Positions 1 to 64,000 of a DNA stretch of 64,000 nt are shown in pieces. Made by a program: the position numbers and the translations under genes. Source of the DNA: an uncultured Bacteroidales bacterium (lineage in GTDB: Bacteria; Bacteroidota; Bacteroidia; Bacteroidales; CAIXZF01). The notes under the pieces are model-generated. The model made no database searches and had not been told where the DNA came from. It was given only the letters and a program-made list of their open reading frames with translations. The stretch spans positions 1 to 64,000 of the forward strand of contig CAIXZF010000109.1 of the NCBI GenBank assembly GCA_903923925.1, in the 5' to 3' direction. Every line of letters begins with the position of its first letter. Within the stretch, counting starts at the first letter, position 1.

Positions 1-1
1 A

Positions 2-643
2 AAGGATACTGGTAAAGGAATCCTTGAGGAACATCAGCGAATAATATTTGAACGATTCCGGCAAACTGAAGATGGATTTTCGAGGGGATATGAGGGATCC
101 GGACTGGGGCTATCAATTTCTAAGGCTTATGTTGAAATGCTAGGTGGGAAAATTTGGGTAGAAAGCGGGTTGGAGAAAGGCTCAACCTTCTATTTCACTA
201 TTCCATACAATGCGGTTACAGAAGAGAAAAAATTATTTGATTATGAGGTTCCGTATGATGGTATAGGAGCTCAAATAAATGGTCTGAACATATTGATAGC
301 GGAAGATAACGAACAATCCGAAATCTTACTAAGCATCTCAACTGTAATGTTTAGTAAAAAGATTTTTAAGGCCACAACAGGGGAAGAAGCCGTTGAAATC
401 TGCCGGGCTAATCCAGACATTGACCTGGTCTTCATGGATATTAAAATGCCCCAAATGAACGGATATGAGGCGACCACGCTAATCAGACAGTTTAACAAAG
501 ATGTTATTATAATAGCTCAAACGGCGTATGCCCTCATTGGCGACAAAGAAAAAGCAATAAACGCAGGATGTAATGATTATGTTACCAAGCCTTTAAGTAA
601 GGCTGTAATTCAAGGGCTTATACTAAAGTATTTTAGTAAATAA
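2..643 (+). CDS. Hybrid sensor histidine kinase, C-terminal part (5' end outside window)
   Basis: The frame is open from the first bases, so the gene starts upstream. The visible part begins inside the HATPase_c domain: DTGKGI (G1 box), then FERFRQ (F box), then GSGLGLSISKAYVEMLGG (G2 box). It continues into a response-regulator receiver domain with the acidic start AEDN, the phosphoacceptor in FMDIKMP and the conserved TKP near the end. The order kinase-receiver means phosphate can pass from the kinase core to its own receiver. No DNA-binding domain follows; the protein stops after the receiver. The input domains are not visible, so the signal is unknown. The first internal ATG at 137 is not the real start. 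Confidence 0.93.
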   Translation, partial: KDTGKGILEEHQRIIFERFRQTEDGFSRGYEGSGLGLSISKAYVEMLGGKIWVESGLEKGSTFYFTIPYNAVTEEKKLFDYEVPYDGIGAQINGLNILIAEDNEQSEILLSISTVMFSKKIFKATTGEEAVEICRANPDIDLVFMDIKMPQMNGYEATTLIRQFNKDVIIIAQTAYALIGDKEKAINAGCNDYVTKPLSKAVIQGLILKYFSK

Positions 644-879
644 GGTCAGGATAAATTTCAAATTTGATAAGGCATCTCCAACTTATCAGAAATTTGAAAG
701 AATTGAGGATTCGCTTTAGAAACAGCTTTAGAAGCACCAACTATATATTGCCTGCTTTAAGAACTTCAATTTATGAAGGGAGTATCAATAATCGGTAATG
801 AAAATTAAGCTCTGAAATAGCAATAATTATCCTGAGGTATCTGAATAAATTGCATACCTTAGAGATAATTTTTCAAGAT

Positions 880-1935
880 ATGAAAAAATTATACCTTGTT
901 CCCATAGTTGTTGCTATTCTTGGCATTCTGATCGGGATAAAAATCTATCAGAATTATTCCGGGGATAAATTGAAAACAGCCAAACCTTCCAATCCCCTTA
1001 TACTGGCAGAATGCTACCTTGCCCGTGATACTGTTTTAAATTCCGCACTCAGCATTGTTGGGAACATCAGGGCCAATGAAAGAGTGGAGATTGTGAGTGA
1101 ACTTGCAAGACGGGTCACAGCAATTCCTTTTACAGAAGGTAGCCAGGTGAAAAAAGGAGAACTTCTTTTTCAGCTGGACGATGCCGAGTGGAAAGCTTCC
1201 CTGAAAAAAGTTGACGCTCAATTGGAGTTGGCCAGAGAAACGGAGAAAAGGGATAAATCCTTATTGGCATCTGGCGGTATTAGTCAACAAGTATTCGATG
1301 AAGCAGTTAACCAACGAAAAGTTCTTGAGGCAGAAGAGGAATCTCTCAGGGTACAAATTGAAAAGGCAAGAATAATTGCTCCATTCTCCGGAAGGACAGG
1401 TATTAGAAATGTGAGTATTGGCGCCTTAGTAAGTCCCGGAATTGTGCTAACCAGCCTTGAAGACCTGAGCCGGCTGAAACTTGATATGGCAGTTCCCGAG
1501 AGTTTTGCAAATGCAATCCATAAAGGAGATAAGGTCTCGTTCCGCCCGGAAGGGATGCCAACTCCTCTGACAGCTGTTGTGGAAGCCTGCGATCCTTCCA
1601 TCAACTCAGCTACAGGAAATCTGCGCATTCTGGCGGTGGTTCAGTCGCCCGATCCAAACCTGATAGCCGGGACTTCAGTAACAGTGAACCTCATTGCTAA
1701 TTCGCCTGTGCCAGGTTTATATGTTCCAACACAGGCACTTATTCCAACTCCGGCAGGATATATTGTTTATTCGATTGAAAAAGGGCTCACAAAGGTCAGG
1801 AAAGTGAAAACTGGAATGAGAACTGAAAAGATGGTTGAGATTACCGGCGGTATTCAAAAAGGAGATACCATTCTTGTTACCGGATTTATGAAGGTTAAGC
1901 CGGATGCAAAAGTGAAAATTATTAAAACCTGGTAA
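880..1935 (+). CDS. RND efflux periplasmic adaptor subunit (HlyD/AcrA family)
   Basis: Membrane-fusion protein that bridges an inner-membrane RND pump to an outer-membrane channel. The N-terminus is a single hydrophobic segment (KKLYLVPIVVAILGILIG), followed by a biotinyl-lipoyl half (VTAIPFTEGSQVKKGELLFQLD), a coiled-coil hairpin rich in E/K/L, the second lipoyl half (ARIIAPFSGRTG) and beta-barrel domains. I chose the ATG at 880; a TTG at 850 would add ten residues before the membrane segment and is less likely. The pump gene starts one base after the stop codon, so the two are co-transcribed. No TolC-like outer-membrane factor is visible in the window. Substrate cannot be told. Confidence 0.92.
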   Translation: MKKLYLVPIVVAILGILIGIKIYQNYSGDKLKTAKPSNPLILAECYLARDTVLNSALSIVGNIRANERVEIVSELARRVTAIPFTEGSQVKKGELLFQLDDAEWKASLKKVDAQLELARETEKRDKSLLASGGISQQVFDEAVNQRKVLEAEEESLRVQIEKARIIAPFSGRTGIRNVSIGALVSPGIVLTSLEDLSRLKLDMAVPESFANAIHKGDKVSFRPEGMPTPLTAVVEACDPSINSATGNLRILAVVQSPDPNLIAGTSVTVNLIANSPVPGLYVPTQALIPTPAGYIVYSIEKGLTKVRKVKTGMRTEKMVEITGGIQKGDTILVTGFMKVKPDAKVKIIKTW

Positions 1936-1936
1936 G

Positions 1937-4900
1937 ATGAGCCTTTCCTCAATAAGTATCGAACGGCCTGTGCTGGCAGTAGTTTTTTCCTTACTCCTGA
2001 TTATTGCCGGAGTAGTAGGATTTTATGCACTTCCGGATAGGGAATATCCTGAGATGAATCCTCCAATTGTTACTGTTACAACAACCTATACTGGTGCTAA
2101 TGCTCAGGTAATCAGGTCGCAGCTTACAGAACCTATCGAACAGCAAATTAGTAGAATTGAGGGGATAAAAGTAGTTTCATCAGCCTCAACAGAACAATCG
2201 AGTATTGTAACTGTGGAATTCGATCTGGGTGAAAATTTGGAAAGAGCTGCAAATGATGTCCGCGACAGAGTTTCGCGTGCAGCCCGTTATCTTCCAAAAG
2301 ATATTGATCCACCCATTGTTGAAAAACTCGATGCAAATGCCAATGCTGTCATTTTTCTTATTGTTAAAAGTCAGACTCATACTATATTGGAAATCAGCGA
2401 TGTTGTAGACCGTTTTGTGAAAGACCGTTTACAGACTATTCCCGGTACTTCTGGTGTAAAGATCTTTGGAGAAAAGAAATATGCCATGCGTTTGTGGGTC
2501 GATCCTGATAAACTGCATGCAAAAGGGCTAACCCCTATGGATTTAGTAGATGCTGTAACCAAAGGAAACCAGGAATTACCCTCAGGAAGAATAGAAGGAG
2601 ATCAAACTGAATTGAGTATCAGAACTCTTGGTTTATTAACTACGCCTGAATCGTTTAACAATTTGATTGTCAAGTCGAATAATGGACAGTTATTACGTTT
2701 TAGCGATATTGGACATGCCGAGTTGGGTGCAGAAAATGAAAGAACAATTTGTAAAGATAATTTGCATCCTGGTATTGCAATTGGGGTATTGCCTCAGCTG
2801 GGTGCAAATAATATTGCCATTGCTGAAGAATTTTACCGGCGAGTGGAGATTATTAAAAAGGAAATCCCTGAGGGGTATGAGGTAGAAATTGGTTTCGATT
2901 TCACCGTTTTCGAGAAAAATTCAGTGAAAGAAGTTAAAGAGACCCTTTTATTGGCTTTCATTTTGGTTGTGATGATCATCTTTTTCTTTCTGCGCGATTG
3001 GCGATCAACAATTATTCCGGTGGTAGCTATTCCGATATCAATAATATCAACATTCTTTATCATGTGGGTTTCAGGCCTGTCCATTAATGTGCTGACACTG
3101 CTGGGATTGGTATTGGCAATAGGGCTTGTTTGTGATGATGCAATTGTAGTTCTGGAGAATATTTATTCGAAAGTTGACCAGGGTTACAGGCCAAAAAAAG
3201 CAGCATTAGAGGGGAGCAAAGAGATCTATAGTGCGATAATTTCTACAACAATAACACTTGCAGTGGTGTTTTTACCTGTTTTATTTTTGCAGGGCCTTAC
3301 AGGCAGGTTATTCCGTGAGTTTGTGATCGTGGTTGCCGGTTCAGTGATTATTTCGGCATTTATTGCTCTAAGTTTATCTCCAATGATGGGCTCAAAAATT
3401 TTGGTAAATCAACATCATCTGCATTTCAACTGGTTATATGAAAAGACTGAACCATTTTTCTACAATCTGAACCGCAGGTATCGCTATTCTCTTGCAGCTT
3501 TTATGCGAATACGATGGGTGGTATGGCCATTATTGCTGGCAATACTTGTGTTCATTGTTGTTATATGGAAATCCCTTCATTCTGAACTTGCTCCTTTGGA
3601 AGATCGTTCCAATATACGTATTGGTATCCTGGGTCCGGAAGGGGCTACATATGAATTTATGGAAAAATACATGGATCAACTCAGTAAATACGTGGAGGAT
3701 TCAATTCCCGAAGCTACGAGGAATATATCGATGATAGCTCCCAGCCTGAGTAGTATTGACCCTGCAAATAAAGGGATGCACCTGATTTACCTGACCGATC
3801 CGGCGAACAGAAAACGTTCCCAGAGTCAGATCTTTCTTAAACTGAATAAGGAAGTGCAGGGGATTACAGGAATTGGTATTTATCCGTTTGAGCCTCCCAC
3901 TATTGGCAGCAGATTTGCCGGTCAGCCACTTCAATTCGTTATACAAGCAGCAAACTTTGATTCCCTGGTTAATATTCTGCCCCGATTCATGCAGGAGGCC
4001 AGAAAAAGTAATATTCTCCGGTTTATTGATGCCAACCTGAAGTTGAACAAACCCGAGCTGAGAATCCTGGTAAACAGGGAAAGAGCGGCTCAATTCGGGG
4101 TTTCAATTGAGGCTATTGGCAAAACTTTGCAGTTTGCCCTAAGCGGACAGCGGTATGGGTATTTTATCATGAATGGCAAACAATATCAGATTATCGGACA
4201 GGTAGACCGCGACCACAGAAATGCACCTGATGCACTCGACAGGATTTACATCCGCAATATTGAGGGAAAATCTATTGCACTTTCAAATCTTGTAACCCGG
4301 GAAGAAAGTATCAGCCCTTCGACCATCTATGCTTATGACCACTATTTTGCTGCCACAGTCTCCAGTGGAATGGTTCCAGGATATACATTAGGCGATGGAA
4401 TTAACGAGATGCAGCAGATTGCAGGAAAAGTATTATCTCCATCCTATCGAACTGCACTTGCAGGGCAAAGCAGGGATTATGCTGAAAGTTCCTCCAGTTT
4501 GATGATGGTGTTTTTTCTCGCTATTGTTATCATCTTCCTCGTGCTTGCTGCTCAGTTTAATAGCTTTATTGATCCTTTGGTTATTCTTGTAACTGTGCCG
4601 CTGGCCTTATTCGGGGCATTACTCTCCTTATGGTATTTTGATCAGACACTTAATATCTTCAGCCAGATAGGGATGATCATGCTGATAGGGCTTGTAACTA
4701 AGAATGGAATTCTGATAGTAGAGTTTGCAAATCAGCGTAAAAGTGCCGGTGAAAGCAAGATTGAAGCTATAGAAAAAGCTGCAATCTCGAGGCTTCGCCC
4801 AATACTTATGACTGCCCTCGCTACCATTTTTGGAATCCTGCCGGCTGCACTTTCACTTGGCTCCTCTTCGGGAAGCAGGAAATCGCTGGGAATTGTAGTC

Positions 4901-5032
4901 GTTGGAGGAATGATTTTCGCTACTTTCTTTTCATTGTATATAGTACCTGTTATTTATTCATACCTCTCCCGGGATGAACGGCCAAAAGATGAAACATCAG
5001 AAACAGATTTTTATGAACCTATCTATAAATAA
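1937..5032 (+). CDS. RND family efflux transporter permease (AcrB/MdtC-like)
   Basis: Inner-membrane proton-driven pump of 1,031 residues, the normal size for the AcrB family. The start reads MSLSSISIERPVLAVVFSLLLIIAGVVG, the usual first helix, followed by the porter domain and a block of helices. The proton-relay aspartate pair is present in LGLVCDDAIVVLENI (about residues 398-399). A second porter domain and the C-terminal helices (MIMLIGLVTKNGILIVEFAN) follow. Both halves of the internal duplication are intact. It is translated directly after its adaptor. The trimer would use the periplasmic adaptor to contact an outer-membrane exit duct encoded elsewhere. Confidence 0.95.
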   Translation: MSLSSISIERPVLAVVFSLLLIIAGVVGFYALPDREYPEMNPPIVTVTTTYTGANAQVIRSQLTEPIEQQISRIEGIKVVSSASTEQSSIVTVEFDLGENLERAANDVRDRVSRAARYLPKDIDPPIVEKLDANANAVIFLIVKSQTHTILEISDVVDRFVKDRLQTIPGTSGVKIFGEKKYAMRLWVDPDKLHAKGLTPMDLVDAVTKGNQELPSGRIEGDQTELSIRTLGLLTTPESFNNLIVKSNNGQLLRFSDIGHAELGAENERTICKDNLHPGIAIGVLPQLGANNIAIAEEFYRRVEIIKKEIPEGYEVEIGFDFTVFEKNSVKEVKETLLLAFILVVMIIFFFLRDWRSTIIPVVAIPISIISTFFIMWVSGLSINVLTLLGLVLAIGLVCDDAIVVLENIYSKVDQGYRPKKAALEGSKEIYSAIISTTITLAVVFLPVLFLQGLTGRLFREFVIVVAGSVIISAFIALSLSPMMGSKILVNQHHLHFNWLYEKTEPFFYNLNRRYRYSLAAFMRIRWVVWPLLLAILVFIVVIWKSLHSELAPLEDRSNIRIGILGPEGATYEFMEKYMDQLSKYVEDSIPEATRNISMIAPSLSSIDPANKGMHLIYLTDPANRKRSQSQIFLKLNKEVQGITGIGIYPFEPPTIGSRFAGQPLQFVIQAANFDSLVNILPRFMQEARKSNILRFIDANLKLNKPELRILVNRERAAQFGVSIEAIGKTLQFALSGQRYGYFIMNGKQYQIIGQVDRDHRNAPDALDRIYIRNIEGKSIALSNLVTREESISPSTIYAYDHYFAATVSSGMVPGYTLGDGINEMQQIAGKVLSPSYRTALAGQSRDYAESSSSLMMVFFLAIVIIFLVLAAQFNSFIDPLVILVTVPLALFGALLSLWYFDQTLNIFSQIGMIMLIGLVTKNGILIVEFANQRKSAGESKIEAIEKAAISRLRPILMTALATIFGILPAALSLGSSSGSRKSLGIVVVGGMIFATFFSLYIVPVIYSYLSRDERPKDETSETDFYEPIYK

Positions 5033-5069
5033 ACAGGGCTATATTGTTGAAAGGTCAGGAGGTATAAAG

Positions 5070-5930
5070 TTATGCTACAAAGTGAAGCACAGCACTATAG
5101 CTCTGATATCCTGTTGATTCTACAAATCCGTTTGGTCCGAAATATTCGCCACCTTTTACATTTGTTGCAAAAGCAGCACGAATGCCAGGTAAAGCTGAAT
5201 CAAGAGAATCGGGGCCTGAGAACATTTTATATATAGGTTTAAACAACCGCCACGACCATTGATTGCGGAGTCTGCGCTCAAGGTTTCGGTTCGATGGACC
5301 AGGATAGGCTGCAACAGCCACACAACTTACTTTTTTCATCTCGAATAACTTCTGCAATTCGTAAGTAAACAATAAATTGGTCCATTTGAAACTTCCAATT
5401 TTGTGTTTTTCGGCATTGCTATGACCTTTTGGACTCATAAGCCTGCTGAAATCTTTTTTATTCAGCTTGTGCTCACCAAGACTAAGGTTAATTACCCTTG
5501 AATTTTGAGTGACCGCAAGTTTATTCAGCAATAAGGTTGTTAATACGAAATGCCCGGCATGGTCGCTGTTGATATGCTTGCCAAAAAGTTTAGCCGATTC
5601 ACCGGCGGGGATGGTATGGCTGTCGCCAATATTCATCAAAACATCCAGGCGTTCATATTTCTCGTTAAAAGCTTTGCCAAACTGCTGAATTGATTTGGGG
5701 TCTCTGAGATCAAGAGCCATAACTTCAATTATTGCAGCAGGATGTAGTTTTAACATTTCGGTTTTAATCATTTCACCCATCTGCAGGTCCTTACAGGCCA
5801 GAATAGTCTCTCCACCATTCTTGGCAAAAGCTTTAACAGTTTCATACCCAAGGGAGCTGTCGCCTTCGGTAACAATCATAATTTTTCCGCTTTGACTAGG
5901 GATGTGGGAGATCGTCCAATTATTTTTCAT
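5070..5930 (-). CDS. Short-chain dehydrogenase/reductase-fold protein with degenerate active site
   Basis: A 286-residue SDR of the retinol-dehydrogenase-like type, recognisable from its frame (LGYETVKAFAKNG, LDVLMNIGD, NLLFTYELQKLF, AAYPGPSNRNL, YFGPNGFVESTGY). The cofactor and catalytic motifs are damaged. The TGxxxGxG loop reads TEGDSSLG (residues 21-28), so two of its three glycines are lost. NNAG reads MNIG. In the YxxxK motif the tyrosine position is Ile178 while Lys182 is kept. The rest of the protein is full length and has no frameshift, which argues for a retained non-catalytic role over simple decay. It is convergent with the efflux operon. Start is the ATG at 5930; function unknown. 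Confidence 0.8.
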   Translation of the reverse strand: MKNNWTISHIPSQSGKIMIVTEGDSSLGYETVKAFAKNGGETILACKDLQMGEMIKTEMLKLHPAAIIEVMALDLRDPKSIQQFGKAFNEKYERLDVLMNIGDSHTIPAGESAKLFGKHINSDHAGHFVLTTLLLNKLAVTQNSRVINLSLGEHKLNKKDFSRLMSPKGHSNAEKHKIGSFKWTNLLFTYELQKLFEMKKVSCVAVAAYPGPSNRNLERRLRNQWSWRLFKPIYKMFSGPDSLDSALPGIRAAFATNVKGGEYFGPNGFVESTGYQSYSAVLHFVA

Positions 5931-6360
5931 CTTTTCAATTTTTTGGTTGCGAATGTATGCTAATGCCCTTTATTGAGATCAGGTCAAAAAAATAGTTATT
6001 AAAAAGTTATAAGCAAACCACTGTCTGCAGGAACCTATTATTATATTTGGTTATGTTTCAGAATATTGTAGAATCAATAAAATATTTATTGCCCTTAGGG
6101 CATAAATGAAATGTTCCGAATTGTTTTTATCACAATTGATCAAACACAAAACAAATTTCATCAATCTCATACGGAGAATTCAACATAAAAATGAATGAAA
6201 CATCAAGTTGAAAATAACCTACAATATCCTGAAATATAAGCTTATAATTTAACTGCCACCGGGAAAGACGGAGTTGCGTATTCAAAAAAAGGAAGCATTA
6301 CATTGTTACGCTAGTTTGAACGATAAAATCCGCACATTTGTACAATTCGTTATTTTTCGC
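5931..6360. other. Intergenic gap, 430 bases
   Basis: AT-rich spacer between two genes reading away from each other, so it should hold promoters for both. I see one short inverted repeat, TGCCC-TTA-GGGCA at 6090-6102, too short to call. No ORF or RNA gene is recognisable. A TTG-initiated extension of the next gene reaches back to 6274 but adds no recognisable domain. Confidence 0.5.
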
Positions 6361-6960
6361 ATGAGCCCATTAAAAACAGCAGTTGTAATTCTCACCGCAG
6401 GAGCTTCAAAGCGGATGAAACAGCCGAAAGCCCTGCTCCAACTTGCAAACAGCGAGACTTTTATCACCCGGATAATATCCACTTATATAGCCTGGGGTTG
6501 TGGAGAGATAATTGTTGTGGCAGGCAAAGCACTTTCTGAGGAATTTATTTCATTGAATCTGCTTCCTGAAAACGTTTGCCTTGCCATTAATGAACATCCG
6601 GAATATGAGCGGTTTTTCTCCGTAAAACTTGGTCTGAATCAGATAAAACGATCGGAGTATTGCTTCATTCAAAATATTGATAATCCACTTATCAGCAGTG
6701 ATATTCTGGATGAACTCTATGCTGCAAAAAGTACTGAAGAAATTGTAATTCCTGTTTTTGGAGACAAAGGAGGACATCCGGTCTTGTTGAACAGCAGCAC
6801 TATAGAAGTCATCAGGAATTATCCGCAGGATGATGCCAATCTTAGGCTTGTTCTGAAAGAAATGTCAGCAAAAAGGATAGAAATGAAGGATGGCCGGGTT
6901 TTGATCAATATAAATGACCAGAGTGAATTCGAAATGTATTCCGGAACAGAACCTTTTTGA
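6361..6960 (+). CDS. MobA/MocA-like nucleotidyltransferase
   Basis: About 199 residues with the diagnostic N-terminal nucleotide-binding signature VVILTAGASKRMKQPKALL of the NTP_transf_3 family, and the metal-binding acidic motif NIDNPL at mid-protein. Family members transfer CMP or GMP to molybdopterin, or act on other small sugars or cofactors; MocA (CTP:molybdopterin cytidylyltransferase) is the closest pattern by memory. I start it at the ATG 6361 because the signature begins nine residues later; a TTG at 6274 is the longer option. The channel-like gene follows after 29 bases. There are no molybdoenzyme genes nearby to confirm the substrate. Confidence 0.75.
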   Translation: MSPLKTAVVILTAGASKRMKQPKALLQLANSETFITRIISTYIAWGCGEIIVVAGKALSEEFISLNLLPENVCLAINEHPEYERFFSVKLGLNQIKRSEYCFIQNIDNPLISSDILDELYAAKSTEEIVIPVFGDKGGHPVLLNSSTIEVIRNYPQDDANLRLVLKEMSAKRIEMKDGRVLININDQSEFEMYSGTEPF

Positions 6961-6989
6961 TTGATAAAAAAGATGTATTTTCGTATACT

Positions 6990-7943
6990 ATGGAAGTAAA
7001 CATCACAAAGGAGGATCTTCTGAAAAGGGTGATTTCGCGTAGTGCGGAATCTCATGAGGATTATCATTCTGAAGGTTTCAGACGGATATTTCCCCTGCAT
7101 AATGAGATGCTGCTTGAAAACCTGATTTTTGATGAACCCATAAGTATTTACCTCAAAGACAAGCCATTAAGTATAACTATACTCAATTGTGAGTTTAAAA
7201 AAGATCTTTATATCCGAAGAGGAGAAAAGGAAGTTGATTACTTTATATTTATATATAAAACGAATATTGCAAACTCATTGCATGCGAATTCATTCGATGC
7301 GAAAAACAAAATTTCTATTGATACCAGTGTAATAAATACGGTTTCGATTTCTGGAAAAGCTGATAAAATTGATGTCTTTGGTTCACAGATTGAGACCGTT
7401 TCGCTTGAAAACCTGAAATGTGAATTATGCAGAATTGAGCGAACAGACATTACAAACTATTCGCTTTTTAACTTTTCGTCCAATGATGTTGAATTTGATA
7501 CCGATAAACTTGCGATTTCTGGTTATTCACGGTTTATTCCAAAGGAAAAACAAAGCAGGAAACAAGTTTCGGAAATCTACCACAGGTTTGTTCTGAAAGG
7601 AGCCAAATCAGTAAAAGCAACCAGTGAAATCAACTACCAGCTGATGAAAGCAACAACGAACTGGACTGGAGTATTTTTCGGATATTTTTACAAACCAGTA
7701 CATGTTATCCTTTGGATTATAGCCATTGTTTTTGCCTATTCATTTGTTTACTGGATAACATTCGAATCAACCTATAATGATTCTCTGTACTTTTCTGTTT
7801 ATACATTTCTGACGATTGGTTTCGGGGATATGAATACTGAGGTTACTTACCTGAAAACAGCACTTGTGTTTTCGGAAGGCTTGCTGGGAATATTGTATGC
7901 TGCGGTTTTACTGACGTCTATCATTAATTCATCGAAGAAATAA
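6990..7943 (+). CDS. Two-transmembrane ion channel protein (potassium channel-like)
   Basis: A 317-residue protein whose C-terminal 90 residues form helix (VILWIIAIVFAYSFVYWITF), pore loop with the selectivity filter TIGFGD (about residues 275-280), and second helix (ALVFSEGLLGILYAAVLLTSI). TIGFGD is a standard variant of the K+ channel filter TVGYGD. The N-terminal 220 residues are soluble, with short repeating beta-type stretches that I do not recognise and could be a ligand or regulatory domain. I prefer ATG 6990; a TTG at 6957 would overlap the previous stop. Unusually, the soluble domain precedes the pore, where most bacterial channels have RCK domains after it. Confidence 0.75.
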   Translation: MEVNITKEDLLKRVISRSAESHEDYHSEGFRRIFPLHNEMLLENLIFDEPISIYLKDKPLSITILNCEFKKDLYIRRGEKEVDYFIFIYKTNIANSLHANSFDAKNKISIDTSVINTVSISGKADKIDVFGSQIETVSLENLKCELCRIERTDITNYSLFNFSSNDVEFDTDKLAISGYSRFIPKEKQSRKQVSEIYHRFVLKGAKSVKATSEINYQLMKATTNWTGVFFGYFYKPVHVILWIIAIVFAYSFVYWITFESTYNDSLYFSVYTFLTIGFGDMNTEVTYLKTALVFSEGLLGILYAAVLLTSIINSSKK

Positions 7944-8008
7944 TGCTTGCAGGCAGTGGCGGCAGAATTATCATCCCAACAAAAAAAAATAAAATCTTTA
8001 TCAAAATA

Positions 8009-8041
8009 TTTGTAATTATTGAAAGTGGAATTATACTTTTG
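8009..8041 (+). promoter_or_regulatory. Bacteroidota-type promoter
   Basis: TTTG at 8009-8012 and TACTTTTG at 8034-8041, separated by 21 bases, match the Bacteroidota -33 (TTTG) and -7 (TAnnTTTG) elements. It lies 42 bases before the start of the 715-residue gene. Confidence 0.5.
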
Positions 8042-8083
8042 GTGTTTTAAACTAAATATTGTTGACCGACAAATTTCAATACT

Positions 8084-10231
8084 ATGTCTTCAAAAAAATC
8101 AAATGGAAAAATTATTCCGCTTCCTTTATCTGCTGAAAAGTATATTAAAACCAAAGCCCGCGAACTCCCTATTTTTCAATGCATTATAAACGAAGACTGG
8201 AAAGAGTCACGGATTGCTTCCATACATATTTCACGAAAGCAGCCTTCAGGAAAAATTGTTTTGGCTTCTTATCTTATCGATTTGAAATGCCTTGGTTTAA
8301 AAGATACTTTTTACAACTTTAACCTTGAAAGTGATGAACTTGATAAGATGTTAGACAAGTTCAATCAATCCTTGGTAATGATCAATTGTCCTTATGTTCT
8401 TGCTCATAATATCATTTACGGAGCTATTGCCTTTGCCGAAGACATTGGTCTGATACCGCATAAAGACTGGTTGGTAACCCAGTATGCGCTTGAGGATGAT
8501 ACTGAGGATATTGAATTGATTGACATTGAATTTGGTGGTCCGGACGGGAAGCCTTTTTTAGTAATTACACCTCATTTTTCTTATGTTGATGCAATTGCCC
8601 GGCTTGACCGGAAACTCGGAAAGGGCAACTATGAAATTATCAACGACCCAATTATTCCCGAAAAATTTAATGATGATATCGAAAATCTTGTTTATGATGA
8701 CGAAGATTATGGCGATGATGACGATTTTTTTGGCATAGAGGATTCCTCAAAAAACCGTTTAGTAAATTATGCTTCCCTTCTGATTGATAAAATTTATGAA
8801 ATTCATTGTAGATATAAGCATGTAACAGACCCTTTATCTGACATCAGTTCTATTAATCTTTCAGACTATAACCTTATTGAAGATGAGGATTTTGAACTTG
8901 GCAAATTTGTAACTGAAAATGAAATAAAGAATCTGGAAGTCGTTTATAGATTGTCTGAAAGTAAACCAGAAAAATCGCTTAAGAAACTGGTTGAACTTGT
9001 AAAAAATAATCCAGATAATATCACTTACAGGAATCATCTGTTTATTATATATAAGGCCACAGAATTGGATGAAAATGCAGATCAGTTGCTAATAGAAACA
9101 TACGAGAAATTTCCAACTCATTTGTTTACCCGAACGAATTATGCACATTTTCTGCTAAATAAAAATAGGATTGATGAGTTTCCTGCTGTTTTCAATGGAG
9201 GTGTTTATGATCTGAACGCGCTTTATCCGGAAAAGAAAAGTTTTTGCTACAGTGAGTTTTGTGGTTTCTACAATGTAATTGCCCGTTTCTTTGCCGTTTG
9301 TGGTCAAATTAAAAATGCCGAATTTTTGACTGACATGCTTTATGATCTTCCCGAAACCTATGAGGATGATAATATCGAAAGCACAATAAACCTTATTTCG
9401 AATAAAAAAAACATTGCCATTTTTGGAGACATGCTGAAAGATTCTGAAGATAAAATCCTGGTTAAAAATCCTGTATTTTTAAACGAAGTTTTTATAAACC
9501 TATATTTTTGGGATACTACTATTGAAAAGAGCGTGCTCACTGCGATTCTTGCGCTTCCGTTCGATGAATTCATGGCCGATATTTATGAAGGATTACATTA
9601 TAGTTACCTTGATTACATCAATAAAGTAAAAATCTCCGACGATGCAGTTGCTTCTGAATTTATTATGCATGCCTATTTCCTGATGGGAGAAATAAACCGA
9701 CCCGAAATACTGGAAGAACTTTTATTTATTCTCAGCTCTGACTATGATCTGCTGTTTACATTTTTTGGTGATAGTATTTTTGACAAAGGATGGATGCCTG
9801 TTTACCGACATGGAAAGGAACATCTTGACAGACTGCTTGAATTTTGCACAAATCCAGAATTTGGAGAAGGTAAATCTATTGTAACCTATGCCATGCTTCA
9901 GATTGCAATTCAGGATCCCGCCTATTACGAAGAAGTAAAAAAATGTTTTATATCTATTGCTGATTATTATATTAAAAATCCTTATGAAGCAGATGATCAG
10001 CTTGATTTTATTTCAGACTTTGTTGGTGTCATGGCTAAGTTAGGTGATACGGATTTCCTTCCTGTCATTAAAACACTTTACGAAAAAGATTTTGTGGATG
10101 AAAGCTATTCCGGAACTTACATGGAAATAAGTGCAAAGATCAGGAGCAAAAGCTCATTAAAATTGCTTGAAAAATTGCAGAGCATTTTCGAAATTTATGA
10201 TGAAATAAACACAGAATGGTCGACATCTTAA
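8084..10231 (+). CDS. Hypothetical protein, 715 residues, helical-repeat C-terminal part
   Basis: No catalytic motif is visible. The N-terminal 200 residues are mixed alpha/beta, followed by a highly acidic stretch (YDDEDYGDDDDFF, about residues 206-218). From about residue 290 it becomes all-helical with TPR-like units such as NHLFIIYKATELDENADQLL and NYAHFLLNKNRIDEF. The last 200 residues resemble the DUF1186 style of helical repeat (tentative, from memory). A damaged paralogue lies at 29,848-30,600. The protein lacks signal peptide and membrane segments, so it is probably cytoplasmic. It has its own promoter and stands alone. ATG start is supported by conservation of the same start region in the broken paralogue. 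Confidence 0.7.
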   Translation: MSSKKSNGKIIPLPLSAEKYIKTKARELPIFQCIINEDWKESRIASIHISRKQPSGKIVLASYLIDLKCLGLKDTFYNFNLESDELDKMLDKFNQSLVMINCPYVLAHNIIYGAIAFAEDIGLIPHKDWLVTQYALEDDTEDIELIDIEFGGPDGKPFLVITPHFSYVDAIARLDRKLGKGNYEIINDPIIPEKFNDDIENLVYDDEDYGDDDDFFGIEDSSKNRLVNYASLLIDKIYEIHCRYKHVTDPLSDISSINLSDYNLIEDEDFELGKFVTENEIKNLEVVYRLSESKPEKSLKKLVELVKNNPDNITYRNHLFIIYKATELDENADQLLIETYEKFPTHLFTRTNYAHFLLNKNRIDEFPAVFNGGVYDLNALYPEKKSFCYSEFCGFYNVIARFFAVCGQIKNAEFLTDMLYDLPETYEDDNIESTINLISNKKNIAIFGDMLKDSEDKILVKNPVFLNEVFINLYFWDTTIEKSVLTAILALPFDEFMADIYEGLHYSYLDYINKVKISDDAVASEFIMHAYFLMGEINRPEILEELLFILSSDYDLLFTFFGDSIFDKGWMPVYRHGKEHLDRLLEFCTNPEFGEGKSIVTYAMLQIAIQDPAYYEEVKKCFISIADYYIKNPYEADDQLDFISDFVGVMAKLGDTDFLPVIKTLYEKDFVDESYSGTYMEISAKIRSKSSLKLLEKLQSIFEIYDEINTEWSTS

Positions 10232-10325
10232 GATGTGATTTAAAATTTTCTGCCTTTGTTTAAATCACGCTCAAAGGTTTAGAAAGATTACTTTTGCAGA
10301 CTAAGCAATCTTTTTCAGGATTATC

Positions 10326-11525
10326 ATGAATATCCTTCTTTCAGTTCAGAACATGGGGTTGGGCGGTGTAACCACTTACGTATTGCATCTGGCATCCGGA
10401 TTATCAAAGAAACACAAAGTTATAATATACGATCACAATCCCTATTTCTTTGATCCTGAGTTTTGTAATTGGTTACCTGAAAATGTGAGTATTGAATCCG
10501 TAAAAATTCATACGTTTTCCGATAAACTGATCTGGAAAGTAAACGCATTCGTTAAAAAACTGGGGTTTTCTTTTTCTGTTTGGGAATATCTGAAGAATCT
10601 GCATTTCAAAAAAACACTTAGAAAATACCAGGTAGAGCTAATAACTAGTTTCGATAAATTTTCCGACAGAATTGTTGTAGATCTTGCCGGAGATAAGCTT
10701 CCCATTGTATTATCACTTCATGGTTCCTACGATATCAGCGAATTTAATCATATACCCGAAAGAGAGATTCATTCCTACGAAGATATTTTCAGAAGGGTAA
10801 AAGCTATTATCTATAAAGCCGATTGCAATATTAAGATCCTTGAAAACTATTCTGATCTTTCCAATATTCTGCTTATCAAAAAAATATTTCATGGCTTCAC
10901 GTTTAATAAACCGATTTCTGATCCTCAGGTTCTGAGAAAACAATTGGGAATTAAGGCAACAACTTTCGTTTACGGCATGATAGGAAGAGGAGTTCCGGAA
11001 AAGGGATGGAAAGAAGCTCTTGAAGCATTTGCAGATTTGCAGGAAAGATCGGAAAAGGAAATTCATTTTGTGGCTTTGGGGGGAAGTCCGTATTTATCAG
11101 ACCTTAGTATTAAATTTAAAAATATACCCAATATTCATTTCACTGGTTTTGTTGAAAATAACATTGAGTGGATAAATATATTTGATGTCGGCTTACTACC
11201 TACCTATGCAAAAACTGAAAATTTTACCTTCAGTATTGTGGAGTACCTCTATTGCGGTAAGCCATCAGTAGCAACGAATCATGGTGAAATCAGCACTACA
11301 TTAGATGCTGATGGTAAAAAAGCCGGTATTTTGATACAGCTGAAAAATGGTCGTCCCGATGTTTTGGAATTAAGCAAAGCGATGCAGGTATATCTTGATG
11401 ATGAACGTATTTACAGGGAACACTCTTTACTAGCTCCTGTTGCGCTTAAAAAATTCGAAAGTGAAAAGGCGATTTCAGAATATGAAGAAGTATTCAGCCT
11501 GGTTCTGAAGCGGAAGGACATTTAA
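10326..11525 (+). CDS. Glycosyltransferase family 4 protein
   Basis: A 399-residue GT-B fold glycosyltransferase. The N-terminus has the GT4 donor/acceptor glycine motif (MGLGGVTTYVLHLASGL). The C-terminal half has the Rossmann domain (YGMIGRGVPEKGWKEALEAF) and the conserved glutamate region with E at ENFTFSIVEYLYCGKPSVATNHGEI, where family members bind the nucleotide-sugar. The protein is cytosolic or peripheral on the inner membrane and would add a sugar to a glycolipid or polysaccharide. It is not within a recognisable polysaccharide cluster, so the product is unknown. A -7-like TACTTTTG sits at 10289-10296. Confidence 0.88.
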   Translation: MNILLSVQNMGLGGVTTYVLHLASGLSKKHKVIIYDHNPYFFDPEFCNWLPENVSIESVKIHTFSDKLIWKVNAFVKKLGFSFSVWEYLKNLHFKKTLRKYQVELITSFDKFSDRIVVDLAGDKLPIVLSLHGSYDISEFNHIPEREIHSYEDIFRRVKAIIYKADCNIKILENYSDLSNILLIKKIFHGFTFNKPISDPQVLRKQLGIKATTFVYGMIGRGVPEKGWKEALEAFADLQERSEKEIHFVALGGSPYLSDLSIKFKNIPNIHFTGFVENNIEWINIFDVGLLPTYAKTENFTFSIVEYLYCGKPSVATNHGEISTTLDADGKKAGILIQLKNGRPDVLELSKAMQVYLDDERIYREHSLLAPVALKKFESEKAISEYEEVFSLVLKRKDI

Positions 11526-11756
11526 AAATGTACATTGGGAATAATTCCTTGGTTAATTGCACCATTTCTTCGTCCAAATAAATCGATAGAAACTTTAATT
11601 GAATGTTTAGATTACAGGATAATGTTTAATTGAAATATAAGCCCTACCGCTGGTCATATATCCTATGAGATGTGGAATAACCAACACTACTCTGAAACAA
11701 AACCTTAAGAAACAAATAACGAATCAGTAGTTTTTAAACTTTTCTTTCTTAACAAT

Positions 11757-11794
11757 GTTTATTGAACAAATTGTTTACTGTGTTCATTTAAAAC
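11757..11794. promoter_or_regulatory. Inverted repeat upstream of Old Yellow Enzyme gene
   Basis: An imperfect dyad: GTTT-ATT-GAACA on the left and TGTTC-ATTTA-AAAC on the right with a 12-base spacer, containing a smaller dyad AACAA-A-TTGTT at 11765-11775. It sits about 50 bases before the enoate reductase start and could be an operator; no regulator gene is adjacent. The 320-base gap 11526-11844 holds nothing else I can support. Confidence 0.35.
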
Positions 11795-11844
11795 ATTAAA
11801 CGAGTTATAAAATCGTTATTATCAATCTCAATATTAAAAATTAT

Positions 11845-12930
11845 ATGTCAACATTAAAACTATTTTCCCCTGCCAGGCTGGGAAATATTGACCTCAAGAA
11901 TCATATCGTGATGGCCCCTATGACAAGAAACAGAGCTACTTCCGATAATGTTCCCGGCCAAATACAGGCTATATATTACACACAACGGTCCTCAGCAGGA
12001 TTGATTATCACAGAAGGAACATCACCTTCGCCAAACGGTGTTGGATACCCCAGGATTCCGGGTATTTATACAAAGGAGCAGATAGAAGGCTGGAAGCTTA
12101 CAACTGATGCAGTTCATAAAGCCGGCGGGAAGATTTTTCTTCAGATTATGCACAGCGGCAGAGTAAGCAGCATTTTAAATCTGCCGGAAGGTGCAGAAGT
12201 TTTAGCTCCCTCTGCAACATCACCTGAAGGTGATATTTACACGGATAAAGGAGGTATGCAGCCTCATACTACTCCTAAGGAAATGACTTCTGATGATATT
12301 AAAAAAGCAATTGAAGAATATACGCTTGCCTCAGTTTACGCTATTGAAGCAGGTTTCGACGGAGTTGAACTTCATGCTGCAAACGGTTATCTGCTTGAAC
12401 AATTCATATCACCCGACACGAACAGAAGAACAGACGAATATGGAGGATCAATTATAAACAGATCTTCATTCGTTCTTGCTGTTGTGAAATCTGTTATTGA
12501 AGCAATTGGCACCAACAGGACAGCTATCCGCTTATCACCCTATGGAGTTAATGCCGGCATGACCCTATACCCTGAGCTCGATGAAACCTATGCTTACCTG
12601 GTTGAGGAATTGAATAAACTTGGAATTGTATACCTTCACATGGTTGATCATTCAGCAATGGGTGCTCCTGAAGTTCCAAAACAGCTGAAGCAAAAGATAC
12701 GCGAACTGTTTAAAAACACGCTAATTCAATGCGGAGGATATAACAGGGAAAGTGCAGAAGAAGATCTTCAAAGTGGTTTTGCTGATCTGGTAGCATTTGG
12801 CCGTCCGTTTATTTCAAACCCTGATTTTGTTGCAAGAATGGAAGAAGGAGCAGAATTAAATGCTCCCGATTTCAATACCTTCTATACTCCCGGAGAAACA
12901 GGGTATATAGACTATACTGCTCTGAGTTAA
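11845..12930 (+). CDS. Alkene reductase, Old Yellow Enzyme family (NADH:flavin oxidoreductase)
   Basis: A 361-residue FMN-dependent TIM-barrel enzyme. Diagnostic motifs are visible in order: LFSPARLGNIDLKNHIVMAPMTRNRA at the start, LQIMHSGRVS, FDGVELHAANGYLLEQFISPDTNRRTDEYGGSIINR (active-site and FMN region), IRLSPYG, and FGRPFISNPDF at the end. Length and motifs fit the NemA/OYE class that reduces activated C=C bonds or nitroesters using NAD(P)H. It is a single gene with its own upstream region, which holds an inverted repeat. The physiological substrate is not deducible. Confidence 0.93.
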   Translation: MSTLKLFSPARLGNIDLKNHIVMAPMTRNRATSDNVPGQIQAIYYTQRSSAGLIITEGTSPSPNGVGYPRIPGIYTKEQIEGWKLTTDAVHKAGGKIFLQIMHSGRVSSILNLPEGAEVLAPSATSPEGDIYTDKGGMQPHTTPKEMTSDDIKKAIEEYTLASVYAIEAGFDGVELHAANGYLLEQFISPDTNRRTDEYGGSIINRSSFVLAVVKSVIEAIGTNRTAIRLSPYGVNAGMTLYPELDETYAYLVEELNKLGIVYLHMVDHSAMGAPEVPKQLKQKIRELFKNTLIQCGGYNRESAEEDLQSGFADLVAFGRPFISNPDFVARMEEGAELNAPDFNTFYTPGETGYIDYTALS

Positions 12931-13001
12931 ATATTTGTATTTCTAAATATAATTTGTGGGCGTAGGTTTTTCTCTTTATATTAGCATTCAAATTAGCTTT
13001 T

Positions 13002-14348
13002 ATGAGAAAAATCTACGCCCTTTTGATATTGGCTGTAAGTATTTCATTTTCCTCCTGTTGTAAAGAAACATCTTGTAAAGAAAACAATTCCGATGTTCCT
13101 TCCACGATCCTGAATACTAAGGCAGTTAACGCCACAATTTCAGATAATTTTGAAGCAGGTACAAAAACTGCATATGCCGCAGCGAATGTAACTTTCAGTA
13201 CCGGGTCGTGGTACCTTGATAATGCCCTTGTAGGAAATAGCAGCACCGACAGAAAATTCGATACTAAGTCGATACGAGTGCAGAATACAGGCTCAGTAAA
13301 AATGAATTTCAATGCTGCAAATGGTGCGGGTATAGTAAGTATATACCATGCTATTTACGGAACAGATGCTGCAGGAACATGGGAGCTCTGGTATTCTGTA
13401 AATAATGGTTCAAGTTGGGCTAAGACCGGTTCAACAATTACCACAAGCAGTACAAGCCTTGTACAAAGCAGCTTTCCGGTAAATATTGCCGGGAATATCC
13501 GCTTTGAAATCAGGAAGACAAGCACAAGCGGCCGTTTGAATTTTGATAATTTCAATATAACAGACAATATAGTTTCTGGTCCGACAAAGGATGATAATCT
13601 TGCAATGGGGAATCCAAGTAATGCGACTACTACTCTTGCAAATCCCAATAATTACCTGCTTGTTAAGCCACAGTTTGTGGTTTCTTACAACAACAGCAGA
13701 GGCACAGCAAACTGGGTTAGCTGGCATCTGAGTACAGCCTGGCTGGGCAGTGCAAATGCAACACATTCCTTTGTCAGCGACAATACCTTACCGTCAGCCT
13801 GGTATTGGGTAAAAACAGCAGATTATACAGGAACCGGCTTCGACCGCGGACATATGTGTCCGGCTGGCGACAGATCTTTGAATTCTACAGATAACACCGG
13901 TACTTATGTAATGACCAATATCTCCCCACAAGCGCCTAACCTCAACCAGATCACATGGAACAGTCTTGAAGGTTATTGCAGAACTCTGGCTAATCAGGGT
14001 TACGAAATGTATATTGTTGATGGAGTAATCGGTACAGGAGGTTCAGGAAGTAATGGCGGTTTAACCAACAGTTTTGCTTCCGGCAAGGTTACAGTTCCTG
14101 CTCAGCTCTGGAAATCAATTATTATTTTGCCCAATGGCAGCAATGACGTTAGCAGAGTTTCAAGCTCAACACGCATTATTACAGTTATAATGCCGAACAC
14201 ACAATCGGCGAATTCTCAGCCATGGAGTAGCTACAGGGTAAGTACCGACTATCTGGAAGGAATTACCGGTTACAACTTATGGTCGAATGTTCCGGCAGCT
14301 ATACAAACAGTTATTGAGGCTACAGTTGATTCTGGCCCTACAAATTAA
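13002..14348 (+). CDS. Secreted DNA/RNA non-specific endonuclease (lipoprotein signal)
   Basis: The N-terminus MRKIYALLILAVSISFSSCC is a type II (lipoprotein) signal peptide with cysteine at 19-20. Residues about 45-190 are a beta-rich domain without recognisable family. The C-terminal domain carries the nuclease signature DRGHMCP (D281-H284), followed by the conserved Asn-containing helix (MTNISPQAPNLNQITWNSLE) that binds the metal in the beta-beta-alpha-metal NucA/Serratia nuclease family. The enzyme should cut extracellular DNA and RNA, for nutrient use or biofilm turnover. The next gene begins 25 bases downstream, so they are likely co-transcribed. Confidence 0.9.
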   Translation: MRKIYALLILAVSISFSSCCKETSCKENNSDVPSTILNTKAVNATISDNFEAGTKTAYAAANVTFSTGSWYLDNALVGNSSTDRKFDTKSIRVQNTGSVKMNFNAANGAGIVSIYHAIYGTDAAGTWELWYSVNNGSSWAKTGSTITTSSTSLVQSSFPVNIAGNIRFEIRKTSTSGRLNFDNFNITDNIVSGPTKDDNLAMGNPSNATTTLANPNNYLLVKPQFVVSYNNSRGTANWVSWHLSTAWLGSANATHSFVSDNTLPSAWYWVKTADYTGTGFDRGHMCPAGDRSLNSTDNTGTYVMTNISPQAPNLNQITWNSLEGYCRTLANQGYEMYIVDGVIGTGGSGSNGGLTNSFASGKVTVPAQLWKSIIILPNGSNDVSRVSSSTRIITVIMPNTQSANSQPWSSYRVSTDYLEGITGYNLWSNVPAAIQTVIEATVDSGPTN

Positions 14349-14373
14349 CATTCAGCATCTTTAATTCCCTGAT

Positions 14374-15717
14374 ATGAAATTACCTGGAATTTTCGCCTCA
14401 GTTTTCGCCCTTCTGCTTCCTGGAAACTCAGTTGTGAAAGCTCAGGTAATCGAGCTCGCTTTTACAGAAACACTTAACGGAGTTTATGCCGAGATCGACA
14501 GCATACAGGTTTCGAATCTTACACAGGGAGGCGACACTACTTTGTATTGGCCTGATACTACCCTGATGATTTTGAATGTAGGTATACAGCAACAAACAGG
14601 TACAAAGCAGGATGGACTTTCAATGACTCTTGAAGGAAATAACCCTGTTTCCGGGCAAAGCAATCTGCTTCTGTATGTGCCAGAGGATGGTCTGGTGGAA
14701 ATCGGTGTATCTGATCTGACGGGCAGGCAGCAATTGTTCCTGAGTAAGTTCCTCTTCAGTGGAGTTCATCAATTTCGATTTACAGCGGGCACAGAAAATT
14801 TTTATGTGATAAAGGCAAGAAGTAACACCTCAGTATGTGCACTTAAAATCATCAACGCCGGGTTTAATTATCAACGTCGCTCTGGTTTAGAATATGTCGG
14901 TGCATCAAGTGAATTCATTACTGTTAAAACCCGGAAATCAAGCAAGTCTTTCTTTTTCTCTCAAGGTGATTTATTAAAATTCACTGGTTTTGATATTGGC
15001 ATTTCTACAGTTATTGTAGCAACTGTGCAATCGAGTCAGGTTTATACTTTTTCATTGGGTATGAATTTCCCTTGCCAGGGAATACCGTTTTTCACCTACA
15101 GCGGACAAACTTATAATACGGTTAAGATCGGGTCACAGTGCTGGATGAAGGAGAATCTGAATATAGGGACTATGGCGACAAGTTTACAAACATCGGCCTC
15201 TCATTCAGATTGTGGAAGCAATTTGACAGTTGAAAAATACTGTTTCAATAACGACCCGGCGAATTGTGCCATTTACGGTGGATTATACGACTGGGATGAG
15301 ATGATGGAATACAAACCTTCGAATCTAAAAGGGATTTGTCCGGTTGGCTGGCACATTCCTTCAGATGCTGATTGGTGTATTCTTACTTCCTATCTTGATA
15401 CTGCGGTAATTTGCAACCAAACCGGATGGAGCGGGACAGATATTGCCGGTTTGTTGAAAGAACCGGGTTTGACACATTGGGTTTCACCCAATACCGCAGC
15501 CACAAATCAAAGTGGTTTTGCAGCTCTTGGTACCGGGTATCGCACAGCATATGGATATTTTGGATATTTCCAGAGGTATAATCATTTCTGGTGCTCAACA
15601 GAAACCACTGCTACTACAGCAAAATACCGCAGCCTTAGTTACAACAGCCCTGAAATTGGCAGAAACAGCAGTATGAAAACCTTTGGTTATTCGGTAAGGT
15701 GTGTTAAAAATGATTGA
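14374..15717 (+). CDS. Secreted FISUMP-domain protein
   Basis: A 447-residue exported protein with signal peptide (MKLPGIFASVFALLLPGNSVVKAQ). The C-terminal 200 residues match the Fibrobacter succinogenes major paralogous (FISUMP) domain pattern: VKIGSQCWMKENLN, GGLYDWDEMM, GICPVGWHIPSDADWCIL, GTGYR, FWCSTE and a final VRCVKND. The function of this domain is unknown; members are surface or outer-membrane proteins that occur in many copies in Bacteroidota and Fibrobacterota. The N-terminal half is beta-rich and includes a stretch like a T9SS-type beta sandwich but without a sorting tail at the real C-terminus. It follows the nuclease gene closely. Confidence 0.85.
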   Translation: MKLPGIFASVFALLLPGNSVVKAQVIELAFTETLNGVYAEIDSIQVSNLTQGGDTTLYWPDTTLMILNVGIQQQTGTKQDGLSMTLEGNNPVSGQSNLLLYVPEDGLVEIGVSDLTGRQQLFLSKFLFSGVHQFRFTAGTENFYVIKARSNTSVCALKIINAGFNYQRRSGLEYVGASSEFITVKTRKSSKSFFFSQGDLLKFTGFDIGISTVIVATVQSSQVYTFSLGMNFPCQGIPFFTYSGQTYNTVKIGSQCWMKENLNIGTMATSLQTSASHSDCGSNLTVEKYCFNNDPANCAIYGGLYDWDEMMEYKPSNLKGICPVGWHIPSDADWCILTSYLDTAVICNQTGWSGTDIAGLLKEPGLTHWVSPNTAATNQSGFAALGTGYRTAYGYFGYFQRYNHFWCSTETTATTAKYRSLSYNSPEIGRNSSMKTFGYSVRCVKND

Positions 15718-15735
15718 ATAAGGTAAATTCTATTG

Positions 15736-18700
15736 CTAATCTTTTACAACTTTTACCCTGTAATTTACGCCACGTTCATCAACAAATATAATCAGATAAA
15801 CACCAGGTATTTTATCTTTCAGATTAAATGAGCAGGATGAAGCTGGATTTTCGATAGTCCCCTTTTCAAGCTGCTGACCTGTTAAGGAATTTATCATGTA
15901 GCTTAACTTCCGGGCTTTTGGCAGAGCAACTGTAATTACTCCATTAGTAGGTACAGGAAAGGCGGTCAAATTCTGCAAGGTATTTAGCGGCTCAGAAATT
16001 CCCACATTATAATTACATCCGACAAGACTAAATTCGGCAGCAGAAGCCCAAGGATTTCCATTGACTTCGGAAATTGCCTTAAGACCGAAATAGTGACCTA
16101 CAACAGCCGAATCAAGGATTACAGTTTGTGGTGCTGCAGTATTTGTAAACTGTCCTGTTTTCACGGGGATTCCCCAATTCAGTGTATCTTCGGTAATGTA
16201 CAGTTCAAATTCCTTGATTCTGCCATTTTCTCCATCCTGCCGCGGCAGGTAAGTGAACTTTGAAATGCTGTAGGTGAATCCAAGATCGATCTGGATTTCA
16301 TGAGGGTAAGGATCATCGCCGGTGCTCCAGCGTGTATGCCAGATTGTGGAGGGGTCGTTATCAAAACTCATTATGGCATAACCAGGGTAATTAATTTCCT
16401 CGCTATCAACATACTTCAGCGACCAACTAGTTTTCGGCAATTCTGCCGGATTACTGCAATCATTCACAGAGGGGCAATTCGTAGTACTTACCATGCCCGG
16501 AATTGACTTTGAAAAGGGCTGACCATTAATCGTAACAGTTAAAGTAACATCATAAGTACCGGGGCTTCCCAGTACAACCCTGGGGTTTCTCATGTCAGGA
16601 TTCTCTATATAAGAAGGAGCAGGAATAATGCTCCAATGCCAGCTTGCTCCATTGTGGTTGAGGATGGAATGGTCGTCGAAAAACAGTGTATCGAGCATGC
16701 AATTGTACTGTGCTTTTTCGACCCAGGGATTAATGACTGGAGTAAAAGCAGTTTCTTCCATGGGCGATTCCCAAACACCGCAATTCCCTGCAACCCGCAG
16801 TTTGCTGTCTCTGAAAAACGGCAAGGCCATGTTTACGCTCATTCCTGCAGGATAGTTAATATCGTAAGGAAGCCAGTCGTTCATTCCATTTTTCCGGTAA
16901 AATACTTTTGCAGAAGTTCCGCTATTTGCATTTGTAAATAAATATACCACATCACCCTGATTCGCTGTAGGTTGAACTACAATGCATTTCATGTATTCCG
17001 AAAGAGTTCCTGTCCAGTCGGTCCAAGTGTCGCCACCATCCTGAGAGCGGAAGATTTTGCCAATATCAGCAGACCAGGTTCCATTTTGAAGACAGGCATA
17101 CAGTGTATTTTCATCATAGGGAGATATCGCAAAAAAGAGTTTGCCTTTCCAGTAACTTGTGCCATTAGGAGCACTTGTGAGGGAAGGTTTAAGTGTCCAG
17201 CTCACACCTCCATCCGTGCTTTTAAACAGACCACTATTTACGACATCTGCATAAATAACATCCGGATTATGATAGCTGATTTGTAGGTAGCCAACAGCAT
17301 TCGGGAAACTGTGCAGCAGATCGTAAGTAACACCCATATCCGTACTTTTCCAGATTCCGGTTCCTTCGCCAAGGTAGATTGTTCCATAATAATTCGGGTG
17401 AAAAACCAGGTTTCCGCGGCGGCCGCCATATTCCTCCATATTTGGATATTTGCTGAAAATAAACCTTCCTTCAGGTTGTCCGGCAGCTGTTTGCGGAAGA
17501 ATCCAGCCATTGCCAAGATCGTTGAAGGCTACATGCCTGCTTTTGCCCTGAAGAACCCAGCCAGTGGGTGATTCTGCACCACCCATGCGGAGCGCCTTAG
17601 GCTGGTAGAAATCAGCAATCGCAGTATTTCCGTTGTGGTAGCGACCACCTACAACAACATCTTCGTTCCAGCCCTGGTCGAAACCCCACATATCAGATCC
17701 GATAATTCCGTTAATACGTACTTTGTGATTCCCTATCCCTGTAAAATTGTCGGAAGTAAGGTTCATGCCTCCATCAGTCGAAACCCAGGTTTCGCCCGAA
17801 GGAAGCATTTTGATGTCCTGTATATCGGGGTGGATGTTGAAATTGCCCGTATAGCCTCCAACAGCCGTGAAATTACTACCGCCATTGATGGATTTGAAAA
17901 GGGTAGTTGTTCCTGCAAGAATTTTATTTTCATCAAGGGGTGAAATATCTAAAACCAGGTCGAAATAACCCTGTCCATTATTCATACCAAAGGATGCTGT
18001 TTGGCCCTGTGCTGTTTGAATCCAGGTTAAATTTGTTCCTGCAATTGTACCTTTTAAAAGGTAGGGTGTATTATTTGCACTTAAAACGACAGCAGTAATC
18101 ATATTTGGGTTAGCAGCACTTACAGCAAGCAAGCCTCCGCTTGATTCGGTATACGTGGAAGGAAAAGCAGGGTCAATATTAAATGTTTGACCGCCATCAT
18201 TCGAAAGTGCCAGCGAAAAGTATCCATTGGCTTTTGAAAGAACATAAACAGTATTTCCATCATTCGGTTTTATTTCGACATCATATGCCGCACTTTGCCA
18301 TTTTTGTGTCCATGTTGTTCCATTATCTTCACTCATATATAAACCGCTTGCAGCGGCAGCAAAAATCTTAGCCGGATTAGCCGGATCAATCCTCAGCCGG
18401 TCGGCATAAAACAGGTTTGAAACTGCTAATAATGGAGTCCAGACAGCCCCGCCATCTGTAGTTTTATGGATCTGATTTCCTGCTGAAACATATACAACAT
18501 CAGGATTGACAGGGGAAATTGCAACAGCCGTTACTGCACCTCCGAAATAATAGTCACCAGCAAGTAATTGCCAGTGAATTCCCTTATCGCTTGTCTTATT
18601 TACAAAACCAGTTTCTGTACCACAATACAGAATACTGTCGTTAGTGGCTGAAACATCGAATGAATAAATATTTACCTGCCAGGGGCAGGAAGAAGGTGCT

Positions 18701-19164
18701 GTTGCCGAACCGCTTTCATTAAGCCAGAAGGTTTCTTTCGGGCCTAAGAAGGACCAATCCGAAGCCGATTTTGGTTTAGATTTACTCTTATTCCTGTATT
18801 CAAGCTGCTCTTTTCTGAGTTTTCCGTAATATGTATTGATATCTGGCAAAAGAATACTTCCATCATCTTTAACATAAGGTTCACAGGCTCTCCTCCATAT
18901 TTTGAAATAGCGAATAATGGCGCTTTTCTCACCTTTATGCTCATCCATATAAACCTCGAATGCCTTATTAACGGTATTAAAGTTGAGCTCATCCTTATAC
19001 AGCATCTTTGCCCATTCAGGAAAATCAGCACAGTATGCAGGTTTATAGCTTTTGTTAAAACCAGGCAGCTCATCGAAACGGGTGAAAGTTGCCTGGCCTT
19101 TTACCATCAGGCTGTTCGAAAGAAATACAATAAGAATCAGGGTATTCCGAATATGTTTACGCAT
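15736..19164 (-). CDS. Large secreted protein: BNR/sortilin-type propeller, PKD, F5/8 C domain, T9SS sorting tail
   Basis: A 1,142-residue protein with signal peptide (MRKHIRNTLILIVFLSNSLMVKG). Residues about 150-790 hold repeated sialidase-like (BNR) motifs, for example ISPVNPDVVYVSAGNQIHKTTDGGAVW and SISxxDxN(T/K)xYA, forming a beta-propeller as in VPS10/sortilin-like proteins. A PKD-like segment (LDTLFFDDHSILNHNGASWHWSI) follows, then a discoidin/F5-8 type C carbohydrate-binding domain (about 930-1,065). The last 80 residues (VPTNGVITVALPKARKLSYMINSLTGQQL to YRVKVVKD) are a type A sorting domain of the type IX system. It would be cell-surface attached or released; possible role in polysaccharide or cell binding. 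Confidence 0.87.
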   Translation of the reverse strand: MRKHIRNTLILIVFLSNSLMVKGQATFTRFDELPGFNKSYKPAYCADFPEWAKMLYKDELNFNTVNKAFEVYMDEHKGEKSAIIRYFKIWRRACEPYVKDDGSILLPDINTYYGKLRKEQLEYRNKSKSKPKSASDWSFLGPKETFWLNESGSATAPSSCPWQVNIYSFDVSATNDSILYCGTETGFVNKTSDKGIHWQLLAGDYYFGGAVTAVAISPVNPDVVYVSAGNQIHKTTDGGAVWTPLLAVSNLFYADRLRIDPANPAKIFAAAASGLYMSEDNGTTWTQKWQSAAYDVEIKPNDGNTVYVLSKANGYFSLALSNDGGQTFNIDPAFPSTYTESSGGLLAVSAANPNMITAVVLSANNTPYLLKGTIAGTNLTWIQTAQGQTASFGMNNGQGYFDLVLDISPLDENKILAGTTTLFKSINGGSNFTAVGGYTGNFNIHPDIQDIKMLPSGETWVSTDGGMNLTSDNFTGIGNHKVRINGIIGSDMWGFDQGWNEDVVVGGRYHNGNTAIADFYQPKALRMGGAESPTGWVLQGKSRHVAFNDLGNGWILPQTAAGQPEGRFIFSKYPNMEEYGGRRGNLVFHPNYYGTIYLGEGTGIWKSTDMGVTYDLLHSFPNAVGYLQISYHNPDVIYADVVNSGLFKSTDGGVSWTLKPSLTSAPNGTSYWKGKLFFAISPYDENTLYACLQNGTWSADIGKIFRSQDGGDTWTDWTGTLSEYMKCIVVQPTANQGDVVYLFTNANSGTSAKVFYRKNGMNDWLPYDINYPAGMSVNMALPFFRDSKLRVAGNCGVWESPMEETAFTPVINPWVEKAQYNCMLDTLFFDDHSILNHNGASWHWSIIPAPSYIENPDMRNPRVVLGSPGTYDVTLTVTINGQPFSKSIPGMVSTTNCPSVNDCSNPAELPKTSWSLKYVDSEEINYPGYAIMSFDNDPSTIWHTRWSTGDDPYPHEIQIDLGFTYSISKFTYLPRQDGENGRIKEFELYITEDTLNWGIPVKTGQFTNTAAPQTVILDSAVVGHYFGLKAISEVNGNPWASAAEFSLVGCNYNVGISEPLNTLQNLTAFPVPTNGVITVALPKARKLSYMINSLTGQQLEKGTIENPASSCSFNLKDKIPGVYLIIFVDERGVNYRVKVVKD

Positions 19165-19253
19165 AATTGTAAATTTGAGTACAGTATAAAAACCTGCATC
19201 AAATTTAGTATTTATGAGCTTAAAAACCGAATTTCCGGAACTTCAGAATCCGA

Positions 19254-21359
19254 TTACTGCAAGGGTACAAAAGAGCCGTCGACATCGCCATAAACGACTG
19301 CCTTCAGATTCACGGTCTGGCTGCCCGGTCCACTAACACTAATTTCCGGATTTTCGAATGCCCAGTCGCCAGCAGTAAATGAACTTATCATTGCCACAAA
19401 GCGTTTTGCAACCAAAAGAGCGTCTACTGAATTTACGGAATTGGATGCGTTAACATCTCCGGCAAGCAACTTTACTCCCTGTAAATTTACTAAACCAGCA
19501 AACTTTCTGAGGATTAAGAGCGCATCAATAGAATTTACCCCACCCCAGGGTTTTGTGCAAACAGGAGAAATAAGGTAACTTCCATTGGCAATATCAGCAA
19601 ATGAATAATGGCCCTGAGCATCCGAAATGGTTTGGTAAACAACTACACCAGCCTGCATTAATCTCACTGTTGTATTGTTAAGTGCAGTAGAAGCAGCATT
19701 ATCATAGGAAACATTTCCCGAAAGCTTAAAGCCACCGGCATTTGCGCAGGTATCCCATGTGATTCTTGCAGTTGCATTGGCAGAACATCCACTATTAGTA
19801 CTCACATTTACATTTACTGCCGACATTCCAAAACCAACACCTGATGAATCGACAGTAATTGATGAGGTTGTTGCACCTGTCGACCATAAATATGATGAAA
19901 ACCCGCTGCCTGCATTCAGAACTATGGATTGACCGGCACAGGCAACAGTATCGGCAATTAATGAAAGGTGGGGAAATGATTTAATTACGATTGATTTCAG
20001 AACACTTTCTGTAATTGTTGCGCTATCAGTAACCGTAAGCCTCACCTCATAACTTCCTGCTGAAGCAAAAGTGTAGTCGAATTTATCTCCAGTGTAATCC
20101 GTTGTTCCATCATTGTTGATATCCCAAAAATAATAGGCTTTTAGGTGTGCAGTACAGGCCTCCCTGAAATGTACAACCTGACCTTCACATTCACCAGTAT
20201 AATTAAAATCAGTAGTAAAACCAGCTCTCCAGCCATCATCCGGCTTACTGTCGTTGGTAGAATCTGTACCCAAACTGTCGATAGCAGCTTTTACGCTATA
20301 GTAGTAGAACTTGCCTTTTATACAAGTTGTATCCGTAAAAACTGTATCGCTTCTCCAGGAACTTATCGGCAGGGTAGCACTACCGTTACTCTCTGCTCTG
20401 TAAACCCTGTAATGGGTGGCACTGTCGCTTTTGCTCCAGTTAACTTTTACACCGGTTGAGTAGGCCCCATCGGAAGCAGCAACAGTAGCAGGCGCAGCAA
20501 TCTTACCTGTTTGAATAACACGAATGCTGTAAGGGCTGTTTGCAGCAGTTGAAGCAGTAAATGTGATGGTACCACTTCTGGCTCCAGCGGTATTTGCCAT
20601 GCACTGAACTAAAACATTTCCAAAATCTGTTCCGGTAGTTATGGCTGGGAGTTTTAGCCAGTTGGTATCGCTCGATGCTGCAACCCAATTTAAGATACCT
20701 CCACCAGAATTAGCAACTATTACTGTATCGGCAGAAGCAGCCTTTGAAATATTCATTGAGGTGGGATTACTGATAAACCTGGGTAAGTCTGAATTTCCAA
20801 AATAGAGTGTGTCTTCATAGGAAAAATTATTCCCGTTGTCTACAAAAATCTTCATTAAAGCGGTTTTCAGGTTGTCCCAGTCGGGACTGATTACATGCGC
20901 TGTATTGGCAGGAATTACTATACTATCGTGCATAAATTCAGATTCACCTGCAGTTGAGATAAACTGTATTGTCAGATCATATTTTGATGCAGCACCATTA
21001 TTGACCAGTTTTACTTCTGAACTGTTGAATCGTTGAATAACAACTGTTGTATTTGTTGCAGCACTTAAATTCCGTATATCCACTTTCATTTCTTTTCCTG
21101 CATCCTCAAAAGAGCAACTCAAATTAATGATTTTGGAACTATTATCAGGATTGAGAACTTCGATACCATCACTTCCAACATGAATGCGGTCTCTATGGTT
21201 AAGTGCAGCAGCTTCACGATAATATCCGAATGATGCAGCGTTGTTAAATAAAGAAAGGCTTACATTCTCCTTTTTGAAATTTTTCATCTCCACATTATAT
21301 TCAGCTTCGGGGAGAACGTATCCTTTTGGGGCATACTCTTCTTTCGAAAAAATCCTCAT
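19254..21359 (-). CDS. Secreted BACON/fibronectin/PKD/dockerin protein lacking its own signal peptide
   Basis: The 701-residue frame has, in order: a beta-rich N-terminal part, a BACON-type domain (about residues 205-280, SADTVIVANSGGGILNWVAASSDTNWL), a fibronectin-III-like segment (VAASDGAYSTGVKVNWSKS), a PKD domain (AYYFWDINNDGTTDYTGD), a CNA-B-like segment, and a C-terminal dockerin type I pair (GGVNSIDALLILRKF and GDVNASNSVNSVDALLVAKRF) that binds calcium. It has no signal peptide: the frame is closed just upstream and a signal peptide lies in another frame at 21383-21550. I take 21359 as the first possible ATG of the broken gene; the true protein probably started at 21550. Confidence 0.8.
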   Translation of the reverse strand: MRIFSKEEYAPKGYVLPEAEYNVEMKNFKKENVSLSLFNNAASFGYYREAAALNHRDRIHVGSDGIEVLNPDNSSKIINLSCSFEDAGKEMKVDIRNLSAATNTTVVIQRFNSSEVKLVNNGAASKYDLTIQFISTAGESEFMHDSIVIPANTAHVISPDWDNLKTALMKIFVDNGNNFSYEDTLYFGNSDLPRFISNPTSMNISKAASADTVIVANSGGGILNWVAASSDTNWLKLPAITTGTDFGNVLVQCMANTAGARSGTITFTASTAANSPYSIRVIQTGKIAAPATVAASDGAYSTGVKVNWSKSDSATHYRVYRAESNGSATLPISSWRSDTVFTDTTCIKGKFYYYSVKAAIDSLGTDSTNDSKPDDGWRAGFTTDFNYTGECEGQVVHFREACTAHLKAYYFWDINNDGTTDYTGDKFDYTFASAGSYEVRLTVTDSATITESVLKSIVIKSFPHLSLIADTVACAGQSIVLNAGSGFSSYLWSTGATTSSITVDSSGVGFGMSAVNVNVSTNSGCSANATARITWDTCANAGGFKLSGNVSYDNAASTALNNTTVRLMQAGVVVYQTISDAQGHYSFADIANGSYLISPVCTKPWGGVNSIDALLILRKFAGLVNLQGVKLLAGDVNASNSVNSVDALLVAKRFVAMISSFTAGDWAFENPEISVSGPGSQTVNLKAVVYGDVDGSFVPLQ

Positions 21360-21382
21360 AGGTACTGCATCCGGTATCGTAT

Positions 21383-21550
21383 TTACAATAACACCCAGAT
21401 GTTATTATCCTTACCTACTGCCACTTGTTTAAATGAGTTCGTAGTGAAAGCCGGCGTATTTGCCTGGTTATACAAGGTAAATTTTATGTTTTGTGCCGAA
21501 ATTGTCGCTGCAAACAGGATAGCAATAAAAAACGGGAAAATTGATCTCAT
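21383..21550 (-). pseudogene. Detached N-terminus (signal peptide) of the dockerin protein
   Basis: A 55-codon frame begins MRSIFPFFIAILFAATISAQ, a clear signal peptide, continues FKQVAVGKDNNIWV and then stops. The rest of the protein resumes in a different frame 24 bases later (read V-N-T-I-P-D-A-V-P ahead of the ATG at 21359). The two frames differ by 191 bases between their starts, which is not a multiple of three. This is either a natural frameshift or small deletion, or a sequencing/assembly error. Confidence 0.6.
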
Positions 21551-21787
21551 TTTTCAGGATTTTTTGAAAATGATTAGTTAAAGTTATCATGAATACCTAT
21601 TCTGATATCATACTAAACATAATATTAACAATAAAGAAGGAAAAGTGCTCAGAAGTGCAGTAAACAAAATAAAGGAAGCAGTTCAACATTAAGCCTTGCG
21701 CTTATTGCGAATTCATAGCGTCCATTGAGTTAATGAAAAAGTTAAAAATTTTTCTGATATTTGATATAGAATTGAACAGTTTAGATA

Positions 21788-22669
21788 ATGGATACACTAA
21801 GGATTCCGGAATTGGGTACAGTTTCCATCAAAACACTAAGCATTAGTGAGTTTAAGGCATTCCCCATGAAATGGGCCGGAGAGGAAGGCTGGAATCCGGG
21901 ATTGGCTGATACTGATATTTTCTACCAGGCTGAGCCTGAAGCCCATTTAGGGATAGAGCAGCATGGGAAAATACTTGGCTGCGGAAGCATAGTATCCTAT
22001 GACGGAAAATTCGGTTTTATGGGATTGTTTATAGTTGATCCCCTATACCGCGGAAAAGGCATCGGGAAGGTTCTGTGGGAATACCGCCGCGATCTGCTGC
22101 TGAATAAGCTGAACAATAAGCCTGTTATTGGGATGGATGGAGTATTCAACATGCAGCAGTTTTATCAAAAAGGAGGCTTTCAATTTTCGCACCGGAATCT
22201 GCGCATGCAGGGCAAGGCAGTTGGCATTCGAAAGCCTGAAATAAATATGGAATTCAGGCCTTCTGATTATGATGAGGTGGCCACGTATGATGAAAAGCAT
22301 TTTGGTTTTCGTCGCACTCAATTCCTGAAACTATGGCTTTTTCACCCTCAAATATTCACGCTGTTGAATATAAAGAAAGATAAAATAGCCGGGTTGATTT
22401 CCTACAGACAATGTATAAGCGGATATAAAATTGGTCCGCTGTTTGCTGATGATGAAACTATTGCAGCTTCACTTCTGTCGTCAGTGATGAATCGAATTCC
22501 GGGAGAAACTGTATTTCTCGATATTCCTGAGATAAACCCACAGGCGGTTGCTTTGGCAAGGCAATTTTCCCTAACCGAAGTATTCGGTTGCGCAAGGATG
22601 TACCTTGGAAATCCTCCGGAAACACCCTGGCAACAGATTTATGGTATTACAACCTTCGAATTGGGTTGA
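21788..22669 (+). CDS. GNAT family N-acetyltransferase (two-domain)
   Basis: A 293-residue cytosolic enzyme. The acetyl-CoA-binding motif A is in FIVDPLYRGKGIGKVLWEYRR (R/Q-x-x-G-x-G/A pattern) around residues 80-100, followed by FYQKGGFQF typical of motif B. The C-terminal 150 residues form a second, diverged GNAT-like lobe (as in family members with a C-terminal substrate lobe), containing GLISYRQCISGYKIGPLFADDETIA. The acceptor substrate is not apparent. It converges with the peroxiredoxin gene, with 4 bases between the two stop codons. Start ATG at 21788. Confidence 0.85.
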   Translation: MDTLRIPELGTVSIKTLSISEFKAFPMKWAGEEGWNPGLADTDIFYQAEPEAHLGIEQHGKILGCGSIVSYDGKFGFMGLFIVDPLYRGKGIGKVLWEYRRDLLLNKLNNKPVIGMDGVFNMQQFYQKGGFQFSHRNLRMQGKAVGIRKPEINMEFRPSDYDEVATYDEKHFGFRRTQFLKLWLFHPQIFTLLNIKKDKIAGLISYRQCISGYKIGPLFADDETIAASLLSSVMNRIPGETVFLDIPEINPQAVALARQFSLTEVFGCARMYLGNPPETPWQQIYGITTFELG

Positions 22670-22673
22670 ATTA

Positions 22674-23411
22674 TCAGGGGTTTGGTCTCAGCTTCTTCAG
22701 AATTTCAAGTGCCTCATCAACGTGCTTCGTGGCCTGCAATTGAGAATTAAACATAAATACAACTTTACCTTCTTTGTTAATTACATAGGTTACCCGGCCG
22801 GGCAACAATCCAAAAAAACTTGTTGAAACACCAAAAAGCCTCCTGATTTTATTCCCCTCATCACTTAACAAGGTATAGCTAAGCCTGTATTTCTCTGCAA
22901 AGTTCTTGTGACTTTCAACAGATTGCCCGCTAATGCCGATTATCATTGCATCTGATTCATTAAAAATCTCAAATTGATCGCGAAAAGAACATGCTTCTTT
23001 TGTGCAGCCCGGGCTGTCGTCCTTGGGGTAGAAATAAATCACAAGGTTCTTTTTGCCGACAGCAGAATCAAGCGAAAATAAATTGCCATTCTGATCTTTT
23101 AAGGAAAATTTCGGGACAAGGTCGCCGACTTCTATCTTTTTCATATTCGGATTTGAGTTAAAGAAAGTAAAACAAGAAAACAGTAAAACATAAATGGATA
23201 AATACATACGGTAAAAATTTCTTGATTTAATAAAACTTTTGTCGGTGGGATATAAAGTGCCGAACAATGCTTTGAGCTCTTTCAAAAAAACAGGTTTGAT
23301 ATTGATTAACCAGCTATCGGTTTGATACACTGATTTACGGAACCTGCTGCGATAATATGTTAGCGGTAACCCCCAGGCTACAAACAGAAGAAACCATATT
23401 TTATGTGCCAT
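22674..23411 (-). CDS. Thioredoxin-dependent peroxiredoxin (BCP/PrxQ type) with an 89-residue N-terminal extension
   Basis: Residues 90-245 (from the internal ATG at 23144, MKKIEVGDLVPKFSLKDQNG) are a complete peroxiredoxin with the peroxidatic cysteine in YPKDDSPGCTKEACSFRDQF and the resolving cysteine five residues later, as in BCP/PrxQ. The frame is open and begins at an ATG at 23411, giving an N-terminal part (FLLFVAWGLPLTYYRSRFRK...NIKPVFLKELKALFGTLYP...RNFYRMYLSIYVLLF) that looks like a conserved small protein with a C-terminal membrane helix rather than random extension. So either it is a genuine fusion or two translation starts are used. Last gene of a three-gene minus-strand operon. 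Confidence 0.83.
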   Translation of the reverse strand: MAHKIWFLLFVAWGLPLTYYRSRFRKSVYQTDSWLINIKPVFLKELKALFGTLYPTDKSFIKSRNFYRMYLSIYVLLFSCFTFFNSNPNMKKIEVGDLVPKFSLKDQNGNLFSLDSAVGKKNLVIYFYPKDDSPGCTKEACSFRDQFEIFNESDAMIIGISGQSVESHKNFAEKYRLSYTLLSDEGNKIRRLFGVSTSFFGLLPGRVTYVINKEGKVVFMFNSQLQATKHVDEALEILKKLRPNP

Positions 23412-23429
23412 ATAACTAATTAATTTGTA

Positions 23430-24215
23430 TTATCTTTTTGGAAACCAAGGGATGAAAGAACTGGTTTTTTCGATATAGTCCTTGTATTCAGGCTTTGTTT
23501 CTTTTAATGTTTTTTCGAGAAGTGCTACCCCCGAAACCTTAATAATCATTGCTATCATCAATATTGAGCCTAAAACCGGAAAATAACTTCCTGCTCCAAT
23601 GCATAAGAGTGCAAATCCTGACCATACAGCTGCATCACCAAAATAATTCGGATGACGCGTGTAATGCCAGAAACCTGATTTCAGTACTTTACCTTTATTG
23701 GCCGGATCTGATTTAAACCTGGCCAGTTGAATATCGCCGCCTGTTTCGAACACAATTCCAATACACCAAACAAGTATGCCAATAAAATCGGATCCAGTTA
23801 GCGCGTTTCCTGAATTGTAGTGCATAGCACCCAATAAAGGAGCCGAAATAAACCACATCAGAATACCCTGTAAAAGAAATGTCTGAAAAAAACTGATCCA
23901 CCAGTAACGATGCCCGCCATAATCTTTTCGGAACTTCTGGTATCGCGGATCTTCTCCTTTGCCGATATTACGCCAGGCAAGGTAGACCGAAAGCCGAAGC
24001 CCCCATATAAATACCATCGCCAATACCAGAATCTTTCGTAATTCAAGTCCGTCTGCTTTTAAAAAATAGATGATACCCGCTACTATAAATCCAAATCCCC
24101 AAAACATGTCTACTATACTTACATTCTTTAAAGGGATACTTATGATCCATAATACCGACATCATTAGTATGATCAAAAGAAACGCAATCAGGTATATTTG
24201 AAAATAGGATATCAT
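23430..24215 (-). CDS. DUF1295 family membrane protein (steroid 5-alpha-reductase-like)
   Basis: A 261-residue protein with seven or so hydrophobic helices. The C-terminal signature GKVLKSGFWHYTRHPNYFGDAAVWSGF, including the HPNYFG core and the final glutamate-rich PEYKDYIEKTSSFIPWFPKR, is that of the DUF1295 / steroid 5-alpha reductase and isoprenylcysteine methyltransferase superfamily. Members reduce or methylate lipids in the membrane; the substrate is unknown here. It lies between the FakA-like gene (5 bases upstream) and the peroxiredoxin fusion (18 bases downstream), suggesting a lipid or oxidised-lipid role for the operon. This link is inference. Confidence 0.88.
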   Translation of the reverse strand: MISYFQIYLIAFLLIILMMSVLWIISIPLKNVSIVDMFWGFGFIVAGIIYFLKADGLELRKILVLAMVFIWGLRLSVYLAWRNIGKGEDPRYQKFRKDYGGHRYWWISFFQTFLLQGILMWFISAPLLGAMHYNSGNALTGSDFIGILVWCIGIVFETGGDIQLARFKSDPANKGKVLKSGFWHYTRHPNYFGDAAVWSGFALLCIGAGSYFPVLGSILMIAMIIKVSGVALLEKTLKETKPEYKDYIEKTSSFIPWFPKR

Positions 24216-24220
24216 TATTG

Positions 24221-26020
24221 TTAATTTAACATTAAAGCAACAGAAACTGCACCTATACCGGCATTACTGCCTATTACCGGTGATATGTTTACAATTCCCA
24301 CTGGCATTTTCCCTGTAAATTCTTTCATTTTCTGTGTATACCATTCTGCCGCGACCTCATTCTGGGCATGAAGTACAATATAATTCCATATTTCGCGGTC
24401 TTTACAAATTGTATAAATATGTTCCATCACCTTTTTCATATTGCTTTTCTGGCTGAATGAATTGCCAAAAACTACCGAGTTCCCATCTTTATCCATAGAA
24501 ACAATGGGATTCACATTAAGCAAATTCGCAATAAATCCTTTTATGTGCGAAACTCTCCCGCCTCGAATCATATATTTTAGCGTTTTCACACTTACAAAAA
24601 TACTGGTGTCGCTAATCCATTTCTGAGCCTCCAATGTAATTTCCTCGTGTGAAAGTCCTTCTTCAATAGCCTGAGCCACTCGTAAAACAATCAAACCAAG
24701 CGATCCTGAAAGACTTTTTGAGTTTAAAACTGATATTGGTTTGTTGAATTCCTTACTTGTGGACTGAGCTGCCTTTTGACTGCTGAAAAAAGTCCCGCTG
24801 AAGGCGTCGGTAAGGTGTATAGCTATTATAGAATTATACTGGGCAGCCAACTGTGCGTAAAGATTGATAAAGGTTTTTTCATTAATCTGTGAGGTTTTTG
24901 GAAATTCAGGATACTGATTAAGCAGTGTATAAAATTGGTCTGTCTGTATCGTAATTTTATCAAGGTAATGGCGTTCGCCAAAATTAATATTGAGGGGTAG
25001 CATCGTTATCTGGTAGCGGTCTATCAGCTCTTGCGGTAAATCACAGGTTGAATCTGTTACAAGAGCGATCTTCCACTTTCGGTTAAATAATACTTCACTC
25101 TGCCGTACCATGTCATCCGCCTTTTGAAACGTAATGAGGCTGTTATCTTTCAACTGATGAAAAAGCTGAGCAGGATTATTCGTGTGTACATGAATATGTT
25201 TAACACTTTCATTACCGCCTATTACAACTGAATCGCCGTAATGCTGAACTATTTCTGACAGCCTTTTCTGATCTATGGTCAAATTCCTTAAAATACCTTC
25301 TGTACAGTATCTGAAATTAACCTCTTCTGATATGTGCTCATTATTTATAGGCAGTAGTATCGGCTCTGGTTTCGATCGCAACAAACTTAATATGCTGTTG
25401 GAGGATATGAGTTCTGTGATTCCTTCCATAAAAAAGACAAAGGAATTTGCTCCCGCATCAAAAACATTTGCTTTAGCGAGTACTAACAGTTTCTCCTTTG
25501 TATCAGAAAGCGATATTGCTATTACTTCCCTGGAACGGATAAACAACTGCTGAAAATCGGTAATTATTTCTCTTTGGACATATATAAATTCAGCCCATTC
25601 TCTGATAACAGTCAGCATAGTACCTTCAACAGGTTTGGCAACCGCTTCATACATATATGGAACAGAATTCTTTATACATTCCGCAAATTGAGGAATGGTA
25701 AGACTTTCGTACGCTGCTGATTCCTTGCTGATACCAAATAAAAATTGTGCAAAAATAATTCCTGAATTGCCACGGGCATTCACAATGGCGGTTTCGGCTA
25801 TCCGGTTGGCGGTTAAACTAAACGACTTTTCGGGTCGGGTCGAATCAATAGCCGACCATATTGTAACGGCCATGTTACTGCCTGTATCACCATCATTAAC
25901 AGGAAACACATTAATTTTATTCAGGTACTTTTGCTGCTCAAGAATTTTCTTTCCTCCTGCAATAAAAGCAAAGTATAACCAACGCCCATCTATACTATGT
26001 AAAGGTGTAATAGTTGTCAT
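24221..26020 (-). CDS. Fatty-acid kinase-like fusion: DhaL (DAK2) domain plus DegV domain
   Basis: A 599-residue cytosolic protein. Residues 1-210 are a DAK2/DhaL kinase domain with the ATP-binding motif INVFPVNDGDTGSNM. Residues about 225-310 form the FakA middle domain (FRYCTEGILRNLTID, HVHTNNPAQLF). From residue 313 a complete DegV domain follows (KIALVTDSTCDLPQELI, SGTFFSSQKAA, GGRVSHIKGF), which binds a fatty acid in FakB. In the two-component system FakA phosphorylates the fatty acid held by FakB to give acyl-phosphate for phospholipid synthesis. Here kinase and carrier are fused in one chain, as in several Bacteroidota. First gene of the operon with DUF1295 and peroxiredoxin. Confidence 0.9.
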   Translation of the reverse strand: MTTITPLHSIDGRWLYFAFIAGGKKILEQQKYLNKINVFPVNDGDTGSNMAVTIWSAIDSTRPEKSFSLTANRIAETAIVNARGNSGIIFAQFLFGISKESAAYESLTIPQFAECIKNSVPYMYEAVAKPVEGTMLTVIREWAEFIYVQREIITDFQQLFIRSREVIAISLSDTKEKLLVLAKANVFDAGANSFVFFMEGITELISSNSILSLLRSKPEPILLPINNEHISEEVNFRYCTEGILRNLTIDQKRLSEIVQHYGDSVVIGGNESVKHIHVHTNNPAQLFHQLKDNSLITFQKADDMVRQSEVLFNRKWKIALVTDSTCDLPQELIDRYQITMLPLNINFGERHYLDKITIQTDQFYTLLNQYPEFPKTSQINEKTFINLYAQLAAQYNSIIAIHLTDAFSGTFFSSQKAAQSTSKEFNKPISVLNSKSLSGSLGLIVLRVAQAIEEGLSHEEITLEAQKWISDTSIFVSVKTLKYMIRGGRVSHIKGFIANLLNVNPIVSMDKDGNSVVFGNSFSQKSNMKKVMEHIYTICKDREIWNYIVLHAQNEVAAEWYTQKMKEFTGKMPVGIVNISPVIGSNAGIGAVSVALMLN

Positions 26021-26245
26021 TTCGTTTTAACTTATTCTCCAGCCAAAACCACAAAGAATCCGGCTTATACCTCCAATACACTAGATTTAGCAAGGCTGAA
26101 AAAATCGTTTTATATAGTATCAACACCTCATAAAAGAATTTGATTATTATTTTATGTTCTTTTTCAGGATATAATGGGTTATTTTACATGGATAAACCTG
26201 GTTCACAAGGAAAGACTCCTGAAGTCTGGTTTCCTGAAATAAGTA

Positions 26246-26521
26246 GTGAAAGGTTGGTACATTGCGATACCCTCTGATGAGTCCCTTCAGATTCATTCAG
26301 GAAACTGGATCACTAAAATCAATGGCATCCGGTTGCTTACCCTGCCCTCTGCCTTGCTCCATTGTACACCCTTAATGTATACCAATAGCTCAACGGATAT
26401 GCAGGCAGCAGGCTACAATGTGCCGGAAATCAATCCGTTTGGAACATTCCTGGCCTATCTGACACAAGCAGGATTGAATGGAACACCTGTAGCGTCCTTA
26501 GTCGAAACTTTTCCTATTTAA
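26246..26521 (+). CDS. Hypothetical short ORF, doubtful
   Basis: An open frame of 91 codons beginning with GTG. I recognise no family. The composition (TLPSALLHCTPLMYTNSSTD) looks plausible for protein, but it lies within a decaying region flanked by remnants, has no clear promoter, and could be the tail of a lost gene. It might be the remains of a gene whose earlier part (26171-26239) is interrupted by a stop. Confidence 0.25.
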   Translation: MKGWYIAIPSDESLQIHSGNWITKINGIRLLTLPSALLHCTPLMYTNSSTDMQAAGYNVPEINPFGTFLAYLTQAGLNGTPVASLVETFPI

Positions 26522-26553
26522 TAACTTTTTTTCACCAATTGAGGCACTTAGGG

Positions 26554-26718
26554 TTAATCATTTAGAGCAGCGAATTTAGCTGTTGCCATTGTTTTTTGAC
26601 CTTCTTTATAAATATTGGTGCAATTAAAATTTATAAGAGTCCCTTTTACCTTATCCAGCAATTTCAAATACGTCAACAATTGAGCCTGATTAGGAAAAAA
26701 AGGTAATTGATGTTGCAT
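26554..26718 (-). pseudogene. GxxExxY protein remnant, C-terminal fragment
   Basis: A 54-codon frame includes QAQLLTYLKLLDKVKGTLINFN, matching the well-conserved C-terminal end of the GxxExxY protein family (typical form: AQLLTYLKLTG...LINFN). Only the last third of the family remains; the GxxExxY motif and nuclease-like core are missing upstream. Family members are about 125 residues long and resemble PD-(D/E)XK proteins. It is therefore a truncated pseudogene. Confidence 0.6.
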
Positions 26719-27147
26719 AACCAGCTTTTTTGCAAATATCCGACATTAAAATTTGCACAAAAAACTTCACAACTTACTAATTTTCAATTACCAGGTCAGG
26801 AGGTCTGAGTTTACAACCTTTCTTCTCATCAGAATAATCATGCTGAACCCGGCTGAAATTGTCAGGTTGCTTTTCTAAAAACGGTTTTCTTCCTTCATTC
26901 CTTATGGATAGCAAATCGAGGTCTATTTCTTTAAGGCGTTTCTTTCATTCTGAAAGCGATCTTTCCATATGCCAAATATAAGTGGCTTATTCGGTATCTA
27001 TTTTTGTTCCCATTTTCCCACCGAATGGCGAAAATGTCCGTTCTGGAACCAAAAAGGTTTATAATGAGTGGTATTTCACTTTCAGTTATAATCATCAGAC
27101 AGTAGTAGATATCAATTCAAAGATACATCTGAAAGTAAACCTATACC
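26719..27147. other. Gene-poor stretch with an unrecognised minus-strand coding scrap
   Basis: From 26944 down to 26777 on the minus strand a frame of 56 codons reads with coding character (GRKPFLEKQPDNFSRVQHDY, ending in LVIEN) but has a stop just upstream and no start of its own. I cannot name it. It is probably another broken gene. Nothing else is recognisable before the SNF2 gene stop at 27148. Confidence 0.35.
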
Positions 27148-29700
27148 TCACTTATTAGCCATACTTATTAATTTGCCAAACAAGCCTAAAACATCTGAAA
27201 CCATTTTTTCACTTTCTACCGGAACCTTAAGGTAGGTTTTGCCAGTTGCCGGATCCTTATCTATAATTGAATTCACAAACTTTTCGGTCGATTCAGGTGA
27301 GGAAAGTGTTTTCATCAGACCTGAGAAAAAGCTCAATCCAGATTGAATAATTTTAGAAGGGTCATTATCATTGTCTTCTGTTGTTATTTGATGTTGATCG
27401 CATGGCGGTCCTTCAGGACGAACATCGTCATCACCGGCAAAGCCTAATTCCAATTGGCTTGAAGAATTTTCATTTTGAGAAGAAACCTCGGGTAGAGCTA
27501 ATTCCAAAAATTCCTGCTCCTCTTCTACATTAACTGAACTTCCTTGTATAACCTCCTGTTCCGGAGATTCTGAAATTTCTTCAATATTTTTCATAAATGC
27601 TCTGAAACGACTTTCATCCATAATTATCGTATCATCGCCATTATCCAAAACTCCTTCCGCTAAAGATGATTTAAACTGGAGAACGCTTAACATCCTGTGT
27701 TCTATTGTCCCCGTTGAGACAAAGTTGATTACAGATACGTTCTTTTTCTGTCCAAGCCTGTGAATTCGTGCAATACGCTGCTCAAGAACAGCCGGATTCC
27801 AGGGAATATCGAGGTTACAGATCAAGGAGGCTGACTGAAGGTTTAATCCCGTAGATCCAGCATCAGTAGAAAGAAACACCCGGCATTGAGGATCATCATT
27901 AAAATGGTCAAACAATTGTTTGCGCTTTGCACTTTGAACTCCTCCATGAAGGTATTCAAACCCGATCCCATTTTCAACAAGTTCTTTGGCAACCAACCTT
28001 GTCATTCTCTCCCACTGGCTAAAGACCACTATTTTCTCCTGCCCGGTTCCAACACATTCCAAAATAATATTCATTAACTCATCTATCTTCGTGTCATGAC
28101 GCGATTCCTGATCAATAATATAGGTGCTATCACATACCATCCGCATCAGGTTAAGGTTGATCATAAGCCGTTGACGATCTTTTTCGATCAAGAAGCCCTG
28201 TTTTGCCCATTTATTAACGAGCCTGGAAACTATTTCTTTGAACTCATCATGCCAGTCCATCTGTTTTTGTGTCATGGTCACAAATAAATTCTTATCCATT
28301 CGTGCCGGAAGTTGCGAAAGGACCTCGCTCTTTTTTCGCCTCAACATGATGTCGGATAACTTTTTATTGATTTCATGCAGATGCTTGAAACCAGTAATCT
28401 TGCCCGTATTGCTTCGGGTTTGATATCTGTCCATAAACCAATAGTAAGGCCCAAGTCTGTAGGGATCCACAAACTGAATGATAGAATACAGATCCTCCAG
28501 TTTGTTTTCGAGTGGAGTACCTGTAAGCACTATAGCAAAAGAGGATTTGATCTTTTTTACACTTTGAGCAACCTTGGTTTTCCAATTCTTGATACGCTGA
28601 GCCTCATCCAGAATTACAAGGTCGGGTTCCATCAAATTAAGCGATTCGATGTCATTCCCAACTGTATGATAAGATACAATTTTGTAAAATTCTTCCGATT
28701 TATACTGTTCTGCACGTATCGGTGGAAGACCTTCTATGACCAGTACATCCGAATCAGTAAATTTCTTAATTTCTGATTGCCATTGGTATTTCAGGGAAGT
28801 TGGACAAATTATTAATACTTTGGAAATGGCTCCTTCTTTCCTCATCAATTCTGCTGCTCCAATCGCCTGAATTGTTTTTCCCAGCCCCATGTCATCAGCT
28901 ATGATACACCGTCCGGCTTTGGCAGCAAAGAGAATTCCATCGTTTTGAAAATCAAAAAACTTAGTCTTTAGAAGACCCTTCAATTCGTTAGCTGTCGGAA
29001 ACTTTTTATCAATATACCTGGCTCTCGTTAAAACACTTCTTTGCTCAATTACAAACTCAAGTGCATCATCATAACATCGGAAATCGGAACTTATCCTTTG
29101 AGCTGCACCTAATAGATTTTCAAATTCAAGATATGAGCCTGGCAGAAGTGAATATTCTTTGTCAAAAAATTGGCTCGACAACGACTTAAACTTTCTGATA
29201 TTGTCGGTTCCAATTCGAATTTTAACCTTACGGTTCTCTCCATATTCGAGATAGATCGAGGTATAAACAGGAAAGTACCCCTTTTTTAAGATTCCTTTTT
29301 GCCTGGGATTTGAATTAATTTTCAGCAGTATAGCTTCAATATGCTTACATGTGCCCAGGTGGTTCGTTTTAAAATCTAAACAGGAACAAAAGTTCAGTTT
29401 ATTGTCGTTGCTCCTGATGGCGACTTTATAGGTGTTTCTGGTCACAGGATTGAACACTTTATAATCACCAAAAACCTTCAGGTCATCAAGTTTGGTTATG
29501 TCAAATGCTTTATCCTTAACATATTGCTTCCTCAGAGCAATCTGCCATTCTTCCATCCCGAGGTCAGAGGGTTTATTATGATATGGAATTATGGGTTCTT
29601 TTTGTTTGTTTTTAAATTTACTGTCCGATTTCTTAAGAATAGATTTTGCAGCATCCTTTTTGGGGGCATTTGAAGATGGTTTCGATGGTTTAGGTTTCAT
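27148..29700 (-). CDS. SNF2-family helicase/ATPase with SWIM zinc finger
   Basis: An 850-residue DNA-translocase-type protein. The N-terminal part has a SWIM-like zinc-binding motif (FCSCLDFKTNHLGTCKHIEAIL; CxC...CxH). Helicase motif I is DDMGLGKT (about 270-277), motif II DEAQRIKN, motif III LTGTPLEN, and the C-terminal lobe includes FLSTDAGSTGLNLQSA and QRIARIHRLGQ (motif VI). All key ATPase residues are present. The last 170 residues are acidic and low-complexity before a final helical segment. SWIM-SNF2 proteins act on chromatin-like or damaged DNA in bacteria, and some occur in defence islands, but no defence partner gene is adjacent. A separate upstream region (29701-29847) precedes it. 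Confidence 0.88.
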   Translation of the reverse strand: MKPKPSKPSSNAPKKDAAKSILKKSDSKFKNKQKEPIIPYHNKPSDLGMEEWQIALRKQYVKDKAFDITKLDDLKVFGDYKVFNPVTRNTYKVAIRSNDNKLNFCSCLDFKTNHLGTCKHIEAILLKINSNPRQKGILKKGYFPVYTSIYLEYGENRKVKIRIGTDNIRKFKSLSSQFFDKEYSLLPGSYLEFENLLGAAQRISSDFRCYDDALEFVIEQRSVLTRARYIDKKFPTANELKGLLKTKFFDFQNDGILFAAKAGRCIIADDMGLGKTIQAIGAAELMRKEGAISKVLIICPTSLKYQWQSEIKKFTDSDVLVIEGLPPIRAEQYKSEEFYKIVSYHTVGNDIESLNLMEPDLVILDEAQRIKNWKTKVAQSVKKIKSSFAIVLTGTPLENKLEDLYSIIQFVDPYRLGPYYWFMDRYQTRSNTGKITGFKHLHEINKKLSDIMLRRKKSEVLSQLPARMDKNLFVTMTQKQMDWHDEFKEIVSRLVNKWAKQGFLIEKDRQRLMINLNLMRMVCDSTYIIDQESRHDTKIDELMNIILECVGTGQEKIVVFSQWERMTRLVAKELVENGIGFEYLHGGVQSAKRKQLFDHFNDDPQCRVFLSTDAGSTGLNLQSASLICNLDIPWNPAVLEQRIARIHRLGQKKNVSVINFVSTGTIEHRMLSVLQFKSSLAEGVLDNGDDTIIMDESRFRAFMKNIEEISESPEQEVIQGSSVNVEEEQEFLELALPEVSSQNENSSSQLELGFAGDDDVRPEGPPCDQHQITTEDNDNDPSKIIQSGLSFFSGLMKTLSSPESTEKFVNSIIDKDPATGKTYLKVPVESEKMVSDVLGLFGKLISMANK

Positions 29701-29847
29701 AACGGGACGGTCAGTTAAATGTTAGATATGCGAAAATAAACCAAAATCAGTTCTATTTATCCATTGTTGAAAACTGAACTGACCAGATTCTAGTGTTAGC
29801 TAAAATCGTAACCCGGAATTCCTATTATTGCAAAAAAATAGTTGTTA

Positions 29848-30600
29848 TAGCCTCAAAAAAATCCAAAGGAAACATCCTTTATCTACCCTTATCACCCGAA
29901 AAATATATAAAATCAAAGGCCCGTAGCCTACCATAAAGGGAGTGCAATCTAAAAATGATACGGATGAAAAATACACAAGATTGTTAACGATGGTCGATCG
30001 CTTTCCCGAAAACCGGATTTTTCAAAATCATCTGTCATTAGTTTGCAAGAAGCTTGGTAAAGATGATGAGGCAAACTCTCTTATTATATCAGCATATAAA
30101 CAATTTCCTGATTATTTGTTCGCGTGCTGTAACTATGGTCATTTGTTGCTTCTCGAAAATCGGTCTGAAGAATTCTCCTCTGTATTTAATGGAGGAATTT
30201 TCGATTTAAAGAAATTATATCCATCGAGAAACGATTTTCATGTCCTCGAATTCAGCACATTTTATTGTTTAATGATTCAATATTTTGCGAGTACCGGTGA
30301 ACTTAAAAATGCCGATCACCTTATGATATTGCTGGAAAAACTACCAACTGCATATGAGGATAGCAATATTCTGCTCACCCGGCGTTTATTGTCGGGTATA
30401 AAATTTATCAGAATATTTGGCGAGGGCGAGGAGAACCTGAAAGAATCACTTAAAAATTCACTTCCAAAAATAAAATCAAAGATGATCAGGAGATTACTGG
30501 AAGAATAACTTTCTGTATCTCCCGAAGTTATAAAAGAACTTCTTCGGTTGTCGCCGAGTGGACTTCAACTTCCGGATTATTATGAAGATGCTAATGATTG
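29848..30600 (+). pseudogene. Deleted paralogue of the 715-residue protein at 8084
   Basis: Bases 29848-29940 match the first 30 codons of the intact gene (SKK(S)KG...LPLSPEKYIKSKARSLP compared with ...LPLSAEKYIKTKARELP) and then reach a stop. The next 560 bases (frame 29942-30508) match residues about 290-480 of the intact protein (NHLSLVCKKLGKDDEANSL, FNGGIFDLKKLYPSR, YEDSNI). The 250 residues between are deleted, and the reading frame is broken by stops. The tail runs into an unrelated transposase scrap near 30590. A 188-codon ORF with a GTG start survives but is unlikely to make a functional protein. Confidence 0.7.
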
Positions 30601-30730
30601 CAATACTTACGGGCAGCAGCAATTGTCGCTGTTTAATGAATACTATGGCGAGTATTGTTATATGCCCTTACATATCTATGAGGGACTGAGCGGTAAATTA
30701 ATCACCACCAAAGTACTGGCAAGCCAGTAA
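30590..30730 (+). mobile_element. IS1380-family transposase fragment
   Basis: A short stretch encodes DCNTYGQQQLSLFNEYYGEYCYMPLHIYEGLSGKLIT (split here as TYGQQQLSLFN, EYCYMPLHIYEG and LSGKLITT), matching the catalytic-core region of IS1380-type DDE transposases (typical: D-ATD...GxQ...FNxYYDxYCYxPL...GLSGKLI). Everything upstream and downstream is missing and the frame stops at 30728-30730. No terminal inverted repeats are visible. Confidence 0.6.
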
Positions 30731-30843
30731 AGCGGTATCATAGTTTTGAGTATGCATATAAAAGAAAACAAAACCTACCTTGAATCCGACCGTATGTCGT
30801 GCAGCTGCAACAATGAAAACAATCCGTTTACGCCTGATCAAGA

Positions 30844-32016
30844 TCATTTATTATCCATTGTATCTGAAAGAGGGAAATATTGGGTATTAAAAAATTGTTT
30901 ATTAAACCAGATTTCGAAGGCAGGATCTAAAAATTCATACCTACCTTCGATTTCCTGTATGATATCGTTATTAATCAAGAGGGTTTTATTTTTACTCACA
31001 TTTCTGGGAGTACCGATTTTATATGCTGTCATAACTGCCACACTGCTAAACTTATATTCCCCTTTTATTACTGCTTTTAGAAGATTTAATTGAGTAGTAC
31101 TTAGGTTTTCGACTTCATTTTGGTAAAGCGGGCTATTCGCCTGTATCAATTCAATTAATCCAGCTTCGACTTCGGATATAGTGGCATGAATATCAGTAAG
31201 ATTCCATGTATAGTGGGATAGTTGTTGTACATACCAGGAATGGTTTTTCATCAGCTTTGGAATTATTGCTGCAACAGATTCATCAATTTGCTTGCCGCTT
31301 AAAATAAAACTATCTACGATGAAATTTGTCCACTTTACGGTTTCAATTTTTGGAAGCATCATTATATCTCCGAAGCGGTAGAATGGTTTTGACGGACTAT
31401 TAAAAATATCCGTCATCATATGGCGTTTACTGCCATAAAGGCAATAGGTCACATTTTTCTGCCTTTGCCATACTGCACGCATTTTCTTTTCAAAATTTTC
31501 AAAATCCGAGAAGCCTGCGAGGTTTTGGAACTCATCAAGGCAAATAATCATTTTAATATCCTTCTCAATGGCGATTACTTCAGGTAAATTCAGGATTTCA
31601 TCACTGAACTTATTTAATTCTGCCCAGTCAAAACTTATACTGAAATCAGTAACAGGATCCATGCCGACATTTATTTTGGGGATAATCCTTTTGAAAAGAT
31701 CTTTACCACTATTTAACCACTCCTGCCATTTCGGCGTAGAAGCTTTTATTATTTCTCTTGCAAAGCCTTCCAGGAAAGCTTCTTGTGAATTGTAGGAAAA
31801 CAAATCCATATTAACGGTTTTTGTCTTTCTATTATCCAGATTGATTTCCAGTAAAACTTTTTCAACCAGAGAAGATTTTCCCCAGCGTCTGGGAGAAATG
31901 ATCATAGTATTGATACCATTAAGTAAGTTGCTCTTCAACTTTTCAACCTCAGACACTCTGTTTGTAAATGAGGTTTCACTTACCGTATTGCCATAAATAA
32001 ATGGTGATTTTTGCAT
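30844..32016 (-). CDS. ATP-binding protein, archaeal-type AAA ATPase family
   Basis: A 390-residue P-loop ATPase: Walker A-type SPRRWGKSSL at about residues 41-50, Walker B IICLDEFQNL at about 155-164, sensor-type YGSKRHMM, and a C-terminal winged-helix-like region (LSTTQLNLLKAVIKGEYKFSS). This is the common family of chromosomal AAA ATPases in Bacteroidota and archaea (ATPase_2), frequently multi-copy and of unknown role. It is preceded at 32040-32084 by three 15-base repeats that could be an operator. The gene lies just outside the tRNA cassette array. Confidence 0.82.
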   Translation of the reverse strand: MQKSPFIYGNTVSETSFTNRVSEVEKLKSNLLNGINTMIISPRRWGKSSLVEKVLLEINLDNRKTKTVNMDLFSYNSQEAFLEGFAREIIKASTPKWQEWLNSGKDLFKRIIPKINVGMDPVTDFSISFDWAELNKFSDEILNLPEVIAIEKDIKMIICLDEFQNLAGFSDFENFEKKMRAVWQRQKNVTYCLYGSKRHMMTDIFNSPSKPFYRFGDIMMLPKIETVKWTNFIVDSFILSGKQIDESVAAIIPKLMKNHSWYVQQLSHYTWNLTDIHATISEVEAGLIELIQANSPLYQNEVENLSTTQLNLLKAVIKGEYKFSSVAVMTAYKIGTPRNVSKNKTLLINNDIIQEIEGRYEFLDPAFEIWFNKQFFNTQYFPLSDTMDNK

Positions 32017-32039
32017 AGTTCGGTTAAATTGGCATAATT

Positions 32040-32084
32040 ATACCATTTGGTATAATACCATTTGGTATAATACGTAAAGGTATA
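32040..32084. repeat. Three tandem 15-bp units, two perfectly palindromic, upstream of ATPase gene
   Basis: Two identical 15-base units ATACCATTTGGTATA at 32040-32054 and 32055-32069, and a third degenerate unit ATACGTAAAGGTATA at 32070-32084. Each perfect unit contains the dyad ATACCA-TT-TGGTAT. The array lies 23-68 bases upstream of the ATPase start on the minus strand, exactly where a promoter and operator would be. It may be a binding site for a dimeric regulator, or iterons of a lost replicon. Confidence 0.7.
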
Positions 32085-32133
32085 AAATTTATTCACCAAA
32101 GAAATTCATTTTGTATACTAAAGTACAACTGGG

Positions 32134-32211
32134 TTAAAGCATCCCCGCCCAGCACAGTCGAAAAAGATTGAACTGGGGCTTCACCAGCTGGCGCATGAGT
32201 TGTTGCAGTAA
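32134..32211 (+). pseudogene. hicB C-terminal remnant
   Basis: Twenty-five codons match the end of the HicB antitoxins at 40119 and 41903 (LKHPRPAQSKKIE...LHQLA-ELLQ) and end in a stop. Nothing of the earlier HicB or of hicA is present. It marks the left-hand edge of the recognisable cassette array, so a hicAB cassette once stood here and was truncated. Confidence 0.7.
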
Positions 32212-32237
32212 AGCATTTTGACAGCTTACCAAAACTT

Positions 32238-32564
32238 ATGGGTATAACTCTAACACGGTGTACACAAATATTAAACCGTCCGGAGTCTATGAGTATTTCC
32301 GAATTACAGCGCTTAGTTGATACTGTTGATGCTAAAGATGTAACAGTAGCCCGGTTGATTCTTGATTATCATTGTGCCTGGGATCGGGTTTCGCTTACTG
32401 TTCTGAATAACTATTTTGATATCAACGGCATTGGCATAATCCTTTTTCTTGGCTTTGAGGCTACCATGCAGGCCGATCATAGTGAAGTCTTAGATAAGGA
32501 TAATGATATTTCCAGAACAATGGAGATAAAAGAAGCAGAAACTACTATGGAGGTTACGGAATAA
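32238..32564 (+). pseudogene. Truncated copy of the 34384 unknown protein
   Basis: The frame matches residues 23-130 of the 130-residue protein at 34384 (RPESMSISELQRLVD, DYHCAWDRVSLTVLNNYFDI), at roughly 90 percent identity by eye. The first 22 residues are missing and replaced by the hicB remnant. The remaining ATG (MGITLTRCTQILN) may allow translation of a shortened product of 108 residues. No known domain; the N-terminus is HTH-like by feel only. Confidence 0.55.
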
Positions 32565-32578
32565 TGAACGGGACAATG

Positions 32579-32845
32579 TCAGGGAAACACCTTATAGATA
32601 TCCTTTCGGGGCAAGGCTCGTATGAATTCAATAGTACTGCCTTTAATAATAACACCAAGTCGGTATTTTCCTACACGAATTCGGTAACAGGAAATTCCTC
32701 CGGAGAGCTTTTTAATGTTCTTGATTTCGGAAATCCTGTTTGTTTCTCCCGTGAATTTTATACATTCCAATATTGCCGGTATTTCGGCATTATCAGAAAT
32801 TTTAGAAATGTCCTTTACAAAGGATTTGCGAATAATTATTTGCAT
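32579..32845 (-). CDS. RelE/ParE-family type II toxin (RelE-like)
   Basis: An 88-residue protein with the RelE/ParE fold signatures: MQIIIRKSFVKDISKIS at the start, followed by a helical pair, then the central strand GGISCYRIRVGKYRLGVIIK and the terminal RALPRKDIYKVFP, where Arg and Lys residues act in mRNA cleavage by RelE-type toxins. It overlaps the antitoxin by 10 bases (toxin start 32845, antitoxin end 32836), the usual antitoxin-first order. It reads opposite to the neighbouring 32238 ORF. Sits in the leftmost unit. Confidence 0.82.
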   Translation of the reverse strand: MQIIIRKSFVKDISKISDNAEIPAILECIKFTGETNRISEIKNIKKLSGGISCYRIRVGKYRLGVIIKGSTIEFIRALPRKDIYKVFP

Positions 32846-33105
32846 CGTGCAGCCAGATCGTTAAGGAACTTCTTTGTGTCTACAATTTCTGAGTTACTGC
32901 CTTCGGCAATAGCTGCCAACATAAATGCATCTTCAGAAAGATCGTTATCCTTAGCTTTTCCAATAGCCGGTTGCTCCACTTTATTACTTGCAGCTGGCTT
33001 TTTCTTTATGGCAATAGCTTCAAAATTAACATTTGATTTCCGTGCCATTGCAAGTACTTTCCTCATTTCTTCAGCTGTTTCGGTTTTGATGATAACCTGT
33101 GTCAT
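32836..33105 (-). CDS. Antitoxin of the RelE-like toxin
   Basis: Eighty-nine residues from ATG 33105 (MTQVIIKTETAEEMRKVLAMARKSNVNFEA). The first 40 residues are almost identical to the antitoxin at 35072-35488, whereas the C-terminal toxin-binding part differs (SEDAFMLAAIAEGSNSEIVDTKKFLNDLAARCK). The conserved N-terminal part is probably the dimer/DNA-binding part, the variable end binds the toxin. A longer start at 33135 adds ten residues and is less likely. A -7 element TATCTTTG lies at 33122-33129 on the minus strand. Confidence 0.78.
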   Translation of the reverse strand: MTQVIIKTETAEEMRKVLAMARKSNVNFEAIAIKKKPAASNKVEQPAIGKAKDNDLSEDAFMLAAIAEGSNSEIVDTKKFLNDLAARCK

Positions 33106-33172
33106 TGCCAGTAATTTTTTACAAAGATAATTCAAAATAGAACATTTAAGATTTTCAATTTAACCAGCTACA

Positions 33173-33304
33173 ATGCAGGAATTTTTAACCACCACTTTTA
33201 CCAGGCAAGATTTAAAGGATCTCATTTTGGAAGCAATTATTGAGCGAGAAATCCAAAAGGCTGAAGGTAATGCTGTAAAGTGTTATTCAATTACTGAACC
33301 GTAG
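33173..33304 (+). CDS. Conserved 43-residue small protein (cassette-associated)
   Basis: ATG at 33173 to stop at 33302-33304; 43 codons: MQEFLTTTFTRQDLKDLILE then AIIEREIQKAEGNAVKCYSITEP. The same ORF, with few substitutions, occurs at 35555-35686, again divergent from an antitoxin gene. The start resembles the N-terminus of small HTH/excisionase-type proteins, but no HTH is long enough to call. It precedes the cassette tail. Conservation of the frame in two copies supports it being real. Confidence 0.5.
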   Translation: MQEFLTTTFTRQDLKDLILEAIIEREIQKAEGNAVKCYSITEP

Positions 33305-33350
33305 AAAAATGTGCAAAATCTTTATCTATTCTTTATCACCTATCAAGAAA

Positions 33351-33384
33351 AAACCCCTGCAAATGCATGTTTTACAGGTGTTTA
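33351..33384. terminator. Hairpin before att copy 1 (imperfect)
   Basis: AAACCCCTG on the left and TACAGGTGTTT on the right, with one mismatch. Equivalent hairpins precede each of the other att copies: 35732-35764, 37348-37380, 39618-39650, 41405-41431, 43484-43511 and the tRNA at 46667-46699. Confidence 0.45.
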
Positions 33385-33397
33385 AGTCACTTTCGTG

Positions 33398-33418
33398 TGT
33401 GGTGTCGACTGGAATTCA
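33398..33418. repeat. att copy 1: tRNA-Phe 3'-end fragment without arm
   Basis: Contains GGTGTCGACTGGAATT, identical to the tRNA-Phe 3' end, but the sequence to its right does not match the 152-bp arm of the other copies and may have been lost or replaced. The unit between this copy and copy 2 holds an XRE regulator and a ParE-type TA system. Confidence 0.7.
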
Positions 33419-33746
33419 TCAATTATTCTGTTTCCTGCAATTGGCGGCATTTTCAGAGGTTTTTTAAAAAATCATTGTGGATGGATTGTGGAATGCATTT
33501 TTTTGTATTTATTTGAAACCAACAAATATGAAGATCATTTTTTGTTAGCATTTTAACCTTTTACCTGGTGAGGATCCCTGGGTGCAGCACAACATTTTGT
33601 TAGCAATTTAATGCCAGGCATTGAGCATCCGGATCAACTTTTGTTATCATTTAAAAATCCCTGAATATATCTTCAAAAAGTTTCGTTAAAAAAATAAGTC
33701 GTTCATTGCTTATTAACTTATCTTTGTTCATGTTAATTGATATTAT

Positions 33747-33872
33747 ATGTTAGTTGAAAATCCTCATTTAAGATCAAAATTGCATCCTGGTATTGGCTTG
33801 CCTAAGCTTCCTGAAGTTGTATCATTCCCTGTAAAGGTTATTCAGGTAAAACCAAAAAAGGAAAAGGAATAA
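33747..33872 (+). CDS. Hypothetical 41-residue protein
   Basis: ATG 33747, stop 33870-33872. The product reads MLVENPHLRSKLHPGIGLPK then a lysine-rich tail. A -7-like element TATCTTTG lies at 33719-33726, 20 bases before the start. I know no family. The 33420-33746 stretch before it is AT-rich, with three copies of the word TTTTGTTA near 33540-33650 and nothing else recognisable. Confidence 0.3.
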   Translation: MLVENPHLRSKLHPGIGLPKLPEVVSFPVKVIQVKPKKEKE

Positions 33873-33879
33873 CTGTAAA

Positions 33880-34254
33880 TCATTCCCCTTTCCCTCCCTT
33901 TCCCCCTTCCAACAATTCAATAATCTTTTTCTGGTATTCTATTTCTTTTAGTGCTGCATCCAGCCGGAGCTGGCAGTTGTTTAAAGCAACTGAGCTTTGC
34001 GCGATGTTGAGGCCATTGCCGTGGTGCGTTTGAACTAAATTATCTCCTTTATCCTCTATACAGTCGAACCAATAAGACATTGGAACATCAAGTACATCTG
34101 AAATATACTTAAGTAAAGCTGTATTTATATCCTCTTTTTTGTAAATATCATAAACCGCTGTTGTGCTTTTTTGAATTTTAGAAGCGAAATCCGCTATAGG
34201 GATTTTTTTTAAATCGACTAAGTTCCTGATTTTGTTACCAATATGAATTTTCAT
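33880..34254 (-). CDS. XRE-family HTH regulator
   Basis: A 124-residue protein. Residues 1-65 form a helix-turn-helix of the Cro/C1 type (GNKIRNLVDLKKIPIADFASKIQKSTTAVYDIYKKEDINTALLKYISDVLDVP split over the motif). The remainder is a short coiled coil (LRLDAALKEIEYQKKIIELLE). It reads away from the 34384 gene, whose promoter region it may bind. The cassette it belongs to carries the ParE-type toxin pair, so it may regulate the unit as a whole. Confidence 0.72.
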   Translation of the reverse strand: MKIHIGNKIRNLVDLKKIPIADFASKIQKSTTAVYDIYKKEDINTALLKYISDVLDVPMSYWFDCIEDKGDNLVQTHHGNGLNIAQSSVALNNCQLRLDAALKEIEYQKKIIELLEGGKGGKGE

Positions 34255-34383
34255 AAAATTATATTGAAATTAATTCAAGAAATACTTGACAAGCATTACC
34301 TGAATACTGTACATTTGCCCTGAAAAGTTAATTACTTTATCAGACTTAAACTACAAACAATACGAAATTAAATATAAAAGGTT

Positions 34384-34776
34384 ATGGAATTAAGGAACTA
34401 TCTGAAGACAGTATTAACAGCAAATCAGTTTGAGAAGCTTGCTGAGTATATGGGACAAACACAAACCCTTTGTACACAAATGTTAAACCGTCCGGAGTCT
34501 ATGAGTATTTCCGAATTACAGCGCTTAGTTGATATTGTTGATGCTAAAGATGTAACAGTAGCCCGGTTGATTCTTGATTATCATTGTGCCTGGGATCGGG
34601 TTTCGCTTACTGTTCTGAATAACTATTTTGATATCAAAGGCATTGGCCTGATTCTTTTTCTTGGCTGCCAGGCTGCCATGCAGGCCGTTCATAGTGAGGT
34701 CTTAAATAAGGATAATGATATTTCCAGAACAATGGAGATAAAAGAAGCAGAAACTACTATGGAGGTTACGGAATAA
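34384..34776 (+). CDS. Hypothetical cassette protein, 130 residues
   Basis: No family recognised. The first 90 residues are helical (LKTVLTANQFEKLAEYMGQT, SISELQRLVDIVDAKDVTVARLILDYH) with an HTH-like feel similar to small phage regulators, followed by a hydrophobic patch (GLILFLGCQAAMQ) and an acidic tail (KEAETTMEVTE). A shortened copy is at 32238. In both places the ORF is followed convergently by a toxin gene (9 to 15 bases), so it marks the same chassis with different toxins. A cytosolic regulator is the simplest guess. Confidence 0.5.
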   Translation: MELRNYLKTVLTANQFEKLAEYMGQTQTLCTQMLNRPESMSISELQRLVDIVDAKDVTVARLILDYHCAWDRVSLTVLNNYFDIKGIGLILFLGCQAAMQAVHSEVLNKDNDISRTMEIKEAETTMEVTE

Positions 34777-34784
34777 TGGGACTG

Positions 34785-35075
34785 CTATTTCAGCATGGAG
34801 CTATGAACAACATTCACAACCACGACATTATTTTTGTCGATCTTGTACAGAAAAATCCAGTCTCTGTAAGGAGCACAGTGATATCCTTTTTTTGCCAATA
34901 TATGTCGTTTACACACAGGGTATTTCAAAGGGAAACGTCCAAGACTGCCAATATAAGTATACAATTCGTCAACAAATTTTGCAGCTGTAAGCGGAAACCC
35001 AATTCTGTCGAGATAGATGCCAATAGCCAGGATAGAATTACGAGCCGAAGGCATTATGATAATTTTGTAAATCAT
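34785..35075 (-). CDS. RelE/ParE-family type II toxin (ParE-like)
   Basis: Ninety-six residues with the ParE-type layout: IIIMPSARNSILAIGIYLD (first helix pair), FVDELYTYIGSLGRFPLKYPVCKRHILAKKGYHCAPYRDWIFLYKID (the central sheet) and VVNVVHSSMLK at the end. ParE members inhibit DNA gyrase, while RelE members cut mRNA; which applies here cannot be told. The toxin start overlaps the antitoxin stop by four bases (ATGA type), giving tight coupling. Confidence 0.82.
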   Translation of the reverse strand: MIYKIIIMPSARNSILAIGIYLDRIGFPLTAAKFVDELYTYIGSLGRFPLKYPVCKRHILAKKGYHCAPYRDWIFLYKIDKNNVVVVNVVHSSMLK

Positions 35076-35488
35076 TTTTCTGCCAGGTATTTCTTCAGAG
35101 CCCTTTTAACAGATTTTAATGTTGTATCAATACTAGCTCCCCTACCAGATTCAGATTCGGCAATGAGTGAAACAAGTTCAGCATCAGTAGCCGGTTTACC
35201 AGGTAATATCGTTATACTGGTTCTAAGCTCCTGCATAAATTTCTTTTCATCAACATATTGCCCCGTCCGTCCCTGGTCCATTGCTAAAGCTAATTTCTGG
35301 TCCAGGACTTCATCTGAAGAAAGTGAAGAAACTTTAACTTTTCCAATAGCGGGTTGTGCAGCTTTTTTAGTTACATCCGGCTTTTTCTTTATGGTAACAG
35401 CTTCAAAATTAACATTTGATTTCCGTGCCATTGCAAGCACTTTCCTCATTTCTTCAGCTGTTTCGGTTTTGATGATAACCTGTGTCAT
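35072..35488 (-). CDS. Antitoxin of the ParE-like toxin, longer chimeric form
   Basis: A 138-residue protein. Residues 1-40 match the antitoxin at 32836 (TETAEEMRKVLAMARKSNVNFEAV). The middle (LDQKLALAMDQGRTGQYVDEKKFMQELR) looks like one toxin-binding tail, and the end (DAELVSLIAESESGRGASIDTTLKSVKRALKKYL) like a second, so it is about 50 residues longer than its relative. Promoter -7 element TATCTTTG at 35504-35511 on the minus strand. Whether the two tails come from a recombination between antitoxins is inference. Confidence 0.75.
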   Translation of the reverse strand: MTQVIIKTETAEEMRKVLAMARKSNVNFEAVTIKKKPDVTKKAAQPAIGKVKVSSLSSDEVLDQKLALAMDQGRTGQYVDEKKFMQELRTSITILPGKPATDAELVSLIAESESGRGASIDTTLKSVKRALKKYLAEK

Positions 35489-35554
35489 TGCCAGTATTTT
35501 TTACAAAGATAATTCAAAATAGAACATTTAAGATTTTCAATTTAGCCAACTACA

Positions 35555-35686
35555 ATGCAGGAATTTTTGACCACCACTTTCACCCGGCAAGATTTAAAGG
35601 ATCTCATTTTGGAAGCAATTATTGAGCGAGAAATCCCAAAGGCTGAAGGTAATGCTGTAAAGTGTTATTCAATTACTGAACCGTAG
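35555..35686 (+). CDS. Conserved 43-residue small protein, second copy
   Basis: Same reading frame as 33173-33304 with minor substitutions (KDLILEAIIEREIPKAEGNA). Divergent from the 35072 antitoxin, separated from it by 66 bases that contain the antitoxin -7 element. Ends right before the cassette tail that starts with GAAAAATGTGCAAAATC. Confidence 0.5.
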   Translation: MQEFLTTTFTRQDLKDLILEAIIEREIPKAEGNAVKCYSITEP

Positions 35687-35780
35687 AAAAATGTGCAAAA
35701 TCTTTATCTATTCTTTATCACCTGCCAAGAAAAACCCCTGCAAATGTATTATTTACAGAGGTTTAAGTCACTTTCGTGTG

Positions 35781-35932
35781 TGGTGTCGACTGGAGTTGAC
35801 TTAATTTCCCGACAGGCTTCGCAATATGTCTATATTGTCAGATTATCATGTAGTTGCAAATTTCTCAAAATCCGTCATTTCGCAATATTGAGCAAAATTT
35901 CGCACTATTTCTGGCACATTATTGGCACACAT
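35781..35932. repeat. att copy 2: tRNA-Phe 3' fragment plus arm, 152 bp
   Basis: Starts TGGTGTCGACTGGAGTTGA (one A-to-G change from the tRNA), then a region shared with copies 3 to 6 that ends in CTGGCACATTATTGGCACAC and AT. The arm has an inverted repeat around ATTTCTCAA...TTGAGCAAA and a direct repeat of TGGCACA eleven bases apart. Total length equals that of the other four arms, 152 bases. Confidence 0.8.
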
Positions 35933-36019
35933 GTAAGGAGTATGTTTGTAAGTGTAAATGATAATGATCATTTCTCTACCCTGCTCTTTAAAAGTGAAAA
36001 TTCCTAGTATGAGATTACA

Positions 36020-36135
36020 AATTTTATTTCATGACAATGGTTGATAAAACAAGATAATGTAGTATATATGTCAACACTGCCAACCTTTGTAATCAAAAGC
36101 TGGCATCATTCAGAGACGAATTTGTTGCAATATGA
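36020..36135 (+). pseudogene. Remnant of an XRE-ImmA/IrrE and PIN toxin module
   Basis: Bases about 36020-36080 match the upstream region of the gene at 37709 (AACAATGGTTGATAAAACAA then a mutated -7 TATATATG), and 36090-36130 match the last codons of that gene and the start of the PIN gene (AAGCTGGCATCATTCAG, GACGAATTTGTTGCAATATGAAAG). Everything between is deleted, roughly 1 kb. It shows that this cassette once carried the same module as the neighbour, now replaced by the ART-like pair. Confidence 0.7.
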
Positions 36136-36192
36136 AAGTTAGCTTGGAATGTTTTATTGCAATTTCAAAGCAAAGTATGGTTGGGTGGTATC

Positions 36193-36828
36193 TTACGGAT
36201 TAAAATCGATTTCTTTTCGAGGCAAGAAGAACCCTTTTATACAATTCATATTGCGAATACAAAGTTGAATGTGGCTTTTTGATTGTATTCCAGCACCAGG
36301 GAAAGCAGGTCCCCCTTCTGTAAATACTCCTCTTGCAGAATCAAAATGAATGAAATTACTAAACCCTTTAGTGGAAATATCTACTTCTATTTGTTCTTTG
36401 ATTTTCTGATGTGTATATTCAATTACAGCACAATCAAGTTCTCGCAAAATCTTATCCTTAAACAAATCTGTTTTAATATCCCTATTCTCTGGCATAGTCA
36501 TCCCAAGTATTTTATACGACTCTTCCATTAAATTGTAGTACTCACTTACTAAATTGATAAATTTTGAATCGATCAAATCCAGACAATAATCCAGACTTAG
36601 AACAGCACCAATAACTGCTGCGGATTTTATTTCCCCTCTTTTTTCCTTGTCTTTTGCCCACTGTAAGGCTCTGTCATAATTATTCTCCCAAAAATAGATT
36701 CCATGACCAAGCCAATCGTATGGTTTTTCGCTCTTGTGAATTATTTGGGGTCTTACAAGCAGTGAATTTTGGATTTCTTTATCACATCCGTGAAAACCAA
36801 CAATTAGATTACTTCGATTGTAATACAC
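36193..36828 (-). CDS. Putative ADP-ribosyltransferase-like toxin
   Basis: A 211-residue protein with YHG-like start (LIVGFHGCDKEIQNSL) and KSEKPYDWLGHGIYFWENNYDRALQWAKDK, patterns common to bacterial proteins of the PARP/ART-like fold that act as toxins (for example DUF3990-like). The end (IQLCIRNMNCIKGFFLPRK) is also shared by those proteins as I remember. The family is poorly characterised, so ADP-ribosylation is a guess. Its neighbour upstream on the same strand (36809-37000) overlaps it by 20 bases, which supports a toxin-antitoxin pair. Confidence 0.55.
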   Translation of the reverse strand: MYYNRSNLIVGFHGCDKEIQNSLLVRPQIIHKSEKPYDWLGHGIYFWENNYDRALQWAKDKEKRGEIKSAAVIGAVLSLDYCLDLIDSKFINLVSEYYNLMEESYKILGMTMPENRDIKTDLFKDKILRELDCAVIEYTHQKIKEQIEVDISTKGFSNFIHFDSARGVFTEGGPAFPGAGIQSKSHIQLCIRNMNCIKGFFLPRKEIDFNP

Positions 36829-37000
36829 TTGATTTATTCAGTTTAGCTAAATCTTTAAGTGCTTGATATTCGGTAGTATATTCAAAATTTTCATCAATAA
36901 TACCCGCTGAAATCAACGTGGCTTTTTCTGATTCCTTTCCAATTTTACGTTTAAGAATCTTAGCGAGATCAAGTAAGTTCTTTATATCTTGGTCTTTCAT
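36809..37000 (-). CDS. Putative antitoxin of the ART-like toxin
   Basis: Sixty-three residues from ATG 37000 (MKDQDIKNLLDLAKILKRKI...KATLISAGIIDENFEYTTEYQALKDLAKL). The motif ATLISAGIID is typical of small antitoxins or HTH-like proteins paired with toxins of this sort. An upstream in-frame start at 37054 adds 18 residues that do not look coding. The overlap with the toxin start and the order antitoxin-first fit type II systems. Confidence 0.6.
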   Translation of the reverse strand: MKDQDIKNLLDLAKILKRKIGKESEKATLISAGIIDENFEYTTEYQALKDLAKLNKSSVLQSK

Positions 37001-37021
37001 AGGGCATTTTGTTTTACATTG

Positions 37022-37029
37022 CAAAGATA
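37022..37029 (-). promoter_or_regulatory. -7 promoter element of the ART-like pair
   Basis: TATCTTTG on the minus strand, 22 bases before the antitoxin ATG at 37000; matches TAnnTTTG. No confident TTTG -33 element at the usual spacing. Confidence 0.4.
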
Positions 37030-37054
37030 AGCAATAAGGGAATAGATTCGGCAA

Positions 37055-37396
37055 AGCAGAGTATAGTTGTTGTATGCTTTTTTAGATGGAATCTTTCATT
37101 TCTTTATTTACATCATTCCTATCCAGATTTGGTTCAATTCCAAGCGTTTTTCACCAAGCAAGTTTACTTATAAGTGTATTTAACAGAAAGTAAGCACAAT
37201 TCACGATATATCGTTTGTTTATATGTGTAAATAACGCAAGAGAGTCAAAAAGAGATCGTTATCTTTGCTCAACTAAATCTGTTTTGGGAACTGAACCGTA
37301 GAAAAATGTGCAAAATCTTTATCTATTCTTTATCACCTGCCAAGAAAAAACCCCTGCAAATGATTGAGTTACAGGGGTTTAAGTCACTTTCGTGTG
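37055..37396. other. Gap with cassette tail
   Basis: The first 230 bases are AT-rich without an ORF; they contain the palindromic word ACGATATATCGT at 37203-37214. From 37286 the sequence matches the tail of the two units to the left: ACTGAACCGTAGAAAAATG (the last codons of the 43-residue ORF only) through GTGCAAAATCTTTATC, a CCCCTG hairpin at 37348-37380 and the att copy at 37397. Confidence 0.5.
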
Positions 37397-37548
37397 TGGT
37401 GTCGACTGGAGTTGACTTAATTTCCCGATAGGCTTCGCAATATGTTGTCAAGACATGAATATCAGGCGATTACAAATTTCTCAATTTCCCTCATTTCCCA
37501 ATATTGAGAAATATTTCGCACTATTTTGGGCACATTATTGGCACACAT
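37397..37548. repeat. att copy 3: tRNA-Phe 3' fragment plus arm, 152 bp
   Basis: Starts TGGTGTCGACTGGAGTTGA and ends GGGCACATTATTGGCACACA then T. The arm is closest to copy 5 (both contain AGGCTTCGCAATATGTTGTC and AAGACATGAATATCAGGCG). Length 152 bases, identical to the other arms. Confidence 0.82.
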
Positions 37549-37656
37549 AGAAGGTGCGTGCATGTTATTGTAAATGATCAGGGTCATTTCTTTAACCTGT
37601 TCTTTAAAAGGGAAAATCCCCGCTATTAGATTACAAATTTTATTTCATAACAATGG

Positions 37657-37686
37657 TTGATAAAACAAAATAATATTGTATATTTG
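37657..37686 (+). promoter_or_regulatory. Consensus Bacteroidota promoter of the XRE-ImmA/IrrE gene
   Basis: TTG at 37657-37659, a 19-base spacer, then TATATTTG at 37679-37686, a perfect TAnnTTTG. It lies 23 bases before the TTG start. The same region with a damaged -7 is found in the remnant at 36020. Confidence 0.7.
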
Positions 37687-37708
37687 TCAACCCTAAACAA
37701 CAACACCC

Positions 37709-38755
37709 TTGAAAGACATTGTAGCAAAACGTATAAAAAGCGCAAGATTGATGGCTGGACTATCGTTGCGTGAACTATCTGAAGAGATTGGAAACGCTGT
37801 GAGTTATAATGCCATAGCTAAGTATGAAAAGGCTGAAATGATGCCTGATAGCAAGGTGTTGCTGGTTTTATCCAAAGCACTTCAAGTTAAGCCTGACTAC
37901 TTTTTTAGACCGTACTCTTTAGAAATACAAGATATCGCCTTTAGGAAGAGGAAAAAGCTTGGTGTTAAGAAGGTGAATTCTTTGAAAGAAGAGATTACTG
38001 ATTCTGTATCCCGCTACATTGAGGTAGAGCAGTTGTTGAACATTGAGACTGCCTTCCAGAATCCTATTCGTGATTTATTAATTACTGATAGTGAAGATGT
38101 TGAGTTGGCAGTTAACCAGTTAATAGCTGCTTGGAAGATCGGAATTAACGCTATACCAAACGTTATTGATATTTTAGAAGATAAAGAAATAAAGGTCGTT
38201 GAGATTGATGCCCCTGTTGAATTTGATGGAATGTCTGGATGGGCTGACAAGCAAATACCGATCATCGTAATCAACAAGAATTACGAAAATGAAAGGAAGC
38301 GATTTACTGCTTTGCATGAACTGGGTCATATTTTGTTAAATTTCAGCCCCGAACTTTCTGAAAAGGAACAAGAAAAGCTATGCCACAGGTTTGCTGGTTC
38401 TTTACTTATTCCCAAAGAGACTTTTTGCTCAGAACTTGGGGTCAAGAGAAATACTATCAGCAGGGCAGAACTTATAAACCTGAAAGAAACCTATGGTTTA
38501 TCTATTCAGGCAATAATGGCAAGGGCAAGGGATCTTGAAGTGATTTCACCTTACTATTATCAACAGTTCTGCATCCAAATTTCAGGGAACAGGGTAGAAG
38601 AAAATTTGGGTCGTTTTATTTGTAAGGAGCGGTCTAATAGGTTCAGGAATTTAGTATTCCGTGCAGCCGCCGAAGAAATTATATCAATGAGCAAGGCTGC
38701 CAATCTATGCAATCAGAAGCTAGCATCATTCAGGGACGAATTTGTTGCCATATGA
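37709..38755 (+). CDS. XRE HTH - ImmA/IrrE metallopeptidase protein (antitoxin-type)
   Basis: A 348-residue protein with a TTG start. Residues 1-70 are a Cro/C1-type HTH (AKRIKSARLMAGLSLRELSE...VLLVLSKALQVKPDYFF). The C-terminal half holds the COG2856 zinc metallopeptidase motif HELGHILLNF (HExxH) and LCHRFAGSLLIPKETF, as in ImmA/IrrE. Such fusions pair with PIN or other toxins as antitoxin-like regulators and cleave a partner or repressor. The next gene, a PIN-domain protein, starts in the last four bases (ATGA overlap), so the two are one unit. The promoter is consensus. Confidence 0.85.
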   Translation: MKDIVAKRIKSARLMAGLSLRELSEEIGNAVSYNAIAKYEKAEMMPDSKVLLVLSKALQVKPDYFFRPYSLEIQDIAFRKRKKLGVKKVNSLKEEITDSVSRYIEVEQLLNIETAFQNPIRDLLITDSEDVELAVNQLIAAWKIGINAIPNVIDILEDKEIKVVEIDAPVEFDGMSGWADKQIPIIVINKNYENERKRFTALHELGHILLNFSPELSEKEQEKLCHRFAGSLLIPKETFCSELGVKRNTISRAELINLKETYGLSIQAIMARARDLEVISPYYYQQFCIQISGNRVEENLGRFICKERSNRFRNLVFRAAAEEIISMSKAANLCNQKLASFRDEFVAI

Positions 38756-39261
38756 AAGTAGTTGTTAATGATGCCAATATCCTAATTGACCTTATTAAGT
38801 TGCAACTACTTCCACATTTTTTCGCACTTGCCTGGGAATTTCATACGACTTCACTTGTACTGGACGAACTGTATGATAACCAACAGGAGGCTTATGCTGC
38901 TTATATTGATAATAATCGGTTAACTATTGATGATCTTGATGGCGATGAGCTTTCTGTTTTATTGGATTTCAGGATGGAGAAACCGCAGCTATCAGAACAA
39001 GATTGCTCGGCGATTCTTTTATCACTGAAGACTGATGGGTTGCTAATTAGTAGTGATAAAAATCTAAGAGAGTTCGCAAAAGCTAAAGGATTGGAAGTTC
39101 ATGGTCATCTATGGCTCTTTGACCAAATGGTGGATGCAAATACAATAACACCATTACGTGCGGCTGAAAAACTGGAAGAACTGAAACACTTTGTCAATCC
39201 CAGATTACATTTACCCGATGCAGAATACCAAAAAAGAATTAATCTTTGGAAAAGGCTTTAG
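38752..39261 (+). CDS. PIN-domain protein (VapC-like ribonuclease)
   Basis: A 169-residue protein starting at ATG 38752, overlapping the previous stop. PIN-domain motifs are visible: KVVVNDANILIDL (first acidic residues), LVLDELYDNQ and LSEQDCSAILLSLKTDGLLISSDKNLREFAK, the last containing the conserved acidic DKxL motif. PIN proteins are Mg-dependent ribonucleases and act as toxins in many pairs. The partner would be the ImmA/IrrE-type protein just upstream. A longer in-frame start at 38707 would overlap that gene by 49 bases and is less likely. Confidence 0.8.
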   Translation: MKVVVNDANILIDLIKLQLLPHFFALAWEFHTTSLVLDELYDNQQEAYAAYIDNNRLTIDDLDGDELSVLLDFRMEKPQLSEQDCSAILLSLKTDGLLISSDKNLREFAKAKGLEVHGHLWLFDQMVDANTITPLRAAEKLEELKHFVNPRLHLPDAEYQKRINLWKRL

Positions 39262-39382
39262 CCGCTTTTTTGATGCGTGCAAGGGTTTTAAGATCAAAAT
39301 TGATCCCTTCGATCTTAGCAGATGCAATGGCATTATTGAATATGGCATCGAAAGAAGGTTTGTTAACGGCCTTGGTTTTCAT
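39239..39382 (-). CDS. Small 47-residue protein, antitoxin VbhA-like
   Basis: MKTKAVNKPSFDAIFNNAIA then SAKIEGINFD and an alanine/lysine-rich helix. The ASAKIEG core resembles VbhA-type antitoxins of Fic proteins, a weak match by eye. It is preceded on its own strand by TATATTTG (39387-39394), a perfect -7 element that sits only a few bases from the ATG. It overlaps the tail of the PIN gene by 23 bases. No Fic gene is nearby, so it may be an orphan. Confidence 0.45.
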   Translation of the reverse strand: MKTKAVNKPSFDAIFNNAIASAKIEGINFDLKTLARIKKAAKAFSKD

Positions 39383-39421
39383 ATTACAAATATAGTGAAA
39401 AATTTACTTAAAGGTTTTATA

Positions 39422-39637
39422 ATGAAATCAATTATTATCTTCATTCAGTGTGCAATAGCCAGTAATTTATCTTGTTCAATCAAAGGAGATTATAAGGAAC
39501 TTGGAAAAGGGCATTTTATAACTGCTAAAGGAGCTGGTTGGCGTGACATCCTTAATCACGATGGGAAACACAAGGATGTGCCTCAAGACATTATGGAATA
39601 TTACACAATAAAAAACAAAGCCCCTGTAAGTATTTGA
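39422..39637 (+). pseudogene. Truncated copy of the cassette lipoprotein (full copy at 40534)
   Basis: Begins MKSIIIFIQCAIASNLSCSI, a lipoprotein signal, followed by GDYKELGKGHFI and DILNHDGKHKDVPQDIMEYY, which match the intact gene at 40534 (GDYKELGKGYFI, DILNHDGKHKDVPPDIVEYN). After about 60 residues the match stops and the frame runs into the cassette terminator sequence. The tail of the protein is lost, cut exactly at the cassette end. Confidence 0.65.
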
Positions 39638-39650
39638 CTAACAGGGGCTT
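39618..39650. terminator. Hairpin before att copy 4, identical to that of the tRNA
   Basis: AAGCCCCTGT and ACAGGGGCTT form a perfect 10-bp stem with a 13-base loop. Sequence from the hairpin through GGGG to the att core is identical to that beside the tRNA at 46667-46710, so this tail was copied or exchanged recently. Confidence 0.7.
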
Positions 39651-39661
39651 ATCTTTCGGGG

Positions 39662-39813
39662 TGGTGTCGACTGGAATTGAATAAAATTCTCAGTAGGCTT
39701 CGCACCATGGTTATAATCTCTGATTATCATGTAGTTGCAAATTTCTCAAATTCTGTCATTTCGCAATATTGAGTAATATTTCTCACTATATCTGGCACAT
39801 TATTGGCACACAT
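39662..39813. repeat. att copy 4: tRNA-Phe 3' fragment plus arm, 152 bp
   Basis: Starts TGGTGTCGACTGGAATTGA, matching the tRNA exactly. Arm ends CTGGCACATTATTGGCACAC and AT. It shares TTATCATGTAGTTGCAAATT with copy 2. Length 152 bases. Confidence 0.82.
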
Positions 39814-39879
39814 ACAGGTTGAAACGATGTGTATTTTGTAGATTCTTCCACGAAAAAATAATTAGTCCAGTGGTCATAG

Positions 39880-39903
39880 AAAGGTATTATTTGTATTACC
39901 TTT
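39880..39903. promoter_or_regulatory. Operator palindrome and promoter of the first hicAB copy
   Basis: AAAGGTA ... TACCTTT dyad (arms 7 bp, 24 bases overall) that overlaps the -7 element TACCTTTG, 17 bases before hicA. The identical sequence precedes the second hicAB copy at 41664. HicB C-terminal HTH proteins commonly repress their own operon at such a site. Confidence 0.65.
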
Positions 39904-39920
39904 GTAAAAAGTTTACCTGG

Positions 39921-40106
39921 ATGAAGGTTAAGGAGGTCATCAAGATCATTGAGAAAAATGGATGGACAATGGTCGCCCAAAAAGGGAGCCATCGGCAGTA
40001 CAAAAACCCCGATCTTCCAGGACGGGTGACAATACCTGGCAATCTGAATGATGATATCCCGAAAGGAACTTTAAACTCAATTTTAAGGCAGGCAGGATTA
40101 ATATAA
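39921..40106 (+). CDS. hicA: HicA mRNA-interferase toxin
   Basis: Sixty-one residues with the HicA fold: MKVKEVIKIIEKNGWTMVAQ, then the catalytic-histidine motif GSHRQYKNP, then RVTIPGNLNDDIPKGTLNSI and a final alanine/glycine-rich helix. HicA cleaves mRNA and tmRNA; HicB neutralises it. The start chosen is the ATG at 39921 (an upstream in-frame ATG at 39819 is inside the att arm and not supported). It is followed 12 bases later by hicB. The second copy at 41705 differs by one residue. Confidence 0.9.
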   Translation: MKVKEVIKIIEKNGWTMVAQKGSHRQYKNPDLPGRVTIPGNLNDDIPKGTLNSILRQAGLI

Positions 40107-40118
40107 AGGAGAAGAAAA

Positions 40119-40523
40119 ATGGAAAAGGTCGTCGTCATTATCGAAAAATCAAATACAGGATATTCTGCTTATCTACCTGATCTACATGGGTGTGTGAGCA
40201 CCGCTGCCACTATCGATGAAATCAAAACCAATATTGCGGAAGCTATCAATTTTCACCTGGAAGGGATGGCGGAAGATAAACTTCCTGTTCCAGCCCAGTT
40301 CAAGAAGCAATACAGCTTACTGTACTCTTTTGATGTAGAAACCTTCCTCAACTATTACAACCACATTTTCACCAGGAGAGCCTTATCTAAACTCACAGGT
40401 ATCAATGAAAGCCTGTTAAGCCAATATGCTTCGGGATTAAAGCATCCCCGACCAGCGCAATCAAAAAAGATTGAAGTGGGGCTCCACCAGCTGGCGAATG
40501 AGTTGTTGCAGATTTCGCTGTAA
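40119..40523 (+). CDS. hicB: HicB antitoxin
   Basis: A 134-residue antitoxin with an AAGGAG-like ribosome site before its ATG. Residues 1-60 are the HicB RNase-H-like fold (VIIEKSNTGYSAYLPDLHGC, TIDEIKTNIAEAINFHLEG). The end is an HTH (ALSKLTGINESLLSQYASGLKHPRPAQSKK) that would bind the operator upstream. Very similar to the antitoxin at 41903; a tail of a third copy lies at 32134. Confidence 0.9.
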   Translation: MEKVVVIIEKSNTGYSAYLPDLHGCVSTAATIDEIKTNIAEAINFHLEGMAEDKLPVPAQFKKQYSLLYSFDVETFLNYYNHIFTRRALSKLTGINESLLSQYASGLKHPRPAQSKKIEVGLHQLANELLQISL

Positions 40524-40533
40524 GAGGATAAAA

Positions 40534-40932
40534 ATGAGATCAGTACTTATCTTTATTGTGCTTGCATTTTCCTTCTATTCATCTTGTTCCTCTGGTGGAG
40601 ATTATAAGGAACTGGGGAAGGGGTATTTTATAAGACATGACGGATGTGACATCCTTAATCACGATGGTAAGCATAAAGATGTACCACCCGATATTGTGGA
40701 ATACAACTATGACAGGAATTTCATCATTGCTGCACAAAGGCCAAACCAGGTCGATGATGCCATCTATAATATTTTTCCAGAATATCCATTGGGTAGGGAC
40801 ACTATTTATTATTGGCTCATTGTCAAAGATCTTGACCTGGAATTAGGACCTTTATCAAAATCGGAATTTAATAACGCTAGAATCCTGTACAAAGTGGACG
40901 AGGATCTTCAATTAAAACCAGTAAATGAATAG
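40534..40932 (+). CDS. Hypothetical lipoprotein
   Basis: A 132-residue protein with a lipoprotein signal (MRSVLIFIVLAFSFYSSC, Cys at 18). The mature part (GDYKELGKGYFI, DILNHDGKHKDVPPDIVEYN, YPLGRDTIYYWLIVKDLDLELGP) is not a known family. A truncated paralogue is at 39422. It lies 10 bases after hicB, so it may be transcribed with it. Immunity or surface-exclusion roles are possible but unsupported. Confidence 0.6.
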   Translation: MRSVLIFIVLAFSFYSSCSSGGDYKELGKGYFIRHDGCDILNHDGKHKDVPPDIVEYNYDRNFIIAAQRPNQVDDAIYNIFPEYPLGRDTIYYWLIVKDLDLELGPLSKSEFNNARILYKVDEDLQLKPVNE

Positions 40933-40935
40933 CTA

Positions 40936-41370
40936 ATGAAGAGGATTGTCATAATCATCGTACTTTGTCTTTTAGCCATTCTTGTTTATCGCTTAATTTT
41001 CTCTTACAGAATCGTAGCATTAGCGAATGACGGCGATCTTAAATACAAAGTCGGGACAGTGACATATTTTGCCCGTCCTCCTTTAAGTATTATTAATCCA
41101 TTTAAAAAAGGTGAAATTCTTAATAAGATAAATTCCTATTGTCAATCCTCTGAATTTGGCATTTTCTACGAGAAAAATAATTACCAAAAATATACCCTAA
41201 TTAATGTAAAGCTGGTAAAGAAACTTGCCCTCGATAAATCATTTATAATTTCGGCAATAAAAGAGGATAATCGGAATTTAATTATTCTGGTTTCCAGCAA
41301 AACCAATAATGAGTTTGAGTTAGTTTTCACTTTTGATCCTGAAATGAATGAAATCGTGGGATTCTATTAA
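40936..41370 (+). CDS. Hypothetical single-pass membrane protein
   Basis: A 144-residue protein with one N-terminal helix (RIVIIIVLCLLAILVYRLIF) and a soluble remainder with mixed alpha/beta feel (YFARPPLSIINPFKKG, NLIILVSSKTNNEFELVFTFD). No family recognised. Starts 3 bases after the previous stop, so translation is coupled with the lipoprotein. Likely last gene of this cassette, ending 34 bases before the hairpin. Confidence 0.55.
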   Translation: MKRIVIIIVLCLLAILVYRLIFSYRIVALANDGDLKYKVGTVTYFARPPLSIINPFKKGEILNKINSYCQSSEFGIFYEKNNYQKYTLINVKLVKKLALDKSFIISAIKEDNRNLIILVSSKTNNEFELVFTFDPEMNEIVGFY

Positions 41371-41404
41371 ACGCTAACTTTTTGGTATTGCTGCAATAAC
41401 AAAA

Positions 41405-41431
41405 CCCCTGCAAGCACTTGACTTACAGGGG
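41405..41431. terminator. Hairpin before att copy 5
   Basis: CCCCTGCAAG and CTTACAGGGG form a stem with a 7-base loop, followed by GCTTATCTTTCGGGG, as next to the tRNA. Confidence 0.6.
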
Positions 41432-41445
41432 CTTATCTTTCGGGG

Positions 41446-41597
41446 TGGTGTCGACTGGAATTGACTTAATTTCCCGATAGGCTTCGCAATATGTTGTCAA
41501 GACATGAATATCAGGCGGTTACAAATTTCTCAATTTCCATCATTTCCCAATATTGAGGAATATTTCGCACTATTTCTGGCACATTATTGGCACACAT
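41446..41597. repeat. att copy 5: tRNA-Phe 3' fragment plus arm, 152 bp
   Basis: Starts TGGTGTCGACTGGAATTGA, identical to the tRNA. The arm is almost the same as that of copy 3, with few changes. Ends CTGGCACATTATTGGCACAC and AT; 152 bases in all. Confidence 0.83.
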
Positions 41598-41663
41598 GCA
41601 GTGTAAGTCAATAGTTACTTTGTGGTTTCTTTACAGAAAAAAATAATTCACCATCAGTTACAA

Positions 41664-41687
41664 AAAGGTATTATTTGTATTACCTTT
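41664..41687. promoter_or_regulatory. Operator palindrome and promoter of the second hicAB copy
   Basis: The same 24-base AAAGGTA...TACCTTT dyad as at 39880, overlapping the -7 element TACCTTTG and lying 17 bases before hicA. Confidence 0.65.
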
Positions 41688-41704
41688 GCAAAAAGTTTGA
41701 CTGA

Positions 41705-41890
41705 ATGAAGGTTAAGGAGGTCATCAAGATCATTGAGAAAAATGGATGGACTATGGTCGCTCAAAAAGGCAGCCATCGGCAGTACAAAAACCCCGATCTT
41801 CCTGGACGGGTGACAATACCTGGCAATTTGAATGATGATATCCCGAAAGGAACCCTTAACTCAATATTGAAACAGGCAGGATTAATATAA
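41705..41890 (+). CDS. hicA: HicA mRNA-interferase toxin, second copy
   Basis: Sixty-one residues, differing from the 39921 protein only in one Arg-to-Lys change near the end (ILKQAGLI versus ILRQAGLI). The histidine motif GSHRQYKNP is kept. The gene is preceded by the same operator. Having two nearly identical hicAB cassettes side by side suggests tandem capture or duplication. Confidence 0.9.
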   Translation: MKVKEVIKIIEKNGWTMVAQKGSHRQYKNPDLPGRVTIPGNLNDDIPKGTLNSILKQAGLI

Positions 41891-41902
41891 AGCAACAGTA
41901 AA

Positions 41903-42307
41903 ATGGAAAAAGTCGTAGTCATTATCGAAAAATCAAATACAGGTTATTCAGCTTATCTTCCAGAACTGCCTGGTTGCGTGAGCACAGCCTCTACTATCGA
42001 TGAAATCAAAGCCAATATTGCAGAAGCAATCAACTTTCACCTGGAAGGAATGACGGAAGATAAACTTCACGTCCCAGCCCAGTTTAAGAAGCAATACAGC
42101 TTACAGTATTCTTTTGATGTTGAAACCTTCCTGAATTACTACAACCACATTTTTACCAGGAGAGCATTATCCAAACTGACAGGTATCAATGAAAGCCTGT
42201 TAAGCCAATATGCCTCTGGCTTAAAGCATCCCCGCCCAGCGCAATCGAAAAAGATTGAAGAAGGCCTTCACCAGCTAGCGAATGAGCTCTTGCAGATTTC
42301 GCTGTAG
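41903..42307 (+). CDS. hicB: HicB antitoxin, second copy
   Basis: A 134-residue protein, about 93 percent identical by eye to the 40119 copy, with changes such as LPELPGC for LPDLHGC and KIEEGL for KIEVGL. The HTH end is nearly unchanged, so the two repressors probably cross-regulate each other's operators. Confidence 0.9.
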   Translation: MEKVVVIIEKSNTGYSAYLPELPGCVSTASTIDEIKANIAEAINFHLEGMTEDKLHVPAQFKKQYSLQYSFDVETFLNYYNHIFTRRALSKLTGINESLLSQYASGLKHPRPAQSKKIEEGLHQLANELLQISL

Positions 42308-42397
42308 ATATTGTGACATTTGAAATTGAGGTTTCATGCCGCATTGTGTTTTGTAATCATGTATTGTTAATCAGGATCAAACTCTCCTAAGAACAAT

Positions 42398-43222
42398 CTA
42401 TTCGTTATACCTAACCAATTTCCTAATTTCATAATGCGGAAATAAATATCTGCTGAATAGTCTCACCTCATCAGGGCTTAAATCACAAATCTGCTTTTGA
42501 TATATATTCAAGACACTCTTTCTCAATGAGAACAGGTAGGCTGATAATAAGACATCCAAAGGGTCCTTCATTCTTTTAATATCCTTGTCATCCTTTATTT
42601 CAATACTGATAAGCCAATTAAAATTCCATGGTAATTCATTAATTTTCCGATTCACTACTGTATCATTTTCAACTTTTTCCATAACTTCCATCACACTCTT
42701 AAAAAAAGATCCGATTGACTTATCAAATAAAATACTTATGGAATCTTTTGACTTAGGATCATCCACTTTCAATTTTGAATTATTGAAAAGGAAGTATGTA
42801 CCTGAAGTGTCTATTATTAATTCAAGACGGTTATGAAAATGATAATCTACCATACATTGGCGAGAAAAATGAAAAGCAGGGATGAGGATAGTATCATTTT
42901 GGTAAGGGTATTTAAGTGGAATTACCCCATTGCAAACATGGCCCTTCCTTTTACATTTACATTCTTCCGCAATTAAAGTGTCAACGTTCTTGAATGAATT
43001 AAATAAATCAAAAGGAATGGGTTGACCCACTTCGATTGGTGCAACATTATCAGAATCTGCACCAAAGAATTGTATTCGAACAAATTTATCCAACGAAATA
43101 AAAGCTTTCTCTTGTTCACAAATCTTTGAAACGTATACATCACGTTGACAACCAAAAAATGAAATAGCGATGACCAACATCAGTATTGCTAAACAGTTAA
43201 AGAACAGTCTGTTCGTAAACAT
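42398..43222 (-). CDS. Hypothetical lipoprotein, 274 residues
   Basis: A lipoprotein signal (LFFNCLAILMLVIAISFFGC, Cys at about 25) precedes a cysteine-rich mature part with KICEQEKAFISLDKFV and EECKCKRKGHVCNG. The rest is helical with IEIKDDKDIKRMKDPLDVLLSAYLFSL. No family recognised. It reads opposite to hicAB in the same cassette; a -7-like TACATTTG lies at 43294-43301 on the minus strand. The stretch 43302-43483 holds nothing else recognisable. Confidence 0.55.
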   Translation of the reverse strand: MFTNRLFFNCLAILMLVIAISFFGCQRDVYVSKICEQEKAFISLDKFVRIQFFGADSDNVAPIEVGQPIPFDLFNSFKNVDTLIAEECKCKRKGHVCNGVIPLKYPYQNDTILIPAFHFSRQCMVDYHFHNRLELIIDTSGTYFLFNNSKLKVDDPKSKDSISILFDKSIGSFFKSVMEVMEKVENDTVVNRKINELPWNFNWLISIEIKDDKDIKRMKDPLDVLLSAYLFSLRKSVLNIYQKQICDLSPDEVRLFSRYLFPHYEIRKLVRYNE

Positions 43223-43483
43223 TTAAAAGGAAATTTGATGAGTGGTTCAGCAAGATTCAATACAAAACTCTTTTTGAATCATAACTTGTTGGACAAATGT
43301 AAGCTTTGCGTCAGTATAACAGTTTAGAATATTTAAATAAAGATGAACGATTCCTGAATAATCCCTGCTTAGAATGCGGAAAAGTTCTGATTGGTCAACT
43401 TACAATACAAAATTGAGAAATCTCAACTTGTCTTTTTATTTCACGAACGCATTCCCTGCCTGATAATAAACTAATAAAAACAA

Positions 43484-43511
43484 AAAAAGCCCTGAAAATC
43501 AGGGCTTTTTG
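43484..43511. terminator. Strong hairpin before att copy 6
   Basis: AAAAAGCCCTGA and TCAGGGCTTTTT form a perfect stem of 12 bp with a 3-base loop, with T-tracts on both strands, so it can act in both directions. It differs in sequence from the CCCCTG hairpins of the other units but is in the same place. Confidence 0.75.
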
Positions 43512-43522
43512 TTTCTTAGAGG

Positions 43523-43674
43523 TGGTGTCGACTGGAATTGAATAGAATTCTCAATATGCTTACCAATAATGATATACTATCTGTTAATCAAGCGGTTACA
43601 AATTTCTCAATTTTCATCATTTCCCAATATTGAGGAATATTTCTCACTATTTCTGGCACATTCTTGGCACATAT
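43523..43674. repeat. att copy 6: tRNA-Phe 3' fragment plus arm, 152 bp
   Basis: Starts TGGTGTCGACTGGAATTGAA, identical to the tRNA. The arm ends CTGGCACATTCTTGGCACAT then AT. The centre has diverged from other arms (AATATGCTTACCAATAATG) yet length remains 152 bases. Confidence 0.82.
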
Positions 43675-43836
43675 ACGCCGTGATGGCATGTAACAGATTG
43701 TGAAATGATTGGGTTTTTTATCGGGTTTGACCCATATTTCGCCTCCTTTCTATTAAGAATGATTCCATATTACAGAAATAACCTTTGATATGTGCCGAAA
43801 TCTTTTATGTTTGTATACTCCTTTATATTATGGTGT

Positions 43837-44841
43837 ATGAGGCAATATCCCCCCATTATTATCTTTTGCTTTCTCATTACCCTATGTTTAGCGGCTCATT
43901 CACAAAGCCTTGTAACATACCAGTCCGCCTTTGAAGAGCAAAAGGCTATGCTGGAAGGAAAGTCCCCCATTGATTTTAAAAGGGCTGTTTTTCTGACAGA
44001 ATCTGCTTACTATAACGGGAAGCTTGATTACCAGCAGTTTACTAATGAGATTAAATCAACTGGGGTAAAACTGAAGGCTCTTATCCGTAGCAAGGGATTG
44101 GAAAAGTACAAGACTTCTAAAAACTGGGCTGTCTTCACTTATATGACAGACACTATCCCAGTGAATGATTACAAACCCTACGTTTATAACTTCGATGATT
44201 TTCTGGGAGATAAGGATTGGTCTAATATGTTCGTTACCAAGCTTATTAAAACCAAAAAGGGGAATTGTCATTCACTGCCATACTTTTATAAAATTCTTTG
44301 CGAAGAAATCGGTGGTACTGCATATCTTGCAATGGCTCCTAACCATGTTTATATCAAACACTTTGATGAAAAGGACCAATGGGTCAACGTTGAACTGACC
44401 AGCGTAGGTTTCCCAAGAGATCAATGGATTATTAAAGAGTTGAATGTTACCGTTGAAGAAATTAAAAACGGGGCTTATATGCAGCCATTGACACCAAAAG
44501 AAAGTGTTGCCCAGGCTATGTTTGACCTTGCCTGTGGGTATAAGCATCTACATGGGCACGATGATTTTATGTTGTTAATGACGAACACGGCTCTGAAATA
44601 CTTTCCCAACAGCATAGAATTATGGATGAATAAAGCTGACTGCTACCGATATTTTGGATTGACCGAACAAGCGAAGCCTAATCGGGATAAACAGAAAATG
44701 AAATCGTATTACCTGGCATACCAGGAAGCAGTTTCTAAGATAAATAAACTGGGTTATAAAGAAATGCCGAAAGAACTTTACGATGAGTGGGTGAAATCTA
44801 TTGAAGCAGAAAAAACCCGTAGAGGGATTACGAGCAAATGA
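43837..44841 (+). CDS. Secreted transglutaminase-like protein
   Basis: About 334 residues with an export signal (MRQYPPIIIFCFLITLCLAAHS). The catalytic-cysteine region KTKKGNCHSLPYFYKILCEEIGG and the histidine region MAPNHVYIKHFD match the transglutaminase-like cysteine-protease pattern (C...H). An upstream in-frame GTG at 43792 and ATG at 43807 are possible but push the signal peptide into a longer hydrophobic leader. A C-terminal TPR-like part follows (FMLLMTNTALKYFPNSIELW). It lies 18 bases before the mini-Rhs gene, so it could process or assist it; this is inference. Confidence 0.65.
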   Translation: MRQYPPIIIFCFLITLCLAAHSQSLVTYQSAFEEQKAMLEGKSPIDFKRAVFLTESAYYNGKLDYQQFTNEIKSTGVKLKALIRSKGLEKYKTSKNWAVFTYMTDTIPVNDYKPYVYNFDDFLGDKDWSNMFVTKLIKTKKGNCHSLPYFYKILCEEIGGTAYLAMAPNHVYIKHFDEKDQWVNVELTSVGFPRDQWIIKELNVTVEEIKNGAYMQPLTPKESVAQAMFDLACGYKHLHGHDDFMLLMTNTALKYFPNSIELWMNKADCYRYFGLTEQAKPNRDKQKMKSYYLAYQEAVSKINKLGYKEMPKELYDEWVKSIEAEKTRRGITSK

Positions 44842-44859
44842 TCCTATAAATTTGAAACC

Positions 44860-45798
44860 ATGAAGAAAGCGACCTTATTACTCATTTTGATTTTTGCTGT
44901 TGCAGGAACCTATGCCCAGAACGATGATCCGTATGCAATCTTTGGGCATAAGTCAGCAGTCAAATACGAATCAAAGGTTCGTGATTTTCTTTACATTAAA
45001 AACACCGACACTTGTTCCAATATAAAGGCTATTGCATTGGATGCTGGTAGTGGAAAAATATTTCTACTTGGCACAGATGATTGTGTTATTCAAAGTTATG
45101 ATGTTGAACCGACAGAAATATTAACCTGGGTTTCGGTGGATCCAAAAGCTGATAAATATCCGAGCTTATCACCGTATAATTATGTTGCTAATAATCCCCT
45201 TAATGCAATCGATCCTAATGGGCGAGATATTGTTGTTTTAAATGATCCAAATCGTGGTAGTGGTTTCGGACATATGGCAGTTCTTGTAGGTAACGATAAA
45301 ACTGGTTGGACATTTATTTCAAAAGAAGGTCGTGCTAAAGGAGTTTGGTATTCAAATGATTTAACTGGTGGTCCTGCTTCACAACCAATAATATCCACAT
45401 TTCCCACATTAGAGGCATTCAGCCAATTTCAAAAAGTTGATGAGAAAATGGGAGGTTATACTCAAAACGTTCGATTCAAAACTGACGCAAATCAAGATAA
45501 TAATGCAAAAAAAGAAACAGCTGCTTCCGCAACTAATTGGTACTCTGCCTTATTTAGTAATTGCGCTGATGCTACCTCTGATGGACTTATTGAAGCTGGA
45601 TTGGATCCTGGATATACTTATACAATCAATGCTAAAACGGGGTTATACAACAAAACCTTAGATCCCAGACCAAGTGTACGTTTCGACCGAATTAAAGCAA
45701 ATAATGCCGAGATTACTGTTCCAACTTATCCTTCTGTACCACCAGTAAATACAAAACAATCCAATCCAACCACAGATGGGTCATCAATTCTCTATTAA
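44860..45798 (+). CDS. Miniature Rhs-type toxin: signal peptide, Rhs core tail, NlpC/P60-like C-terminal domain
   Basis: A 312-residue protein with a signal peptide (MKKATLLLILIFAVAGTYAQ). Residues about 100-125 are the end of an Rhs repeat core (SVDPKADKYPSLSPYNYVAN and NPLNAIDPNGRD), the point after which Rhs proteins carry variable toxins. The C-terminal part has GSGFGHMAVLVGND and SNCADATSDGLIEAGLDPG, with a histidine and cysteine as in NlpC/P60- or CHAP-like peptidases. Full Rhs proteins are over 1,000 residues; here only the end of the core remains. Two membrane proteins follow, the first overlapping the stop by 23 bases, in the place of an immunity gene. Confidence 0.65.
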   Translation: MKKATLLLILIFAVAGTYAQNDDPYAIFGHKSAVKYESKVRDFLYIKNTDTCSNIKAIALDAGSGKIFLLGTDDCVIQSYDVEPTEILTWVSVDPKADKYPSLSPYNYVANNPLNAIDPNGRDIVVLNDPNRGSGFGHMAVLVGNDKTGWTFISKEGRAKGVWYSNDLTGGPASQPIISTFPTLEAFSQFQKVDEKMGGYTQNVRFKTDANQDNNAKKETAASATNWYSALFSNCADATSDGLIEAGLDPGYTYTINAKTGLYNKTLDPRPSVRFDRIKANNAEITVPTYPSVPPVNTKQSNPTTDGSSILY

Positions 45799-46222
45799 AA
45801 TAGTAAAATACTGTTCATTAATAGTTATACTAAGTTATTCTCCTGTTGTTGTGATCCACTTGCTGGCTAAACTTATGTGGAATAGCAATATTGCTGAGAG
45901 TAATGCATATATCACAACCTTTGAGGCTATAATGACCATGATAATTTTCCCAGTTTATCTTGTAGGTATCAATTTCTTTTTGGCGAGAAAATATGAAGTA
46001 AAGAGAAAGTATTTTATCATTAACTTTTTAATTGTTCTTTCTTGCATCTGGATTTCAGATTATATCCATATGAGTAATTGGTCTAATCACCTTGGTTATT
46101 ATATATCACCAGATAGTGATACTCTTGGAATTAGTGAGTTTGAAAAATGGACAGGATACCTTATTTCTATAATCGGACTTTTTATTGCGTTTTTTAATCT
46201 GAATTTGGGGAAAGAGAGCTAA
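45776..46222 (+). CDS. Membrane protein, possible immunity protein
   Basis: A 148-residue protein with about four hydrophobic helices (YCSLIVILSYSPVVVIHLLA, TFEAIMTMIIFPVYLVGIN, YFIINFLIVLSCIWISDYIH, YLISIIGLFIAFFNLNLG). It starts within the Rhs gene end and stops at the start of the next gene. No family recognised. Immunity to the Rhs-like toxin is inference from order and membrane location. Confidence 0.5.
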   Translation: MGHQFSIKIVKYCSLIVILSYSPVVVIHLLAKLMWNSNIAESNAYITTFEAIMTMIIFPVYLVGINFFLARKYEVKRKYFIINFLIVLSCIWISDYIHMSNWSNHLGYYISPDSDTLGISEFEKWTGYLISIIGLFIAFFNLNLGKES

Positions 46223-46659
46223 TGAAGTGGAAAGTCATTTTGACCCTGGCTTATGCCGTCGTAATAATCTTTGGAATAATACATTACATATTCTTTCCTT
46301 ATTGGACTTTTACGGAAGGAGGATATGTAATTGCATTTAGGCTAATCCAGCGTTTTTCATGGCTTGGATTTTTATTTTGCTTGCCCATGTTGTTCAATGC
46401 ACGAAAATGGATACTTATTCCCTGGGGAATAATATTGTCAATTTTTTTAATTATTAGTGCATATGGGGAAATCAAACCTATTGATACGACAACAGAACCA
46501 AAGGATATTGAAGTTTATAAAACTTTTTCAGACGGGAAGAAATTGGTAATTCGGGAGTATGAAAATGAAAAAACAGGTTCGGTTATTCATGATACAGTTC
46601 TGGTTAAGGACTGTTTAATCTTCAGGAGGATTTGCAACTCATTGATATTGCGGCAATAA
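46222..46659 (+). CDS. Membrane protein with a cytoplasmic or periplasmic tail
   Basis: A 145-residue protein with three hydrophobic helices (VILTLAYAVVIIFGIIHYIFF, FSWLGFLFCLPMLFN, WILIPWGIILSIFLIISAY) followed by a soluble tail (KDIEVYKTFSDGKKLVIREYEN). Its ATG overlaps the previous stop (TAATG). The frame ends 7 bases before the tRNA terminator, so the end of this gene may have been cut or replaced by the cassette junction. Confidence 0.5.
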   Translation: MKWKVILTLAYAVVIIFGIIHYIFFPYWTFTEGGYVIAFRLIQRFSWLGFLFCLPMLFNARKWILIPWGIILSIFLIISAYGEIKPIDTTTEPKDIEVYKTFSDGKKLVIREYENEKTGSVIHDTVLVKDCLIFRRICNSLILRQ

Positions 46660-46666
46660 CAAAACA

Positions 46667-46699
46667 AAGCCCCTGTAAGTATTTGACTAACAGGGGCTT
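46667..46699 (-). terminator. Terminator hairpin of tRNA-Phe
   Basis: AAGCCCCTGT and ACAGGGGCTT stem (10 bp) with a 13-base loop, just downstream of the tRNA. A and T tracts are short, but copies with the same stem recur in front of the other att sites. Confidence 0.6.
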
Positions 46700-46710
46700 A
46701 TCTTTCGGGG

Positions 46711-46783
<73 letters not shown>

Positions 46784-46865
46784 TTTCTAAAAGGATTGCA
46801 AAGATAATTGGATTTTTTGAAAATGAAAAATATTTTTTTCAGCTGGTATTAATTCATTAATTGCT

Positions 46866-46873
46866 TAATTTTG
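46866..46873 (+). promoter_or_regulatory. -7 element of coaX
   Basis: TAATTTTG, 19 bases before the ATG of coaX; matches TAnnTTTG. No convincing -33 element. Confidence 0.35.
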
Positions 46874-46892
46874 TGCAAATTAAATAGAAACA

Positions 46893-47621
46893 ATGTCGCA
46901 CAAACTGGCAGTTGATATTGGGAACACCCGCATCAAAACCGGTATTTATGAAGGAAAATACCTTCATGAACTTAAAGTGTTTGAGGGCAATAGCTATAGC
47001 AACCTCATCGAATATATTATTTCTAAAAAAAACATTACCAGCGCTATTCTTTCAAATGTCAAGGAAATACCCTCTGATATTATGGAGGTTCTTTTTGAAA
47101 GATTCCCCCTTATTATCCTTGATGATACCACAAATGTTCCACTTATAAATGCTTACAAAACTCCTGAAACACTCGGAATGGACCGACTTTCAGGCGTTAT
47201 CGGCGGTGCTGCAATTTTTCCCGGGCATGATGTACTCGTAATCAATGCTGGTACATGTATCACCTACGATCTGATTACAAACGACAGGGTATACTCCGGC
47301 GGAGCAATTTCACCCGGCCTGATGATGAGGTTTAAAGCTTTATATACTTTCACCGACCAACTGCCGTTAATAAAAGAATCTCCCGTCGGATTTATTGTGG
47401 GGACTAATACGGAAGAAGCAATACTTTCTGGTGTCCTCAACGGTGCAGTAGCTGAAATGAACGGAATGATTAATAATTTTAAAGAGGTTTTCCCTTCTGT
47501 AAAGATTGTTCTGAGTGGAGGCGATTCCGGCTTTTTTGAAAAACATCTGAAAAATGACATCTTTGTTGCTCTAAATATAGTTTTATCTGGTTTGAATGAA
47601 ATACTCGACTATAATGCCTAA
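46893..47621 (+). CDS. coaX: Type III pantothenate kinase
   Basis: A 242-residue enzyme that phosphorylates pantothenate in the first step of coenzyme A synthesis. Motifs: LAVDIGNTRIKTGIYEGK (phosphate-binding loop 1), GMDRLSGVIGGAAIFPG, INAGTCITYDLI and GGAISPGLMMRFKALYTFTDQLP, all typical of the CoaX fold (ASKHA). The next gene overlaps its last codons. The length is normal. Confidence 0.96.
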   Translation: MSHKLAVDIGNTRIKTGIYEGKYLHELKVFEGNSYSNLIEYIISKKNITSAILSNVKEIPSDIMEVLFERFPLIILDDTTNVPLINAYKTPETLGMDRLSGVIGGAAIFPGHDVLVINAGTCITYDLITNDRVYSGGAISPGLMMRFKALYTFTDQLPLIKESPVGFIVGTNTEEAILSGVLNGAVAEMNGMINNFKEVFPSVKIVLSGGDSGFFEKHLKNDIFVALNIVLSGLNEILDYNA

Positions 47622-48894
47622 ATACAGTAGCAGAATCCTTCTGCTCTTTCTATTTGTTTCTGCTGCTCTTTCATCCAGAGCACAAACTCATTTCGGATCA
47701 CCATATTCACGTTATGGAATCGGCGATCTTTTTTCCCAAACTAACAACACAAGTTTTGCTATGGGAGGTGTTAATCTGGCAGTCAGGAACCCATTAGCGA
47801 TCAATTATATGAATCCTGCTTCCTACACTGCCTTCGATACGCTCTCATTTATTTTTGAAGGAGGTGTTACAAGCAAATCTATTAATCTGAAGACTGATGG
47901 ACTCACACAGAGTTCAAATTATGCTACTCTTTCGCATTTACTTTTTGGTTTTCCTATCACTAAATGGTGGAAAATGAGTGCGGGACTAGTGCCGTTCAGC
48001 CAGACAGGATATAATATTGCTGAAACACACCTTGTAGATAGTATTGGAAGCACCCAGCGTCTTTATGAGGGAAGTGGCGGAATTAATCAGTTTTACCTGG
48101 GTAATGGTTTCAAAATTACAAAAGATCTTAGTTTTGGATTTAATGTTTCATATATCTTCGGAACTCTTAATAAAAGCCGTTCAATTAATTATCCGGATTC
48201 TATTTTCATAAGGAGTTACAGAATTGTAAATTCATCCACTATTGGAGATTTTATGTTTACCTATGGCCTTCAATACAATAAGAAAATTGGTAAAAACATG
48301 CATCTCGGAATTGGAGCTGTATTCACAAACTCTGTTAATCTTAACGCAACAGATCAGATATTAGCTGAAACTTACAGCCTTGGAAGTTCTGGTATTGTTT
48401 ATATTAAGGACACAATTGAGAACAAACCTGATGTAAAGGGGAAGATAGTTTTACCGATGTCGTATGGACTTGGTATGATGCTGATGAAGGATGAGCAGTG
48501 GATGATTGCAGCAGATTACAAGTATCAGAACTGGTCGGAATACTCTTACTTTGGGGTTAAGGACTCGCTGAAAAACAGCTATCAGGCTGCACTCGGATTC
48601 CAGTTTACGCCCAATAGTGCGAGTGTTACAAACTATGCCCAGCGGATCAATTACAGATTTGGTATGCGCTATGGTAAAACATATCTGCAGCTTCGCGATA
48701 ACCAGCTTAGCGAATATGCTTTTTCTGCTGGTATTGGACTGCCCTTGAATAAAACCAGGTCGACAGTTAACCTTGGTGTTGAATTTGGAAGAAGAGGAAC
48801 TACAGATAAAAACCTGATCCAGGAAAATTTCTTTAAGATTAATCTTGGCGTATCTGTTTCAGAATTATGGTTTTACAGAAGAAAATTTGAGTAA
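47614..48894 (+). CDS. Outer-membrane beta-barrel protein (PorV/FadL-like superfamily)
   Basis: A 426-residue exported protein with signal peptide (KYSSRILLLFLFVSAALSSRAQ). The start of the mature part (FGSPYSRYGIGDLFSQTNNTSFAMGGVNLAVRNPLAINYMNPASY) is typical of a conserved Bacteroidota outer-membrane protein found after coaX. Strand-rich repeats follow up to a final aromatic residue (LWFYRRKFE). Its transport role is unknown. ATG 47614 overlaps the coaX stop; a start at 47596 would lie inside coaX. Confidence 0.85.
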   Translation: MPKYSSRILLLFLFVSAALSSRAQTHFGSPYSRYGIGDLFSQTNNTSFAMGGVNLAVRNPLAINYMNPASYTAFDTLSFIFEGGVTSKSINLKTDGLTQSSNYATLSHLLFGFPITKWWKMSAGLVPFSQTGYNIAETHLVDSIGSTQRLYEGSGGINQFYLGNGFKITKDLSFGFNVSYIFGTLNKSRSINYPDSIFIRSYRIVNSSTIGDFMFTYGLQYNKKIGKNMHLGIGAVFTNSVNLNATDQILAETYSLGSSGIVYIKDTIENKPDVKGKIVLPMSYGLGMMLMKDEQWMIAADYKYQNWSEYSYFGVKDSLKNSYQAALGFQFTPNSASVTNYAQRINYRFGMRYGKTYLQLRDNQLSEYAFSAGIGLPLNKTRSTVNLGVEFGRRGTTDKNLIQENFFKINLGVSVSELWFYRRKFE

Positions 48895-50216
48895 TGAAAA
48901 TCTCAGGAATTAAATATTTTCTCTTTGCTTGTTGGTTGATTTCTTTGACTAATGTTGCAAAAGCGCAATCAGGAAATTTTGAACGTTTAAACAGTGCCGA
49001 CAGCCTGACATGCAGTCGGTATTTGGATGAATTCAGAATTAATTTTAAATCCAATTACTTTCCGGAAGCATACAGAGACTGGAGGAAAGCGTATAATCAG
49101 TTTCCTTCATTTTCAGTTGCAATTTATATTGAAGGAGCTCCTTTACTGGATACCCTCATCCAGAAAGAAACAAATACAGTCAGAAAACAGCGTCTTATAG
49201 ATTCATTGCTGAAACTCTATGATGATCGTATGCACTATTTCGGCAAAGATGGATTTGTTATTGGACGTAAAGCTGTTACCTTGTATAGTTATTGTCCCGA
49301 ACGAATTGCAGAAGCGAATGCCCTTCTGAAAAGATCAATAGAATTGGAAGCTTCTTCTACTCGTCCTATAATTTTTGTATTCTATATGAGTACGATGATT
49401 GATATGGTTTTTTCAGGAAAAGCCGATACCAACCAGCTTTATGCTGCTTATGATTTCATCTATAAAAATGTTATCGAAGCATTAAGAGTTAACCAACCGG
49501 AAGGTAATATCTACTCTGCTGCCTTCAGGAATGTGGAAGACTATCTCAGACCTTTTTCAAAATGCAAAGAATTTAATGAAAGGTTCATAAAAGAATTTTC
49601 AGCCGACAGCAACAATGTAATGGCTCTGAATTCAATGTTCAAAACACTTATGGAGCATAAATGCTATGCATCTGCCTTCTGTAAAAAACTGGCGAAACGA
49701 ATTTATTCATTTGATACAGTTGGCGAGGCATCCTATAATTATGGGAGATACCTTTTCCTTGCCGGCGATCCAAGCAAATCGCAGACTTATTTTTATTGGG
49801 GAACAAAATCAGAGAATAAGGATTTGGCCGTAAAATCCTATCTCGCGTTGGGGGATGCCTACAAATTTCTGGATGTTCCGCCCAGGGCAAGAAATATGGC
49901 CACAAAAGCACTCGAACTGCAGCCAAACAACGGTGCAATATATATGTATTTAGGAGATACTTACAGATACTCTTACGACGAATGCGGGCCAAACGAAATG
50001 GACAAAAAATCTGTTTTCTGGATAGCTGCAGATATGTATAAGAAAGCAATGGAAATTGACCCGGCACTTAAAACTGTTGCGGAAAAAAAGATTTCAGACT
50101 GTAATATTAATTTCCCTTCACCGCAAATGCTCAAGAGGTACGGATTAAAAGAAGGGGATACTTATAAAGTCCCATCCTGGATTGCCGAAGAAACTAAAGT
50201 TAGAGTCCGGAAATAA
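48894..50216 (+). CDS. Periplasmic TPR-containing protein
   Basis: A 440-residue protein with signal peptide (KYFLFACWLISLTNVAKAQ). Several TPR-like units are visible (YSYCPERIAEANALLKRSIEL, YNYGRYLFLAGDPSKSQTYF, LALGDAYKFLDVPPRARNMATKALELQP). The four-base ATGA overlap with the previous gene and one-base gap to lptC suggest a cell-envelope operon. No enzymatic motif. Confidence 0.8.
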   Translation: MKISGIKYFLFACWLISLTNVAKAQSGNFERLNSADSLTCSRYLDEFRINFKSNYFPEAYRDWRKAYNQFPSFSVAIYIEGAPLLDTLIQKETNTVRKQRLIDSLLKLYDDRMHYFGKDGFVIGRKAVTLYSYCPERIAEANALLKRSIELEASSTRPIIFVFYMSTMIDMVFSGKADTNQLYAAYDFIYKNVIEALRVNQPEGNIYSAAFRNVEDYLRPFSKCKEFNERFIKEFSADSNNVMALNSMFKTLMEHKCYASAFCKKLAKRIYSFDTVGEASYNYGRYLFLAGDPSKSQTYFYWGTKSENKDLAVKSYLALGDAYKFLDVPPRARNMATKALELQPNNGAIYMYLGDTYRYSYDECGPNEMDKKSVFWIAADMYKKAMEIDPALKTVAEKKISDCNINFPSPQMLKRYGLKEGDTYKVPSWIAEETKVRVRK

Positions 50217-50217
50217 G

Positions 50218-50772
50218 ATGAAGAACATTGTTATAAATCTAATTCTTCTTGCCTTTGTGTCATTCCTGATTTCTTCTTGCGAAAATGATATTAAGGTTGT
50301 TAACAGTCTGAACTCTTCGGATACCATGCCTGTTGAAACTGCCAGAAATATTGAGGTTATTTACAGCGATTCTGGCGAAATTCAGGTTTGGCTGAAAAGT
50401 CCGCTGTATAACTCGTATGAGGGTAAAGATCCGTATACTGAATTTCCAAACGGGGTAGAGGTAATTTTCTACAATCCAGGGAAAAAGATAAAATCAACAA
50501 TGCGTGCTAATTATGCCATAATTCACGATAAAACTAAAATTATGGAAGCAAGGTATAACGTTGTGGTTGTTGGTGTTGAAAAAAAGGAAAGTCTTAATAC
50601 TGAACATCTGATCTGGGACGAGCATTTAAGCCGTATTTATTCTGATGTTTTTGTTAAAGTAACAACTCAGGATAAGGTTCTTTTCGGGCAGGGGTTTGAG
50701 TCTGATCAGACTTTTGACAACTGGAATATCCTCAAGCCAACAGGATTTATTTCCGTAAAACAGGATGAATAA
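50218..50772 (+). CDS. lptC: LPS export ABC transporter periplasmic protein LptC
   Basis: A 184-residue lipoprotein (signal ending LLAFVSFLISSC) with an LptC/OstA-type beta-jellyroll: NIEVIYSDSGEIQVWLKSP, EVIFYNPGKKIKSTMRANYAI, TEHLIWDEHLSRIYSDVFVKVTTQDKVLFGQGFESD. LptC links LptF/G to LptA in moving lipopolysaccharide. An upstream in-frame start at 50182 is inside the previous gene; I start at ATG 50218, one base after its stop. Next to the outer-membrane and TPR genes. Confidence 0.9.
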   Translation: MKNIVINLILLAFVSFLISSCENDIKVVNSLNSSDTMPVETARNIEVIYSDSGEIQVWLKSPLYNSYEGKDPYTEFPNGVEVIFYNPGKKIKSTMRANYAIIHDKTKIMEARYNVVVVGVEKKESLNTEHLIWDEHLSRIYSDVFVKVTTQDKVLFGQGFESDQTFDNWNILKPTGFISVKQDE

Positions 50773-50827
50773 TTGATTCTTATCAGATTCATTACCTTTG
50801 TTTTTTATTTTAACCTAAATTAGACTT

Positions 50828-52093
50828 TTGGATAATCTTAGCCTGATAGTGCTTACCCTTATATTTTCTGCCTTGTTTGCGGGCCTGGAGATTGCCTTTA
50901 TAAGTGCCAATAAGCTGAAAATAGAGGTTGATAAAAATAAGGGTGAACTTTCCGGGAGGGTGCTCAGCGATCTCAATCGTTACCCTTCCCGATTCATTGG
51001 CGCAATGTTGCTTGGGAATAATATTTCACTGGTAATCTATGGTATTGTAATGAGCAATATCCTTGAACCTGTTGTTGGTGGACTCTTACCAGGATTTATG
51101 GCATCTCATTTCTGGATCCTTGTAATACAGACTATTATTTCAACCCTCATTATCCTTGTTTCAGCTGAATTTATTCCTAAGGCTCTTTTCAGAATAAATC
51201 CGAATCTGATTCTAAAAGTTTTTGCAATTCCGGCCTATTTTTTCTACTATTTATTTTATCCTGTAATTGTTGTTTTTACAAATCTCTCCGAAACTGTAAT
51301 CCGCTCGGTTTTCAAGGTAAATATTGTTAAGGAAGAGTATTCATACACAACTGTTGATCTGGATAATTACATAAGGGAGTTTTCCAGAGCTACTTCTCTT
51401 GAAGGTGAGGTTGATCCTGAATTCCAGATCTTCCAGAATGCCATGGAGTTTAAAAATGTAAAACTCCGCGAATGTATGGTGCCAAGAACAGAGATTGTTG
51501 CACTTGAAGATTCTGAGTCTATTGAAGTTTTTAAAGCACTGATGATCAGAACAGGGCATTCAAAAATCATCGTCTATAAAGAAAGTATTGATATCATTAC
51601 CGGCTATATTCATTCTTTCGACCTTTTCAAGGAACCTCAAAGCGTAAGCGAGGTAATCCGGCCAATTCAGATTGTACCTGAAACTATGCTCGCAAGTAAA
51701 GCGCTCAGCAACCTTATTGATGAGCGCAAGAGTGTAGCTGTTGTTGTGGACGAATTTGGTGGCACCTCCGGAATTGTAACTATGGAGGATATTATTGAAG
51801 AGATCTTTGGCGAAATCAGAGATGAATTTGATGTTGACAAACTTACAGAGCGCCAGATAAGTAAAAATGAATTTATTTTCTCAGGAAGACTGGAAATTGA
51901 TTACTTAAATGAAAAATATAAATTCAACTTCCCTGAATCAGAAGAATATGCTACCCTTGCTGGATTGATAATTCATTTCCACGAAAGTATACCCACTGTT
52001 AACGACGAAATCCTTGTGGAAAATTTTATTTTTACTATCGTGCAAGCGAGCGAAAAACGCATCGAACAAGTTCAAATGAAAATAGAAGTTTAA
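50828..52093 (+). CDS. CNNM/CorC-type transporter with CBS domains (hemolysin-like)
   Basis: A 421-residue protein with a TTG start. Residues 1-180 are a DUF21/CNNM membrane domain of about four helices (LIVLTLIFSALFAGLEIAF). Two CBS domains follow (about 200-320: MVPRTEIVALEDSESIEVFKALM...VVVDEFGGTSGIVTMEDIIEEIFGEI) and a CorC_HlyC transporter-associated domain. CNNM proteins move Mg2+ or Na+; in Bacteroidota the GldE gliding protein belongs here, but no gliding genes are nearby. It ends at a shared terminator. Confidence 0.88.
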   Translation: MDNLSLIVLTLIFSALFAGLEIAFISANKLKIEVDKNKGELSGRVLSDLNRYPSRFIGAMLLGNNISLVIYGIVMSNILEPVVGGLLPGFMASHFWILVIQTIISTLIILVSAEFIPKALFRINPNLILKVFAIPAYFFYYLFYPVIVVFTNLSETVIRSVFKVNIVKEEYSYTTVDLDNYIREFSRATSLEGEVDPEFQIFQNAMEFKNVKLRECMVPRTEIVALEDSESIEVFKALMIRTGHSKIIVYKESIDIITGYIHSFDLFKEPQSVSEVIRPIQIVPETMLASKALSNLIDERKSVAVVVDEFGGTSGIVTMEDIIEEIFGEIRDEFDVDKLTERQISKNEFIFSGRLEIDYLNEKYKFNFPESEEYATLAGLIIHFHESIPTVNDEILVENFIFTIVQASEKRIEQVQMKIEV

Positions 52094-52112
52094 AAAATAA
52101 GCGTATCAGTGG

Positions 52113-52140
52113 TTGATACTGTCAATTTCGACAGTATCAA
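52113..52140. terminator. Bidirectional terminator between convergent genes
   Basis: TTGATACTGTC and GACAGTATCAA form a perfect 11-bp stem with a 6-base loop between the CBS gene and mmdA; the stop codon of mmdA falls in its right arm. There is no long T-tract, so efficiency is uncertain. Confidence 0.55.
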
Positions 52141-53696
52141 AGTGGAATATTGCTGTGTTTTTTTGGAGGATTTGAATCCTTCTTGGTAGAAAGAGATTGC
52201 AGCGCTCTGATAATACGGAACCGGGTATTTCTTGGTTCAATTACATCATCAATGTAGCCATATTTAGCCGCATTGTAAGGATTTGCAAACTTAGCCTTGT
52301 AGTCTTCTTCATGGTTGCGGATATATTCTTCTCTCTCCTGATCATCCTCAATGGCCACAAGTTTTTTCTGGTACAATACCTCAATAGCTCCCTTTGGCCC
52401 CATTACTGCAATTTCAGCTGAAGGCCAGGCGTAGTTGATGTCGCCACGAAGATGCTTTGAGCTCATCACATCATAGGCTCCACCATAAGCTTTTCTTAAA
52501 ACGATAGTTATCTTTGGAACAGTAGCTTCACCATAAGCAAAGAGTAATTTGGCGCCATGCAGAATAATTCCACCATATTCCTGATCAGTTCCCGGTAAAA
52601 ATCCGGGTACATCAACGAAAGTGATTATCGGAATGTTAAAGGCATCGCAAAAACGTACGAAACGGGCTGCTTTACGCGAAGCATTTATGTCGAGAACACC
52701 AGCCAGGTAGTTTGGCTGATTCGCCACAATACCAACGGAAATCCCGTTGAATCTTGCAAATCCTGTAACAATATTGGCAGCATAAAACCGCATTACTTCC
52801 AGAAACTCACTGAAATCGACAACGGAATGAATCACATCCCTCACATCATAGGGTTTATTCGGATTCTCCGGAACAATACTGTTTAGCGAATCTTCCAGTC
52901 GGTCGATTGGGTCGGTGCAAGGTGCGATTGGTGGATCTTCAAGATTATTCTGAGGAAGATAACTCAAGAGTTTCCGTATCAGCAATATTCCTTCCTGTTC
53001 ATCGTCAGCCACAAAATGCGTTACCCCCGATTTTGTAGCATGCACCATTGCTCCACCAAGTTCCTGATCGGTAACAACCTCTCCAGTCACTGTTTTTACA
53101 ACCTTAGGACCAGTTACAAACATATAACTGTTTTCCTTCGTCATGATCGTGAAATCAGTAAGAGCAGGAGAATAAACAGCACCACCTGCACAAGGTCCAA
53201 AAATGGCTGATATCTGGGGAATAACGCCAGAAGCCATAATGTTTCGCTGGAAAATTTCAGCATATCCGCCCAAACTCTTAACGCCTTCCTGAATACGAGC
53301 TCCGCCGCTGTCGTTTATCCCGATTACTGGTGCGCCTACTTTCATGGCCTTATCCAGTACTTTACAAATCTTTAAAGCATATGCTTCTGATAATGAACCG
53401 CCGAATACTGTGAAATCCTGAGAGAATACATATACTAACCGGCCATCTATAGTTCCATATCCGGTTACCACTCCATCTCCCATGTATTGTTCTTTTTCAA
53501 GACCAAAGTCATGACAATTATGAGTTACAAACATATCAAACTCTTCAAAACTTCCTTCATCCATAAGGAGTTCAATTCGTTCACGGGCAGTTAACTTGCC
53601 CTTTTTATGCTGTGCATCAATACGCTTCTGACCGCCACCCAGCTTTGCCAGTGCCCTTTTCTCAAATAATTCTTTAATCTTATCATCAAATGCCAT
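52137..53696 (-). CDS. mmdA: Acyl-CoA carboxylase / methylmalonyl-CoA decarboxylase alpha subunit (carboxyltransferase)
   Basis: A 519-residue carboxyltransferase of the crotonase-like AccD/PccB/MmdA family. Motifs: [78 protein letters not shown] and [15 protein letters not shown]. It transfers carboxyl from methylmalonyl-CoA to biotin (Na+-pumping decarboxylase) or carboxylates propionyl-CoA; in anaerobic Bacteroidales the former is usual. Forms a two-gene operon with the epimerase upstream. The biotin-carrier and membrane subunits are not in the window. Confidence 0.92.
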
Positions 53697-53736
53697 AATA
53701 CAAAATGTTTAGAGTAAGGTATAACAAGTAATTGGA

Positions 53737-54147
53737 TTAAAGGTTTTTATCTTCGCATAATTCTGTCAATACCCCGAAAGTCGATTTAGGATGAAGGAAG
53801 GCAATACTTAAACCTTCAGCACCTTGTCTCGGGACTTTGTCAATTAATTTAATGCCTTTTGCTTCTGTTTCTGCTAAGACAGATTCAAGATTCTCAACTG
53901 CATAAGCTAAGTGATGGATACCTTCACCCTTTTTTTCAATAAATCTCCCAATCGGGCCCTCAGGATCCGTTGATTCTAAAAGCTCAATCTTGGTTTTGCC
54001 AACCATAAAAAAAGCGGTCTTAACATGTTGTTCTTTCACTTCTTCAACTGAATAACAGGTCAATCCTAAAATATTTTCATAATAAGGGATGCTTTCATCA
54101 AGACTCTTTACTGCTATCCCAATGTGTTCGATGTGAGTAGGTTTCAT
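53737..54147 (-). CDS. mce: Methylmalonyl-CoA epimerase
   Basis: A 136-residue enzyme of the glyoxalase/VOC fold. THIEHIGIAVKSLDESIPYYENILG, TKIELLESTDPEGPIGRFIEKKGEGIHHLAYAVENL and GAEGLSIAFLHPKSTFGVLTEL are characteristic, including metal-binding His and Glu residues. It interconverts (R)- and (S)-methylmalonyl-CoA between mutase and decarboxylase in the succinate-propionate pathway. It precedes mmdA by 40 bases. Confidence 0.95.
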   Translation of the reverse strand: MKPTHIEHIGIAVKSLDESIPYYENILGLTCYSVEEVKEQHVKTAFFMVGKTKIELLESTDPEGPIGRFIEKKGEGIHHLAYAVENLESVLAETEAKGIKLIDKVPRQGAEGLSIAFLHPKSTFGVLTELCEDKNL

Positions 54148-54206
54148 AGTGGCAGTTTTTTTGCAAAGTTAGAGTACATTTTGGGAATAGAAAAATCATT
54201 AAAGTG

Positions 54207-56174
54207 TTATCTGTTTATTGGCAATACCTGCTTAATCATAGCAAGATACTCTGCCGGAACCTGAACGCCAAGCTGTTGGGCTCTGGCTGCGTCTGTTCTG
54301 GCATTATCCATTTCCTTCAAAGCAAAGTAGGAATAGGAACGATTTAAGAAGTAAACCCCTTGTTGTGGTTTCATTGCAGCGGCCTTGTCGAACCATTGCA
54401 AACTTTCTCTGTATTTAATCAATGCCTGATAGCAAATACCTATTGATGAATATACTGCATCATTTGTTTGCTCGTACCGGATATAGCGGAGATAGTCCTT
54501 TAATGCGTCACCATAACGGTTTACTTTCTCATTGGTCAGACCCCTGTTTAAATACGAGTTGACATTCATACTGTCAATTTCAATTGATTTAGTCAGATAT
54601 ATAAGCGCACTGTCATAGTTCCCGTTTCTTCCGTATATCGCACCAAGGTTGCTTAACAATTTCGGATCATTTTTCTTTTTAACTAATACTTTATGATAAT
54701 CTGCTAAAGCGAGGCTGTCACGTCCGGTGTCGAAGTAAATATTGCCCCTGTTCATTGTTGCACTGATGCTTGTGCTATCGAGTGCAATCGCATAGTTGTA
54801 ATCAGCAAGTGCTTTATCCCATTCCTGATTTTTTCTGTAGAAGGAAGCCCTGTTTCCATAGGCATCCGGAATACTGTTTGGATATTTCTCTATTACATCT
54901 GTCCATAGAGTCCCGGAATTCTTCCATACCAGGCATCTGTCGTAAGTCGTAATTAAAAATACCAGCATTAGAACGCCAAAACCAGCTATTATCAATTGTT
55001 TCCAATCCTTAAAACGATTCAGATAATTCTCTCCGGCCCATCCTGCAAGGAAAAACCAACCCAAGTAAGGTACGTAGGTGAAGCGGTCGGCCTGATATGC
55101 CTGGCCTGCACCAAGAATCTGCAGCAGAAACATAACATTAAAAAGGAAAAATAAGGCAGCAAATGTTACAGCCCTGTTATAGCGTGCGGTCCTGTAAACC
55201 AGAAATGCGAGGATTAATAAAAATACAGGACTCAGATAATACAGTATCGGTAATGAACCTCCCGGACTTATCGGATATGGATAAAATGCACTGAGATGAA
55301 ATGGTGCAAAGAGTTTAATAAGGTAAGTGCTCAGTGCAAACTGTCCAAAAATTAGTCGCTCAAACAATGAATACTTCTCGTTAACCTCCAGCGATCCCAT
55401 ATGTTTCAATATAAAATAACCGGCAATTCCAAAACCAAGCGATAAAATGAAAAAAGGAATTTTTTCAAGAAGTAACTTAAACTGTATGGGTCTCCTCAGG
55501 TAATAGTCAATCAACAGCATGCTTAAAGGCAAAGTTACAGCCTGAATCTTGGAGAATAATGATAAGATGAACAAAATGGCAGTAAAGAGAAGGTTTCGCA
55601 ACTTATTTTGTTCGTCCGTTACATAGCGTATATAAGTGATTATTGAGCCCAGGTAAAAAACGCTGAACAATAAATCTTTACGCTCAGTTATCCAGGCAAC
55701 AGATTCTACTCTCATTGGGTGAATTCCAAAAAGCAACATTCCGGCTGCTGCCCATATAACCGGAAGTTTCAGTTGTCTGAGAATTAAAAATACCAGGAAC
55801 GTACAGATTAGGTGCAGGAGCAGATTGTCGACATGATAGGGTAAGGGGCTAAGTTTAAAGATTTTGTATTCAAGGGCAAATGACAATAGCGGAATAGGTA
55901 CATAGGTCCCATTTTCCTGAGTTGTGAAAAAGCTTTTTATACTTTCAGCATTTAATTGCCTTATAATTAAGTTATCTGTCACATAAACGCCATCGTCCCA
56001 GGTATCAATAAAGGAATTCTTTAAACTTGGAATAAATGCAATAACAGTTATAAAAAGTACAAGAGGCAGTAAAATGCGGGGATTTCCAAAAAAACTGCTT
56101 TCCGTTTTTACTTTTCTTGCTGAGCCTGTTTTTTGTTGACGAACTGTATTATTCTGTTGTTTATTTCTGTTCAT
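54207..56174 (-). CDS. Polytopic membrane protein with TPR tail (TMTC/glycosyltransferase-like)
   Basis: A 655-residue protein. About ten or more transmembrane helices (residues 30-430) include WDDGVYVTDNLIIRQLN, MLLFGIHPMRVESVAWITERKDLLFSVFYL and LFLFNVMFLLQILGAGQAYQADRFTYVPYLGWFFL, features of the DUF1736/TMTC family of O-mannosyltransferase-like proteins. The C-terminal 220 residues are TPR repeats (AYGNRASFYRKNQEWDKALADYNYAIALDS). It may glycosylate exported proteins; this is inference. I use ATG 56174; a TTG at 56222 directly abuts the upstream gene. Confidence 0.8.
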   Translation of the reverse strand: MNRNKQQNNTVRQQKTGSARKVKTESSFFGNPRILLPLVLFITVIAFIPSLKNSFIDTWDDGVYVTDNLIIRQLNAESIKSFFTTQENGTYVPIPLLSFALEYKIFKLSPLPYHVDNLLLHLICTFLVFLILRQLKLPVIWAAAGMLLFGIHPMRVESVAWITERKDLLFSVFYLGSIITYIRYVTDEQNKLRNLLFTAILFILSLFSKIQAVTLPLSMLLIDYYLRRPIQFKLLLEKIPFFILSLGFGIAGYFILKHMGSLEVNEKYSLFERLIFGQFALSTYLIKLFAPFHLSAFYPYPISPGGSLPILYYLSPVFLLILAFLVYRTARYNRAVTFAALFFLFNVMFLLQILGAGQAYQADRFTYVPYLGWFFLAGWAGENYLNRFKDWKQLIIAGFGVLMLVFLITTYDRCLVWKNSGTLWTDVIEKYPNSIPDAYGNRASFYRKNQEWDKALADYNYAIALDSTSISATMNRGNIYFDTGRDSLALADYHKVLVKKKNDPKLLSNLGAIYGRNGNYDSALIYLTKSIEIDSMNVNSYLNRGLTNEKVNRYGDALKDYLRYIRYEQTNDAVYSSIGICYQALIKYRESLQWFDKAAAMKPQQGVYFLNRSYSYFALKEMDNARTDAARAQQLGVQVPAEYLAMIKQVLPINR

Positions 56175-56222
56175 TTTTAAAATAAATTTCGATAAAAATA
56201 CATAACATTTTTTTCGGAACAA

Positions 56223-57221
56223 CTACTCAACCATCAGATTGCAACCGCGGATATCACTTATATCAAACCTTCCCAGAACTTCAAATGCTCCGGTATCACT
56301 TATTCTTCCAAGATCACTTGTAGAAATAAATGAACAGGAATATAAATTTGCGAGGTCAATGATGTTTATACCTCCCGTTTTTGATGCTTCAACATAAGAT
56401 AGAGGATCATTTGTGTCGCGAATCATTATTTTCATCCATGGTGGTGTAAAATAGATTCCATCGCCACTGGAGTAGGCCTGCGAGAGCAGTTCTGTCATGC
56501 CATATTCAGAATGTACAGAGTTGAGTCCCAGTCCTTCTTTGATCCGCTTATGAAGCTCTTCCCTTACAAGTTCTTTCCGGCGGCCTTTCATTCCACCGGT
56601 TTCCATTACAATCAATTCAGACCAGGAAAAGTTATAATGTTCAATAAAGTCAAGCAAGGCAAAACTTACTCCGAAAAGAATGGTCTTCCGGCCAGCTTCC
56701 TTTTGTTCTTTAAGTTTGAGGTATAAGTCCTGATGGTTATACAAATAATAACCGTTTGATGGATGAGCACTCAGATTCATTAGTCTGTCAATCATGTATA
56801 TAAGCGAGGAACCTTTCCGTTCGAGGTATGAAGGGAGCAATGCAAGAATGGTATATTCCGTGATATCACCATAAAATGTCCTGAAACCTTTTCTGAAACT
56901 CCTCTCGTACAATTCAAAATCTTTGATAAAATGTCTGCTTTCTATACTCCCTGTGGTTCCACTGCTCGAAAAGTAAGCTTCCGGAATTGTATTTCCACTG
57001 ATTATTTTATGACTTTTAAAAAAACTTACCGGCAGAAATGGAATGTCATACAGGGAATTTACTTTATCAGGACCTTTATCCAGATAATCCGAGAAGCTCC
57101 GGTAAACCTCATTGTTGTTATACTGAAAATGAAATATTTCGAAACAGATATCGTTAAATTCCTGTACCGACTGAATAGTAAATATTTTTGAAACAGGAAT
57201 TTGAGAATCACCTATCATCAA
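56223..57221 (-). CDS. LuxE-like acyl-protein synthetase
   Basis: A 332-residue AMP-forming-type protein. YFSSSGTTGS (P-loop-like nucleotide motif) and ETGGMKGRRKELVREELHKRIKEGLGLNSVHSEYGMTELLSQAY match the LuxE/acyl-protein synthetase family common in Bacteroidota. Those enzymes activate a fatty acid as acyl-adenylate and pass it to a protein or CoA. Substrate unknown. Starts divergent to the lipoprotein gene at 57273, so a promoter region lies between. Confidence 0.85.
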   Translation of the reverse strand: MMIGDSQIPVSKIFTIQSVQEFNDICFEIFHFQYNNNEVYRSFSDYLDKGPDKVNSLYDIPFLPVSFFKSHKIISGNTIPEAYFSSSGTTGSIESRHFIKDFELYERSFRKGFRTFYGDITEYTILALLPSYLERKGSSLIYMIDRLMNLSAHPSNGYYLYNHQDLYLKLKEQKEAGRKTILFGVSFALLDFIEHYNFSWSELIVMETGGMKGRRKELVREELHKRIKEGLGLNSVHSEYGMTELLSQAYSSGDGIYFTPPWMKIMIRDTNDPLSYVEASKTGGINIIDLANLYSCSFISTSDLGRISDTGAFEVLGRFDISDIRGCNLMVE

Positions 57222-57272
57222 TGCTAACCTTTATTTTGTAATTTTATACCAGAATAATTATTGAATACTGCG

Positions 57273-57803
57273 ATGACTTCGTTTTATAATTCTGTCTTTC
57301 ACCACATGTTTGTTTTATTGGCAGGGCTGCTGGCAGTTCTAACTATTAGCTCATGCAAAAAGAAAGAAAATTATCCCGACACCCCCCAAATACAATATCT
57401 GGATTTTACAAAGATACAAAATGGTACAGGCATTGACGACAAGGGTATCCTAAAATTAGCTTTTACAGATGGCGATGGCAATATCGGACTCGCAGAATCA
57501 GATACTTTTCCTCCCTTCAACAGAAACAGTAAGTACTATTATAATTTTTTTATTGATTATTTTGAGAAACAAAAAGGTGTTTGGAAACTTGTAGATCTGA
57601 AAATTTCGAATAATGCCCGTATCCCGCCTATCACCGGAACAGGACCGAATAACCCTACAAAAGGCGAAATTGATATCGAGCTTTATTTTAATAACTACTC
57701 ATCAGCCTTTGATACCATTGCTTTCGAGGCCTATATTGTCGACAGGGATCTGAATGAAAGTAATAGCATCCGTTCAGCAGACATCATCGTTAAAAAACAT
57801 TAG
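57273..57803 (+). CDS. Hypothetical lipoprotein
   Basis: A 176-residue protein with a lipoprotein signal (HMFVLLAGLLAVLTISSC, Cys at about 28). The mature part (IDDKGILKLAFTDGDGNIGLAESDTFPPF, EIDIELYFNNYSSAFDTIAFEAYIVDRDLNESNSI) is a beta-sandwich-like domain common in small Bacteroidota lipoproteins, whose function is unknown. The start is ATG 57273; a TTG at 57261 is the longer choice. Confidence 0.75.
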   Translation: MTSFYNSVFHHMFVLLAGLLAVLTISSCKKKENYPDTPQIQYLDFTKIQNGTGIDDKGILKLAFTDGDGNIGLAESDTFPPFNRNSKYYYNFFIDYFEKQKGVWKLVDLKISNNARIPPITGTGPNNPTKGEIDIELYFNNYSSAFDTIAFEAYIVDRDLNESNSIRSADIIVKKH

Positions 57804-57845
57804 ATCATTCCTTTTCTTTAGTGGGTGGGCGTTGTGTTAATTGAC

Positions 57846-57853
57846 TATTTTTG
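57846..57853 (+). promoter_or_regulatory. -7 element before mrdA
   Basis: TATTTTTG, a TAnnTTTG match, 17 bases before the ATG of mrdA at 57871. It supports this ATG over a TTG at 57841. Confidence 0.45.
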
Positions 57854-57870
57854 CTCCACCTATTCCCATC

Positions 57871-59691
57871 ATGGCACAAGCAGTCTATTCCGAGCGTAAA
57901 TTTGTTGTAATCAGCATCTTCATTGTTGCTGGTTTTCTCTTTATATTGAGATTGTTTTATATTCAGATAATTGATGATAGCTACCTTCTGTCTTCCAACA
58001 GTAACGTGCGCCGCCACATTCCGCAATATCCGGCAAGAGGACTGATTTACGACAGGAATGGCAAGCTTATGGTATATAATGAAGCCACTTACGACCTCAT
58101 GATTACACCAAGGCTCGTTAAAAATATTGATACACTGGAGTTGTGCAGGCTTATTGGAATCGACCTTATTACATTCAGGGATCGAATTCTTAAAGCAAAA
58201 GAATATTCTACTTACCGCTCTTCTGTATTTGAAAAACAAATTTCAAAGGAGGCATATGGGTATCTTGAAGAAAAGCTATACAAGTATCCTGGTTTTTATG
58301 TCCAGCCCAGAACCTTAAGGAAATACGTTAAACCCAGCGCAGCGCATACAATGGGGTATATTGGTGAAGTAAGTCCATTAACCTGCGAAAACAATGCATA
58401 TTACAAATCCGGCGATTATATTGGAATTAGTGGAATTGAAAAATCGTACGAAACGGAGTTGCGTGGTATTAAAGGTGCCCGGATTATCATGGTAGATGTT
58501 TTTAACAGGGAAAAAGGCAGTTTCAGAAATGGGAAATATGATACTGTTGCTGTTATGGGACAAAGTCTGTACACTACCCTCGATGCTGATCTGCAGGAAT
58601 ATGGAGAGATGCTGATGAAAAACAAAAGAGGAAGCATTGTTGCCATTGAGCCGGCAACTGGTGAAATCCTTTCTTTGGTTTCCTGCCCAACCTATGATCC
58701 AAATTTACTTGTTGGAAGGATGCGTGCCCATAACTATGGTGAATTGCTTAAAGACAGTCTCAAACCACTGTTTAACAGAGCACAAATGGCACAATATCCG
58801 CCAGGCTCAACGTTTAAACTTGTACATGCCTTAATAGGGCTGGAAGAAGGAGTGCTCTTCCCCTCAACACGATATGGATGTTCAATGGGGTATTCTTTTG
58901 GAAGTATACATGTTGGATGTCATAATCACCCGGCACCTGTTGATCTGTTACAATCGATCGCTATTTCCTGCAACTCTTACTATTGCAATGTTTTTCGCAC
59001 ACTTCTCGATAATAATAGTGTGAGCAACACAAGTTCCGGATATCAGAAATGGAGAGACTATGCATTGGGTTTTGGATTCGGATCTAAATTCAGTACCGAC
59101 CTGCCTAATATTCTTGGAGGCTTCATCCCGAAAAATGAATATTTTGATAAATATTTTGGTAAAAATCGCTGGAAGTTCCTTACGATTATCTCTTTATCCA
59201 TTGGGCAGGGAGAAATTCTGGCAACACCCCTCCAACTGGCAAATTTATCGGCAACAATTGCAAACAGAGGTTATTATGTAACTCCTCATATTGTGAAATA
59301 CGTTGGAGATTCTAAAAAAGCAGAAACCCGTTTTTCGCAGGTTCATAAGACAAAGATCAGCAAACAGAATTTTGAAATTGTAGTAGAAGGTATGTATCAG
59401 GTAGTTGAAGCGGGAACAGCACGGGCTTACAAAATGGATTCCTTGCATGTTTGCGGAAAAACAGGAACAGCACAGAATCCTCACGGGAAAGACCATTCTA
59501 TTTTTATTGCCTTTGCACCTAAAGATAATCCCAAAATTGCAATATCTGTAATAGTTGAAAATGCTGGTTTTGGTGCCACATGGGCTGCTCCGATTGCGAT
59601 GCTGATGATAGAGAAATATTTGTTAAAGAGGATTAACCGGCCCGATGTTCAGGAAAGAATGATAACAGGAAGCCTAATTCACGAAAATTGA
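57871..59691 (+). CDS. mrdA: Penicillin-binding protein 2
   Basis: A 606-residue class B PBP, the transpeptidase of lateral wall growth. N-terminal membrane helix (FVVISIFIVAGFLFILRLFYIQII), the PBP dimer domain (PARGLIYDRNGKLMVYNEATYDLMI), then transpeptidase motifs: PPGSTFKL (SxxK), ISCNSYYC (SxN) and CGKTGTAQ (KTG). The active sites are all intact. rodA follows with a four-base overlap (TTGA), the usual mrdA-rodA pair. Confidence 0.95.
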   Translation: MAQAVYSERKFVVISIFIVAGFLFILRLFYIQIIDDSYLLSSNSNVRRHIPQYPARGLIYDRNGKLMVYNEATYDLMITPRLVKNIDTLELCRLIGIDLITFRDRILKAKEYSTYRSSVFEKQISKEAYGYLEEKLYKYPGFYVQPRTLRKYVKPSAAHTMGYIGEVSPLTCENNAYYKSGDYIGISGIEKSYETELRGIKGARIIMVDVFNREKGSFRNGKYDTVAVMGQSLYTTLDADLQEYGEMLMKNKRGSIVAIEPATGEILSLVSCPTYDPNLLVGRMRAHNYGELLKDSLKPLFNRAQMAQYPPGSTFKLVHALIGLEEGVLFPSTRYGCSMGYSFGSIHVGCHNHPAPVDLLQSIAISCNSYYCNVFRTLLDNNSVSNTSSGYQKWRDYALGFGFGSKFSTDLPNILGGFIPKNEYFDKYFGKNRWKFLTIISLSIGQGEILATPLQLANLSATIANRGYYVTPHIVKYVGDSKKAETRFSQVHKTKISKQNFEIVVEGMYQVVEAGTARAYKMDSLHVCGKTGTAQNPHGKDHSIFIAFAPKDNPKIAISVIVENAGFGATWAAPIAMLMIEKYLLKRINRPDVQERMITGSLIHEN

Positions 59692-60947
59692 GAACGGAGA
59701 AAGGAATTTTTTATAATATTGACTGGGGATTGGTATTGATATACTTTCTCCTGGTGTCCATTGGTTTAATAAATATTTATGCTGCGGTGTACAATGAGGA
59801 GCATGGAAGTATCCTCGATTTTAGTCAGCGCTATGGCAAGCAGGTAATATGGATAAGCTCTTCTTTTACCTTGGCCATTTTCATTCTGATGATAGACCCT
59901 AAACTATTCTCAGCATTTTCCTTTGTTTTTTACGGAGCAAGCATGTTACTTCTGATTGCCGTATTATTAATAGGGAAAACAGTTTCAGGTTCTAAATCAT
60001 GGATTGATCTTGGTGGTTTCGATCTGCAACCTTCTGAATTTGCTAAAATAGCAGTTAATCTTGCTGTTGCAAAATATCTTAGTGCCCTGAATATCAGAAT
60101 GGAAGATATGCGCACTAAAATTACAACAATGGCAATTATTGGTTTCCCTGCATTATTGATTCTTCTTCAGGATGATACGGGTTCTGCCCTGGTCTTTAGT
60201 GCTTTTATTTTTGTCCTTTATCGTGAAGGATTATCGGGTAACATCCTGATAATCCTTGCACTTATTATAGTTTTATTCGTAGTTACGTTAATGGTTAATA
60301 AGTTCGTTATTGTAGGCCTTTTATTCATCGCGGCACTTTTTTGGTTCACCATGATTAAGAAAAATCGCAAAGACATAATTACTCTTATTGGCCTTTTTAT
60401 GCTGGTAGCAGGCTTTGTAATGGCTGTAGATTATGTATTTAACAATGTGCTCGAAGCTCATCAACAGGAGCGTATTAATGTTTTAATAGGCAAAGAAGTT
60501 GATCTGAAAGGTGCCGGATATAATGTTAATCAATCGAAAATTGCAATTGGCTCAGGCCGTTTTATCGGGAAAGGTTTCCTGCATGGAACTCAAACCAAAT
60601 TTAATTTTGTTCCTGAACAAAGCACAGATTTTATTTTCTGCACTGTAGGTGAGGAATATGGTTTTGTGGGCTCTGTGATTGTAATCGGCTTGTTTATAGG
60701 CCTTTTCTACCGACTTCTGAATGCCGCTGAACGCCAGCGATCAGCATTTGCACGCATCTATGGGTATGGAGTTGCCTCTATCTTATTCATTCATTTTGTT
60801 ATCAATATCGGAATGACTTTAGGGCTTGCACCCGTTATCGGAATACCGCTTCCATTCTTTAGTTATGGAGGTTCATCCCTTTGGGCCTTTACAATTCTCC
60901 TTTTTATTTTTGTAAAAATGGATGCTTACAGGCTTCAGCTCCTGTAA
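59688..60947 (+). CDS. rodA: Rod shape-determining protein RodA (SEDS glycosyltransferase)
   Basis: A 419-residue polytopic protein of the SEDS family (FtsW/RodA/SpoVE). DWGLVLIYFLLVSIGLINIYAAVYNEEHG at the start, KSWIDLGGFDLQPSEFAKIAVNLAVAKYLS, LILLQDDTGSALVFSAF and FVPEQSTDFIFCTVGEEYGFVGS then FFSYGGSSLWAFTILL are characteristic. It polymerises lipid II with PBP2. The start is a TTG overlapping the mrdA stop. A strong terminator follows. Confidence 0.95.
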   Translation: MRTEKGIFYNIDWGLVLIYFLLVSIGLINIYAAVYNEEHGSILDFSQRYGKQVIWISSSFTLAIFILMIDPKLFSAFSFVFYGASMLLLIAVLLIGKTVSGSKSWIDLGGFDLQPSEFAKIAVNLAVAKYLSALNIRMEDMRTKITTMAIIGFPALLILLQDDTGSALVFSAFIFVLYREGLSGNILIILALIIVLFVVTLMVNKFVIVGLLFIAALFWFTMIKKNRKDIITLIGLFMLVAGFVMAVDYVFNNVLEAHQQERINVLIGKEVDLKGAGYNVNQSKIAIGSGRFIGKGFLHGTQTKFNFVPEQSTDFIFCTVGEEYGFVGSVIVIGLFIGLFYRLLNAAERQRSAFARIYGYGVASILFIHFVINIGMTLGLAPVIGIPLPFFSYGGSSLWAFTILLFIFVKMDAYRLQLL

Positions 60948-60953
60948 AAAAAA

Positions 60954-60989
60954 AGAGGTTGCACCTTTCGGTTGCAACCTCTTTTTTTG
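60954..60989. terminator. Strong bidirectional terminator between rodA and the foldase gene
   Basis: AGAGGTTGCA and TGCAACCTCT stem of 10 bp, loop of 9 bases, flanked by an A-tract on the left and a T-tract on the right, so it works on both strands. Confidence 0.88.
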
Positions 60990-61002
60990 AGTACATAAAA
61001 TC

Positions 61003-63120
61003 CTAATAGAATTTCACCCTGTTATCTTCAATATTGGCCATCTTCTCAAGTGCCTGATAAGCATCGCGCTGTACCCGGTTTGCAAAGCCATACTCCTGTT
61101 GTTTGATAAACATTGAGTAGTCTTTTGTTGTTGGGGCTTCGGTGGCTTTATCAAGCTGGAAAACATAAACACTCATATTCCCTTTTACAGGAGAAGAAAC
61201 AGAGCTAACTTTAGAATTTACAACAGTTCCTATAACTTCTGGTTCAGGACCATATTTTGGCATATTGTAGTTGTAGAAAACCATGTCGCGGATAGTATCA
61301 ACCTTTGAATTTAATTTAGTAGCAAGCTGATACAGATCAGTTGTTCCGGCAGCTTTTACAGTTTCAATTAATTTCTCAGCCTTTTTATCACGCTTTACCA
61401 TTGGCTCGATTTGTTGCTTTACAACGTCCATTGGCTGAATGCCTTTTTCACGTGCACTCTTCAGAGCCGCAACAACGTAATTGCCATCAACTTCGAAAAC
61501 AGAGCTAACAGTGCCTTTTTCTGTTTCTTCCAGATACGACCATTGAATAACTGTACGTGCGCCATTCACTCCGGGAAGTGAATTGTCCATCGCTTTAACT
61601 TCTGCAGTCCTCTTATTGTAATTCTTGCTTGTACATGCTTTTTCAAATTCAGCTACTGTACGATTTTCTCCTGCAAATTCACTGGCTTTTGTATAAATAT
61701 CCTGATATGTCTGGCTGCTTGGCTCAATTCTACGATCAACCATGGCAACCCTTATTTTCTTTACAGCTGGTTTCTTATCGAGAATCTGTATAATATGAAA
61801 TCCAAATGCAGTCTCAACCAATTTGTACTCTCCGATTTTGCCATCAATGCAGGCTTTGTTAAACGCAGGAACCATGGTTCCGTCAGCAAACCATCCTAGG
61901 TCGCCGCCTTTGGTCTTCACAGAGGCATCATCATTCAGTTTTGCAGAGAGCAATGCAAATTGTTTCGGATCCTTTTTTAAAACTGCAAAAATACTATCTG
62001 CGGTTGCTTTGGCTTTTTCTTTAGGACGGGTAATCTTTGCGTCATTAACAGCTGAGCCTTTATAGGAAATAAGAATATGACCGGCTTTCAATGAATCAGG
62101 TCTCATCTGTACATCCAGCAATTTGGCCATTGTGTATTTATTATTATCAATGTAAGGAGAAATAACAAATCCTATTGGCGAATTGAAAAGAAGTGAGTCG
62201 ATTGCTGGTGATAAGGTTTTTTCCTTTTTCCAGGAACTATCGTATTTTGTGTCAGAATTTGCATTCACAAACGCAGGAACATCTGTTGTTTTCTGGAATT
62301 CAGCAAAAGTCTGCGCTACTTCCTTAGCGATTTTCTCTCTATCAAGTTGTGATGGCTGTAGTTCAAATAATACGTAATCAATTTCCCTTGCTGCCTCCTG
62401 ATCGAACATGTATTTATGCTCATCATAATATTTCTGGTAATCAGCATCTGTAAGTGTGATAGTTTTATCATCAATTGATGAATAATTTGCTGCTACAACA
62501 CGAATATCATACTTTTTGTTCTTTTCTTCGTAATCCTGTTTTGCGAAAAGTTTTGGTACATAATATCCTTTACCAATGAGGTTGTTATATTTGGTGCGAA
62601 GCCTGTCATCTTTAATTGCCTTCTCGAGCATTATCCAGTTTTTCTTCTGCTCTGGCTCCATTTGATCAAGTTGTTTCAAAAAGTTGATAACAAGTTGAGG
62701 GTTATACTGTTGAGTATTTGGATCCTTGAAATATTGAAGGATATACTGATGAGGTTCCTTGCCCTGAACCAGGTCAAATAACTCATCACTGGTAACAAAA
62801 ACTCCAAGTCTATCATACTCATTACCCATGATCAGGTCGTTCGTAAGTTGCTGCCATGTCATCTGACGGGCCGAATAAACTTCCTCTGTTGAAAGGTTTT
62901 CTTTTTTTGCTCTTTGCTTAATATTGGCAAGCTGTTCCTCTACTTTCTGAACAAATTCATTGTAAGGAATATTCTCTCCACCCACAACTCCAATGTTGTT
63001 AGTCTGTTTAAACCTCTTGCCTGGCTTCAGAAAGTCTCCCAGAACAAAGGCTGCCAAAGCAACGCCGATAATAATCACCAGAAGCCCCGAACGTTTACGA
63101 ATTGAACCAATAATAGCCAT
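61003..63120 (-). CDS. Peptidylprolyl isomerase / foldase, PpiD-SurA type
   Basis: A 705-residue protein anchored by one N-terminal helix (SGLLVIIIGVALAAFVLGDFL) with the rest in the periplasm. A SurA-N-type chaperone part (about 40-200) is followed by a parvulin PpiC rotamase domain (AGHILISYKG, DDASVKTKGGDLGWFADGTMVPAFNKACIDGKIGEYKLVETAFGFHIIQIL) and a second, partly diverged one. This is the PpiD-like layout that helps outer-membrane proteins fold. ATG 63120. It converges with rodA. Confidence 0.9.
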   Translation of the reverse strand: MAIIGSIRKRSGLLVIIIGVALAAFVLGDFLKPGKRFKQTNNIGVVGGENIPYNEFVQKVEEQLANIKQRAKKENLSTEEVYSARQMTWQQLTNDLIMGNEYDRLGVFVTSDELFDLVQGKEPHQYILQYFKDPNTQQYNPQLVINFLKQLDQMEPEQKKNWIMLEKAIKDDRLRTKYNNLIGKGYYVPKLFAKQDYEEKNKKYDIRVVAANYSSIDDKTITLTDADYQKYYDEHKYMFDQEAAREIDYVLFELQPSQLDREKIAKEVAQTFAEFQKTTDVPAFVNANSDTKYDSSWKKEKTLSPAIDSLLFNSPIGFVISPYIDNNKYTMAKLLDVQMRPDSLKAGHILISYKGSAVNDAKITRPKEKAKATADSIFAVLKKDPKQFALLSAKLNDDASVKTKGGDLGWFADGTMVPAFNKACIDGKIGEYKLVETAFGFHIIQILDKKPAVKKIRVAMVDRRIEPSSQTYQDIYTKASEFAGENRTVAEFEKACTSKNYNKRTAEVKAMDNSLPGVNGARTVIQWSYLEETEKGTVSSVFEVDGNYVVAALKSAREKGIQPMDVVKQQIEPMVKRDKKAEKLIETVKAAGTTDLYQLATKLNSKVDTIRDMVFYNYNMPKYGPEPEVIGTVVNSKVSSVSSPVKGNMSVYVFQLDKATEAPTTKDYSMFIKQQEYGFANRVQRDAYQALEKMANIEDNRVKFY

Positions 63121-63318
63121 GTCTATGCTTGTTTTTTGAAAAAGGTTGCAAAGTTACTGTTTATTTTTGAAACAGACAAATTTTCCTGAGACCCTGTAAT
63201 TAGCCTGATTTTGAGCTTTTCACACTCAGTTAATTATTGAAAGTTTCCGCAAACAAGCTGGCAACTCTATGTGATTGTTGATATTTCGTTGTAATTTTAC
63301 CCTGTAAAACTTTGATAT

Positions 63319-63930
63319 ATGCTCGTAATTGGTATCGCCGGAGGTTCGGGCTCCGGAAAATCTACTGTTGTCAGCCAGATAATTAAACGACTTCCCAAGG
63401 ATGCTGTAACTGTTATTCCACAAGATGCATACTATAAAGATAATGGTCACAAAACTCAGGAAGAACGGGCAAAAATTAACTTCGATCATCCATCGTCGAT
63501 AGAATTTTCTCTGCTTACCAAACATATTGACGCCTTGCTGAGAAACGAGGCAATTGAAATGCCAATTTATTCTTACCTGACCTGCGCCAGAGCTAAAGAG
63601 ACAATTTCAGTTCTGCCAAAGAAAGTAATTATTCTGGAAGGAATCCTCATTCTTACAAACCCTAACCTACGGAAACGCATGGGGATAAAGATATTTGTGG
63701 ATGCTGATCCCGACGATCGCCTGATGCGAATAATCAAACGCGACAGCGTTGAACGCGGCAGATCTTACCAGCAGGTCCTCGACCACTATGAGGAATATGT
63801 GAAACCCATGCACCTGCAGTTTATTGAGCCAACAAAACGATATGCCGATATAATCGTTCCTCAGGGAGGAGCCAACCATGTTGCCATAGATGTACTCACA
63901 TCAAGAATTAAAGAAAACCTGCACCTATAA
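63319..63930 (+). CDS. udk: Uridine kinase
   Basis: A 203-residue enzyme with the P-loop GIAGGSGSGKST at residues 4-15, then IPQDAYYKD, INFDHPSSIEFSLL and YSYLTCARAKE, VIILEGILIL, and IFVDADPDDRLMRIIKRD, all typical of Udk. It phosphorylates uridine and cytidine for salvage. The next frame starts 8 bases later. The length is normal. Confidence 0.95.
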   Translation: MLVIGIAGGSGSGKSTVVSQIIKRLPKDAVTVIPQDAYYKDNGHKTQEERAKINFDHPSSIEFSLLTKHIDALLRNEAIEMPIYSYLTCARAKETISVLPKKVIILEGILILTNPNLRKRMGIKIFVDADPDDRLMRIIKRDSVERGRSYQQVLDHYEEYVKPMHLQFIEPTKRYADIIVPQGGANHVAIDVLTSRIKENLHL

Positions 63931-63937
63931 ACGCTGA

Positions 63938-64000
63938 ATGTCTGTATTCCGGTTAAGTAAAGAAATGGTCTTCCCTGATCCCTGCCTGGCAGAAAAGGAT
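63938..64000 (+). CDS. aat: Leucyl/phenylalanyl-tRNA-protein transferase, first codons only
   Basis: ATG 63938 starts a frame that runs off the window end after 21 codons: MSVFRLSKEMVFPDPCLAEK then D. It fits the conserved start of Aat (FRL..E.IFP.P.LAE.DGLLA). Aat attaches Leu or Phe to proteins for N-end-rule degradation. The call is based on a short start and is tentative. Confidence 0.6.
   Translation, partial: MSVFRLSKEMVFPDPCLAEKD

Follow-up and report, generated by a model that had tools for sequence, protein, structure and literature searches.

A putative SDR pseudoenzyme retained under selection in two genera of one Bacteroidales family

We propose that the gene at 5070..5930, on the minus strand of the 64,000-nucleotide stretch of DNA from an uncultured Bacteroidales bacterium analysed here (the window), encodes an SDR pseudoenzyme that has a single origin, is kept by selection and would act in binding or as a scaffold through its C-terminal lobe, a reading that we consider fairly probable. 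The catalytic and cofactor motifs of this protein (hereafter pseudo-SDR) are lost both in the host copy and in its orthologue from a sister genus, the two copies share one origin and have open frames, selection has acted after the loss, and conservation has shifted to the C-terminal third. The protein has probably been turned to a non-enzymatic purpose. An earlier note, made from the letters of the window, had suggested a pseudoenzyme with a kept fold, and its main point is supported by the shared losses, the open frames and purifying selection; the role in binding or regulating that it raised may apply.

The reading frame runs from an ATG at 5930 to a stop at 5072-5070 and specifies 286 residues without an internal stop or frameshift, so that the description of the protein as full length was correct. 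What had been observed at this locus holds with two corrections, namely the minus strand and the register of the NNAG motif discussed below. The ORF, Pfam, NCBIfam and an AlphaFold2 (AF2) model together describe a complete SDR fold that lacks the catalytic tetrad. Pfam assigns adh_short (E 1.4e-10, 41.4 bits, cut-off 26.6), and the best NCBIfam match is PRK06197.1 (NF004846, E 7.1e-60), although its 202.8 bits lie below the curated cut-off of 268 and pseudo-SDR therefore falls outside that subfamily by curated score. The nearest solved structure, 3rd5, is the top match in sequence (8.2e-19) as well as in Foldseek (1.4e-14). The AF2 model, built from eight sequences, has a pTM of 0.77 and finds SDR structures across the PDB, with a best Z of 25.7 by VIA-align (rmsd 2.6, 219 aligned) and with Z >= 8 for 1000/1000 of the top Foldseek chains. 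On the basis of its Rossmann-type alpha/beta fold and sequence homology pseudo-SDR belongs to the SDR superfamily. It has its fold, its length, the N-terminal NWT..IPS and GGEYFGP in common with the PRK06197 or retinol-dehydrogenase-like classical SDRs, but differs from them in its score below the cut-off, in the loss of the tetrad and cofactor motifs, and in a short tail that replaces the C-terminal helix.

When aligned with 65 proteins, comprising one orthologue (from genome G001) and 64 more distant homologues, pseudo-SDR presents D123-L151-I178-K182 where the tetrad Asn-Ser-Tyr-Lys is expected. The homologues are nearly uniform at these sites, with S151, Y178 and K182 each present in 64/64 and N123 in 62/64 (the other two have Cys). 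The YxxxK motif of classical SDRs reads IGSFK in pseudo-SDR (residues 178-182, 5385..5399) and IGGFR in the orthologue; Ile178 stands at the Tyr site and Lys182 is present, as had been noticed from the sequence. The losses of the active-site Asn (D123, 5562..5564) and of the catalytic Ser (L151, within S150-L151 at 5478..5483), both common to the two orthologues, had gone unremarked. The assignments of D123/L151 and 178/182 are supported by their spacing, which equals that of the Mentha SDRs, where Ser stands 28 residues after Asn and Lys 4 residues after Tyr/Glu (PMC4988501).

The cofactor motifs are degenerate in the same proteins. The dinucleotide loop TGxxxGxG is indeed TEGDSSLG (T21-G28, 5847..5870) and has lost its first and middle glycines; E22, where 64/64 homologues have Gly, is a change in the host genome only, and S26, where G26 is found in 64/64, occurs in both orthologues, the G001 loop reading TGGDSSLG. 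The loss of NNAG is likewise real, but the match given for it, MNIG, was placed one residue too early, the true counterpart being N100-I101-G102-D103 (5622..5633), with Met99 aligned to the hydrophobic residue that precedes NNAG. N101, A102 and G103 each occur in 64/64 homologues, and both orthologues have Ile at 101, that of G001 showing NI followed by a deletion. Position 209, His in 62/64 homologues, is Tyr, and position 215, Thr in 57/64, is Arg. The canonical residues that pseudo-SDR keeps are T21, G28, D74 (Glu in the orthologue), N100 and K182.

Missing canonical residues do not prove that every activity is lost, and the main rival to the pseudoenzyme reading is a re-purposed enzyme, in which the SDR fold would catalyse another reaction with other residues, as in isopiperitenone reductase, which has Glu for Tyr. 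Such a conversion is documented, a single Tyr/Glu difference toggling between ketoreduction and ene-reduction in an SDR (PMC4988501). An enzyme would also show strong purifying selection, and the derived D123, K159, R163, Y209 and R215 of both orthologues are in keeping with one. The Mentha isopiperitenone reductase resembles pseudo-SDR in the replacement of its catalytic Tyr, but it is an active ene-reductase that keeps Asn, Ser, Lys and the cofactor motifs, TGxxxGhG among them (PMC4988501), whereas here Asn, Ser, Tyr and the cofactor motifs are gone, as is Lys in one orthologue. With 20 residues next to the pocket missing from the G001 protein, and with the best-conserved part distant from the catalytic motifs, we consider a re-purposed enzyme unlikely.

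The host family is represented by 2 genomes from two genera, the host (G000) and G001. The G001 orthologue has 266 residues and is 61% identical by MAFFT, or 57% over 286 columns by BLAST. Both proteins carry S26, I101, D123, L151, I178, F181, W183, Y209 and R215, as well as the further derived residues K159 and R163, and Tyr, Lys and Ser are intact in 64/64 of the other relatives, all of which are more distant and lie outside the two-member clade. The G001 protein retains G22, has Arg at Lys182, and lacks, through an in-frame deletion next to the pocket, the 20 residues between strand beta4 and the long helix (residues 102-121, 5568..5627 in the host gene). The earlier note had asked whether orthologues bear the same substitutions, and the single available orthologue (2/2 family genomes) has these losses and more; as the G001 protein shares them, the early decay of one mutated copy among intact orthologues, which that note had named as the outcome against it, is not what is found. 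No close intact paralogue is present in G000, where the next best is at 27%, and none was found when sought in G001; a heteromer formed with such a paralogue was rejected on this ground.

A tree of 66 proteins groups the two orthologues in one clade (support 100/100), whose nearest relative, L048, belongs to a different family of the same order (97/81). Changes per column amount to 1.13 on the stem of the clade and to 0.40 and 0.34 on its tips, that is, rapid change early and constraint afterwards. Between the orthologues dN is 0.27-0.30, and dS is saturated at 2.5 (LWL85) or 5.7 (ML) and not computable by NG86; identity at codon positions 1, 2 and 3 is 72, 80 and 35%, and 23/72 fourfold sites are identical. 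With synonymous change saturated and dN this low, selection has maintained the protein after the catalytic loss, as judged from its two members. After simulated neutral drift to the same divergence, protein identity stood at 8-16% and the sequences held, on average, 11-12 stops, and none of the neutral runs (2 x 500) gave identity above 23% or fewer than 4 stops. These results bear on the possibility that the gene is a pseudogene in decay or an assembly artefact of one genome, to which the extra glycine-motif loss of the host copy (E22), absent from the orthologue, might be ascribed. The frames are open in two independent genomes, in genes with GC3 of 0.40 and 0.67, dN is far below dS, and the 61% identity of the orthologues exceeds the 49% of a housekeeping neighbour that we take to be pantothenate kinase, though it is less than the 72% of the RND pump adjoining pseudo-SDR, both compared in the same two genomes. 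Decay or assembly error was thus rejected on the evidence of the orthologue and dN/dS, and is very improbable.

The predicted structure was discarded as proof of a lost pocket. The Rossmann core (residues 11-100) is modelled with high confidence and residues 101-120, 151-180 and 268-286 with low confidence, and because an intact control made with the same eight sequences is similarly low around 101-120 and 151-180, the model cannot inform on the pocket. Nor does it bear on the tail. The confident core and the retained T21, G28, N100 and D74 (or Glu) are consistent with a ligand or redox sensor, which would bind a dinucleotide or hydrophobic metabolite without turnover and report its occupancy to a partner, as NmrA-like regulators do. 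The cofactor site of pseudo-SDR is, however, hit by E22 (in the host copy), S26, I101, the missing A-G of NNAG and R215, and is affected again by the Lys-to-Arg change of the G001 orthologue, which makes a sensor quite improbable.

Under the pseudoenzyme reading that we favour, the protein would work through its C-terminal lobe. The orthologues are 53% identical over residues 1-100, 55% over 101-200 (the deletion left out) and 76% over the remainder. The excess of C-terminal identity (201-270) over the mean of the other parts is +0.217 for this pair. Among 205 pairs of intact homologues that have diverged to a similar degree, and that are not independent of one another, the excess averages -0.07 and never exceeds 0.143. 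The high identity of the C-terminal third could also stem from folding constraints. Within the lobe lies a derived basic, Trp-rich segment (residues 212-237, 5220..5297), modelled by AF2 with helices at 215-221 and 225-237, whose net charge is +6 in pseudo-SDR and +7 in the orthologue, against a mean of 2.0 (sd 1.5) in the 64 relatives, 2/64 of which reach +6. The pI of the whole protein is ordinary (9.5, and 9.8 in the orthologue, with a mean of 9.1 in the relatives). The lobe is followed by a replacement tail (residues 268-286, 5073..5129; pLDDT < 50) that stands in both orthologues where intact relatives have a terminal helix of the LWEVSEELTG type, and that ends in AVLHFVA, all seven residues of which are identical in the two. 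An old frameshift hiding the lost helix was ruled out, as none of the 3 reverse frames beyond the stop encodes one.

The family appears to be narrow. A profile search of 393 genomes of the order recovered 2/393, both of them the known members (547 bits for the orthologue, 252 for the next best), and searches of the class and of the phylum, with 395 genomes each in samples that overlap with one another and with that of the order, gave no further member (next best 240 and 189 bits). No relative was found in the viral contigs searched, the 248 records from a plasmid search are all below 60% identity, and a scan of genome contigs with patterns of pseudo-SDR only returned 7 loci, each of which retains Tyr and Lys. 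As only two members are known, conservation refers here to two genera within a single family.

No shared operon, neighbourhood or partner was found between the host and G001 loci. The host gene is flanked by what we take to be an RND pump and a nucleotidyltransferase-like gene, and the orthologue lies by a presumed methylcrotonyl-type carboxylase cluster and a presumed response regulator. The closest G001 relative of the pump is on a different contig from the orthologue; the nucleotidyltransferase-like neighbour has no match in G001, an empty result that carries no weight. With no operon or neighbour in common, the pseudo-SDR gene is probably transcribed alone.

Other features of the window were observed in passing. 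Two oxidoreductase genes of the contig, at 11845-12930 of the window and at 3619-4761 of L042, are presumably old-yellow-enzyme-like. On the plus strand, 8084-10231 (715 aa) and 29942-30508 (a 188-aa ORF) have a VFNGG..DL..LYP stretch in common, apparently as complete and partial copies of the same gene; 32564-33130 and 34776-35522, also on the plus strand, have a near-identical C-terminal stretch and are probably read antisense to a repeated gene. At 37709-39261 (plus strand) an HTH protein with a HELGH metallopeptidase-like motif overlaps a 184-aa PIN-like ORF, and the two look like a toxin-antitoxin-type pair. A 211-aa ORF on the minus strand (36193-36828; GFHGCDKEIQ...HGIYFWEN) resembles, in our estimation, DUF3990/ADP-ribosyltransferase-like proteins.

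In the model that we propose, pseudo-SDR would have arisen a single time, in the ancestor of the host family or earlier, from an oxidoreductase resembling PRK06197 (the retinol-dehydrogenase type). A burst of change would have removed most of the tetrad together with a large part of the dinucleotide site, with purifying selection thereafter, leaving a protein that may no longer perform SDR chemistry or bind NAD(P)(H) normally. It would then act as a binding, scaffold or regulatory protein through its C-terminal lobe (212-237, rich in Trp and Arg, and the tail 268-286), whose target may be a partner protein, an acidic surface or the face of a membrane. More specifically, and tentatively, pseudo-SDR may represent a new, lineage-restricted family of cofactor-free scaffolds or adaptors whose site is filled by bulky residues (L151, I178, F181, W183, Y209) and in which selection has shifted to a newly evolved basic, Trp-rich lobe that, with its fixed hydrophobic tail, docks onto a specific partner or membrane in the host family. 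Non-catalytic regulators with an SDR fold exist in the NmrA and MAT2B types, which are extended or atypical SDRs of separate lineages. Human SDR5C1 (HSD17B10) of mitochondrial RNase P sets a precedent for an SDR fold that is required as a partner protein: neither its dehydrogenase activity nor an intact NAD site is needed there, and the TRMT10C-SDR5C1 complex stays active with a tetrad mutant or a cofactor-site mutant of SDR5C1 (PMC3526285). SDR5C1 differs in being still an active enzyme with a known partner.

SDRs make up one of the largest families of enzymes, in which a replaced catalytic Tyr is reportedly rare, the Mentha study counting isopiperitenone reductase and only four additional enzymes among more than 500 aligned SDRs (PMC4988501). 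A search of an open-access library found no case of a bacterial SDR pseudoenzyme. Pseudo-SDR represents a narrow new lineage of a known kind, a pseudoenzyme of known fold, in which the loss is documented in two steps with intact relatives for comparison. Pfam-type matches would label such a protein an oxidoreductase, which matters for annotation. Finally, the SDR fold would here have been recruited for a non-catalytic role: almost all of the tetrad is gone from this bacterial SDR, which selection still maintains.
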